Of a stretch of DNA of 40,414 nucleotides, positions 1 through 40,414 are shown piece by piece. The position numbers and the translations under genes were made by a program. The stretch lies in assembly GCA_947446975.1 (NCBI GenBank), contig CANFHM010000018.1, forward strand, positions 1 to 40,414, written 5' to 3'. The number at the start of each line of letters is the position of its first letter. The first letter of the stretch is position 1. This DNA is from Microthrixaceae bacterium (GTDB taxonomy: Bacteria; Actinomycetota; Acidimicrobiia; Acidimicrobiales; Acidimicrobilacustridaceae). The notes below the pieces were generated by a model, which worked only from the letters and a program-made list of their open reading frames with translations, did not search any database and was not told the DNA's origin.

Positions 1-1
1 C

Positions 2-508
2 ACATCGGTGCTCATGCACCGCACGAAGACACTCCGCTCGTACCAGACCTACGTCACCGACAACTGGCTCGGGGGGCTCTACGGGTCCTCCGGCATCCTC
101 GGCACGAAGGGCGGCGGACCGATGGCGGCTGCCTGGGCGGTGATGCATCTGCTGGGCGATGACGGCTACCTCCGCCTCACGCGACTCGCCAAGGAATCCT
201 GCGACCGCCTCGCGGAGATCCTTCGGTCGGTCCCCGAACTGACCCTCCGCGCCGATCCGGAGGTCACGCTCATCGCGTTCGGCGCCACCGATCCGAAGAC
301 CTTCTCGGTGTTCGCTCTCGCCGATGCCTTGTGGCGTCGGGGCTGGTACCTCGACCGTCAGGGTCCACCGGACTCCCTGCATTGCATGGTCAATGCGGTC
401 CACGCCGATCGTCTCGACGAGTTCGAACTCGACCTGCGTGCGGCGGTCGACGAGGTCATCGCCAGCGGTTCCGACGGGACACAGGGCGCCTACGGCTCCA
501 TCGAGTGA
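2..508 (+). CDS. PLP-dependent decarboxylase, C-terminal part (5' end outside window)
   Basis: The frame is open from the first bases to a TGA at 506-508, so the gene starts before the window. The visible 168 or so residues match the C-terminal half of fold-type I group II decarboxylases, the family that includes sphingosine-1-phosphate lyase and aromatic amino acid decarboxylases. The segment TSVLMHRTKTLR followed by a glycine-rich stretch (GGLYGSSGILGTKGGG) is the region just after the PLP lysine. The Schiff-base lysine itself should lie upstream and is not visible. The C-terminal small domain ends normally. Substrate cannot be told from this fragment. A GTG at position 8 could be mistaken for a start, but the family match continues upstream of it. 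Confidence 0.8.
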   Translation, partial: TSVLMHRTKTLRSYQTYVTDNWLGGLYGSSGILGTKGGGPMAAAWAVMHLLGDDGYLRLTRLAKESCDRLAEILRSVPELTLRADPEVTLIAFGATDPKTFSVFALADALWRRGWYLDRQGPPDSLHCMVNAVHADRLDEFELDLRAAVDEVIASGSDGTQGAYGSIE

Positions 509-546
509 CCGGTGCACGCCCGGCGGCGACCTGACACCATGTCCGG

Positions 547-1191
547 ATGCATCTCGACCTGACTCCCGATCAACTGCTCAGCACCACCCGTTCGGTCAGG
601 AAGCGTCTCGACCTCGAACGACCGGTGGAACCCGAGATCGTGATGGAGTGCCTCGAACTCGCGCTCCAGGCCCCCACCGGGTCCAACCGTCAGGGTTGGC
701 ACTGGATGTTCATCACCGAACCGGACAAGAAGCAGGCGCTGGCCGAGATCTATCGGAGGAACTTCATCGCCTATCGCGACAGCGGGGCTCGTCCCACCTA
801 CGAGGACTCCGACTCCCGCGCACAGCGCCAGACCGCCGTCACCGATTCGGCCAACCATCTCGCCGATCACTTCCATGAGGTGCCGATCCTCATGATCCCC
901 CTCATCGAGGGGCGTCTCGACAACCTCCCCGCCTTCGCCGCGGCCAGCACCTGGGGCTCGCTGCTGCCTGCGGTGTGGAGCTTCATGCTGGCCCTGCGAT
1001 CACGGGGACTCGGATCAGCCTGGACCACCCTGCATCTCCCCGGCGAGCGCGAGGCCGCCGATCTCCTCGACATCCCGTTCGACCGCTACACCCAGGGTGG
1101 GCTCTTCCCCATCGCCTACACGATCGGCACCGAGTTCAAGCCGGCCCCCCGGATCCCCACCGACCAGATCGTCCACTGGAACACCTGGTGA
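547..1191 (+). CDS. nitroreductase family protein (FMN)
   Basis: A 214-residue protein of the FMN-dependent nitroreductase fold, the usual length for the family. The N-terminal RSVRKR motif and the APTGSNRQGWHW segment (about residues 37-48) are the typical FMN-phosphate and isoalloxazine binding regions. A second conserved part lies near residues 140-165 (SRGLGSAWTTLHLPGE). Such enzymes reduce nitroaromatics, quinones or enones with NAD(P)H, or act in dehalogenation; the substrate is unknown here. The gene follows the decarboxylase fragment by 38 bases on the same strand, so they may be co-transcribed. I see no strong ribosome binding site. It converges with the next gene, leaving 20 bases between stops. 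Confidence 0.85.
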   Translation: MHLDLTPDQLLSTTRSVRKRLDLERPVEPEIVMECLELALQAPTGSNRQGWHWMFITEPDKKQALAEIYRRNFIAYRDSGARPTYEDSDSRAQRQTAVTDSANHLADHFHEVPILMIPLIEGRLDNLPAFAAASTWGSLLPAVWSFMLALRSRGLGSAWTTLHLPGEREAADLLDIPFDRYTQGGLFPIAYTIGTEFKPAPRIPTDQIVHWNTW

Positions 1192-1211
1192 CCGAGGCCT
1201 CCGGAGCCGCG

Positions 1212-1853
1212 TCAGTCAGCGGGTTCCGGCGGGGCCAGCGGCGTGCCGCGGAGCCCTGCGGAGATCCCGGCACCGTCGAGGCCGAGGGCGTCCATCGCTG
1301 CTGAGGAGCGCCGACCGGTGAGCGAACGGAGCAGTTCATAGGCTTCGACATCGCCGGCGTCGAGCAGTTCGAACGTGCCGGCGGGCAGACGGGTCGAGAA
1401 CGCGAACCGGAGCCAACCGAGTGCCACGAGCACCGCCGTGGTGTCACGCGCCCCGGAATCGCCGATCGCCTCCCGGAGATCATGCTCGTGGGTGACCGCA
1501 TCCATCACCACCTGCGAGTTCGCCGGCACCGGGACCATCAGGTGCACATCGTCGAAGACCTGTCCCGTGGCGGCATAGGAATCGGCGAGCTCCTGCAGGG
1601 TCTGGCCCGCATGCCGGCTGACCTGCGCTCCGGTCCAGGCCTGGGTGGTCACGCCCTCCATGTTCCCGGTGATGATGTCCTCGGGGACACCGATGAGATG
1701 GCTCACGAGCTGGCGCACCGTCCAGTCCGGACATGCGGGCACGGGGAGATCGCCTGTCTGCTCGGGCAGCGCGCCGAGCAGTTCCACCACGCGGAGGCGA
1801 AGGTCCACGTACGCAGCGGCGACGTCGTCGGAGGGCAGGAGATGGTCGTGCAT
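1212..1853 (-). CDS. maleylpyruvate isomerase-fold (DinB-like) protein
   Basis: This 213-residue protein resembles the actinobacterial mycothiol-dependent maleylpyruvate isomerase N-terminal (MDMPI, DinB-like four-helix) family. The segment CPDWTVRQLVSHLIG (about residues 41-55) carries the characteristic W-T-V-R-x-L-x-x-H-L pattern with a metal-binding histidine. A second histidine pair sits in the VTHEHDLREA stretch (about residues 117-126), again typical of DinB metal sites. Most members are of unknown function and only some have been shown to use mycothiol. The start codon lies 2 bases after the stop of the upstream YkgJ-like gene, so the two form an operon with coupled translation. Confidence 0.8.
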   Translation of the reverse strand: MHDHLLPSDDVAAAYVDLRLRVVELLGALPEQTGDLPVPACPDWTVRQLVSHLIGVPEDIITGNMEGVTTQAWTGAQVSRHAGQTLQELADSYAATGQVFDDVHLMVPVPANSQVVMDAVTHEHDLREAIGDSGARDTTAVLVALGWLRFAFSTRLPAGTFELLDAGDVEAYELLRSLTGRRSSAAMDALGLDGAGISAGLRGTPLAPPEPAD

Positions 1854-1855
1854 GT

Positions 1856-2284
1856 TCAGATGCTCCCACGGAAGTGCGTGTCGAGCAGCGACTCGAGCTC
1901 CTCGGGCCCGGCGCCACCCTCACCCACGCGTCGACGGGTCGCGAGTGTCGTGGTGATGATGGCGCGGGCGGTGTCGGCGTCGACATCACCGGCGATCACC
2001 GATCGGGACAGCGCACATTCGTAGAGCGAGCAGGCGTGTGGGCGATGGAGGTGGTGGATGGTGCAGACACCCGTCTCCACTGCGGGACACGGGAGCTCGA
2101 ACACCGGCGGATCAGCTGCGAAGAGCAGCGAGACACCCATCGCCCGCAGCGGCATCCCGAGGTCGCTCTCGTCGGACACGGCGAGATGGCTCAGCAGGGT
2201 CCCGTCGCAGCAGAGCCCGCATCCGACGCAGATCGACTGCGAAGGGTTCGCCGACTGTTCCGATCCAGCGTCCGTCGATCCCAT
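1856..2284 (-). CDS. YkgJ-family cysteine cluster protein
   Basis: A 142-residue protein with the YkgJ-type putative zinc or iron-chelating domain. The cluster C19-x2-C22-x2-C25-C26 (CVGCGLCC) is followed by C66, C74, C85 and C90, with the typical G-x-C-x-I-H-x-x-R-P-x-x-C arrangement between residues 72 and 85. The family is widespread and uncharacterised; a metal or Fe-S cluster role is inferred from the cysteines. The ATG at 2284 is preceded on its strand by a GGGAG-like ribosome binding site. It is the first gene of a two-gene operon with the maleylpyruvate isomerase-fold gene and is divergent from the gene at 2387. Confidence 0.82.
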   Translation of the reverse strand: MGSTDAGSEQSANPSQSICVGCGLCCDGTLLSHLAVSDESDLGMPLRAMGVSLLFAADPPVFELPCPAVETGVCTIHHLHRPHACSLYECALSRSVIAGDVDADTARAIITTTLATRRRVGEGGAGPEELESLLDTHFRGSI

Positions 2285-2307
2285 GCTCTCCCATTCCCGT
2301 GCGACAA

Positions 2308-2336
2308 TTGACAGTCACCACGTCACTTCCTACGCT
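2308..2336 (+). promoter_or_regulatory. sigma70-type promoter for the gene at 2387
   Basis: TTGACA at 2308-2313, a 17-base spacer and TACGCT at 2331-2336 give an almost ideal housekeeping promoter. Transcription would start near 2343 and leave a leader of about 44 bases that contains the GAGGAG ribosome binding site at 2375-2380. Confidence 0.72.
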
Positions 2337-2386
2337 CGCCCGAGCAGCGACCGGACAGTGACCGGGCAGTGACCGAGGAGAACACC

Positions 2387-2953
2387 ATGACAGATCTGAT
2401 CATCGACTCGCTGCAACGGCGCATGGCGGCCATGCATTCGCTGTACTACCAGGCGGTCAGCACCATGGACCTCGACCATGTCAACCACTTCGAGCGCGAG
2501 GGTGTCCTGCCCATCGCCTTCTCGCTGTTCCACTACACGAACATGCAGGACTCCTCGTTCTTCGTCCTCACCGGCCAGCTCCCGATCTGGAACGACGAGT
2601 GGCAGGACCGGGTCCAGATGGCGATCAATGACCATGGCAAGGAACGACCCGTCGAGGACATGATCCATCAGCGCATCGGGGACTTCGAGCAGTTCAAGGC
2701 GTACCAGCGAGCCGTGTTCGATCGCACCGAGGCGCAGCTGCGCGAGGTGGATCTCGATGAGCTCATGCGGGTAGTCATCCCCCACCCGTATCCGCCGGTG
2801 GTCGCATCCACCTACAGCGCCCGCGTCGGTGGCGAGCAGGGCATCACCGTGCTCGACGGCTACGAGTGCTGGATCTACCAGCACGGTCTGCGTCATATGG
2901 GTGAGATCGAACTGGCACGCGGGCTCGTCGGCCTCGGCGGCATGACCAGCTGA
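2387..2953 (+). CDS. uncharacterised DinB-like protein
   Basis: I place the start at the ATG at 2387 because GAGGAG lies 6 bases upstream; an in-frame GTG at 2369 would add 6 residues. The 188-residue product is soluble and mostly helical, with a histidine-containing N-terminal helix (MHSLYYQAV), a HFEREG motif and a later HGLRHMGE motif. Histidines at three separated helices resemble the DinB/YfiT metal-binding arrangement, but the match is weak and I would call it only DinB-like. A strong promoter lies upstream (2308-2336). The neighbour on the other side is a YkgJ/maleylpyruvate isomerase-fold operon transcribed divergently, so a shared regulatory context is possible. Confidence 0.6.
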   Translation: MTDLIIDSLQRRMAAMHSLYYQAVSTMDLDHVNHFEREGVLPIAFSLFHYTNMQDSSFFVLTGQLPIWNDEWQDRVQMAINDHGKERPVEDMIHQRIGDFEQFKAYQRAVFDRTEAQLREVDLDELMRVVIPHPYPPVVASTYSARVGGEQGITVLDGYECWIYQHGLRHMGEIELARGLVGLGGMTS

Positions 2954-2983
2954 CCACTGCCCCGGGCTCCGGCCCACCGCAAC

Positions 2984-2989
2984 TACCGT
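2984..2989 (+). promoter_or_regulatory. -10 element, leaderless type, for the acyltransferase
   Basis: TACCGT lies 8 bases before the ATG at 2998, which would put the transcript start at or next to the start codon. No ribosome binding site is visible there. Confidence 0.5.
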
Positions 2990-2997
2990 CTGCGGCG

Positions 2998-5076
2998 ATG
3001 GATCCCGCCGACGTCACCGTCACACGGCCGTCGTTCGGCCACCATCGTGCGCTCGACGGACTCCGCGGCATCGCCGTGCTGGCGGTCGTCATCTATCACT
3101 TCGCCCCCGGCCTCGTGCCCGGGGGATTCCTCGGCGTCGACGTCTTCTTCGTCCTCTCCGGCTTCCTCATCACCTCGTTGCTGCTCGTGGAGTTCGGCGC
3201 CGACCGCTCGGTGTCGCTGCGGGGGTTCTGGTCCCGACGGGCCCGACGCCTGCTCCCGGCTGCGCTCTGCGTGATCCTGGTCTCGGTCGCACTGTCCTGG
3301 TGGCTGGATCCGGCGTCCTCCCGCACCGCCGCGCGCACCCAATCGCTCGCCTCGCTGTTCTACGTGAACAACTGGTCGGCCATCGCGTCGGGAAGTTCCT
3401 ACGAGGCCCAGTTCGGTCACGACACACCGCTCGCCCACTTCTGGTCGCTCGCCGTGGAGGAGCAGTTCTACCTGCTGTTCCCGCTCCTGATCGTGGCACT
3501 GGTGATCGTGCTGCGCCGTCGCCGCCGGAGCGATCCGGCATCGCTCGCCCGGCCGCTGCTGCTGGTCGCCGTCGTCGGCGCCGGGATCTCCGCTGTGCTC
3601 ATGGCGGTGCTGCACACCACCGACACCGATCCGTCACGGGTGTACTTCGGATCGGACACCCGGGCCCATGCCCTGCTGATCGGCGTGGCCCTCGCCTGCC
3701 TCCACCAGCTCATCCCGGCGGGCTCACCGGACCATCGACGTCGTCTGCATCCGGCGGTCGGCCTCGGGGCGCTCGTCGTCCTCGTGGCCGCTTTCGTCCT
3801 CGTCGGATTCCATCAGAACTGGCTCTATGAGGGCGGGCTCCTCGGGATCGCCATCCTCACCGCAGCGATCATCTGGCATGTGATCCGCACTCCGGACCAT
3901 CACCTGGCTCGCACACTGCGACACCCGTTGCTCGTGCAGCTCGGTCTCGTGTCCTACGGCCTGTACCTGTGGCACTGGCCGGCACGAGCGTTCCTGACCA
4001 CCGCCCGCACCGGTCTCGACGGACTCGGCCTGTTCCTGCTGCGGGTCGCGGTCACCGCGGGAGCCACCGCTCTGAGCCTCGTGCTGATCGAGCGCCCCTT
4101 CCGCAGACCATCGACCAGACCCGATCCCGCCGATCACCGTGGTGTCCTCACGATCGGTCAGGCCTCGATCGCAGCAGCGGCGCTCACCGGGGTGGCGGTG
4201 CTGTGCCTCGTGCTCACGACACCGGTGCACATCGTCGGTGCGACCAACCGCTCCGCTCCGCCTCCCAGCAGCGCGCCTGCCGATGGTGCTGCGGGAATCG
4301 ACGGGTCGAGCTCCGGTCCCGATGGTGACAGCGCCGGGCGGCCGGCGCGAGTGCTGCTCATCGGGGACTCCGTCGCCTGGACCCTCGGGGGCGGGGAGAT
4401 GGCCTTCCCAGCGCCGGAGACCTATGTGTCGCCGCTGCCGGCGGATCGGGTGACGCTCTGGAACCAGGCCCGTTTCGGGCTGAGTCTCCAGCGATGGCCG
4501 AAACGCCGCAACGGCGTCGTCGAGGAGGACTGTCCGACCTGCGCACCGATCAACGACTGGCGCTCATCCATCGAGCAGTTCCGACCGGATCTGGTGGTGT
4601 TCTCCGCCGTCCTGTGGGACACCTACGACGTGCGCATCGACGGCACCTGGACCCGGTTCGGCACCCCGGAGTTCGAACAGGCCTATCTCGACAGACTCGA
4701 TGAGCTGCGCGCCCAGATCATCCCGAGCGGTGCTCGCATGGTGATCCTGCTCCAGCCGCGACCCGGCCGGTACCCATCGGACTGGAGTCGGGAGTACGCC
4801 GATGATTCCCGGACCTTCCCGCAGCTCGAGGAGCTCCAACGACGCTTCGCCACCGAGCATCCCGATGTCGGCATCATCGATCTCGATGCGCTGCTGTGTC
4901 CGCAGGGAGCCTGCCGGACCGTCGACGAGCAGGGTCGGACGCTCAGGTCCGACGGGTTGCACTTCAGCACCGAGGGGACGCAGGCGATGAGCGGACCATT
5001 GACCGACCTCCTGCTGGCGCAGATGGGTACAGGGAGTTCGACGGAGAGTTCCACCGGATCCACGCCCCCACGATGA
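2998..5076 (+). CDS. membrane acyltransferase 3 with C-terminal SGNH domain (OafA/YrhL type)
   Basis: A 692-residue integral membrane O-acyltransferase. The N-terminal half (about residues 15-370) is an acyltransferase-3 domain with about ten membrane segments, the RALDGLRGIAVL start, the FFVLSGFLIT segment and the FWSLAVEEQFYL motif. A Ser/Pro/Gly-rich linker (about residues 415-440) leads to an SGNH hydrolase-like domain outside the membrane. This has block I GDS with the nucleophile Ser458 and a D652-G-L-H655 motif near the end. Fused proteins of this type acetylate or otherwise acylate cell-surface glycans. The gene stands alone, and a TAnnnT element close to the ATG suggests leaderless transcription. 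It converges with the LLM oxidoreductase. Confidence 0.9.
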   Translation: MDPADVTVTRPSFGHHRALDGLRGIAVLAVVIYHFAPGLVPGGFLGVDVFFVLSGFLITSLLLVEFGADRSVSLRGFWSRRARRLLPAALCVILVSVALSWWLDPASSRTAARTQSLASLFYVNNWSAIASGSSYEAQFGHDTPLAHFWSLAVEEQFYLLFPLLIVALVIVLRRRRRSDPASLARPLLLVAVVGAGISAVLMAVLHTTDTDPSRVYFGSDTRAHALLIGVALACLHQLIPAGSPDHRRRLHPAVGLGALVVLVAAFVLVGFHQNWLYEGGLLGIAILTAAIIWHVIRTPDHHLARTLRHPLLVQLGLVSYGLYLWHWPARAFLTTARTGLDGLGLFLLRVAVTAGATALSLVLIERPFRRPSTRPDPADHRGVLTIGQASIAAAALTGVAVLCLVLTTPVHIVGATNRSAPPPSSAPADGAAGIDGSSSGPDGDSAGRPARVLLIGDSVAWTLGGGEMAFPAPETYVSPLPADRVTLWNQARFGLSLQRWPKRRNGVVEEDCPTCAPINDWRSSIEQFRPDLVVFSAVLWDTYDVRIDGTWTRFGTPEFEQAYLDRLDELRAQIIPSGARMVILLQPRPGRYPSDWSREYADDSRTFPQLEELQRRFATEHPDVGIIDLDALLCPQGACRTVDEQGRTLRSDGLHFSTEGTQAMSGPLTDLLLAQMGTGSSTESSTGSTPPR

Positions 5077-5093
5077 CCGGGCGGTTGCGATCT

Positions 5094-5114
5094 CCCCTGG
5101 GTGAGGCTCAGGGG
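5094..5114. terminator. hairpin between convergent genes
   Basis: CCCCTG at 5094-5099 pairs with CAGGGG at 5109-5114 across a 9-base loop. It overlaps the stop codon of the minus-strand LLM gene and lies 18 bases after the acyltransferase stop. There is no clear U-tract. Confidence 0.45.
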
Positions 5115-6016
5115 GCGAGTCCTTCGAGCACCTGACGGGCCCGATCCATCGAACGCTGCGGATCGACCTCCGGGTCGCCGATCTCAGGGTCGAAGTTGAG
5201 ATCGACGAACACCTCGGTGATCCCCTGTGCCGCGAGCGCGGCGATATCCCCGCGGATCTCGTCGATGGATCCGGTGAGCGGCGCCCGTTCCCCGTCGCGC
5301 ACCCGCACCACACCGCGACAGATGAGACGCAGGGCGTCCGGGTCCCGACCCGCCTCCCGCGCGGCGCCACGGATGAGCTCCACCGACTCACCGATCGTGG
5401 TGAGGTCGGTGGTGCTGGCGCTGATCCATCCATCAGCCAGGCGCCCGACGCGACGGAGGGCGGCCGGGGCGGCACCTCCGAGCAGCAGCGGCGGGCGGGG
5501 CCGCTGGACCGGCGGCGGGGCGATCACCGATCGGGGCAGCATGCTGAAGCGCCCGTCGAACGAGGTCAGCCCCTCGGCCCAGCAGGCCTCCAGTGCCGCG
5601 ACGTACTCGCTCATCTGGGCGCCTCGGTGATCGAACCCGCTGCTGGTGGCGGCGAACTCATCCGGCATCCATCCCGCACCGATCCCGAGGTCCAGCCGAC
5701 CATGTGAGAGCCGGTCGACAGTGGCAGCGATCTTGGCCAGCTGCACCGGAGCGAGGAACGGTGCGTTGATGACCGCGACGCCGAGTCTGACCCTGCTCGT
5801 CCTCGCCGCCACGAAGGCCAGCACCGAGAGCGGATCGAGCACGCTGTGGTAGGCCGGAGGCAGCCACTGCTCGCCCGTGGGGGTCACCGGCGAGAGCAGC
5901 CGCTGGAAGGTCCACAACGAGTCGTAGCCGAGCGCTTCGGCGCGTTCGGCGATCTCGATGCAGTTCTCCGGCGTGGCCCAGCTGCCCGAGACCGGGAGCG
6001 CGAATCCGAGTTCCAT
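5108..6016 (-). CDS. LLM-class F420-dependent oxidoreductase
   Basis: A 302-residue luciferase-like monooxygenase-fold protein of the F420-dependent actinobacterial subgroup (TIGR03619-like). The N-terminal beta strand MELGFALPVSG, the AERAEALGYDSLW helix (about residues 24-36), the SHGRLDLGIGAGWMPDEF segment (about residues 104-121) and the late FVDLNF strand are typical. Such proteins transfer hydride from or to F420 on unknown, often hydrophobic, substrates. It is a single gene on the minus strand. A TAGGGT element 6 bases before the ATG suggests leaderless transcription, and a matching TAGGGT serves the divergent gene at 6078. Confidence 0.87.
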   Translation of the reverse strand: MELGFALPVSGSWATPENCIEIAERAEALGYDSLWTFQRLLSPVTPTGEQWLPPAYHSVLDPLSVLAFVAARTSRVRLGVAVINAPFLAPVQLAKIAATVDRLSHGRLDLGIGAGWMPDEFAATSSGFDHRGAQMSEYVAALEACWAEGLTSFDGRFSMLPRSVIAPPPVQRPRPPLLLGGAAPAALRRVGRLADGWISASTTDLTTIGESVELIRGAAREAGRDPDALRLICRGVVRVRDGERAPLTGSIDEIRGDIAALAAQGITEVFVDLNFDPEIGDPEVDPQRSMDRARQVLEGLAP

Positions 6017-6022
6017 CGGCGC

Positions 6023-6028
6023 ACCCTA
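6023..6028 (-). promoter_or_regulatory. -10 element, leaderless type, for the LLM oxidoreductase
   Basis: Read on the minus strand this is TAGGGT, 6 bases before the ATG that begins at 6016. Confidence 0.5.
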
Positions 6029-6064
6029 CCGACCGCATCGGCGGAGACACCGCACCGCACGCCG

Positions 6065-6070
6065 TAGGGT
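6065..6070 (+). promoter_or_regulatory. -10 element, leaderless type, for the cysteine-cluster gene
   Basis: TAGGGT lies 7 bases before the ATG at 6078. The same hexamer serves the divergent gene 37 bases away. Confidence 0.5.
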
Positions 6071-6077
6071 CTCCCCG

Positions 6078-6743
6078 ATGGAATCCTCCGATCCCACGAT
6101 CATCGCGATCACCACCGACGACACCGAGTGGCGCTTCGACCGGACGTTCCTCGAATCGAACTGGACCTGCATCTGGGGGCGGGGGTGTCTCGGCATCCTC
6201 GACGAACCGGCGGAGGAACTCGGGCAGGGCTGCTGCTCGGTGGGCGCCGAGTTCGGCGATATGGACGAGGCCATGCTGGTCTCGGCGATGGCCGCCATGA
6301 TCGAACCGTCGATGTTCCAGTTCGCGTCCGAGGCCGCCGAGTCCGGGATCTTCAGCGACGACCGACGGATCAACACCCGGGTCATCGACGGTGCCTGCAT
6401 CTTCCTCAACCGACCCGGTTTCAGCGGCGGTGCCGGATGTGCGCTGCACCTCGCTGCCACCGACGCCGGGGAATCCCCGCTGGACTGGAAACCCTCGGTG
6501 TGCTGGCAGCTCCCGATCCGGGTCGACTGGGAACCGCTCGAGGGGGGCCGGGAGCGAGCCACCCTCCGACGCTGGTCACGGGCGGACTGGGGCGACGAGG
6601 GCACCACGATGGCGTGGTGCTGCACCGAGGGCGACCGGGCCTACGTCGGGGATGCTCGCGTCATCGACTCGCTCGCCGAGGAGCTGCAGGGCATCACCGG
6701 CACCGAGGTGTTCGTGGAACTGCGCCGCCGCCTGGCCGACTGA
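6078..6743 (+). CDS. cysteine-cluster protein, YkgJ/DUF3109-like
   Basis: The start at 6078 is chosen because TAGGGT lies 7 bases upstream and nothing conserved is encoded before it. The 221-residue product has nine cysteines in a pattern recalling YkgJ and DUF3109 metal-binding proteins. C31 and C37 lie in WTCIWGRGCLGI, C52-C53 in QGCCS, C107 in GACIFL and C121 in GCALH. C142 lies in KPSVCWQLP and C181-C182 in AWCCTEG. The order of C-I-F-L, G-C-A-L-H and K-P-x-x-C-x-x-P is the part most like those families. Function is unknown; metal or Fe-S binding is inferred. It is the second such protein in the window (see 1856-2284) but is not closely similar to it. Confidence 0.7.
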   Translation: MESSDPTIIAITTDDTEWRFDRTFLESNWTCIWGRGCLGILDEPAEELGQGCCSVGAEFGDMDEAMLVSAMAAMIEPSMFQFASEAAESGIFSDDRRINTRVIDGACIFLNRPGFSGGAGCALHLAATDAGESPLDWKPSVCWQLPIRVDWEPLEGGRERATLRRWSRADWGDEGTTMAWCCTEGDRAYVGDARVIDSLAEELQGITGTEVFVELRRRLAD

Positions 6744-6794
6744 GCCGACGCAGCATCGGGTCGGCGACGAGCACCACCCCCGGGTCGTCGAGGC

Positions 6795-7220
6795 TCAGGG
6801 GCGCTCGCAGATCATGAGCGGGATGTCGCGATCAGTGGCGGCCTGGTAGTCGTCGTAGGCGGGCCATGCGGCGACGGCGAGGGGCCAGTGACGGGCCTTC
6901 TCCTCGGCATCGGCCTGACGGGCCACCAGCTGATGCACCTCGGCGCGATCGCGGATCGTGACCTCGGGATGGGCGACCATGTTGTGGTACCAGTTCGGAT
7001 TGTTCGGCGCACCGCCCATGGATGCCACGACGAAGTAGCGCTCGCCGTCAGTGACCCGGATGAGCGGTGTGCGACGCTCGCTCCCCGACTTCGCACCGGT
7101 GGTGGTGAGGATGATGACCTCACCGCCCTCCCACAGGAATCCGTCGGCGCCATCAGTGGCGATGTAGCGATCGACATGATCGGCGATGGGTTCCCATGGA
7201 CTCGGCTCGTAGTTCGACAT
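6795..7220 (-). CDS. deazaflavin (F420)-dependent nitroreductase family protein
   Basis: A 141-residue protein of the Ddn-type split beta-barrel family, which uses cofactor F420 in mycobacteria and relatives. The motif TTTGAKSGSERRTPLIRV (about residues 39-56) is the cofactor-phosphate binding loop. NPNWYHNMVAHPEV (about residues 73-86) is the second family signature. Members reduce quinones or nitro compounds; the physiological substrate is unknown. The gene is divergent from the DoxX-like gene at 7280. The two starts are 59 bases apart, and each has a TAnnnT hexamer 7 bases from its start codon. Confidence 0.9.
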   Translation of the reverse strand: MSNYEPSPWEPIADHVDRYIATDGADGFLWEGGEVIILTTTGAKSGSERRTPLIRVTDGERYFVVASMGGAPNNPNWYHNMVAHPEVTIRDRAEVHQLVARQADAEEKARHWPLAVAAWPAYDDYQAATDRDIPLMICERP

Positions 7221-7227
7221 GGAGGGC

Positions 7228-7233
7228 AGACTA
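7228..7233 (-). promoter_or_regulatory. -10 element, leaderless type, for the F420-dependent nitroreductase
   Basis: On the minus strand this reads TAGTCT, 7 bases before the ATG that begins at 7220. Confidence 0.5.
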
Positions 7234-7266
7234 CCGCCGGTCCACCGGGGTCCCGGAGATCACTCC

Positions 7267-7272
7267 TACACT
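7267..7272 (+). promoter_or_regulatory. -10 element, leaderless type, for the DoxX-like gene
   Basis: TACACT lies 7 bases before the ATG at 7280. Confidence 0.5.
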
Positions 7273-7279
7273 CGGGCCC

Positions 7280-7627
7280 ATGTCGACCATCCTCTCGATC
7301 ATCACCGCTCTCGTCGTCGGCGGGTCCGGTGTGTACGACTTCAGCGGCCCGCCCCAGGTGCTGCAGCTCATGCGCGACCTCGGCTACAAGCCAGGGTTCG
7401 AGCGTTCGCTGGGAATCATCAAGCTGGCCGCCGCGGTGGGACTGCTGCTGAGCCTGCTCGGCGGGGTGATCACGCTCGGGCTCCTCTCCTCGTTCGGCCT
7501 CATCTGCTACTTCGGACTCGCGGTCCGGGCCCATCGTCGCCTCGGCCACGAGACCAACGAGATCATCCCTGCCTACGCGCTCCTCGCACTGAGCGGTCTC
7601 ACGTTCCTCGCCCTGCTCTTCAGCTGA
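7280..7627 (+). CDS. DoxX-like integral membrane protein
   Basis: A 115-residue membrane protein with four predicted membrane segments. The GSGVYDFSGPPQVLQLMRDLGY region after helix 1, a central Gly/Leu-rich helix pair (about residues 45-80) and a closing Leu-rich helix fit the small DoxX-like family. These proteins are mostly uncharacterised; some DoxX members associate with redox enzymes at the membrane. I start at ATG 7280 rather than at upstream in-frame codons because the TACACT hexamer is 7 bases upstream and the membrane helix begins at once. It is divergent from the F420-dependent nitroreductase. Confidence 0.75.
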   Translation: MSTILSIITALVVGGSGVYDFSGPPQVLQLMRDLGYKPGFERSLGIIKLAAAVGLLLSLLGGVITLGLLSSFGLICYFGLAVRAHRRLGHETNEIIPAYALLALSGLTFLALLFS

Positions 7628-7693
7628 CCGCCCACACCCGGCGGAACCGCACCGGACGGCAGAACCTCACCGCACGACGCGACAGCACGCGGA

Positions 7694-7735
7694 ACGGCCC
7701 GGCGACGATCCCCGAGGGGACCGGCACCGGGCCGT
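7694..7735. terminator. nested hairpins between convergent genes
   Basis: ACGGCCCGG at 7694-7702 pairs with CCGGGCCGT at 7727-7735, and inside it TCCCC at 7709-7713 pairs with GGGGA at 7716-7720. It sits between the DoxX-like gene and the amidohydrolase and would work in both directions. No U-tract is present. Confidence 0.6.
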
Positions 7736-7761
7736 CGCAGTTCCTCGCCCGGAGGCGGGGA

Positions 7762-8991
7762 TCAGGCTGACTTGGCCAGCTGCGCCGCAGAACGCTCGAG
7801 GGCCTGGTTGGCGCCCTCCGGAAGCGAGGTGAGCGGCTCGGCGATCTCGGCCACGGTGGGGCCGTACTGATCGGCGTAGGGCTGCAGGGCGGCGAGATCG
7901 AAGCCGTAGTGCTCGGCGGCGTTGCCGGCGAGCAGCTGCTGGATCTTGGCCGGCTCGAGGTGTCCGACGACCTGACGGAGATGCTCGCGGGTGAAGGGAT
8001 GGGTCCCTTCCTCATGCGGGTAGTCGCTCCCCCACGCCACGCGCTCCCAGCCGACGACACCCTGGGCGGCGGTGATGTCGGCCGGCGTGGGCTGGCTGAC
8101 ACCGACGAAGCAGTTCTGGTGGAAGTACTCGGTGGCCGAACGGGGTGGGACGATCTCGCCGTCGAAGCGCATCTCGCCCACCTTGTTGGAGCGCATGCCG
8201 GCGAGCAGGTTGTCCATCGTGGCGAGCAGATCGGGGATCCATGCACAGCCGGCCTCGGTGAGGGCGAACTTGAGCTTCGGGAACCGCTCGAAGACGCCGC
8301 CGAGGATGAGGTTCACCAGCGGACGCTGCGAGTAGAACGGGATCTCGAGGAAGTGCACGAGCGGCATGGCCGGTGCGGGCTGGTAGGCCGGCGAGCCGGT
8401 GCCGCTGTGGGCGTTGACGGGGATGTCCATCTCCTCGCACACCTTCCACAGACGGTCGTAGTCCGGGTGGTAGAGCGGCTTGATCCAGTCGGCGGTCGGG
8501 GGCACGGCGCCGATGAGGATGCCACCGCGCAGACCGTTCTCCTTGCACCAGATGGCATCGGCGATCGCATCGTCGACGTCGTTGATGAAGATCTGACCGA
8601 TACCGGCGCGACGCTCGGGCGCCTGGTTCACGTAGTCGACCATCCAGCGGTTGTGGGCGCGCACACCGGCGAGACGATGCTCGTACTCATCGGGCTTGGG
8701 CGGCTGGGCGAACAGCACGAAGCTCGGGAAGAAGGGCGGAACCGTGTTCGGGTAGATGACCTCGGCCACCACGCCATCGGCGAACTGATCGGCGTCGCGA
8801 CGATCGCTGTCCCAGTTGCGGATGCGCAGATCGGTGTCCTTCAGATCCTTGAAGGGGTTCTTGTACTTCTCGCGCCAGGCATCGAAGTCGGCGACGTACT
8901 TCTCCTCGAGGTACTCGCGGTACTGAGCGTGACTTCCACCGGCATGTGTGTCTGCCGAGATGATGATGTAGTGATCATCGGGTCCGAGCAT
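7762..8991 (-). CDS. amidohydrolase-2 family metal-dependent hydrolase
   Basis: A 409-residue TIM-barrel amidohydrolase of the ACMSD-like (amidohydrolase 2) group. The D-T-H motif at residues 14-16 (ISADTHAG) provides the first metal ligands. NAHSG (about residue 194) and the late WGSDYPHEEG segment (about residue 324) carry the other histidine and aspartate ligands. Members hydrolyse or decarboxylate small carboxylates or ring-cleavage products; many actinobacterial copies sit in steroid, lipid or aromatic degradation loci, and the substrate here is unknown. A GGAGA ribosome binding site precedes the ATG. Two operator-like inverted repeats lie 47-80 bases upstream, so the gene is probably controlled by a TetR-type repressor that is not encoded in the window. 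Confidence 0.87.
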   Translation of the reverse strand: MLGPDDHYIIISADTHAGGSHAQYREYLEEKYVADFDAWREKYKNPFKDLKDTDLRIRNWDSDRRDADQFADGVVAEVIYPNTVPPFFPSFVLFAQPPKPDEYEHRLAGVRAHNRWMVDYVNQAPERRAGIGQIFINDVDDAIADAIWCKENGLRGGILIGAVPPTADWIKPLYHPDYDRLWKVCEEMDIPVNAHSGTGSPAYQPAPAMPLVHFLEIPFYSQRPLVNLILGGVFERFPKLKFALTEAGCAWIPDLLATMDNLLAGMRSNKVGEMRFDGEIVPPRSATEYFHQNCFVGVSQPTPADITAAQGVVGWERVAWGSDYPHEEGTHPFTREHLRQVVGHLEPAKIQQLLAGNAAEHYGFDLAALQPYADQYGPTVAEIAEPLTSLPEGANQALERSAAQLAKSA

Positions 8992-9037
8992 GGTGAGTCT
9001 CCATGGGTTCCGCGCCGTGCATGCGCTGACTGGATTC

Positions 9038-9052
9038 CTGACGGATCGTCAG
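9038..9052. promoter_or_regulatory. operator-like inverted repeat 1 upstream of the amidohydrolase
   Basis: CTGACG-GAT-CGTCAG is a perfect 6-base inverted repeat. It is followed 19 bases on (centre to centre) by a second site sharing CTGAC...CGTCAG. Spacing near two helical turns suits two repressor dimers on the same face. Confidence 0.6.
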
Positions 9053-9056
9053 AAAC

Positions 9057-9071
9057 CTGACACTACGTCAG
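9057..9071. promoter_or_regulatory. operator-like inverted repeat 2, overlapping a probable -10
   Basis: CTGACACTACGTCAG has 5-base arms. On the minus strand its core contains TAGTGT (9060-9065), a possible -10. TTGCCA (9085-9090 reversed) is a possible -35 at a rather long 19-base spacing. A repressor bound here would block the promoter of the amidohydrolase gene. Confidence 0.6.
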
Positions 9072-9098
9072 ATCCGGGTGGGACTGGCAACACGGGGA

Positions 9099-9956
9099 TC
9101 ACAGTCCCTTGGGTCGGTTGACGAACCGCCGCTCTGCGGGAGACCAGAACCAGCCGCCACCGGCCCTCGTGCCACCGTCCACGGGAACGTTGTGCCCGGT
9201 GACGAACGCCGAGAGGTCTGAAGCGAGGAACAGCGCCACCCGCGCCTGGTCCTCGGGCCGACCGAGCCTGCCCACCGGCGCCCACGCCTCCCAGAGATGT
9301 TCATGACCGACCGAGGTGCCGATGTAGTCGACCTGGGCGGTCTGGGTGAGATCGGGTCCGATCCCGTTGACCCGGATGCCGTGGCGACCCATGCCGACGG
9401 CGAGGTCGGTGGTGAACGCCGCCGCTGCAGCCTTCATCGCGCCGTAGACGGGATCACCCGGATAGCCGCGCATGCCCTCCACCGAATGGACGTTGACGAT
9501 GGACCCGCCCCCGCCGTCGATCATCGACTCCAGGAAGACCCTCGTGACGGCGAACATGTGGAACAGGTTGATGTCGTACATGGCGGTCCATGACTCGGGC
9601 GAGGACTCCCGGAAGCGATGGAGCGGGCGGTAGTCACCGACGTTGTTCACGAGGACCTGGATCGCCGGATGTTCCGCCAGCACTGCAGCGGCGACCTCGG
9701 ACACTGCGGCGAAATCGGTGACATCGGCGATATGCGCACGGGCCGAACCCCCGGCGCCGAGGATCTCCGCCTCGGTGGCACGGGCGGAGTCGGGGTCGAT
9801 GTCGATGAGCTCGACGTGTGCGCCATGGCGGGCGAACAGTTCGGAGATGGCCCGACCGATCCCCCCACCTCCGCCGGTGACGACGGCGACGCGGCCGTCG
9901 AGCAGGCGGTTCCAATCCTCGATGGGTGGGACGTTCGATGACAGGTCGTCAGTCAT
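9099..9956 (-). CDS. SDR-family NAD(P)-dependent oxidoreductase
   Basis: The start at 9956 is supported by GAGGAG 6 bases upstream. The 285-residue product is a classical short-chain dehydrogenase. The cofactor motif is TGGGGGIG (about residues 30-37), and IDIDP at the end of strand 2 has an acidic residue that favours NAD(H). NNVG replaces the usual NNAG. The catalytic Ser is in NVHSVEG and the YxxxK motif is YGAMK. The C-terminus is PVDGGTRAGGG. The gene is transcribed towards the amidohydrolase, 107 bases away. Those bases hold the paired operators, so the two are probably separate units in one pathway. The substrate is unknown. Confidence 0.88.
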   Translation of the reverse strand: MTDDLSSNVPPIEDWNRLLDGRVAVVTGGGGGIGRAISELFARHGAHVELIDIDPDSARATEAEILGAGGSARAHIADVTDFAAVSEVAAAVLAEHPAIQVLVNNVGDYRPLHRFRESSPESWTAMYDINLFHMFAVTRVFLESMIDGGGGSIVNVHSVEGMRGYPGDPVYGAMKAAAAAFTTDLAVGMGRHGIRVNGIGPDLTQTAQVDYIGTSVGHEHLWEAWAPVGRLGRPEDQARVALFLASDLSAFVTGHNVPVDGGTRAGGGWFWSPAERRFVNRPKGL

Positions 9957-10037
9957 GGTTCTCCTCGGGTCAGGGGAAATCTCGCGCATCTCACCCCGGA
10001 CCGCACATGGGATCGATCCGTGGGCCAACCTTGGGGG

Positions 10038-10871
10038 ATGTTGGTGATGACATGGAACCTGCAGGGACGGGTCGGCGACTGGCAGGCCAGGGAGAAGGCC
10101 ATCCGTGCCCATCTCGAGCAGATCGATCCCGATGTCGTCATGGTGCAGGAGTCGTGGGTGGAGAAGGATGGCGCCACCCAGGCGGATGCGCTCGCCTCGA
10201 TGCTGGACCGTCATGCCGTCACCGCCGCCGAACTGGCCGGGTTCGACCGGTATCCCGACGCCCCCTACTGGGTCGTCAACGCCATCATCTCCCGGTGGCC
10301 GGTCCGGCTCGTCGAGGCGCGGCCGCTGCCCGACGAGCACGGTGCCCCGACCTGGCGTCACGTGCTGCTCGCCGAGATCCGGCGGCCCGAAGCACTCGGC
10401 GGTCCGTTCTTCGTGGCCGGCACGCACCTCGAGCACGGACTCGACCGCTCAGCCACCCGGGACGCCCAGGCCAGCGCGCTCGCAGTGGCACTCGCCGAGG
10501 TCGCCGGCCCTCCCGAGCGCCGACGGAGCCTCCCGCCGGTCGTGCTCGGCGGCGACCTCAACGCAGTGCCCTGGTCCGACGAGATCCGCCGCCTCACCGG
10601 GGCCACCATGCCGGCGGTCCCCGGTTTCGTGCTCGTCGACGCCTGGGAGGCAGCCGGTGGCGAGGGTCGCGGCGACACCTGGTCCGACACCAATCCCCGG
10701 GTCCCTGCCCGGGCCGTGTACCCCAACCGACGGCTCGACTACGTCATGGTGTCATGGCCGCGAGCACGCGGCGTGGGCCATGTCGACGCCTGCTTCCTCG
10801 CCGCCGCCGAACCGATCGATGGCGTCTGGGCAAGCGATCACTTCGCCGTCTGCGCCGAGATCGACCTGTGA
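10038..10871 (+). CDS. endonuclease/exonuclease/phosphatase family protein
   Basis: A 277-residue protein of the EEP (DNase I-like) fold. TWNLQG near the N-terminus carries the first Asn, and VMVQESW (about residues 34-40) carries the metal-binding Glu. The His of GTHLEHG, the GGDLNAVPWSDE motif (about residues 172-183) and the final ASDHFAV motif with the catalytic Asp-His complete the active site. It could be a phosphodiesterase, nuclease or lipid-phosphate phosphatase; there is no signal peptide, so it should be cytoplasmic. Start 10038 is the first of two nearby ATG codons (the other is at 10047). Its stop overlaps the start of the next gene (GTGA), so the two are coupled. Confidence 0.87.
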   Translation: MLVMTWNLQGRVGDWQAREKAIRAHLEQIDPDVVMVQESWVEKDGATQADALASMLDRHAVTAAELAGFDRYPDAPYWVVNAIISRWPVRLVEARPLPDEHGAPTWRHVLLAEIRRPEALGGPFFVAGTHLEHGLDRSATRDAQASALAVALAEVAGPPERRRSLPPVVLGGDLNAVPWSDEIRRLTGATMPAVPGFVLVDAWEAAGGEGRGDTWSDTNPRVPARAVYPNRRLDYVMVSWPRARGVGHVDACFLAAAEPIDGVWASDHFAVCAEIDL

Positions 10872-11314
10872 CCGGCTGGGTCCTGCAGGCCGTCCTGATC
10901 GCCCAGGTCGTCGGTTCGGGAGGCATGTTCGGTGTCATCTGGGTGATCCAGCTCGTGCACTACCCACTGATGCGGAAGGTCCCGGTGGAGGCGTTCCGGG
11001 CGTTCGAGGAGGAGCATCAGCGCCGGATCACCACCGTGGTCGGGCCGCTCATGGCGCTCGAGGGGCTCAGTGTGCTCGCCGTGTTCTTCCTCCGCCCGAC
11101 CTGTCTGTCGTTCGCCATCGTGCTGGCCGGTGGACTCGTCGAGGCTGTCGCCATCGGTACCACGGCCTTCGTCTCGGCGCCGATGCACGGACGGATGGCG
11201 GCGTCGGGTCGACCCGATCTGCTCGACCGACTCATCACCACCAACTGGATCCGTACCGCGGCATGGACAGCTCGCGCCGGGCTGGCCATCGCCATGCTGG
11301 CGATCTGCCGCTGA
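10868..11314 (+). CDS. small four-helix membrane protein (DUF1772-like)
   Basis: The GTG start at 10868 overlaps the stop of the upstream EEP gene by 4 bases, indicating translational coupling. The 148-residue product has four predicted membrane segments. The first helix runs into VIWVIQLVHYPLM (about residues 24-36), and a charged loop with EEEHQRRIT follows. The pattern of an aromatic, Q-x-x-H-Y-P motif at the end of helix 1 and a His in the next loop resembles the DUF1772/anthrone oxygenase-like membrane family. Function is unknown. Pairing with the soluble phosphodiesterase-like protein is the only contextual clue. Confidence 0.75.
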   Translation: MTGWVLQAVLIAQVVGSGGMFGVIWVIQLVHYPLMRKVPVEAFRAFEEEHQRRITTVVGPLMALEGLSVLAVFFLRPTCLSFAIVLAGGLVEAVAIGTTAFVSAPMHGRMAASGRPDLLDRLITTNWIRTAAWTARAGLAIAMLAICR

Positions 11315-11377
11315 GCCCCATCTCCCGCCACCGAACAACCGGAACGACGCTGCTGTTCCCGGTGGACGCCCCGCTGC

Positions 11378-11767
11378 TCAGCCGGGGAGCTGGAGCCCGA
11401 GCTCGGCGAGGGATTGCTCCAGTGCGGCGGTGAAGGTTCCGAGATCGCCATCGCAGTGATCGAGTGCGCCACGATCGAGGACCTCGACCACGACATCGCC
11501 GACCCTGGCCACCACGACCGGCAACTGCGACACCGCGGCAGCGACATCGGCAGGCATGTCGTCACGGTGGAAGAGCTCGAAGGGCACCTCGAGCGATCGT
11601 CGCCAATCGCGCCACACCGAGCGTTCGGTGAACAGCCCGTGGGTGACATCACACAGCGAGCAGTGAGCCCGGCCGATGCGGGCACCCAACCAGTAGGTGA
11701 TCTCGCCGACGACGGTGCCGTCCGCGTCGTAGACACCGACCAGCGAGGTGACCACTCGATCGGACAT
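11378..11767 (-). CDS. uncharacterised protein with CxxC motif
   Basis: A 129-residue soluble protein that I do not assign to a known family. The N-terminal part forms beta strands (VVTSLVGVYDADGTVVGEI), and HCSLCDVTHG (about residues 35-44) provides a CxxC next to two histidines. This could be a thioredoxin-like redox site or a metal site. The rest is mixed alpha/beta with a conserved-looking RDDMPADV stretch. The start lies 8 bases after the stop of the lipocalin-like gene, making it the last gene of a three-gene operon that begins with the acyl-CoA ligase. Confidence 0.65.
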   Translation of the reverse strand: MSDRVVTSLVGVYDADGTVVGEITYWLGARIGRAHCSLCDVTHGLFTERSVWRDWRRSLEVPFELFHRDDMPADVAAAVSQLPVVVARVGDVVVEVLDRGALDHCDGDLGTFTAALEQSLAELGLQLPG

Positions 11768-11775
11768 CGGAAGTC

Positions 11776-12894
11776 CTACTGCGCTCCGTCGAGGATGTCG
11801 TGGAAACCGAACTGGGTGTGCGGTCCGAAGATGATCTGCTCGAAGATGCCGACGCCGATCTTGTCGCCGAGACGGGCGCGGCAGAGATGGTGCACATGCT
11901 GGTGGGTGGGGTCCTGGGCCGAGACCTCGGCGAAGACCCAGTCCTCCCGGGCGATCTCGAGCTCGCCGTGCCACATTCCATGACCCCACTCGGGATGCAT
12001 GTAGCCGAGGGCACGCATGTCGAACCGTGCCAGCGGCTCCAGCTCGAGCACGACGGGCACACCATCGGCACCGACGAGATCGATCGACGCCGAACTCACC
12101 CAGCGGGTCCCGGACTGGAACGACAGGCGCTGACCGACGGGATCGAGTCGTGCCACCTCACCGGTCTCGATTGAGACGCTCTGCGGGATCGGGTCCACCA
12201 CTGCGATGCGATGACCATCGGGACGCCAGAACGCGCCGCCCGGACGCTGGAACCAGCCGGCGACGATGCACTCATCGTCGAAATGGATCGGCGACCACAG
12301 CCAGGCGTTGGGCGGACCGCTCGAGGGGCGGCCGGCACCCTGCACCCCGACGGGGCGCACACCCCATGAGCGATCGCGGATGCCGACGACCTCATCATGG
12401 GAGAACTCGGTGGTCGTGCCGTCGACGACGAAGGTGCCCTCCCATGTGCCGAACTGCATGAAGCGCGCCATGTCGAGCACGGTCGACACGCCGTCCATCA
12501 TCAGCGTGTGATCCTCGAGCAGTGCGCCGACCCTGGCGCGCCAGCGCATGTCACAGGAGATGCCGGTGTCGTTCGGTTCGACGACGAGGCGCAGCTGGCG
12601 GAACGGCTCGGTGATCTCGAGTCGCACGGGACCGACGGTGAGGTCGGTGGGGTCGAGCGGGGCCCGGCGGGACGCGTGGAACGAATGCTGGGCGCCATCG
12701 ATGGCGATGGAGATCGAGGAGTCCTGCACCCCGAGGTTCGGATACCGCCCGAAGGCGGCCTCGATCTGGAAGGCACCGTCACGATGGCTGGCGCCGAACC
12801 AGTAGCGGCCGTAGGCGTTCTTGTCCGAGGTGCCCGAGACGGCGAGGGGCTTGGGGACCTGATGGATCGGATACTCGTCGAACGGGGTCAGCAT
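11776..12894 (-). CDS. lipocalin-like/CrtC-AttH-like protein (DUF7064/7065-type)
   Basis: A 372-residue, beta-rich soluble protein with no signal peptide. The GIRDRSWGVRPVG motif (near residue 180), preceded by a beta-sheet half and followed by PIHFDDECIV, resembles the D-R-S-W-G-x-R motif of hydroxyneurosporene synthase/AttH-like double-lipocalin proteins. I recognise similar uncharacterised actinobacterial proteins that sit beside acyl-CoA ligases and P450s in lipid or terpenoid degradation loci. Reaction unknown; a role in binding or hydrating a hydrophobic substrate is inference. It lies 31 bases after the acyl-CoA ligase stop and 8 bases before the CxxC gene in one operon. Confidence 0.65.
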   Translation of the reverse strand: MLTPFDEYPIHQVPKPLAVSGTSDKNAYGRYWFGASHRDGAFQIEAAFGRYPNLGVQDSSISIAIDGAQHSFHASRRAPLDPTDLTVGPVRLEITEPFRQLRLVVEPNDTGISCDMRWRARVGALLEDHTLMMDGVSTVLDMARFMQFGTWEGTFVVDGTTTEFSHDEVVGIRDRSWGVRPVGVQGAGRPSSGPPNAWLWSPIHFDDECIVAGWFQRPGGAFWRPDGHRIAVVDPIPQSVSIETGEVARLDPVGQRLSFQSGTRWVSSASIDLVGADGVPVVLELEPLARFDMRALGYMHPEWGHGMWHGELEIAREDWVFAEVSAQDPTHQHVHHLCRARLGDKIGVGIFEQIIFGPHTQFGFHDILDGAQ

Positions 12895-12925
12895 TTCGTC
12901 ACCTCGGTGATGGTCGGGCCGGTGC

Positions 12926-14527
12926 TCAGAAGGGGTCGGGCTTGGCGTCGGCGATGTCGCGGAGCTGGTTCTTCGCGACCTTGTCGAGCGTGGCGCGGGG
13001 GAAGTCCTCCACGCAGTACACGGCTCGCGGCACCTTGAAGTCGGAGAGGTTGGTGCGGCAGAGCTCGATGATCTGCGACTCGAGCGTGCCGTCGTCGGGA
13101 GCGTTCGCACCCTTGATCACGAACGCGACCGGTACGACGTCGAGCATCGGGTGATGCCGGCCGACGACTGCGACCTCGCCGACACCGGCCACAGTGCGGC
13201 AGAGATCCTCGACCTCCTTGGCCGACACGTTCTCGCCACCGACCTTGAGCATGTCCTTGTCGCGCTCGGTGTAGAAGATGGCGCCACCCTCACCGATGCG
13301 GACCATGTCGCCGGTGCGGAACCAGCCGTCCTCGGTGAAGCTCTTGGCGTTGGCCTCGGGGTTGCCGAAGTACTCGAGGAAGAGCTGGATACCACGGGTG
13401 CCGCGGAGCCAGAGCTCGCCGACACGACCGTCGTCGAGCATCTCGCCGGTCTCGGGATCGACGACGAGGGTCTCGTATCCCGGAGTGGCCTTCCCCATGG
13501 AACCGACCGGGATCTGTCCGTGGAGTCCGGCACTGGTGGCGTGGGTGACGGTCTCGGTCATGCCGTAGGCCGGCAGCACCCGACAGCCGAGCAGCTGCTC
13601 GAGCGGCGGCACCACCGCACCGAACACCCCGACCTCGAGCTTGTTCTCGGGGATCGGCTTGCCCGCCACCGCGGTGTAGACGAACGGGATGAGGGAGATA
13701 TGCGTGACCGACCGGGCCACGATGACATCCCAGAACCGGCTGGCGGAGAACTTCGGCTGCAGCACGATGGTGCCGCCGACGCCGAGGGTGCTCCACATCG
13801 ACCAGCTCTGGGCGTTGACATGGAAGAACGGCAGGAAGATCAGGTACACGCCATCGGGGTGCATCCCGATGTTGTTCGGGCCCACGCGGGCCGCCCAGAG
13901 TGCGTTCGCATGGGTGTGCACCACTGCCTTGGGGCGAGAGGTCGTGCCCGAGGTGAACATGACACCGACCGGGAGCATGGGTTCGGCCGGCCGTACCGGG
14001 GCGGCATCAGCATCGCCGAAGAGCGAGTCGAAGGACTCGAACCCCTCGCCGACCGGTGCGGCTGCAGGCTCGCCGGCATCGTCGGAGGTGACGGCGATCC
14101 ATCGCAGGGCCGGTCCGCTGTCGCGCACCATCGCGGCGTACTTCGGCTGGGTGATGGCCGCCACCGCACCGGTGTGTTCGATGAAGTACGACATCTCGGC
14201 GCCGACGGAGCGTGTGTTGGTGGTGACGCCGACCGCACCGACCGTGGCGCAGGCGTACCAGGCCAGCACCATCTCCGGGCAGTTGTCGGCATGGATGACG
14301 ACCATGTCGCCCTTGACGATGCCGCGGGAGGCGAGACCGGCGGCGATCCTGCGCACATCGGTCCAGAACTCGGCGTAGGTCCACTGCTTCGACGACCCGT
14401 CCTTGGGCTCCCAGATCAGCAGCGAATGGTCGGGCTTCTTCGCCGCCCACTGGGCGAGGAGCCAGGGAACATCCTGACCGGTGAACTGGAACGCGGCGAT
14501 GGCATCTTCGGAGATGACGGTGTCCAT
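12926..14527 (-). CDS. acyl-CoA ligase (AMP-forming)
   Basis: A 533-residue member of the ANL superfamily, full length. The phosphate loop is FTSGTTSRPKAVVHTH (near residue 173), and YGMTETV (about residue 320) is the A5 motif. RTGDMVRI (about residue 413) carries the ribose-binding Asp. The hinge is RDKDMLKVGGENVSAKEVE, and the catalytic lysine is in LDKVAKNQLR close to the C-terminus. It makes acyl-adenylates and then CoA thioesters; the overall look is closest to medium/long-chain or crotonobetaine/carnitine-type ligases, without a certain substrate. It is the first gene of an operon with the lipocalin-like and CxxC genes. A GGGGGA ribosome binding site precedes the ATG. Confidence 0.9.
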   Translation of the reverse strand: MDTVISEDAIAAFQFTGQDVPWLLAQWAAKKPDHSLLIWEPKDGSSKQWTYAEFWTDVRRIAAGLASRGIVKGDMVVIHADNCPEMVLAWYACATVGAVGVTTNTRSVGAEMSYFIEHTGAVAAITQPKYAAMVRDSGPALRWIAVTSDDAGEPAAAPVGEGFESFDSLFGDADAAPVRPAEPMLPVGVMFTSGTTSRPKAVVHTHANALWAARVGPNNIGMHPDGVYLIFLPFFHVNAQSWSMWSTLGVGGTIVLQPKFSASRFWDVIVARSVTHISLIPFVYTAVAGKPIPENKLEVGVFGAVVPPLEQLLGCRVLPAYGMTETVTHATSAGLHGQIPVGSMGKATPGYETLVVDPETGEMLDDGRVGELWLRGTRGIQLFLEYFGNPEANAKSFTEDGWFRTGDMVRIGEGGAIFYTERDKDMLKVGGENVSAKEVEDLCRTVAGVGEVAVVGRHHPMLDVVPVAFVIKGANAPDDGTLESQIIELCRTNLSDFKVPRAVYCVEDFPRATLDKVAKNQLRDIADAKPDPF

Positions 14528-14546
14528 GTGATTCCCCCCGGGGCAC

Positions 14547-14640
14547 GGCGATGGTGGGGCACATCATTGCCGAAACCCGGGGACCCCATGGCATGCGGAG
14601 CCATCCGCAGGCACCACGGCCCCCAACCCCTACCATCGCC
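14547..14640. repeat. inverted repeat spanning a divergent promoter region
   Basis: GGCGATGGT at 14547-14555 and ACCATCGCC at 14632-14640 are perfect 9-base inverted copies, 76 bases apart. They lie between the acyl-CoA ligase and the DUF4232 lipoprotein, whose -10 overlaps the right copy. They could be two half-sites or a coincidence of symmetrical promoters. Confidence 0.35.
14631..14636 (+). promoter_or_regulatory. -10 element, leaderless type, for the DUF4232 lipoprotein
   Basis: TACCAT lies 6 bases before the GTG at 14643; no ribosome binding site is visible. The gene at 24647 has the identical arrangement. Confidence 0.55.
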
Positions 14641-14642
14641 CT

Positions 14643-15206
14643 GTGAAACGTTCCGCGCTCCTCGCCACCGTCGCAGCACTGCTCATCATCGTGACCACCG
14701 GGTGCAGCTCCGGCGGATCCGGTTCCAGCTCGTCGACGAGCTCCTCGGCCCCGTCGACCACCACCACGACGAAGGCGCCCACGCCCACCACGATCTCCTC
14801 GACCCACTGCAGCTCCTCGCAGCTGCAGGCCTCGTTGGGGTCGCCCGATGCCGGCGCCGGTCAGCTCTATGTGCCGATCGTGTTCGTCAACACCGGGACG
14901 AAGGCCTGCGAGCTGCGGGGATTCCCCGGCGTGTCGCTGCTCGACCAGAACAACGTGCAGATCGGTCAGCCGGCGACCCGTGAGGGCGCGGAGGGCCAGA
15001 CGGTCACGCTCGCCCCCAACGGGACCGCCAGCGCCGTGCTCCACACCACGAACGCCACCGGCGGAGCGGGGAACTGCACGCCGACCTCCACCTCGGTGCG
15101 CATCTATCCCCCGGACAACACCGAGGCGATCACCATCCGGGCCGAGTTCACCGCCTGCGGTGGCTTCAGTGTGGCCACGGTCGTGGCCGGCGCCACCGGC
15201 CACTGA
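14643..15206 (+). CDS. DUF4232 lipoprotein
   Basis: A 187-residue secreted lipoprotein. A Lys-Arg N-terminus and a hydrophobic stretch (residues 4-18) run into a lipobox ending TTGC, with the lipidated Cys near residue 21. A low-complexity Ser/Thr/Pro linker (about residues 22-53) follows. The globular part is a DUF4232 beta-sandwich with FVNTGTKACELRGFPGVSLL (about residues 81-100), the family's hallmark. Four cysteines in this domain (near residues 56, 88, 143 and 178) could form two disulfides. DUF4232 is common in actinobacterial cell-envelope proteins and has no known function. A GTG start with TACCAT 6 bases upstream suggests leaderless translation. Confidence 0.87.
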   Translation: MKRSALLATVAALLIIVTTGCSSGGSGSSSSTSSSAPSTTTTTKAPTPTTISSTHCSSSQLQASLGSPDAGAGQLYVPIVFVNTGTKACELRGFPGVSLLDQNNVQIGQPATREGAEGQTVTLAPNGTASAVLHTTNATGGAGNCTPTSTSVRIYPPDNTEAITIRAEFTACGGFSVATVVAGATGH

Positions 15207-15297
15207 CCTGACAGCTCACACGACCGCCGCTCCGACCGAGTCGCGCATCTCGATCGCGATGATCCCCGCCCACGAACTCCCCCACCGAAGGACCACG

Positions 15298-15909
15298 ATG
15301 CTCACCACGACCACCCGACCACGCCGCTCGACCTCTGCCGGGATCCTCGTCGCATCGCTCGGCGGTGCCCTGCTCACCCAGGCCCCGGCGCTCGCCCATC
15401 CCGGTCACGGCAGCATCGGGCTCGGCACCGGCCTCCTCCATCCGATCAGCGGACCGGATCACCTGCTCGCCATGCTCGCCGTCGGCATCGTGGCCGCCAT
15501 GGCCGGCACCCGGCGCATCGCGATCCTCACCCCCATCGGCTTCCTCATCGGGATGGTCCTCGGCGGCGCACTCGCCATGAGTTCGGTGGTCGTGCCCGGG
15601 ACGGAACTGGCGATCTCGGTGAGCGTCCTCGCGCTCGGAGCCATGTGCATGGCTGGCATCCGACGCGACACCCTCCTGCTGCCCGCCGCCGCCATCGCGT
15701 TCGGGTTCGCTCACGGCCAGGCCCACGGCGCAGAGCTCCCGGCGAGTGTGTCGCCGGCGATGTTCGTCATCGGATTCCTCGTCACCACTGCGGTGCTGCA
15801 TCTCGCCGGAGGACTCGGCGGCCTCGCCCTGCGGCGATCGGTGCAGGCGAGGATCACCGCCGGCACGCTCATCTGCAGTGCCGGTGTCGCGCTCCTGCTC
15901 GGCGTCTGA
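15298..15909 (+). CDS. HupE/UreJ family membrane protein
   Basis: A 203-residue polytopic protein. A signal-like N-terminus (Arg-rich, then a Leu/Ala helix) ends before AHPGHG. The core has about six membrane helices, with the HupE/UreJ signature LLHPISGPDHLLAM (about residues 47-60) and AFGFAHGQAHG (about residues 138-148), both rich in histidines. The family is thought to carry nickel or cobalt into the cell. No hydrogenase or urease gene lies in the window, so a general metal transporter is the safest reading. An AAGGA ribosome binding site precedes the ATG at 15298. It lies 91 bases after the lipoprotein; I see no cobalamin or NiCo riboswitch in that gap. Confidence 0.87.
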   Translation: MLTTTTRPRRSTSAGILVASLGGALLTQAPALAHPGHGSIGLGTGLLHPISGPDHLLAMLAVGIVAAMAGTRRIAILTPIGFLIGMVLGGALAMSSVVVPGTELAISVSVLALGAMCMAGIRRDTLLLPAAAIAFGFAHGQAHGAELPASVSPAMFVIGFLVTTAVLHLAGGLGGLALRRSVQARITAGTLICSAGVALLLGV

Positions 15910-15920
15910 TCCACCGCCGG

Positions 15921-15926
15921 TAGTCT
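15921..15926 (+). promoter_or_regulatory. -10 element for the sulfatase
   Basis: TAGTCT, with a leader of about 25 bases that carries the GAGGGGGA ribosome binding site just before the ATG at 15958. Confidence 0.45.
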
Positions 15927-15957
15927 CCCGGCACCGCACAGTCATCGAGGGGGATCC

Positions 15958-18273
15958 ATGAGCAGCGAGACCGACGCGAACGGCACGCGCACCTATCCGG
16001 GTTTCGGTGGGACCGTGGGACGGGTCTTCGGCACGTCGGAGTCCTGGTGGCCGGCCCGCCCCACCGCTCCCGTCGGCGCACCCAACATCGTCGTGATCCT
16101 CGTCGATGACCTCGGATTCGCCGACCTCGGCTGCTACGGCAGCGAGATCCCCACACCGAACATCGACCGACTCGCCGAGCGCGGGCTCCAGTTCACCGAT
16201 TTCCACTCCACACCGATGTGCTCGCCCACCCGCGCGGCGTTCCTCACCGGCATGGAACCGCACGCCGCCGGGGTCGGCACCGTCGCCCACTCCGATCCCG
16301 GGTTCCCCGGCTACGCCATGGAACTCGCCGACGATGTCGTCACCCTGCCGGAGATCCTGCGGGCGAACGGCTACGCCACCTACATGGTCGGCAAATGGCA
16401 TCTGGCCAAGGACTCCGATCAGTCCGATGCCGGACCTCGCCACTCCTGGCCGCTGCAGCGCGGGTTCGACCAGTTCTACGGATTCCTCGACGGCTTCACC
16501 AATCTCCATCATCCGCATCGGCTGATCCGGGACAACAGCCCGGTCGACGTCGACACCTATCCGGAGGGCTACTTCCTCACCGACGACATCACCGACGAGG
16601 CGATCGCGATGATCAGGGCGGGACGCGCATCGGCGCCGACCCGACCCTTCTTCCTGTACGTCGCGCACGGTGCGGTCCATGCCCCGCTGCATGCCAAGGC
16701 CGCCGACATCGCCGCCCAGGCGGGACGCTACGACGCCGGATGGGACGAGCTGCGGGCGGCCCGGTTCCGCCGACAGGTCGAGCTCGGCATCATCGAGGAG
16801 GATGTGGAGCTGGCGCCGCGCAACAGCGAACCGGGCAACGATGTGCTCGCCTGGGCTGATCTGACCGACAAGGAGCGCGAGCTGTTCCCGCGCTACATGG
16901 AGGTCTTCGCCGCCATGGTGGCGAATGTCGATGAGAACACCGGTCGCCTCCTCGACGCGATCGACCAGCTCGGCGAGCTCGACAACACGATCGTGGTGTT
17001 CACCTCCGACAACGGGGCATCTCGCGAGGGCGAGATGGTCGGCACCACCGCCTACATGGTGCACCTGCTGGCCGGTGACGACTTCGAGGCCGACTTCGAG
17101 CGGGCCGATCTCATCGGTGGCCCCCAGAGCTCGCCGCACTACCCGCGGGGCTGGGCCATGACGGGCAACACACCGTTCCGCCTCTACAAGATCAACACCC
17201 ATGCCGGTGGCCACACCGTGCCGTTCCTGTTCTCCTGGCCGGCGGGAGACGTCGAGCGCACCGCTCGGCGGCGTCAGTACGCCCATATCAGCGACCTCTC
17301 CCCCACCCTGCTCGAACTCACCGGCATCGATCCGCTGATGGATCGCAACGGCGTGGCCGTCAAGCCGATGACCGGCTCCAGCATGGTGCCGGTCATCGGA
17401 TCAGCAGCTGCCCCGGCCCAGCGCACCGAGGCTGTCTACGAGATGATCGGTCATCGCGGGTTCTACCGCGATGGCTGGGAGATCGTGTCGCTCCACAAGC
17501 CGTTCACGCCGTTCGACGACTCCGAATGGGAGCTCTACCACCTCGTCGAGGACCGGACCGAGCTGGTGGATCTCGCTGCCGCCGAGCCCGAGCGACTCGC
17601 CGAGATGGCCCGAGCCTGGGAGGACGCCGCATGGAACGGCCAGATCTTCCCGCTGGACGAGGGCACGGGCCTGAAGTACGTGATCCGGCCCCCCGAGGTC
17701 GAGCTCGTGCAGCAGCCCCTCACCATCTGGCCCGGGACCCCGACACTCGAGCGATGGCGAGCCGTCCAGCTCGTCTACATCCGCTCCTTCTCGTTCGTGG
17801 CACCGGTCAGCTACGCGGTGGGCGATCTCGGAACACTGGTGGCGCACGGCGATCAGAGCGGCGGCTACGCGCTCTACATCATCGAGGGTGGCTTCCCGCT
17901 GCTCATGCACAACGACGGCCGGGGCAACCTCGCCGCCATCACCGGACCGGCGCTGGGCGATGGTGACCACGAGCTGCGCTGCGACTTCGAGTGCATCGGC
18001 GGGAACGCCTGGCGCATGACGCTCACGATCGATGGAACCACGGTCGATGGCAGCGCCGACGTGCCGATGCTCTATGGCATGGCGCCCTTCGAGGGGATCA
18101 CCGTCGGACGCGATCCCCGCTCACCGGTGTGGTGGGAGCGCCATCTCTCGCATGGTTCCTTCGCCTACACCGGAACGCAGGGACCGGTCACCTACACCCC
18201 CGGCGACGCACCCCCCGGAACGCCGGCCGACCTCGTCAGCATCCTGAAGAAGATGGGCGCCAGGTTCGAGTGA
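15958..18273 (+). CDS. arylsulfatase-type sulfatase
   Basis: A 771-residue type I sulfatase. Asp50-Asp51 in ILVDDLGFAD are metal ligands. Cys88-Ser-Pro-Thr-Arg92 is the CxPxR motif whose Cys becomes formylglycine. K146 and H148 in VGKWHL and the HGAVHAP segment bind sulfate, and D351-N352 in SDNGAS complete the calcium site. Residues from about 600 onward form an extra beta-rich C-terminal domain, probably concanavalin-like, as in long actinobacterial arylsulfatases. No signal peptide is evident, so the enzyme should be cytoplasmic unless exported by another route. A formylglycine-generating enzyme would be needed and is not in the window. The substrate, for example a sulfated sterol, lipid or glycan, is unknown. 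Confidence 0.92.
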   Translation: MSSETDANGTRTYPGFGGTVGRVFGTSESWWPARPTAPVGAPNIVVILVDDLGFADLGCYGSEIPTPNIDRLAERGLQFTDFHSTPMCSPTRAAFLTGMEPHAAGVGTVAHSDPGFPGYAMELADDVVTLPEILRANGYATYMVGKWHLAKDSDQSDAGPRHSWPLQRGFDQFYGFLDGFTNLHHPHRLIRDNSPVDVDTYPEGYFLTDDITDEAIAMIRAGRASAPTRPFFLYVAHGAVHAPLHAKAADIAAQAGRYDAGWDELRAARFRRQVELGIIEEDVELAPRNSEPGNDVLAWADLTDKERELFPRYMEVFAAMVANVDENTGRLLDAIDQLGELDNTIVVFTSDNGASREGEMVGTTAYMVHLLAGDDFEADFERADLIGGPQSSPHYPRGWAMTGNTPFRLYKINTHAGGHTVPFLFSWPAGDVERTARRRQYAHISDLSPTLLELTGIDPLMDRNGVAVKPMTGSSMVPVIGSAAAPAQRTEAVYEMIGHRGFYRDGWEIVSLHKPFTPFDDSEWELYHLVEDRTELVDLAAAEPERLAEMARAWEDAAWNGQIFPLDEGTGLKYVIRPPEVELVQQPLTIWPGTPTLERWRAVQLVYIRSFSFVAPVSYAVGDLGTLVAHGDQSGGYALYIIEGGFPLLMHNDGRGNLAAITGPALGDGDHELRCDFECIGGNAWRMTLTIDGTTVDGSADVPMLYGMAPFEGITVGRDPRSPVWWERHLSHGSFAYTGTQGPVTYTPGDAPPGTPADLVSILKKMGARFE

Positions 18274-18278
18274 GCCGG

Positions 18279-18350
18279 CCGGCTGACTGACAGCGCGACA
18301 CACAGGGCGACTGGGCGACAGGGCGGATGACCGGTCGGTCAGTCAGCCGG
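18279..18350. terminator. 13-base inverted repeat between convergent genes
   Basis: CCGGCTGACTGAC at 18279-18291 and its exact inverse GTCAGTCAGCCGG at 18338-18350 flank a 46-base spacer containing three copies of GGGCG. The right arm overlaps the stop codon of the MarR gene. It could form a long bidirectional stem that ends both transcripts. Confidence 0.5.
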
Positions 18351-18806
18351 TTCGGTTCGCTCGACGAAGCCGTTCTCCACGGACCGGAAGGCTGCTGCCA
18401 GATTGCGCAGCTGGGTCCGGGACAGCTGCGAGATGAAATGACGGCGCACGCCGTCGACATGCACCGGGGCGATCTCCTCGAGGAACTGCCGCCCCTCGTC
18501 GGTGAGCACAGCCAGCATCACGCGACGGTCCTCGGCCGAGGGTTCCCGCCGGACCAGGCCCCTGCGCACGAGACCATCGAGACGACGCGTCGTGCCCGAT
18601 GGCGACAGGTGAAGCGCCCCGGCGAGATCGCACATCCGCATGCGTGATCCCTCCGACTCCGAGAGGTTCGCCAGCACGCCGTAGTCGCCGGCCGAGATGC
18701 CGTAGCGGGACATGAGATCGGCCTCGAGCGCGCCCATGACGGCGGACGAGACGCCGACGAATCCCCGCCAGGCCGCCATCTCCTCATCATCGAGCCAAGC
18801 CGTCAT
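18339..18806 (-). CDS. MarR-family transcriptional regulator
   Basis: A 155-residue MarR-type winged-helix dimer. The DNA-binding part spans about residues 35-105: LAGALHLSPSGTTRRLDGLVRRGLVRRE is helix-turn-helix plus wing, followed by SAEDRRVMLAVLTDEG. N- and C-terminal helices form the dimer interface. No Cys suggests an oxidant-sensing site; there is one Cys, within the HTH lead-in (MRMCDLAG). It is divergent from the YceI gene, with two matching inverted repeats between them, so it most likely represses itself and YceI. A TAGGAT hexamer 6 bases before the ATG suggests a leaderless mRNA. Confidence 0.93.
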   Translation of the reverse strand: MTAWLDDEEMAAWRGFVGVSSAVMGALEADLMSRYGISAGDYGVLANLSESEGSRMRMCDLAGALHLSPSGTTRRLDGLVRRGLVRREPSAEDRRVMLAVLTDEGRQFLEEIAPVHVDGVRRHFISQLSRTQLRNLAAAFRSVENGFVERTEPAD

Positions 18807-18812
18807 GGGCCC

Positions 18813-18818
18813 ATCCTA
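18813..18818 (-). promoter_or_regulatory. -10 element, leaderless type, for the MarR gene
   Basis: On the minus strand TAGGAT, 6 bases before the ATG that begins at 18806. Operator 1 lies about 20 bases further upstream, over the -35 region. Confidence 0.55.
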
Positions 18819-18838
18819 GGGTCCGCAGCAGTAGATAG

Positions 18839-18850
18839 TTGCAATCGCAA
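18839..18850. promoter_or_regulatory. MarR operator 1
   Basis: TTGCAATCGCAA has 4-base inverted arms and matches operator 2 at TTGCnnTCGCAA. Its first half (18839-18844, TTGCAA) is also the best -35 for the YceI promoter, 16 bases before TAATAC at 18861-18866, so binding would block polymerase. Confidence 0.7.
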
Positions 18851-18860
18851 TGATCCTGAG

Positions 18861-18866
18861 TAATAC
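18861..18866 (+). promoter_or_regulatory. -10 element of the YceI promoter
   Basis: TAATAC, 16 bases after the -35 candidate TTGCAA at 18839-18844. It is held between the two MarR operators. Confidence 0.55.
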
Positions 18867-18878
18867 TTGCGGTCGCAA
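18867..18878. promoter_or_regulatory. MarR operator 2
   Basis: TTGCG-GT-CGCAA is a perfect inverted repeat with 5-base arms. It begins right after the YceI -10 element and would cover the transcription start. It lies 28 bases centre to centre from operator 1. Confidence 0.7.
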
Positions 18879-18907
18879 CAAAGTTCACCGCAACCCCAGG
18901 AGACACC

Positions 18908-19456
18908 ATGACAGCGATCTCGGACCTCACCCCCGGCGTCTGGAACATCGACACCGCCCACACCACCGTGGGCTTCACCGCCCGCCATCTCATGATCACC
19001 AAGGTGCGCGGACGCTTCGGCGCCGTGACCGGCGCACTCACCATCGCCGAGGACCCCATGCAGAGCACCGTCGTCGCCACCATCGAGATGGCCTCGGTCG
19101 ACACCAATGACGAATCCCGCGATGGTCACCTCCGCTCCCCCGAGTTCTTCGACGTCGAGGCACATCCCACCATGACCTTCACCAGCACCGAGTTGCGCGG
19201 CTCGCTGTCGAGCGCCGAGTTCGTGCTGGTCGGTGACCTCACCGTCAAGGGCGTCACCAAGCAGGTCGAGCTCGACCTCGAGTTCGAGGGCGTCAGCCCC
19301 GACCCGTGGGGCGGCACCCGTGTCGGCTTCACCGCCGAGGGCGAGATCGATCGCCGCGACTTCGGTCTCGACTTCCAGGTCGCCCTCGACAACGGCTCGC
19401 TGCTCGTGAGCGAGAAGATCAGGATCACACTCGACGTGCAGGCCGTCCGGGTCTGA
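18908..19456 (+). CDS. YceI-family lipid-binding protein
   Basis: A 182-residue lipocalin-like beta-barrel of the YceI family, full length and without a signal peptide, as is usual for actinobacterial copies. WNIDTAHTTVGFTARHLMITKVRGRF at the N-terminus, DESRDGHLRSPEFFDVEAHPTMTF in the middle (about residues 65-88) and the VKGVTKQVELDLEF strand are all diagnostic. Homologues bind polyisoprenoid or other long hydrophobic chains in a central cavity. Control by the divergent MarR gene is strongly suggested by paired operators overlapping its promoter. AGGAGA precedes the ATG by 5 bases, so this transcript has a leader, unlike several neighbours. Confidence 0.95.
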   Translation: MTAISDLTPGVWNIDTAHTTVGFTARHLMITKVRGRFGAVTGALTIAEDPMQSTVVATIEMASVDTNDESRDGHLRSPEFFDVEAHPTMTFTSTELRGSLSSAEFVLVGDLTVKGVTKQVELDLEFEGVSPDPWGGTRVGFTAEGEIDRRDFGLDFQVALDNGSLLVSEKIRITLDVQAVRV

Positions 19457-19462
19457 GTCCGC

Positions 19463-19498
19463 GATGGGCCGGGTCGGACCACTTCGATCCGGCCCATC
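19463..19498. terminator. terminator hairpin after YceI
   Basis: GATGGGCCGG at 19463-19472 pairs with CCGGCCCATC at 19489-19498, with further pairing (one wobble) inside the 16-base loop. It lies just after the YceI stop at 19456. Confidence 0.6.
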
Positions 19499-19507
19499 GG
19501 CAGGTCC

Positions 19508-19542
19508 GTGCGGCTGTCACCCCGACCTGTTCGGGCCCGCAC
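19508..19542 (-). terminator. compound hairpin after the P450 gene
   Basis: GTGCGG at 19508-19513 pairs with CCGCAC at 19537-19542, and inside it CCCGA at 19521-19525 pairs with TCGGG at 19531-19535. It lies 30 bases downstream of the P450 stop on the minus strand. Confidence 0.5.
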
Positions 19543-19572
19543 GCCCGCAGATGACGTGAAGGTCGCCGGAAC

Positions 19573-20808
19573 TCAGCTGGCGGGGGCGATGCTGTCCCAG
19601 CTGATCGGGAGCTCGGCGAATCCATCGATCAGGTTCGAGTGCACCCTCGGGAAGTCGGCGGGGTCGCCGTCGACCCGCAGCCCCACGAACCTCGACAGGA
19701 TCTGCTCGAACATGATCCGACCCTCGAGTCGGGCGAGATTCGCACCGAGACAGAAATGCGGACCACCCGCACCGAACGCCACATGGTCGTTCGGTGTGCG
19801 CAGCACGTCGAGGGAGTCCGGGTCGACGAACGCCCGCTCGTCGCGGTTGGCCGAGGCGTAGACCATCAGCACGCGCTCCCCCGCCGAGATCCGCCGGCCG
19901 CCGAGCTCGGTGTCGACATTGGCCGTCCGCGTGAAATGGATGACCGGCGTGGAGAAGCGCAGCAGCTCCTCGATCGCCCCCGGGAGCGTGTCGAAATCAT
20001 TCCGCACGATCTCCATCTGGGCCGGGTCCTGCAGCAGGGCCAGCGTGCCGGTGGTGATCAGGTTCCGGGTGGTCTCGCTGCCGGCGTTCTGCAGCAGCAT
20101 GAAGAACACCTCGATCTGGAACCTCGTGAGCTGCTCCCCATCGACCTCGGCGTGCAGCAGCACACTCATGAGATCGTCGCTCGGGTTCGTCTCACGCTCG
20201 GCGCACATGGCGTCGGCGTACATGAACATGTCCATGGTGGCCTGACCGCGTTCCTCGGGCGTGACGGACGGATCGAATCCGAAGGTCTTCTCCGTCCAGT
20301 CGAACACCTGGGCGCGATCCTCCTCCGGCACGCCGACCATGTCGGCGATGACGTGGAGCGGCAGCCACAGGGCGAGATCGTGGACGAGATCGCAGCCATC
20401 GCGATCGGAGAGTCCATCGATGATGGCGTCAGTACGGGCCCGGAGACGGTCGCTCAGTTCGGCGACCCGACGCGGCGTGAAGCCCTTGTTGATGATCTTG
20501 CGCAGCTTGATGTGCTCCGGTGCGTCCTTGCTGATCAGCAGTTCCGATGTGCCGGCACCCTCCCCGCTGCCCATCGTGCCGTCCTCGAGGAAGGGATCCG
20601 GCGCATTGCGGAAGGTGACGGCGTCACGGGACACCCGCTGGACGTCCTCATGCCGGGTGATGACCCAGTAGCCGTTCTCGTAGGTCGGGTGGTCGAGATG
20701 CGCCACCGGGTCGTTGTCGCGCAACCACCGGTAGTAGTCGTACGGGACCCCGTTCGCATAGGTGGTGGGGTCATGGAGGGCGGGGGCATCGATGGGTGCG
20801 GTGGACAT
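19573..20808 (-). CDS. cytochrome P450
   Basis: A complete 411-residue soluble bacterial P450. The I-helix oxygen-binding motif is AGSETT (residues 242-247) and the K-helix ExxR is E281-L-L-R284. The heme loop [11 protein letters not shown] has the ligand Cys353. The heme loop and I-helix resemble the actinobacterial sterol/lipid P450s (CYP125, CYP142, CYP124 group) by eye, but the substrate cannot be assigned. It lies 19 bases after the nitronate monooxygenase gene, with AAGGAGA before its ATG, so they form an operon. No ferredoxin or ferredoxin reductase adjoins it. The Rieske-type gene at 25832 is distant and not an obvious partner. Confidence 0.95.
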
Positions 20809-20827
20809 CTGGTTCTCCTTGTTCGTG

Positions 20828-21952
20828 TCAGTCGTCGCCGAGCAACGACTGCAGACGCTGTGTGGTCTCGATCCATTCCTCGACCATCTCGAGGACGAGG
20901 TCCCGACTGGGACGCACCTTGTTCATGCGGCCCACGATCTGCCCGACCGGGAATCCGATGAGCTCGCGGGTGCCGACACGCTGGGTGCGACGACCGGCCT
21001 CCTGGTGCAGGATCCCCTGGAGCGGCATCGGGAGCGTTCCGGGTGAATCGGGGCCCTCCCATGCATCGGTCCAGGCGGTGCGCAGCTGACGGGCGGGCTT
21101 GCCGGTCATCGCCTTGGAACGCACCGTGTCGGCCGAGGTGGCGGCGAGCATGTTCTCGAGCGCTGCCGGACTGGTGTCGGCCTCGGAGACGGTGAGCCAC
21201 ATCGATCCGGTCCAGACCCCCTGGGCGCCGAGAGCCAGCGCTGCGGCCATCTGCCTGCCGGTGGCGATCCCGCCGGCGGCGAGCACGGGCACATCGGGGC
21301 CCACAGCGTCGACGACCTCGGGCACGAGCACCATCGTGGAGATCTCGCCGCAATGACCCCCCGCCTCGGTGCCCTGGGCGACGATGACATCGACACCGAT
21401 GGCGACCTGACGTTCGGCATGCACCTTCGAACCGGCGAGACCACCGACCAGCACACCCTCGGCGTGGGCCCGCTCGATCACGTAGAGCGGGGGCGGGCCG
21501 AGGGCGTTGACGATCATCTTCACGTTGGGATGTGCCAGGCACACCTCGACCTGGCTGGGTCCCATGGCATCGACCCCGAGTCCTGCGGCGGCCACCTCGC
21601 CCCCTTCGAGCTCGGGGGGCAGCTCGGGCACGTCGTAGCGCTCGAGGAGTTCATCGACGAACTGACGATGCTGCTGCGGGATCATCGCATCGAGCGCCTC
21701 GAACGTGGCCTCCTCGCCACCACCCTTGCCGATGTAGTTCACCGGCATGGCGAAGTCGACGCCGTACGGACGGCCGTTGACATGGGCGTCGATCCAGTCG
21801 AGTTCGATCTCCAGCTGCTCGGGGCCGAACGCGAGGGCCCCGAGGACGCCGAACCCGCCGGCGTTCGTCACCGCAGCGACGACGTCGCGGCAGTGGGAGA
21901 AGGCGAAGATCGGGAACTCGATCCCGAGACGCTGGGTGATCGGTGTGCTCAT
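20828..21952 (-). CDS. nitronate monooxygenase family flavoprotein
   Basis: A 374-residue TIM-barrel FMN protein of the 2-nitropropane dioxygenase/nitronate monooxygenase family. The N-terminal [11 protein letters not shown] and [10 protein letters not shown] segments, [15 protein letters not shown] (about residues 174-188) with the conserved AGGH, and [24 protein letters not shown] with the phosphate-binding glycines are all present. Many annotated members are really NADH:quinone or enoyl reductases of lipid pathways, so the nitronate activity is only the family name. It is the first gene of an operon with the P450 and is divergent from the alcohol dehydrogenase. A GGAGGA ribosome binding site precedes the ATG. 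Confidence 0.87.
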
Positions 21953-21975
21953 CGAGGATCCTCCACTGCGACGGA

Positions 21976-21996
21976 GCAGGGGTCGAGCGCCCCTGC
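21976..21996. repeat. hairpin in the leader of the nitronate monooxygenase gene
   Basis: GCAGGGG at 21976-21982 and CCCCTGC at 21990-21996 are perfect inverted copies around a 7-base loop, 24-44 bases before the ATG. It could be an operator or a leader hairpin. Confidence 0.4.
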
Positions 21997-22006
21997 GGCT
22001 GGCGAG

Positions 22007-22012
22007 ATCGTA
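22007..22012 (-). promoter_or_regulatory. -10 candidate for the nitronate monooxygenase-P450 operon
   Basis: On the minus strand TACGAT, next to an unusually A+T-rich stretch (about 22010-22050) in this G+C-rich sequence. Confidence 0.4.
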
Positions 22013-22088
22013 CTACACAAAACTGAAGAGCCGCAGAATAATGTCACATGATCGCGAACAGGCGCACGCCGCCCCCGCTCGCCCGGCC

Positions 22089-22094
22089 TAGATT
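22089..22094 (+). promoter_or_regulatory. -10 candidate for the alcohol dehydrogenase operon
   Basis: TAGATT, with a leader of about 40 bases to the ATG at 22140 that includes the GGGAAG ribosome binding site. Confidence 0.4.
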
Positions 22095-22139
22095 GAGGCG
22101 ACCACGCGCCTCCGGCGACGAACCGTTGAAGGGAAGACC

Positions 22140-23288
22140 ATGAGAACTCGGGCCGCAGTGCTGTACGCCCCCCACACCCCCTACGTCATCGAGGAGATCG
22201 AACTCGATCCGCCGAAGGCCAACGAGGTGCTGGTGAAATTCACCGCGAGCGGCATGTGCCATTCCGATGAGCACATGGTCACCGGCGACATGGCCATGGA
22301 TCAGGGCATCCTCGACATGCTCGGCTGGCAGCAGTACCCGATCATCATGGGCCACGAGGGCGCCGGCGTCGTCGTCGAGGTGGGCCCCGGAGTCACCGAG
22401 CTCGTCGTCGGCGACCATGTCGTGACCTCCTTCGTCCCCTCCTGCGGGCGCTGCCCGTCCTGCGCCAGCGGCCACCAGAACCTGTGTGACAACGGCGCGT
22501 ACCTGCTCTCCGGTCGTCAGGCCGACGGCACCGCTCGTCATCACAGCCTCGACGGTCAGCCCATCGCCACGATGTGCTGTCTCGGCACGTTCGCCGAGCA
22601 CTCGGTCATGAACATCAACTCGCTGGTCAAGATCGAACCTGACCTCCCGCTCGACAAGGCCTGCCTCGTGGCGTGTGGCGTCACCACCGGTTGGGGCTCC
22701 GCCGCGTATGCCGCCGATGTCGCTCCCGGCGAGACCGTCGTGGTCATCGGCACCGGTGGCGTCGGCATGAACGCCGTCCAGGGTGCGCACCACGCCGGCG
22801 CCAAATTCGTCATCGCACTCGACCCGGTCGAGTTCAAGCGTGAGCAGGCCCAGAAGTTCGGCGCCACCCACGGTGCCGCCAGCGTCGAGGAGGCACAGGC
22901 CCTGCTCGGTGAACTCACCTGGGGCCGCAACGCCGACAAGGTGATCGTCACGGTGGGCGAGGGCAAGGGCGCCGACCTCGGCACCTACATGGGCATGGTC
23001 GCCAAGGGCGGCAAGCTCGTGTTCACCTCGGTCGCCAACATGAACGACAACGAGGTCACCCTCAACCTCTTCGATCTCTCGATGCAGCAGAAGTCGATCG
23101 TGGGAACGCTGTTCGGCAGTGCGAACCCTCGCCACGACATCCCGAAGCTGCTGAGCATGTACCGGGCCGGTCAGCTCAAGCTCGATGAGCTCGTCACCCG
23201 CACCTACACCCTCGACGACATCAATCAGGGTTACCAGGACATGCGCGACGGCATCAACATCCGCGGCGTCATCATCTACGGGGACTGA
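22140..23288 (+). CDS. NDMA-dependent-type zinc alcohol dehydrogenase (mycofactocin-associated family)
   Basis: A 382-residue medium-chain dehydrogenase matching the NDMA-dependent alcohol dehydrogenase family (TIGR03989, Rxyl_3153 type). Cys40, His72 and Glu73 (GHEGAG) are catalytic zinc ligands, and Cys102, Cys105, Cys108 and Cys116 are the structural zinc site. GTGGVG near residue 204 is the Rossmann motif. CGVTTGWGSA and SANPRHDIPKL are family hallmarks. Enzymes of this group hold NAD tightly and pass electrons to an external carrier, believed to be mycofactocin. The mycofactocin genes are not in the window. Its stop is 1 base from the start of a ketosteroid isomerase-like gene, which suggests one pathway. 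Confidence 0.92.
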   Translation: MRTRAAVLYAPHTPYVIEEIELDPPKANEVLVKFTASGMCHSDEHMVTGDMAMDQGILDMLGWQQYPIIMGHEGAGVVVEVGPGVTELVVGDHVVTSFVPSCGRCPSCASGHQNLCDNGAYLLSGRQADGTARHHSLDGQPIATMCCLGTFAEHSVMNINSLVKIEPDLPLDKACLVACGVTTGWGSAAYAADVAPGETVVVIGTGGVGMNAVQGAHHAGAKFVIALDPVEFKREQAQKFGATHGAASVEEAQALLGELTWGRNADKVIVTVGEGKGADLGTYMGMVAKGGKLVFTSVANMNDNEVTLNLFDLSMQQKSIVGTLFGSANPRHDIPKLLSMYRAGQLKLDELVTRTYTLDDINQGYQDMRDGINIRGVIIYGD

Positions 23289-23289
23289 C

Positions 23290-23673
23290 ATGGCCACCCG
23301 CGAGGAGATCATCGCCATCCCCGATCGCTACATCGCCGCCGTCGCGGCCGGCGATGTCGACACGATCATGTCGCTCTACAACGACAACCCGTTCGTCGAG
23401 GACCCCATCGGCGAACCTGCCCATGAGGGCGTCGACGCCGTCAGGGCCTTCTACTCGCAACTGCGCGATTCGGGCTTCAAGATCGATCTCACCCGCATCA
23501 CGCCGGTGTGTGTGGCCGGCGGCAATGAAGCAGCCTTCGCCTTCCGCGTGGATGTCGACCTCGGCGAGATGACCATGTCGATGGTCACCCACGACACCAT
23601 GGTCTTCGACGACGACGGCCGCATCGCCCGGATGCGCGCCTATGCCGACAGCCAGGCGACGCCGGAGTCCTGA
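23290..23673 (+). CDS. ketosteroid isomerase-like protein (SnoaL/NTF2 fold)
   Basis: A 127-residue NTF2-like protein close in length to true delta5-3-ketosteroid isomerases (about 125-131). The catalytic trio appears intact: Tyr14 and Asp38 fall at the classical positions, and Asp102 in THDTMVF aligns with Asp99 of the Comamonas enzyme (both followed by an aromatic/hydrophobic strand and then x-G-[KR]-[VI]-x-x-[MR]-R-A). Many family members lack this trio, so its presence is informative. The expected reaction moves a C5-C6 double bond into conjugation with a C3 ketone. The start lies 1 base after the alcohol dehydrogenase stop, so the two proteins are made together. Substrate identity is inference. 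Confidence 0.82.
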   Translation: MATREEIIAIPDRYIAAVAAGDVDTIMSLYNDNPFVEDPIGEPAHEGVDAVRAFYSQLRDSGFKIDLTRITPVCVAGGNEAAFAFRVDVDLGEMTMSMVTHDTMVFDDDGRIARMRAYADSQATPES

Positions 23674-23713
23674 CACCCCGCCGCTGCGGCGGCGCTGGAA
23701 CACTGCAGCCCAC

Positions 23714-23745
23714 GATGTGCGCTGACCCTCGGGTCAGCGCACATC
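23714..23745. terminator. perfect 32-base palindrome, bidirectional terminator
   Basis: Two perfect 15-base arms (left 23714-23728, beginning GATGTGCGCTG; right 23731-23745) flank a TC centre. It lies between the isomerase-like gene and the convergent zinc-tail gene, whose stop codon and last codons fall inside the right arm. A preceding C/G-rich run (about 23678-23693) may add a second short stem. Confidence 0.65.
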
Positions 23746-24543
23746 TCGTTGGATGGGGGCGAGGTGGCACTCGCAGGAACTGGTGCTGTCGCATGGGCCG
23801 CCGCGACCCACGGGAGCGAATCGGTCCGGATAGGCCACGCCTCCCTCGACCTTTCCGGCGAACACGCATCCGCAGGCGTCGCAGGCCCATCCTGTGCGCA
23901 CGACCTCGACGAGTTCGACCCCGGGGATGCCGAATGCTGCGGCGGTGGCCGCTGGATCACGGGTCCATCGACCGGAGGTACGTCTCGTCGGCGTGTCCTC
24001 GGTCGCGACATCCGGAACGCCACCCGTAGCCGAGGGTGACTCCCCTGCGATGGTGGCCCCGACAGCCGCGAGGGCGATCAGTTCGACGAGCGCGGCGGCA
24101 TCGGCTGGCCCGGCGAACGCCCCTCGAGCGGCGGTCCCGTCGAGCTGGAGCAGCGCCCGATGCACCCCGAGCACCAGGGCACCGTGACCCGGAGGTCGGC
24201 GGGTGTGCCACAGGGTGCCCTCCCGGAGCGCGACGGCGCGCTCGCTGGCCGCCAGCATCAGCTCCTCGGGCATGACGAACACCCCGCCGAGGACGAACGT
24301 GTTGGTGACCGCCGCCGTGACCATGCGTCGCCATTGGGTGCCGATGTCGGTCCGACGGTCCGCCCGATCCCGAAGGAGTTCCTCGTCAGGTGCGAGATGA
24401 TCGATCATGAGCGCCTCGAGGATGATCCAGAGGGTCTCGACGGCGGTCTCCATGTCCTCCGAGGGCATGCCGATCTGCGCCGAGATGAACGCCTGACGCA
24501 GCACCGTCCCGCACCGCTCGAGTTCCGCCTCATCGAATCCCAT
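23734..24543 (-). CDS. uncharacterised helical protein with C-terminal cysteine cluster
   Basis: The ATG at 24543 is chosen because AGGAG lies about 6 bases upstream; an in-frame ATG at 24600 would add 19 residues. The 269-residue product has a largely helical N-terminal part (about residues 1-160), a Thr/Pro-rich linker and a cysteine-rich tail. The tail holds WACDACGC, then about 30 residues on GPC and CECH, giving six cysteines and a final His. It looks like a small zinc-ribbon or Fe-S motif of an unrecognised type. Function unknown. Its stop lies in the perfect palindrome at 23714-23745. It is divergent from the single-span membrane protein at 24647. Confidence 0.6.
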   Translation of the reverse strand: MGFDEAELERCGTVLRQAFISAQIGMPSEDMETAVETLWIILEALMIDHLAPDEELLRDRADRRTDIGTQWRRMVTAAVTNTFVLGGVFVMPEELMLAASERAVALREGTLWHTRRPPGHGALVLGVHRALLQLDGTAARGAFAGPADAAALVELIALAAVGATIAGESPSATGGVPDVATEDTPTRRTSGRWTRDPAATAAAFGIPGVELVEVVRTGWACDACGCVFAGKVEGGVAYPDRFAPVGRGGPCDSTSSCECHLAPIQRDVR

Positions 24544-24634
24544 GGTCGTCTCCTGCACCCCTGGATTCTCGCCGATCCCATCGCTCGCATGTCGGGTCAT
24601 GTCGCCCGCTGGTTCGGACCGAGGGGCGCACCGC

Positions 24635-24640
24635 TACCAT
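24635..24640 (+). promoter_or_regulatory. -10 element, leaderless type, for the gene at 24647
   Basis: TACCAT lies 6 bases before the GTG at 24647; identical in sequence and spacing to the element at 14631. Confidence 0.55.
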
Positions 24641-24646
24641 CGGATC

Positions 24647-24919
24647 GTGCCCGACTCGCCCACCTCGCAGGCCCCCGACGCAGCTCCCACCCCCACCACC
24701 AGCGCGGCGACACCGAGCACGCTCATCGGTCCGAACGGCACCGCTCCGGGCATGAGTTTCATCGAGCAGCAGGAACGACCCGTCATCGATGCCCAGACCG
24801 GACGGGCAGCGGGCGCACCCCTGGCGATCGCCGCCCTGCTGCTGCTGGTGATCTTCACCACCGTGCTGGTCCGCGCTGCTCGTTCGAAACGCCGGGCAGC
24901 GGAGACCACTGCGCCCTGA
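24647..24919 (+). CDS. small single-span membrane protein, function unknown
   Basis: I start at GTG 24647 because TACCAT is 6 bases upstream. The 90-residue product has a Pro/Thr/Ala-rich N-terminal tail (about residues 1-27), a short amphipathic part (GMSFIEQQERPVID) and one membrane helix (about residues 55-72, LAIAALLLLVIFTTVLV). A basic end (RAARSKRR) then predicts an outside-N, inside-C topology. I do not recognise a family. It converges with the Bax inhibitor-like gene with only 3 bases between stops. Codon use looks like that of its neighbours, supporting a real gene. Confidence 0.6.
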   Translation: MPDSPTSQAPDAAPTPTTSAATPSTLIGPNGTAPGMSFIEQQERPVIDAQTGRAAGAPLAIAALLLLVIFTTVLVRAARSKRRAAETTAP

Positions 24920-24922
24920 GGT

Positions 24923-25747
24923 TCAGCTCTGTCGCAGCAGCGAGAGGAGTCGCAGGATCTCGAGGTACAGCCACACGATGGTGACCGTGACTCCGAACGC
25001 CCCGTACCACTCCATGTACTTCGGGGCACCCTGCTGCGATGCCTTCTCGATGAAGTTGAAATCCAGCGCCAGGTTGAGCGCGGCGACGATCACCACCACC
25101 ACGCTGATGCCGATTCCCAGCGGCGTGGGATCGTTCCAGAAGGCGATGTCGGCACCGAAGATCGAGGCGATCCAGGTCACCATGTACATGAGCGCGATGC
25201 CTCCGGTGGCACACACCACCGTGAGCACGAACTTCGGGGTGACCTTCACGATCCGTGTGGCGTACAGCACGAACATCACGAGGAACACGCCCAGGGTCGC
25301 ACCGATCGCCTGCACGACGATGCCGTTGTAGCTCTGGTTGTAGACCGCCGAGATGGCGCCGAGCACCATGCCGTAGGCGAGGGCATAGATCGGGGCGGTG
25401 AACCGGGCGATCTTCGGCATGAACGCCGTGACCATGCCGACACCCACCCCGACCAGCATGGCGAGGATGAGCCAGGACGGGAAGGTCGTGGTGTTCCGGT
25501 AGGTCTGGTTGCCAGCGGCGTCGAGCACGTAGTTCCCGGCCTGGTCGACCACGACCTGCGTGGTCTGGACGACCTGGGTCCAGCCGAACCACCCGGCGGC
25601 CAGGATGATCGAGAACAGCACGCCTGTAGCGGTGAGCGTGCCGCCGACGGTCATGGTGCGCCCCACGATCGCCGCTGGCGCACCGGACGCATCGTGCGGC
25701 ATCTGGGTCTGGAAACGGGCGTCGGTCAGCACCGGACTCGAGGGCAT
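24923..25747 (-). CDS. Bax inhibitor-1/YccA family membrane protein
   Basis: A 274-residue protein with seven predicted membrane segments and the actinobacterial BI-1/YccA layout. The cytoplasmic N-terminus contains MTVGGTLTATG at the first helix. An extracytoplasmic loop with short Tyr/Asn-rich sequence (about residues 65-85) and the ALDFNFIEKASQQGAPKYMEWY motif near the end are family hallmarks. Some members act as pH-sensitive calcium leak channels or membrane protein quality factors; the role here is unknown. The start at 25747 is set by AAGGAAG 6 bases upstream. A possible promoter (TACACT, 25813-25818) lies 66 bases before the start. Confidence 0.88.
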   Translation of the reverse strand: MPSSPVLTDARFQTQMPHDASGAPAAIVGRTMTVGGTLTATGVLFSIILAAGWFGWTQVVQTTQVVVDQAGNYVLDAAGNQTYRNTTTFPSWLILAMLVGVGVGMVTAFMPKIARFTAPIYALAYGMVLGAISAVYNQSYNGIVVQAIGATLGVFLVMFVLYATRIVKVTPKFVLTVVCATGGIALMYMVTWIASIFGADIAFWNDPTPLGIGISVVVVIVAALNLALDFNFIEKASQQGAPKYMEWYGAFGVTVTIVWLYLEILRLLSLLRQS

Positions 25748-25783
25748 GATCTTCCTTCGGGGGATTCGGACGACTGCGGGCAT

Positions 25784-25797
25784 CGCCCGAACGGGCG
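25784..25797. terminator. short hairpin between the Rieske and BI-1 genes
   Basis: CGCCCG at 25784-25789 pairs with CGGGCG at 25792-25797 around AA. It lies in the leader of the BI-1 gene and after the Rieske gene, so it may end the Rieske transcript. Confidence 0.4.
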
Positions 25798-25812
25798 GAT
25801 CGTACGGTCGGG

Positions 25813-25818
25813 AGTGTA
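25813..25818 (-). promoter_or_regulatory. -10 candidate for the BI-1 gene
   Basis: On the minus strand TACACT, between the Rieske stop and the BI-1 start. Confidence 0.4.
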
Positions 25819-25831
25819 GGTCCCGGACGGT

Positions 25832-26236
25832 TCAGTCGGCTGTCATCGAAGAGTCGATCCGGAGCCGGATCCGCCCTTCGCGCTCCTCCACCTCGTACAC
25901 CTCGACCGGAGCCTTCTCATCGCGGCGACCGGTGACCGAGAGTTTCGATCCCCACCCTGCGGCGTCGAATCTCCAGTGATGGCTCAGACAGACCAGTTCC
26001 TCGCCGTCCACCGCGCCGGCGGCGCCCAGATCAGCCCACTGGTGGGGACACCGACGATCGCATGCGGCGAGCCGACCCTCGACGGAGCGCCACAGCAGCA
26101 GTTCCAGCGCGTCGACGGAGATGGGGAGCATCCCCCCGGGACCCACATCAGCGATTCCGGCCACGTCGCGCCACATCGTCGGGAGGCTACTCAGCAGGCC
26201 CTCGGTGTCGGAATCGGAGGGCCCACCGCCCCTCAC
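25832..26236 (-). CDS. Rieske [2Fe-2S] ferredoxin-like protein
   Basis: A 134-residue Rieske domain protein counted from GTG 26236; an ATG at 26176 would give 114 residues, closer to a stand-alone Rieske ferredoxin, and I cannot decide between them. The cluster ligands are Cys63-x-His65 (RRCPHQW) and Cys83-x2-His86 (VCLSHHWRF), with the expected 17-residue gap. The rest is beta-rich. It could serve as electron carrier for an oxygenase or act as a redox or nitrite reductase small-subunit-like protein; no partner oxygenase is adjacent. Its start region is divergent from the carbonic anhydrase, whose -10 element lies next to the GTG. Confidence 0.85.
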   Translation of the reverse strand: MRGGGPSDSDTEGLLSSLPTMWRDVAGIADVGPGGMLPISVDALELLLWRSVEGRLAACDRRCPHQWADLGAAGAVDGEELVCLSHHWRFDAAGWGSKLSVTGRRDEKAPVEVYEVEEREGRIRLRIDSSMTAD

Positions 26237-26237
26237 C

Positions 26238-26243
26238 TACGAT
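26238..26243 (+). promoter_or_regulatory. -10 element, leaderless type, for carbonic anhydrase
   Basis: TACGAT lies 8 bases before the ATG at 26252, with no ribosome binding site between. Confidence 0.5.
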
Positions 26244-26251
26244 TGCGTGCC

Positions 26252-26761
26252 ATGAGTGCGTTCAAGGACATCATCGAGGGCAGCGACGCCTACACCGCGG
26301 CCTTCTCCTACGGGTCTCTCAGCGCACTCCCGCAGTCCCGGCTGGTGATCGTCACCTGCATGGACACCAGGATCAATCCCCTGGCGATCTTCGGACTCGA
26401 CATCGGCGAGGCCCATGTGCTGCGCAACGCCGGCGCACGGATCACCCCCGACGTCATCAGGTCGCTGATCAAGTCGATCAACCAGCTCGAGGTCGAGCGC
26501 ATCGCCGTGATGCATCACACCGACTGCGGCGCCGCCAAGATCCGCCTCGATGCCCTGCGCACGGCGGTCACCGCAGCCACCGGCAACGATCCCGAGGACG
26601 TCGAGTTCCATCTCATCGATGAGCCCGGCGCTGCGCTCGCCGAGGACATCGAACTGGTGCGTTCCTGCCCGTACCTGCCGGTCGGCACCGCGGTGGCCGG
26701 TCTCGTCTACGACGTCCACACCGGTGTGGTGCGAGTGGAGCACGAGACCTTCGTCAGCTGA
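26252..26761 (+). CDS. beta-class carbonic anhydrase
   Basis: A 169-residue beta-carbonic anhydrase of the short actinobacterial type. The zinc ligands are Cys36, His89 and Cys92. The Asp38-x-Arg40 dyad of CMDTR is intact, and HHTDCG forms the second motif. VLRNAGARIT (about residues 56-65) is the conserved stretch between them. It interconverts carbon dioxide and bicarbonate in the cytoplasm, supplying carboxylases and pH balance. The gene stands alone, convergent with ftsX at 60 bases. Start 26252 is supported by the TACGAT element 8 bases upstream. Confidence 0.93.
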   Translation: MSAFKDIIEGSDAYTAAFSYGSLSALPQSRLVIVTCMDTRINPLAIFGLDIGEAHVLRNAGARITPDVIRSLIKSINQLEVERIAVMHHTDCGAAKIRLDALRTAVTAATGNDPEDVEFHLIDEPGAALAEDIELVRSCPYLPVGTAVAGLVYDVHTGVVRVEHETFVS

Positions 26762-26821
26762 CCAGCCTCGGGTGCGCCGCCGGCACAGGATCTGCGCGCC
26801 TCGCGGTGGACTATGCGAGGA

Positions 26822-27712
26822 TCAGACGTCGAGGAAGCGGGAGACCGCGATACCGGCACCGATGGCGCCGATCAGGATGCCGACCGCGCCCAGCGTGCCG
26901 AAGATGAAGAACATCTCCCCGCTGCTCACCTGGAAACCGCTCACCAGCGGGATGTCCCGGGAACTGGGCAGCCACTTCTGGAAGAAGGGTTTGAAGGCGG
27001 CGAGCGCGGCGATGGCGAGGAAGGCACCGATGAGCCCCTGCACGAGACCCTCGAGCATGAACGGCACCCGGATGAACCAGTTGGTGGCGCCGACGAGTTT
27101 CATGACCTCGATCTCGCGTCGACGGGCGAACATCGCCATGCGGATGGTGTTCAGGATGAGCAGACCGGCGGCGCCGAGCAGGAATGCGGCGATCACGAAG
27201 ATGCCCACGGTGAGACGGCTGGAGAGCTGCTGGATCAGCCGGATCGTCTTCGAGGCGAACACCACCTGACCCACCCCCGACTTGGAGGCGTAGGTCTTGC
27301 CGAGGGCCTCGACAGCATCGACCTCCTTGTTCACCGGCTCGACCCGGAACGATGGCGGAAGGGTCTCGGGCTCGATGCTGTCGACGAGCTCGGGGGAATC
27401 GGCGAACAGCAGCTTGAACTCCTCGTACGCCTCCTTCTTGTCGACGAACCGGACGCTGGCCACCTCGGGACTCTGCTCGAGGTCGTCGCGGAGCGACTGC
27501 ACCTGCTCCGGCGAGGGATCGCGCTGCATGAAGATCACGAACTCGATACCGCCCTGCCAGCGGCGGGTGGCGTTCTCGACCCCCGAGCGGAGCATGAGCG
27601 ATGCACCAACGAGCGCGAGCGACACCGCCACGGTCATCACCGACGCAAGGGTGATGGTGATGTTCCGACCGAGGTTCGACGCGGTCTCGCGGACGTAGTA
27701 CTCAGCTTTCAC
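26822..27712 (-). CDS. ftsX: cell division protein FtsX
   Basis: A 296-residue FtsX permease. Membrane helix 1 (about residues 20-42) is followed by a large extracytoplasmic domain (about residues 45-165). Three C-terminal helices carry the ARRREIEVMKLVGATNWFIR motif typical of FtsX. With FtsE it forms the type VII ABC complex that activates peptidoglycan hydrolases, such as RipC in mycobacteria, at the division site. The GTG start lies 15 bases after the ftsE stop, with a poor ribosome binding site, so coupling to ftsE is likely. Unlike many actinobacteria, no smpB gene follows; the downstream gene is the convergent carbonic anhydrase. Confidence 0.96.
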   Translation of the reverse strand: MKAEYYVRETASNLGRNITITLASVMTVAVSLALVGASLMLRSGVENATRRWQGGIEFVIFMQRDPSPEQVQSLRDDLEQSPEVASVRFVDKKEAYEEFKLLFADSPELVDSIEPETLPPSFRVEPVNKEVDAVEALGKTYASKSGVGQVVFASKTIRLIQQLSSRLTVGIFVIAAFLLGAAGLLILNTIRMAMFARRREIEVMKLVGATNWFIRVPFMLEGLVQGLIGAFLAIAALAAFKPFFQKWLPSSRDIPLVSGFQVSSGEMFFIFGTLGAVGILIGAIGAGIAVSRFLDV

Positions 27713-27727
27713 GATTGCTGCCCCTGC

Positions 27728-28405
27728 CTACTCGTAGACGCCGCGTGATTGGTCGCGCACGATGGAGCCACGATCGAGTTCGATGACCCTTCTGCGCATG
27801 GTGTCGACGATCCCTCGATCATGGGTGGCCATGACGACTGTCGTACCGGTCTTGTTGATGCGATCGAGCAGACGCATGATGCCGACCGAGGTGGCCGGAT
27901 CCAGGTTGCCGGTGGGCTCATCGGCGAGCAGGATCAGTGGCCGGTTCACGAAGGCCCGGGCCACCGACACGCGCTGCTGCTCGCCACCGGACAGTTCGTT
28001 CGGGAAGTTCGACGACTTGTGGGAGAGACCGACGAGATCGAGGATTGCCGGCACCTGCGCATCGATGACGCTGCGCGGCCGCCCGATGACCTCGAGGGCG
28101 AACGCCACATTCTCGAACACCGTCTTCGTCGGCAGCAGTTTGAAGTCCTGGAAGACGCACCCGATGTTGCGGCGCAGGAACGGCACCTTCCAGTTGGAGA
28201 GCTGACCGATGTCCTTGCCCGCCACGAAGATCCGACCTGAATCGGGGGTCTCCTCCTTGTTGAGGAGCCGGATGAAGGTCGACTTCCCGGAACCGGAGGC
28301 GCCCACGAGGAACACGAACTCACCCTTGGCGATCTCGACGTTCGCATCACGGAGCGCGACGGTCGAGGTCTTGTAGGACTTCGTGACGTTCTCGATCTTG
28401 ATCAT
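27728..28405 (-). CDS. ftsE: cell division ATP-binding protein FtsE
   Basis: A 225-residue ABC ATPase. The Walker [10 protein letters not shown] is at residues 35-43, followed by the Q-loop CVFQDFKLL, the signature LSGGEQQR and the Walker B ILLADEPT with a D-loop GNLD. The [11 protein letters not shown] start and the [12 protein letters not shown] segment are diagnostic for FtsE among ABC ATPases. It drives FtsX and links ATP use to cell-wall hydrolysis at the septum. The ATG at 28405 is the first codon of the conserved N-terminus; upstream in-frame codons encode nothing conserved. A TACCCT element at 28443-28448 may be its promoter. Confidence 0.96.
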
Positions 28406-28442
28406 GGCGAGGGGGCTCCAGCGGGGACAGGACGCTGCGACG

Positions 28443-28448
28443 AGGGTA
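28443..28448 (-). promoter_or_regulatory. -10 candidate for ftsE-ftsX
   Basis: On the minus strand TACCCT, about 37 bases before the ftsE ATG. No clear -35 is seen. Confidence 0.35.
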
Positions 28449-28513
28449 GACGCCAGCGACGCCGGAGCGGTGCCACGCGCTCGCATCCGGATGCCTGCAG
28501 CACAGGCGGGTCG

Positions 28514-28529
28514 GGCACGGTTCTGTGCC
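28514..28529. terminator. small hairpin after the HD-domain gene
   Basis: GGCAC at 28514-28518 pairs with GTGCC at 28525-28529 around a 6-base loop, 12 bases after the stop of the HD-domain gene. It may end the long core operon before ftsE. Confidence 0.4.
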
Positions 28530-28540
28530 AGCGACGGGGA

Positions 28541-29065
28541 TCAGTCGTCGTCGGCGTCGCGCAGCGCTGCGGCGATGACCCGATCCAGCGTGCAGGCCTC
28601 GGCGGGGAGATGATGCTCGCGGGCCCAGGCCACGGTGAGGGGATCGCTCCCCCGTCGTTCGAGGATGTCGGCACCCAGCCCCGGATGGAGCCAGTACTGG
28701 CCCAGTCGCCGCACGGGACGCGGGCCCTGCACCCACCTCCGGGCCCGATCGTCGTCATGTCCGAGCGAGGAGTCCAGCACCGTGGCCAGCACCCGGCCCG
28801 GGGTCCGCAGACCGCTCACGGTCTTGCCGCTGTCATGGAGCAGCGCGGCGGCGAGCACCGGTCGGGGGCATGCGTCGCCGAGGGTCGACTGCACTCGCCT
28901 CGCCACGCCGGCGCTGTGCCGACGATCGGGACCGCTCATCGATGACCACAGGTCGAACTCGGACGGCAGCAGCACCTCGGCCACCCACTGCCGATCCCGG
29001 GCCGATGGACCGCCGGGACGGAGACTGCCGAAGAACCTCGAGATCAGATGCGACGGCGCCGCCAT
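28541..29065 (-). CDS. HD-domain protein (putative phosphohydrolase)
   Basis: A 174-residue HD-superfamily protein, counting from ATG 29065; a GTG at 29092 inside the preceding gene would add 9 residues. His50, the His77-Asp78 pair in LLHDSGKT, His127, His151-His152 and a late Asp171 reproduce the spacing of HD phosphohydrolase metal ligands. It probably hydrolyses a nucleotide or other phosphate ester; no GYP (HD-GYP) motif is present. The start lies 5 bases after the DksA-like stop, so it is the last gene of the run xerD-dksA-HD. Confidence 0.78.
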   Translation of the reverse strand: MAAPSHLISRFFGSLRPGGPSARDRQWVAEVLLPSEFDLWSSMSGPDRRHSAGVARRVQSTLGDACPRPVLAAALLHDSGKTVSGLRTPGRVLATVLDSSLGHDDDRARRWVQGPRPVRRLGQYWLHPGLGADILERRGSDPLTVAWAREHHLPAEACTLDRVIAAALRDADDD

Positions 29066-29070
29066 CGGGA

Positions 29071-29295
29071 TCAGCCGCGATGCTGCTCGCACAGACGGGT
29101 CTGCGGGCGCTCGGCGAGCTGATCATCGGCGAGCACCGATCCACAGACCTCGCAGGTCCCGTAGGTTCCGTCGTCGAGTCGGGCGAGCGCCCGCTCCACA
29201 TCATCGAGTTCGGCCCTGAGTGCATCGGCCTCGAGCCGCTCATCGGGCGACGGGTCGACGTCAGGTTGCACGATGACGGGTTCGGTGTCGCTCAT
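29071..29295 (-). CDS. DksA/TraR-type zinc-finger protein (short)
   Basis: A 74-residue protein, far shorter than DksA (about 150) and near TraR in size. The acidic N-terminal helix contains the DxxxA-like tip region (DDVERALARLDDGTYG). The C-terminal zinc finger is Cys48-x2-Cys51 with Cys69-x2-His72, so the last cysteine of the usual C4 set is replaced by His. TraR/DksA proteins bind the secondary channel of RNA polymerase and modulate initiation; such action here is inference. The gene lies 9 bases after the xerD stop and overlaps nothing. Confidence 0.87.
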   Translation of the reverse strand: MSDTEPVIVQPDVDPSPDERLEADALRAELDDVERALARLDDGTYGTCEVCGSVLADDQLAERPQTRLCEQHRG

Positions 29296-29304
29296 GGGCC
29301 GAGG

Positions 29305-30241
29305 CTAGTTGCGGGCGGCGTGCGCCCGCGGATGCGCGGCCTCGTACGCGGCGAAGAGACGCTCGGTCGAGACCATCGTGTACACCTGCGTCGTCGTGAT
29401 CGAGGCGTGTCCGAGCAGTTCCTGCACCGCACGGATATCGGCACCGTGGTCGAGCATGTGGGTGGCACAGCAGTGCCGCAGCACATGGGGGGTGAGCCGT
29501 CCGTCCAACCCGACGAGGCTGCCGTACTGGCGCACGATGCCCCATGCCCCCTGTCGCCCGAGACGGCCACCGCGACGGTTGAGGAACACGGCATCGGCGT
29601 CATCTCGGCGGGACCACTGTTCCGGTTCGAACACACCTCTCCCCTCGGGGCAGAGCCACGCCGCCAGCGCCCCCCGCGCCCAACGCCCGAGTGGCACGAC
29701 CCGTTCCTTCGACCCCTTGCCGAACAGCCGCAGCATCGACCCGTCGAGATCCACATCACCGAGTCGAAGTGCGCACACCTCCGAGATCCGAGCGCCCGTC
29801 CCGTACAGCACCTCGAGCACGGCTCGGTCCCGTCGATGCACGGGATCATCACCGACGACCGCATCGAGGAGCCCCTGCACCTCACTCTCGGAGAGCGCCT
29901 TCGGAAGACCGGAGGGAACCCTCGGGGTCTCGACGCCGACCGACGGATCCGACTCGCTCAGACCCTCCTGTGACCGGAACCGGAACAATGAGCGGACCGC
30001 AACAAGTGACCGCTTCACCGAGGACGGCGCCAGACCGCGGGAGCGCAGCACCCCCACATAGGCGTCGAGATCCGCGCCGGTGACATCGTCGAGGGTCCTG
30101 CCCTGCGATCCCAACCAGTCCCAGAATCCGCGGAGATCGCGGCGATAGGCCGCCAGGGTGTTCGCCGAGCGCCCGCGCTCGACAGCGAGCCAGAGCAGGA
30201 AATCCTCGATGTCGAGCGGGAACGGCCCGGAGTCGGACTCC

Positions 30242-30258
<17 letters not shown>
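29305..30258 (-). CDS. xerD: tyrosine recombinase XerD
   Basis: A 317-residue XerC/D-family recombinase. The N-terminal core-binding SAM-like domain covers about residues 15-100 and the catalytic domain about 115-300. The catalytic set is complete: Arg157 (GTGARISE), Lys181 (GKGSKER), His258-x2-Arg261 (HVLRH), His284 (LGHASITTT) and the nucleophile Tyr293. Spacing matches E. coli XerD. With a XerC partner it resolves chromosome dimers at dif. Its GTG start overlaps the end of the NUDIX gene by 17 bases. The position after pyrG-NUDIX matches the arrangement in Mycobacterium tuberculosis (Rv1699-Rv1701), which supports xerD over xerC. Confidence 0.92.
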
Positions 30259-32550
<2,292 letters not shown>

Positions 32551-34125
32551 TCAGCGCCGGGCCATGGCGAGCAGTTCGCTGGCGTGCTGCTGGGCCGCAT
32601 CGGACCCGGGCGTGCCCGACAGCATGCGGGCGAGCTCGGTGACCCGTGCAGCCCCGTCCACATGGTCCACCACCGTGGCGGTGCTGTCGCCCTCCACCAC
32701 CTTGTCGACGACGATCTGCGAATCGGCCCAGGCCGCCACCTGTGCCAGATGGGTGACGACGAAGACCTGGCGCTGTGCGGCCACCGAGGCGAGCGCCCTG
32801 CCGACCGCGAGCGCCGCCGCGCCACCGATCCCGGCATCCACCTCGTCGAAGATCAGCACCGGGGGTCCGTCGCTCAGCACGAGCCGGAGCCCGAGCATGG
32901 CGCGGGCGAGCTCTCCACCGGAGGCCACCTTGGCGAGCGGCTGGAGCGGCATCCCCGGGTTGGCAGCGAACAGGAATCGGACCTCCGAACCAGCGACGCC
33001 GTCGACCTCGATGCTCACCCGGGCGTTGGGCAGCGCCAGGTCGGGCAGCTGCGCCTCGACCAGTGCGGCGAGCTGCGGAGCGGCCCGGCGTCGAGCCGCC
33101 CCGACGGTTCGTTCGCATTCGGCGAGCGCAGCCAGCGCCGCAGCGTGCTCTGCGTCGAGCGCGCCCGCCCGCTCCTCGTGTCCCTCGAGATCAGCGAGCC
33201 GCTCTGCAGCCTCGGCATGCCACTGCATGACCTCCTCGAGGGTGTCGCCATACTTGCGTCGGATCTCCTGCAGGAGCCGACGACGCTCGCCGATCTCGGC
33301 GAGCCGTGCCGGATCGGCCTCGATCGACTCCGCCCCGCGACGGAGGTCGGAGAGGACGTCGTCGAGTTCGGCACGCATCGCCCGCAGTCGACCGGATTGC
33401 TGCTCGAACGGTGCACGATCGCCGAGCGCAGCGACCGCAGCGACGACCTGGTCGATGGCGCCGCCCTCCTCGGCGAGGACGAACATCGCATGCTCAGCCG
33501 CCTCCCGATGGCCGGTGGCATCTGCCAGGACCTCCGACTCGGCCCGCAGGAGATCATCCTCCGATGGCGAGAGGACCGCCGCCTGATCGAGTTCGGTCAC
33601 CTGGAACCTGAGGAGGTCGAGCTCCCTCGCCCGCTCCCGGGCATCACCGCCCAGCTGTGCCCGGCGGGCCTCGACCTCGGCGAGGGCGCGCCGGGCGGCA
33701 CGCAGCGGTGCCACGTCGACTCCACCGAACTGATCGAGGGCCTGCCGCTGGACCGAGGGCGAGAGGAGTGACTGATGATCGTGCTGCCCATGGATGTCGA
33801 CGAGTCCGGCGCCGATCTCCGCCAGTTCGTTGAGCGTGGCCAGACGACCATCGATGTAGGCCCGCGATCGCCCCGAACAGGGGATGACCCGACGCAGGAT
33901 GTGCTCGGTTCCATCGCGCTCGAACCGGGCCTCGACCACAGCTTCCGTCGCACCCGGCCGCACCATGGAAGTCTCGGAACGGCCTCCCATCAGCAGGGAG
34001 ATCGCGGTGATGACGAGGGTCTTGCCGGCACCGGTCTCGCCGGTGACCGCGGTCATCCCGGCACCGACGGCGAGCCGGAGCTCAGCGATGACACCGAGAT
34101 CGCGGACCTGCAGTTCCGTCAGCAT
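32551..34125 (-). CDS. recN: DNA repair protein RecN
   Basis: A 524-residue SMC-like repair ATPase. The Walker A is GETGAGKT at residues 29-36, with DIHGQHDHQSLL soon after. A coiled-coil middle (about residues 150-360) with many Glu/Arg heptads follows. The C-terminal signature is VASGGELARAM and the Walker B is VLIFDEVDAGIGG. RecN acts in double-strand break repair, tethering DNA ends. GGAGGAG lies before the ATG. It follows nadK by 28 bases, as in other actinobacteria. A membrane protein pair that follows recN in M. tuberculosis (Rv1697-Rv1698) is absent here. Confidence 0.96.
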   Translation of the reverse strand: MLTELQVRDLGVIAELRLAVGAGMTAVTGETGAGKTLVITAISLLMGGRSETSMVRPGATEAVVEARFERDGTEHILRRVIPCSGRSRAYIDGRLATLNELAEIGAGLVDIHGQHDHQSLLSPSVQRQALDQFGGVDVAPLRAARRALAEVEARRAQLGGDARERARELDLLRFQVTELDQAAVLSPSEDDLLRAESEVLADATGHREAAEHAMFVLAEEGGAIDQVVAAVAALGDRAPFEQQSGRLRAMRAELDDVLSDLRRGAESIEADPARLAEIGERRRLLQEIRRKYGDTLEEVMQWHAEAAERLADLEGHEERAGALDAEHAAALAALAECERTVGAARRRAAPQLAALVEAQLPDLALPNARVSIEVDGVAGSEVRFLFAANPGMPLQPLAKVASGGELARAMLGLRLVLSDGPPVLIFDEVDAGIGGAAALAVGRALASVAAQRQVFVVTHLAQVAAWADSQIVVDKVVEGDSTATVVDHVDGAARVTELARMLSGTPGSDAAQQHASELLAMARR

Positions 34126-34153
34126 CGTCGGCGGGCTCCTCCCATCAGCATCC

Positions 34154-35011
34154 CTAGCGATCGGCGAGGCCGAACTTGGCCTTCAGGATCGCGTGGAAGT
34201 CCCGGGGGCCGAACATCACGAGTCTGGCGACGATCTCCGATGCTCGGCAGGTCACGGTGTCGCCCGGTGCGAGGTCGCCCATGGCCCGACCGTCGATGAC
34301 GAGCGCCGCTGGTCGATGATCGCTGACGGTGAGTCGGATCTCTGAATCGTCGTCGAGCACGAGTGTGCGGTCGAAGAGCATGTGCGGCGAGACCGGGGTG
34401 AGCAGCAGGGCACGATGCGTGGGTTCCACGATGGGTCCGCGAGCGGAGAAGGCGTAGGCGGTGGATCCTGTCGGGGTGGCCACGATCAGACCATCGGCGG
34501 CGTACGGGGTGAAGAACGAACCATCGAGCTCGACGTCGAGACGGACGGTGTTCCCGCTCGCGGTCTTCTCGACCACCGCCTCGTTGAGGGCGAGCACGAC
34601 GTCCGCGCTCGAGCCCTGGGAGGAGGAGATCACGACCTCCAGGAGCATCCGCTCCTCGAGGGTGTAGTCCCCGGCGAGGAACTTCTCGAGCGCGTCGCGC
34701 ACACCGTCGGGCTCGACATCGGTGAGATACCCCAGCTGACCGAAGTTCACCCCGATGATGGGCACTCCTCGTCGGGCGACCAGCGCCACGGTGCGCAGCA
34801 TCGTGCCGTCGCCACCGAGGCTGACAGCCACATCAGCGGTGTCGGCGAGCGACTCCTCGATGACCCCGTTGTCCGATCTGCCGAGCCGATGCGCATCGGT
34901 GGTCGGGAGGATGACCGCATGGCCCAGACCCTCGAGCCAGTCGATGGTGCTGCGGGCCACGGTGCTGGCCTCCGGGCGGTCCTGATGGGTGACGAGCGCG
35001 ATGACCGCCAT
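34154..35011 (-). CDS. nadK: NAD kinase
   Basis: A 285-residue NAD kinase. The SLGGDGTMLR motif (GGDGT at residues 66-70, with catalytic Asp68), the NE motif in ALNEAVVEK (about residue 147) and the TPTGSTAYAFSARGPIV motif (about residues 183-199) are all present. It phosphorylates NAD to NADP with ATP or polyphosphate. The start lies 1 base after the tlyA stop, and recN follows by 28 bases, the conserved tlyA-nadK-recN order. The ATG at 35011 is the first codon of the conserved N-terminus (MAVIALVTH). Confidence 0.97.
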   Translation of the reverse strand: MAVIALVTHQDRPEASTVARSTIDWLEGLGHAVILPTTDAHRLGRSDNGVIEESLADTADVAVSLGGDGTMLRTVALVARRGVPIIGVNFGQLGYLTDVEPDGVRDALEKFLAGDYTLEERMLLEVVISSSQGSSADVVLALNEAVVEKTASGNTVRLDVELDGSFFTPYAADGLIVATPTGSTAYAFSARGPIVEPTHRALLLTPVSPHMLFDRTLVLDDDSEIRLTVSDHRPAALVIDGRAMGDLAPGDTVTCRASEIVARLVMFGPRDFHAILKAKFGLADR

Positions 35012-35012
35012 G

Positions 35013-35915
35013 TCAGGGGTTCTCCGAAACTGCATCGACCGGGATCGGAGCCCTGAGGAAGGCGCCCGACCGCGGGGCGAGGTCGACGGCACCGGCGATG
35101 GCGTCGGCGATCGCCGGCTGATCGAGTCCGGATCCGGTGTCGGCGCCGGGGGCTCGACCCACGACGATGAACTCGACGTTGCCGTCGGAACCGGTGATGG
35201 GAGAGACCATGACCCCAATGATTGCCGCTGCGAGTCCGACCATGGCGCTCGTGACCTCCTCGAGCACCCGCGTCCAGATCGCCGGGTCGGTGATGATGCC
35301 GCGACCGCGGGCAGCTTCGGTGCGACCAGCCTCGAACTGCGGCTTCACGAGCAGCACGAACAGCGCATCGGGACGACACAGGGCGTAGATCGGTTCGAGC
35401 ACGAGGCGCAGCGAGATGAACGAGAGATCTCCGACCACCAGATCCGCGGCTCCACCGATGAGTTCCTCATCTGCGGACCGGACATTGGTGCGCTCCAGGT
35501 TGTGGACCCGCGGGTCGGCGACCAGTCGCTCATGGAGCTGGTTGTGGCCGACATCGAGCGCCACCACCTGTGCGGCCCCGTGCTGGAGCGCGCAATCGGT
35601 GAACCCGCCCGTGGAGGCTCCGACATCGAGCACCCGAGCGCCCACGAAGTGCTCTTCGAGTTCGAATCGGGTGATCGCCCCTTCGAGTTTGGCGCCGGCC
35701 CGACTCACGAACCGAGGGGGCGGACCGAGGATCTCGACCGCCTCGGCCGCATCGACCATGCGTGAGGCCTTGTGCGCCGGGGCTCCTCCGACGGTGACGC
35801 GCCCAGCGGTGATCTCGGCCTGCGCCCGCTCGCGACTGGGTGCCAGACCACGTCGTACGAGTTCAGCATCGAGACGTCTGCGGGCACCCACGGCGAGGAC
35901 GCTATCGGTCGCCAT
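35013..35915 (-). CDS. tlyA: TlyA-type 16S/23S rRNA 2'-O-methyltransferase
   Basis: A 300-residue TlyA-like protein. The N-terminal S4 RNA-binding domain (about residues 13-75, RRLDAELVRRGLAPSRERAQ) joins an FtsJ-like methyltransferase domain with VLDVGASTGGFTD as the SAM motif. The K-D-K-E catalytic tetrad appears as GAKLEG, VGDLSFISL, LVKPQFE and VEFIVVG. In mycobacteria it methylates 16S C1409 and 23S C1920 and confers capreomycin sensitivity; the same sites are likely here. Its start overlaps the end of the HAD gene by 14 bases. Confidence 0.94.
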   Translation of the reverse strand: MATDSVLAVGARRRLDAELVRRGLAPSRERAQAEITAGRVTVGGAPAHKASRMVDAAEAVEILGPPPRFVSRAGAKLEGAITRFELEEHFVGARVLDVGASTGGFTDCALQHGAAQVVALDVGHNQLHERLVADPRVHNLERTNVRSADEELIGGAADLVVGDLSFISLRLVLEPIYALCRPDALFVLLVKPQFEAGRTEAARGRGIITDPAIWTRVLEEVTSAMVGLAAAIIGVMVSPITGSDGNVEFIVVGRAPGADTGSGLDQPAIADAIAGAVDLAPRSGAFLRAPIPVDAVSENP

Positions 35916-36684
35916 CGGGAGCGGGAAGAGCCATGGGCACCAACGACAGCAGATCGTCAGCGACCAGATCGGCGGGAGGGTCGGTGGGGAGGTCGGCCGC
36001 CGAGGTGACCCCTGACAGCACGAGCCCGAACCGGAACCCCATGGCGACGGCGAACGCACCATCGGTGTCGGCCCTGTCCCCCACCACGATCCCGGTGTCG
36101 CCGATCGTGGCCCGCACGAGACGCGCCATCGGCTGATGTGGTTTGCCGGCGAGTTCGGCGCGGCGACCACTCGCGGTCGTGATGGACGCGAGGATCGACC
36201 CTGCACCGGGGATGGGGCCATCGGGTGTGGGATAGGTGGAGTCGGTGTTGGTGCCGATCAGCCGTGCGCCGTCGCGCACCGCGGTGGAGGCCACCTGCAT
36301 GCGCCTGTAGTCGAAGGTCCGATGGAAGCCCACCACGACCGCTTCCGCACCCCAGCCAGCGGCGTCGGGATCGCTCGCGTCGATGGTCTCGCATCCACGG
36401 CGGCCGAGTTCCTCGAGCACGCCCGGTCCGGCGCACACCATGACCCGGGTCCCCGGTTCGATGAGCGTGGCCGCCGCCATCGCCGAGGTGAGGACGAGAT
36501 CGCCGGCGTCGATGCCATGCCGTGCCAGTTTCTCGATCACCGAGGATCGCCGGGTGAACGAGTTGTTCGTGACGAAGGCGACCGTCTCACCCGCATCACG
36601 GAGTCGCTCGACCGCTTCAGCAGCGCCGGGGATCGGGGCGTCGCCGAGCCACACCACACCATCGAGATCGAGCACCCAGGCCAT
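35902..36684 (-). CDS. HAD-IIA (NagD-type) phosphatase
   Basis: A 260-residue HAD hydrolase of subfamily IIA. DLDGVVW with nucleophile Asp6 and general acid Asp8 lies at the very start. FVTNNSFTRR (about residues 38-47) is motif II. The lysine of AGKPHQPMA (about residue 178) is motif III, and VGDRADTDGAFAVAMG is motif IV. The cap lies between motifs II and III. M. tuberculosis has a similar phosphatase (Rv1692) just before tlyA; that one is reported to act on glycerol 3-phosphate. The C-terminal 14 bases overlap tlyA. Confidence 0.9.
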   Translation of the reverse strand: MAWVLDLDGVVWLGDAPIPGAAEAVERLRDAGETVAFVTNNSFTRRSSVIEKLARHGIDAGDLVLTSAMAAATLIEPGTRVMVCAGPGVLEELGRRGCETIDASDPDAAGWGAEAVVVGFHRTFDYRRMQVASTAVRDGARLIGTNTDSTYPTPDGPIPGAGSILASITTASGRRAELAGKPHQPMARLVRATIGDTGIVVGDRADTDGAFAVAMGFRFGLVLSGVTSAADLPTDPPADLVADDLLSLVPMALPAPDGDR

Positions 36685-36690
36685 GCGACG

Positions 36691-36696
36691 AGTATC
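36691..36696 (-). promoter_or_regulatory. -10 element, leaderless type, for the HAD gene
   Basis: On the minus strand GATACT, 6 bases before the ATG that begins at 36684. It would drive the HAD-tlyA-nadK-recN run. Confidence 0.4.
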
Positions 36697-36745
36697 CCAC
36701 TCCGATGGCCACCATCGGCCGGACAGCCAATGGTGGCCGATCTGC

Positions 36746-36751
36746 TAGACC
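36746..36751 (+). promoter_or_regulatory. weak -10 element for the DUF1015 gene
   Basis: TAGACC lies 6 bases before the GTG at 36758. The last base differs from TAnnnT. Confidence 0.35.
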
Positions 36752-36757
36752 AACCGG

Positions 36758-37963
36758 GTGCCAGCATTCGAACCGTTCCGCGGGATCCGCTACGACACGC
36801 GCACCCTCGATCCGTCGGCGGTGACCTCGCCGCCCTACGACGTGATCTCACCCGAGGATCGGCGTGCGCTCGTCGCCGGTTCCCCGCACAACGTGACGCT
36901 GATCGATCTTCCGGTGCCCGATGCCGATCGGCCGGGTATCGACCCCTACACCGACGCCGCGGCTCGACTGTCGCAGTGGCGGCGCGATCACGTGCTCATC
37001 ACCGACGAGCTCCCGTCGTTCACCATCCATCGGATGTCGTCTGTCGACGAGGACGGTGCACAACGGCACACCACGGGTGTCGTCGGCGCCCTGCGCCTGA
37101 GCTCCCCCGGCGAGGGCGAGATCCTCTGCCATGAGTACACGACCCCGAAGGCGAAGAGCGACCGTCTCGATCTGCTCGGCGCCACTGACGCCAACCTCTC
37201 GGCGGTCTGGGGGCTCTCCCCCGCCATCGGCCTCACCGAACTGCTCGAAGCGGAGGGTGCGCCGTCGATGGAGTTCGTCGCCGATGGTGTCACCCACTCC
37301 GTCTGGGTGGTCACCGATCCGGAGCGCATCTCGGCGATCCGCGCCGCCATCGAGCCCCATCCCGTCGTCATCGCCGATGGTCACCATCGGTATGAGACCT
37401 CGCTGGCCCATCGGGATCGGGTGCGCGGGACCAACGGCGCAGGCACCGCGGCCGATGCCGTGATGTGTTTCATCGTCGAACTGTCCGAGGCGCAGCTCAG
37501 CGTCGGACCGATCCATCGACTGGTGCGTGGGCTCGATCCGGCCACCGATCTGCTCGAGACCCTCGGCGCGTACTTCCAGATCGAACCCTTCGATGCGCCA
37601 GCCACCGGCGTGGTCCGGGCGCTCGAGCACGCCGGCGCGCTCGCGCTGGTGCTGCCGGAAGCCGACCTCCTGCTCCGGCCCCGTCCGGAGATGTTCGATG
37701 GGGTCCGGGATCTCGATTCGAGTCGTCTCGACCATGCGCTGGCCGGGCTCGACGGGATCGAGGTCACCTACCAGCATGGGGTCGGGAACATCCGTGAGGC
37801 CGTATCGTCCGGCGCCGCCGAGTTCGGCGTGCTGCTTCGTCCGGTCACGGTGCCCCAGATCATCGAGATCGCCGAGGGTGGCGAGCGGATGCCTCCGAAG
37901 AGCACCTTCTTCTTCCCGAAGCCGCCGACGGGCATCGTGATCCGGAGTCTGCTGGACGACTGA
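36758..37963 (+). CDS. DUF1015 family protein
   Basis: A 401-residue DUF1015 protein, full length. FEPFRGIRYD at the start, SPPYDVISPEDR (about residues 24-35), the VIADGHHRYETSL motif (about residues 205-217) and GVGNIREAV near the end are the family signatures. DUF1015 is widespread in bacteria; some are called SerK-like because the archaeal ADP-dependent serine kinase belongs to the superfamily. Activity here is unknown. It is the only plus-strand gene in the core block and is divergent from the HAD gene. A tandem 11-base repeat begins directly at its stop. Confidence 0.88.
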   Translation: MPAFEPFRGIRYDTRTLDPSAVTSPPYDVISPEDRRALVAGSPHNVTLIDLPVPDADRPGIDPYTDAAARLSQWRRDHVLITDELPSFTIHRMSSVDEDGAQRHTTGVVGALRLSSPGEGEILCHEYTTPKAKSDRLDLLGATDANLSAVWGLSPAIGLTELLEAEGAPSMEFVADGVTHSVWVVTDPERISAIRAAIEPHPVVIADGHHRYETSLAHRDRVRGTNGAGTAADAVMCFIVELSEAQLSVGPIHRLVRGLDPATDLLETLGAYFQIEPFDAPATGVVRALEHAGALALVLPEADLLLRPRPEMFDGVRDLDSSRLDHALAGLDGIEVTYQHGVGNIREAVSSGAAEFGVLLRPVTVPQIIEIAEGGERMPPKSTFFFPKPPTGIVIRSLLDD

Positions 37964-38007
37964 GTCCCGACTGGGTCCAGACTGCGTCCCGACTGCGTCC
38001 CGACTGC
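37964..38007. repeat. tandem repeat, four copies of an 11-base unit
   Basis: GTCCCGACTGG, GTCCAGACTGC, GTCCCGACTGC and GTCCCGACTGC follow each other without gaps from the base after the DUF1015 stop codon. The last copy continues into CGGGAC to form a hairpin. The 11-base period equals about one helical turn. Confidence 0.8.
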
Positions 38008-38012
38008 GGGAC
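37997..38012. terminator. hairpin at the end of the tandem repeat
   Basis: GTCCCG at 37997-38002 pairs with CGGGAC at 38007-38012 around ACTG. Earlier repeat copies offer the same left arm, giving alternative stems. Confidence 0.45.
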
Positions 38013-38031
38013 GACGGGGCCCCGGACGCGC

Positions 38032-38061
38032 AACGGGGCGACGCCGAAGCGCCGCCCCGTT
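38032..38061. terminator. strong hairpin between convergent genes
   Basis: AACGGGGCG at 38032-38040 pairs perfectly with CGCCCCGTT at 38053-38061 around a 12-base loop. It lies 17 bases after the aldolase stop on the minus strand and would also end DUF1015 transcripts. Confidence 0.65.
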
Positions 38062-38077
38062 CCATGCGTGACCCGGA

Positions 38078-39133
38078 TCAGGCGACCGTGACGGTCCCGT
38101 CGAGATAGACGTCCTGGATCGCGTTGAGCAGTTCGACGCCCTCTGCCATCGGGCGCTGGAACGCCTTGCGACCGGAGATCAGGCCGGTTCCGCCGGCACG
38201 CTTGTTGATGACCGCCGTGCGCACGGCGTCGGCGAGATCGGATGCGCCCTTCGACTCACCACCGGAGTTGATGAGTCCGATTCGACCCATGTAGCAGTTG
38301 GCCACCTGCCAGCGGGCGTAGTCGATGGGGTTGTCGGGGACTAGATCGCCGTAGACGAGCTTGGAGGTCTTGCCGTAGCCGCTCAGCGCGTTGTAGCCAC
38401 CGTTCTTCGTGGGCAGCTTCTGCTTGATGATGTCGGCCTCGATGGTGACGCCGAGGTGATTGGCCTGGGCGGTGAGATCGGCGGAGTCGTGGTAGTCCAC
38501 GCCGTCCACCTTGAACCCGTCGTTGCGGAGGTAGCACCACAGCACGGTGAACATCCCGAGCTCATGCGCCCGGTGGAACGCCTCGGCGACCTCGATGATC
38601 TGGCGATGCGACTGCGGGGAGCCGAAATAGATCGTGGCACCCACACCGGCAGCGCCGAGCTCGAAGGCCTCATCGACCGAGCCGAACATGATCTGGTCGT
38701 ACTCGTTCGGGTAGGTGACGAGTTCGTTGTGGTTGATCTTCACGATGAACGGGATCTTGTGGGCGTACTGACGAGAGCACAGGCCGAGGACACCGAAGGT
38801 GGTGGCCACGGCGTTGCAGCCACCCTCGATGGCGAGTTCGACGATGTTCTTCGGATCGAAGTAGATCGGATTCGGGGCGAACGAGGCCGCGCCCGAGTGC
38901 TCGATCCCCTGATCGACCGGGAGGATCGAGACGTACCCGGTGTCGGCGAGTCGGCCATGGCCGAACATGCTCTGCAGGTTGCGCAGCACCTGGGGTGAAC
39001 GGTCGCTGAGCGCATAGACGCGATCGACGATGTCACCGCCGGGAAGGGTGAGCAGATCCCGGGGGATCCCGGTGCAGGAATAGGAAAGCAGTGCCTCGGC
39101 GTCATCGCCCAGGAGGCCTTGGATGTCGGTCAT
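38078..39133 (-). CDS. class I fructose-bisphosphate aldolase (DhnA/FbaB type)
   Basis: A 351-residue aldolase of the archaeal/DhnA class I type. [14 protein letters not shown] (near residue 70) is the family hallmark with the first Asp. [11 protein letters not shown] carries a conserved Lys, and [15 protein letters not shown] holds the Schiff-base lysine region. [14 protein letters not shown] and [11 protein letters not shown] are the phosphate-binding loops. It splits or forms fructose 1,6-bisphosphate in glycolysis and gluconeogenesis. GAGGAG precedes the ATG. A 7-base-arm hairpin lies in the leader. The gene stands alone on the minus strand after the SSB-like gene. Confidence 0.93.
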
Positions 39134-39151
39134 GCCACTCCTCGATCGCCA

Positions 39152-39170
39152 CGATGCGTCTGTCGCATCG
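39152..39170. promoter_or_regulatory. inverted repeat in the aldolase leader
   Basis: CGATGCG at 39152-39158 and CGCATCG at 39164-39170 are perfect inverted copies around TCTGT, 19-37 bases before the aldolase ATG. It may be an operator or a leader hairpin. Confidence 0.45.
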
Positions 39171-39217
39171 GTTCCATCTGACCGCAGGAGCCTAGGCGCG
39201 CCAGCACCCCCGACGAT

Positions 39218-39691
39218 TCACTCCGAGGGGGTGATCGGATCCAGCGCCGCAGCGACTGCCGCACGGATCCGAGCGGAGGAACGGGCCGTGGTGATGGAGG
39301 AGGCGACGACCTCGGTGCGACTCAGCGTCGCCCCACCGGACCGGAAGAACCGACGACGGACACGACCGATGGCGACGACGTCATCGCCATCGTCGAGACG
39401 CAGCGCCTGTGCCGGCGGATCGAACCAGACGACCGGGACGGTCTCGGAGCTGCCCTCGATCGGGCGGATGGTCAGATCGGCGGTGAGCAGCACCGAGCCG
39501 GATGCGAGCACCCGGTGTTCGGGCATGCGGCTGAGACGACCTCGCAGGATCACGATGTTGGTTCCCTCGGCGACACCGGCCGCAGATCGGGCGACGACGC
39601 CCCGATCACTGACCGTGCGTCGGGGAGCCGGGCCGATGGTCGGTGGTGACGTGACAGCGGCGAGCGGCGTGGATGTGGATCGACGGGACAT
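39218..39691 (-). CDS. single-stranded DNA-binding-like protein (OB fold)
   Basis: A 157-residue protein with an SSB-like OB-fold core. NIVILRGRLSRMPEHRVLASG (about residues 44-64) and the VPVVWFDPPAQALRLDDGDDVVAIGRV segment (about residues 85-111) match the N-V-x-L-x-G-R-x and D-x-V-x-V-x-G-x strands of SSB. The acidic D-x-I-P-F tail of true SSB is missing, as in accessory actinobacterial copies. A disordered basic N-terminus (about residues 1-40) and an Ala-rich helix at the C-terminus complete it. GGAGG lies 4 bases before the ATG. A perfect 22-base palindrome sits just upstream. It may bind single-stranded DNA or act in recombination; the role is not established. Confidence 0.78.
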   Translation of the reverse strand: MSRRSTSTPLAAVTSPPTIGPAPRRTVSDRGVVARSAAGVAEGTNIVILRGRLSRMPEHRVLASGSVLLTADLTIRPIEGSSETVPVVWFDPPAQALRLDDGDDVVAIGRVRRRFFRSGGATLSRTEVVASSITTARSSARIRAAVAAALDPITPSE

Positions 39692-39711
39692 GGGACCTCC
39701 CCAGGAACGCA

Positions 39712-39733
39712 GCCGACAGTTCGAACTGTCGGC
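39712..39733. promoter_or_regulatory. perfect 22-base palindrome upstream of the SSB-like gene
   Basis: GCCGACAGTTC followed directly by GAACTGTCGGC is a perfect palindrome with no spacer, 21-42 bases before the SSB-like ATG. It looks like an operator. The core GTTCGAAC shares letters with the LexA box (GAAC-n4-GTTC) but in the opposite arrangement, so it is not an SOS box. Confidence 0.6.
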
Positions 39734-39775
39734 CGAAGACAGGAGGGGGAAGTGACCGGACCCTACGCGACGACT

Positions 39776-39786
39776 GTGACAGTCAC
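39776..39786. promoter_or_regulatory. short palindrome in the same intergenic region
   Basis: GTGAC-A-GTCAC, 43 bases beyond the 22-base palindrome. It could be a second regulator site, but this length occurs by chance. Confidence 0.3.
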
Positions 39787-39811
39787 TGCGTCGTGACCCG
39801 CGAGCCGCCGA

Positions 39812-40414
39812 CTAGCGAAGTGAGCGGAGGCGCGACGAGACGTCGGCGAAATCCGGATCGACGGCACGGATCCGGGAGAACAGCTGCCTGGCCTTGGGGA
39901 CATCGCCTGCCCGCTCGTAGAGATCAGCGAGTGCATAGGCCCGGCGCAGATGATGCACCTGCGGACGCTTCGGGAAGGACCACCCCTGCTCGAGCACGCG
40001 GATCGCGTCGACGAGGCGCTCTCGGTCAGCGAGGGAGCCGGCCATCACGATCCGGCCCTCGGTGACGATCTCCGCACTCGGCGACACCTGACGCACCTCG
40101 GTCCAGCATTCCTCGACGAGCGCCCACTGACGCAGTGCTCGATAGCAGTCAGCCAGCACCGGAAGCTGATCGGTGGATCGAGAGATCTGCCGATACGCCT
40201 CGAGTTCCTTCGCGGCCAGCTTCCACTTCTCCTGCCGGTAGAGAGTGAGGCCGTACAGCTCTCGCACCGCCGGCACGGTGGGTGCCTCATCGACCAGCTT
40301 CTTGAGGATCTTCGCCGCGTCGGCGAAACGATCCTCCTCGAAATGCTCCGCCGCTTCGGCGAGCCGCCGCTCCACCCGTTCACGACGGGCGTTCGGGACG
40401 GCCTTCGCCAGCTG
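39812..40414 (-). CDS. TPR-containing protein, 5' end outside window
   Basis: The frame is open from the right window edge to the stop at 39812, so the start lies beyond 40414; a GTG at 40375 is inside the conserved region and unlikely to be the start. The visible 200 residues are helical tetratricopeptide-like repeats: FADAAKILKKLVDEAP, LYGLTLYRQEKWKLAAKELEAY, and near the end LADLYERAGDVPKARQLFSRI. The family matches the conserved actinobacterial protein (Rv1691-like) next to the HAD-tlyA-nadK-recN cluster. Partner unknown; TPR proteins mediate protein contacts. Confidence 0.82.
   Translation of the reverse strand, partial: QLAKAVPNARRERVERRLAEAAEHFEEDRFADAAKILKKLVDEAPTVPAVRELYGLTLYRQEKWKLAAKELEAYRQISRSTDQLPVLADCYRALRQWALVEECWTEVRQVSPSAEIVTEGRIVMAGSLADRERLVDAIRVLEQGWSFPKRPQVHHLRRAYALADLYERAGDVPKARQLFSRIRAVDPDFADVSSRLRSLR

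Follow-up and report, generated by a model that had tools for sequence, protein, structure and literature searches.

To our knowledge, natural mycofactocin substrates past simple alcohols have been little explored. The closest described counterpart of the gene pair considered here is that of mycobacteria; in H37Rv, Rv0760c and Rv0761c are presumably neighbours and lie near cyp51. Rv0761c has been named as a member of the TIGR03989 family, which according to Haft is exclusive to species with the mycofactocin system (both statements from the accessible part of PMC3023750), and under the name adhB it is listed as a predicted requirement for growth on cholesterol in the available text of PMC6429209. 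As far as the accessible sections of PMC6529628 go, the mycobacterial physiology of mycofactocin is that of growth on ethanol and other primary alcohols, and the cholesterol phenotype of mft mutants was later attributed to the ethanol used as solvent.

We looked for pairs of this mycobacterial type in 40 stretches of DNA bearing an alcohol dehydrogenase (ADH) of this type, 22 of them from a single family (f56), which we infer to be Mycobacteriaceae from its Rv0760c-like genes. A frame resembling ketosteroid isomerase (KSI; E<=1e-3) was detected in five of the 40, all from this family; the KSI-fold protein lies directly behind a TIGR03989-like ADH in three (L095, L103, L113) and about 2 kb away in the remaining two (L100, L112). 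In L103 there is a P450 gene upstream, and P450 and SDR genes flank the pair, the P450s being, as we take them, CYP51 and CYP123. The KSI-fold protein of L112 matches Rv0760c (PDB 2a15, 'putative steroid isomerase') at 3.1e-80.

Organization of the locus and affinities of its products

The window analysed here is a stretch of 40,414 nucleotides from a Microthrixaceae bacterium that is known from assembled environmental DNA alone (assembly of 2.35 Mb in 96 contigs, 88.63% complete); isolate names allow the guess that its lineage lives in freshwater. The relevant features are as follows:

19573..20808, minus strand: CYP125-kind cytochrome P450 of 411 aa, whose gene follows that of the flavoprotein at a distance of 19 bases; best solved relative CYP125MRCA
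20828..21952, minus strand: 374-aa FMN oxidoreductase from the nitronate monooxygenase/FabK superfamily, PF03060; divergent from the ADH gene
21953..22139, no strand: divergent promoter region, 187 bases between the flavoprotein and ADH start codons
22010..22051, no strand: two facing short motifs GTACTACACAA ... AATGTCACATGA, a possible operator, from an alignment of 15 intergenic regions
22089..22094, plus strand: TAGATT, which may serve the ADH-KSI operon as its -10 element; shared by 13 of the 15 intergenic regions aligned
22140..23288, plus strand: NDMA/mycofactocin-type zinc ADH, 382 aa, TIGR03989
23290..23673, plus strand: KSI homologue, 127 aa, with Tyr14, Asp38, Tyr55 and Asp102

The ADH stop codon TGA occupies 23286-23288 and the KSI gene runs from its ATG at 23290 to a stop ending at 23673, leaving 23289 as the sole base between them, precisely the 1-base gap reported in the initial annotation. 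With 567.8 bits against a cut-off of 440, the ADH belongs to TIGR03989 (NDMA-dependent alcohol dehydrogenase), as had been proposed. Its Cys40, His72 and Cys179, along with Cys102/105/108/116, are invariant in a set of 13 sequences and in a further set of five; with horse liver ADH as the model, we take the former to belong to the catalytic zinc and the latter to the structural zinc. The genome encodes a second TIGR03989 enzyme (C55, 523.9 bits). About 10 residues around positions 53-67 (22296-22340) are found in the ADHs of the window's clade, and both this second copy and the mycobacterial homologue lack them; a role in forming the substrate pocket is possible. In loci from other genera and families (L056-L060) a MoxR-like AAA ATPase with weak matches to MadB_ATPase comes next after the ADH orthologue, joined in L057 and L060 by a VWA/CoxE-like protein; in the loci examined from the window's clade, this arrangement was seen nowhere up to 3.5 kb from the ADH.

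The predicted model of the isomerase has the fold and length of a KSI (best Foldseek TM 0.87). All 50 Foldseek matches listed are KSIs, with 29-35% identity, and among the matches listed the solved structures nearest to it in sequence and in fold alike are steroid isomerases. SnoaL_2 (PF12680) is the sole Pfam family above cut-off. Positions 14, 38 and 102 are Tyr, Asp and Asp, and Asp102 aligns with what we number as Asp99 of the Comamonas testosteroni KSI, the roles of Tyr14, Asp38 and Asp99 being those that we assume for that enzyme. The residue check and the alignment to the Comamonas KSI therefore uphold the catalytic trio and matching length first noted for this protein, and the model agrees in fold with the KSI structures against which it was to be compared. 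Elsewhere, a KSI from this subfamily that retains all four of the residues lies directly behind an FAD enzyme (L094:1-1860, family f56) that scores 920.7 bits with NF009474, the next best being a 3-ketosteroid-delta1-dehydrogenase model at 403.9 bits, under its cut-off; this context of the subfamily appears steroid-like.

The initial annotation had called the divergent genes simply a P450 and a flavoprotein; both are present, and the former can be named more exactly. Its best solved relative is CYP125MRCA, a reconstructed CYP125 ancestor (388.8 bits), and natural families score lower, with 278.6 bits and less for CYP125, 274.6 for CYP124 and 246 for CYP142. By convention, identity above about 40% to its members places a P450 in the same family; the value here, 188 of 396 aligned residues (47.5%), is to an ancestor reconstruction, and we speak of a P450 of the CYP125 (steroid C26-monooxygenase) kind. 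Its nearness to CYP125 fits an order of oxidation, isomerization and hydroxylation on a sterol. The flavoprotein matches PF03060 with 146.8 bits and the FabK model TIGR03151 with 154 bits, under the cut-off of 453.1. In the promoter region the facing motifs at 22010-22051, possibly an operator, are conserved in the 15 aligned loci, KSI carriers and non-carriers alike, and the candidate -10 element TAGATT is missing from L047 and L055. No operator resembling those of KstR or KstR2 was seen in the 15 intergenic regions, and control of the locus by either regulator is thus unsupported.

Near the P450 gene the window also encodes a sulfatase (771 aa, PF00884, 15958-18273), which could release sterols from their sulfates; by eye, sulfatase-like frames adjoin the P450 in two relatives devoid of the KSI (L051, L053). 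Downstream of the pair, a frame at 23734-24600 (288 aa) has no Pfam or NCBIfam match at E<=1e-5, and a similar frame behind the ADH in L055 is likewise without a Pfam match.

Conservation of the pair

A KSI of the window's kind (E<=1e-40) is present in 10 of 37 genomes of the family, six from the window's genus and two each from two other genera, and in every one of them it lies directly behind the ADH. The P450 and flavoprotein genes stand in the same divergent order beside the pair in all ten carriers, and the ADH-KSI spacing is 1 base in seven and -4, 5 and 12 bases in the others. Order and spacing so widely kept are more than chance. The pairing thus recurs in relatives, the test named for it at the outset, and an accident of a single genome is ruled out by the conserved order in ten carriers from three genera. 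Tyr14, Asp38, Tyr55 and Asp102 are invariant in all ten. Tyr14 and Asp38 are retained also in the aligned unpaired KSI relatives, the Rv0760c-like ones excepted, so the catalytic trio is a trait of a wider subfamily and not of the pair alone. Comparison of G000 with four further genomes of the genus gives a KSI dN/dS of 0.05-0.17, which climbs to 0.60 and 0.50 in the two more distant pairs; between genera, the KSI is 48-59% identical to the window's and the ADH of the same four genomes 84-88%.

The ADH is found at >=83% identity (that is, at least 83%) in 23 genomes of the family, 13 of which have no such KSI at E<=1e-40, implying that the KSI is dispensable to the rest of the cluster. Five of these KSI-less loci were taken for comparison: four have the P450, flavoprotein and ADH, and the contig of the fifth ends behind the flavoprotein. 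Where the paired KSI is missing from a genome of the window's genus (15 cases), a KSI-like gene with 28-34% identity lies on a different contig in nine, and the other six give no KSI match at E<=0.001; the paired KSI is the sole KSI in each of the six same-genus carriers. In trees of 15 loci, comprising the KSI carriers and the five KSI-less ones, the latter cluster by their flavoproteins (91/89), the four that have a P450 adjoin G003/G004 in the P450 tree, and the ADHs of G011 and G012 fall among the KSI-less loci. A single loss of the KSI within the genus would be compatible with these trees. For G012 (L045) and G011 (L046), comparison with the window gives 86% identity for the ADH, 90-94% for the flavoprotein and KSI, and 87 and 90% for the P450, which suggests that the ADH allele alone was replaced.

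A contig scan recovered KSIs of the window's kind in nine loci, all from MAGs, with the four-gene unit in seven; these are contigs of seven of the ten carriers and therefore add no new cases. In L067 and L070 the KSIs are 54 and 48% identical to the window's and have no ADH, P450 or flavoprotein neighbours in the DNA covered. One record (L066) is labelled Bifidobacterium breve yet bears the four-gene unit of the window's family, and its label is probably wrong. The phylum-wide KSI search, over 396 genomes, extended to matches at E<=1e-15, and the corresponding ADH search scored at most four candidates per genome; the search for pairs of the mycobacterial kind was accordingly confined to the 40 stretches described above.

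Mycofactocin and steroid pathway genes

The window's genome has an mftD scoring 651 bits, above cut-off, on a 3.6-kb contig; it is 94% identical to the mftD of G012, which lies 0.8 kb from mftC. In the window's own assembly (88.6% complete) mftC was not found, and it is above cut-off in all nine other carriers of the pair. Together, mftD in the genome itself and mftC in the other carriers indicate that the mycofactocin pathway is present, in keeping with the early expectation that the genome should have such genes; the same findings rule out a genome without mycofactocin, the idea to which the failed mftC search had given rise. When co-occurrence was tallied by hand, mftC was above cut-off in 28 of 61 related genomes, each of which matches the window's ADH at E<=1e-90, as do five of the 33 other genomes, the window's included.

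The HsaC extradiol dioxygenase model (NF045631) finds no member above cut-off in any of 37 genomes, a survey that left out the carriers from other genera (G023, G027, G033, G034); the window's genome, at 88.6% completeness, gives a partial match of only 31.6 bits. For the 3-ketosteroid delta1-dehydrogenase KstD (NF009478), all six same-genus carriers, the window's genome included, are without a match at E<=1e-60. A KstD-like gene under the cut-off occurs in 12 of the 15 genomes of the genus that lack the pair and, among the other-genus carriers, in G023, G027 and G033, the fourth being without one; the model is above cut-off in just one of 61 genomes. Judged by HsaC and KstD, the window's genome gives no indication of 9,10-seco steroid degradation. 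As a result, the 3-hydroxy-delta5 sterol substrate initially suggested draws on the KSI residues and the CYP125-kind P450, but finds no backing in these degradation genes. If sterols are the substrate, the known ring-degradation path is probably not used in the window's genus.

Proposed reactions and relation to known systems

We regard redox-isomerization as the best reading: the ADH and KSI would be co-translated partners in a mycofactocin-coupled oxidation followed by an isomerization, with a 3-hydroxy-delta5 sterol as the likeliest substrate class, a proposal from sequence in which our confidence falls a little short of even. Going by its family, the zinc ADH with tightly bound NAD would turn a secondary (or homoallylic) alcohol into a beta,gamma-unsaturated ketone, with the hydride going to mycofactocin and no NADH being released. 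The intact active site of the KSI, with Asp38 as the base and Tyr14/Asp102 as the oxyanion hole, would then shift the double bond into conjugation, rendering the oxidation effectively irreversible. A 3-hydroxy-delta5 sterol would thus yield a 3-keto-delta4 sterol, whose side chain the CYP125-kind P450 would hydroxylate, and reduction of an enone or enoyl product may fall to the flavoprotein. The pair may in this manner carry out the opening step of sterol breakdown along an unusual path. More specifically, and here we are decidedly tentative, the locus could be a mycofactocin-dependent sterol entry in which a zinc nicotinoprotein ADH and a KSI, as distinct proteins, make up a two-protein 3beta-hydroxysteroid dehydrogenase/delta5-delta4 isomerase, their genes diverging from those of a CYP125-kind side-chain hydroxylase and a flavin reductase, such that the HsaC-less genus trims or modifies the sterol and keeps its rings. 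Against redox-isomerization stand the HsaC and KstD results, the 13 KSI-less genomes with a close ADH, the higher KSI dN/dS in the more distant pairs, the lack of a KstR-like operator, the mftC missing from the window's own assembly and the record of mycofactocin in growth on primary alcohols.

The main rival has the ADH serving the P450: the latter, by CYP125/CYP124 chemistry, would hydroxylate a sterol or branched isoprenoid at a terminal methyl, the ADH would oxidize the resulting primary alcohol to the aldehyde with mycofactocin, and the KSI would be an accessory for a double bond in some substrates. The KSI-less loci that retain the other three genes (four of the five taken from 13, the fifth contig ending), the P450's nearness to CYP124 as well (274.6 bits) and the documented mycofactocin substrates, which are primary alcohols in the available text of PMC6529628, all speak for it; L067 and L070, outside the family, moreover qualify the rule that the KSI always follows the ADH. 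Against this, the KSI is behind the ADH in all ten family carriers, its gene belongs to the ADH operon rather than to that of the P450, and none of its catalytic residues is lost; we consider this alternative rather unlikely. We also find it unlikely, somewhat more so, that the same two-step chemistry acts with a changed KSI pocket on a non-steroid, such as a terpenoid or some other homoallylic alcohol, whether cyclic or acyclic. Such a substrate would suit the six same-genus carriers without HsaC above cut-off or a KstD-like match, the fast drift of the KSI between genera (48-59% versus 84-88% for the ADH) with constant catalytic residues, and SnoaL_2 as the sole Pfam family; however, the nearest solved structures by sequence and fold are steroid isomerases, the neighbouring P450 is of the steroid-hydroxylase kind, and three of four other-genus carriers have a KstD-like gene, under cut-off.

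NTF2-like proteins adjoin many enzymes, and the two genes might simply share an operon, encoding a general alcohol dehydrogenase and an NTF2-like protein that have no common substrate. The mycobacterial order, in which the KSI-fold protein behind the ADH has an incomplete active site, is in line with that view, but an order kept in three genera with reading frames that overlap or nearly touch, an invariant residue quartet and a dN/dS of 0.05-0.17 within the genus make it improbable. Under redox-isomerization, a partner with a readable active site narrows the ADH substrate to one that becomes a beta,gamma-enone, making the question directly testable with commercial steroids.

With the KSI (EC 5.3.3.1) of Comamonas testosteroni and Pseudomonas putida, the window's KSI shares length, fold, Tyr14, Asp38, Tyr55 and Asp99; it differs in its 29-35% identity to the Foldseek matches listed and in being a predicted protein encoded behind a medium-chain ADH. 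The proposed product, a 3-keto-delta4 sterol, is that of cholesterol oxidase and of the 3beta-hydroxysteroid dehydrogenase/isomerase Rv1106c, but the latter uses NAD and itself forms the 3-keto-4-ene (available text of PMC6429209), whereas two proteins and mycofactocin would be involved here. MSMEG_6242 and other NDMA-dependent alcohol dehydrogenases likewise tie alcohol oxidation to mycofactocin, but MSMEG_6242 is required for growth on ethanol, and the accessible part of PMC6529628 mentions no isomerase.

A literature search, conducted mostly without subscription papers and in parts of the texts, found no paper on mycofactocin together with a ketosteroid isomerase, nor such a pair described. 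The initial view that no pair of this kind is known holds, within this search, for one with the full active site, but needs limiting, as a mycobacterial TIGR03989 ADH with an Rv0760c-type protein precedes it. The Rv0761c (adhB)-Rv0760c pair shares the order of a TIGR03989 ADH followed by a KSI-fold protein. The Rv0760c-like mycobacterial proteins, however, have Phe in all five cases at position 102 of the profile alignment, where the window's KSI has Asp, and Ser in place of Tyr14 in the one of five aligned there, the column being unaligned in four. The L112 protein is 33% identical to the window's KSI over just 46 residues, and we reject a close relationship with Rv0760c on this count and on that of Phe102. 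The window's pair is set apart from the mycobacterial one by its complete active site and its CYP125-kind neighbour; if the redox-isomerization reading is true, sterol metabolism would gain a new point of entry, and adjacent ADH and KSI-fold genes in mycobacteria would merit a second look.
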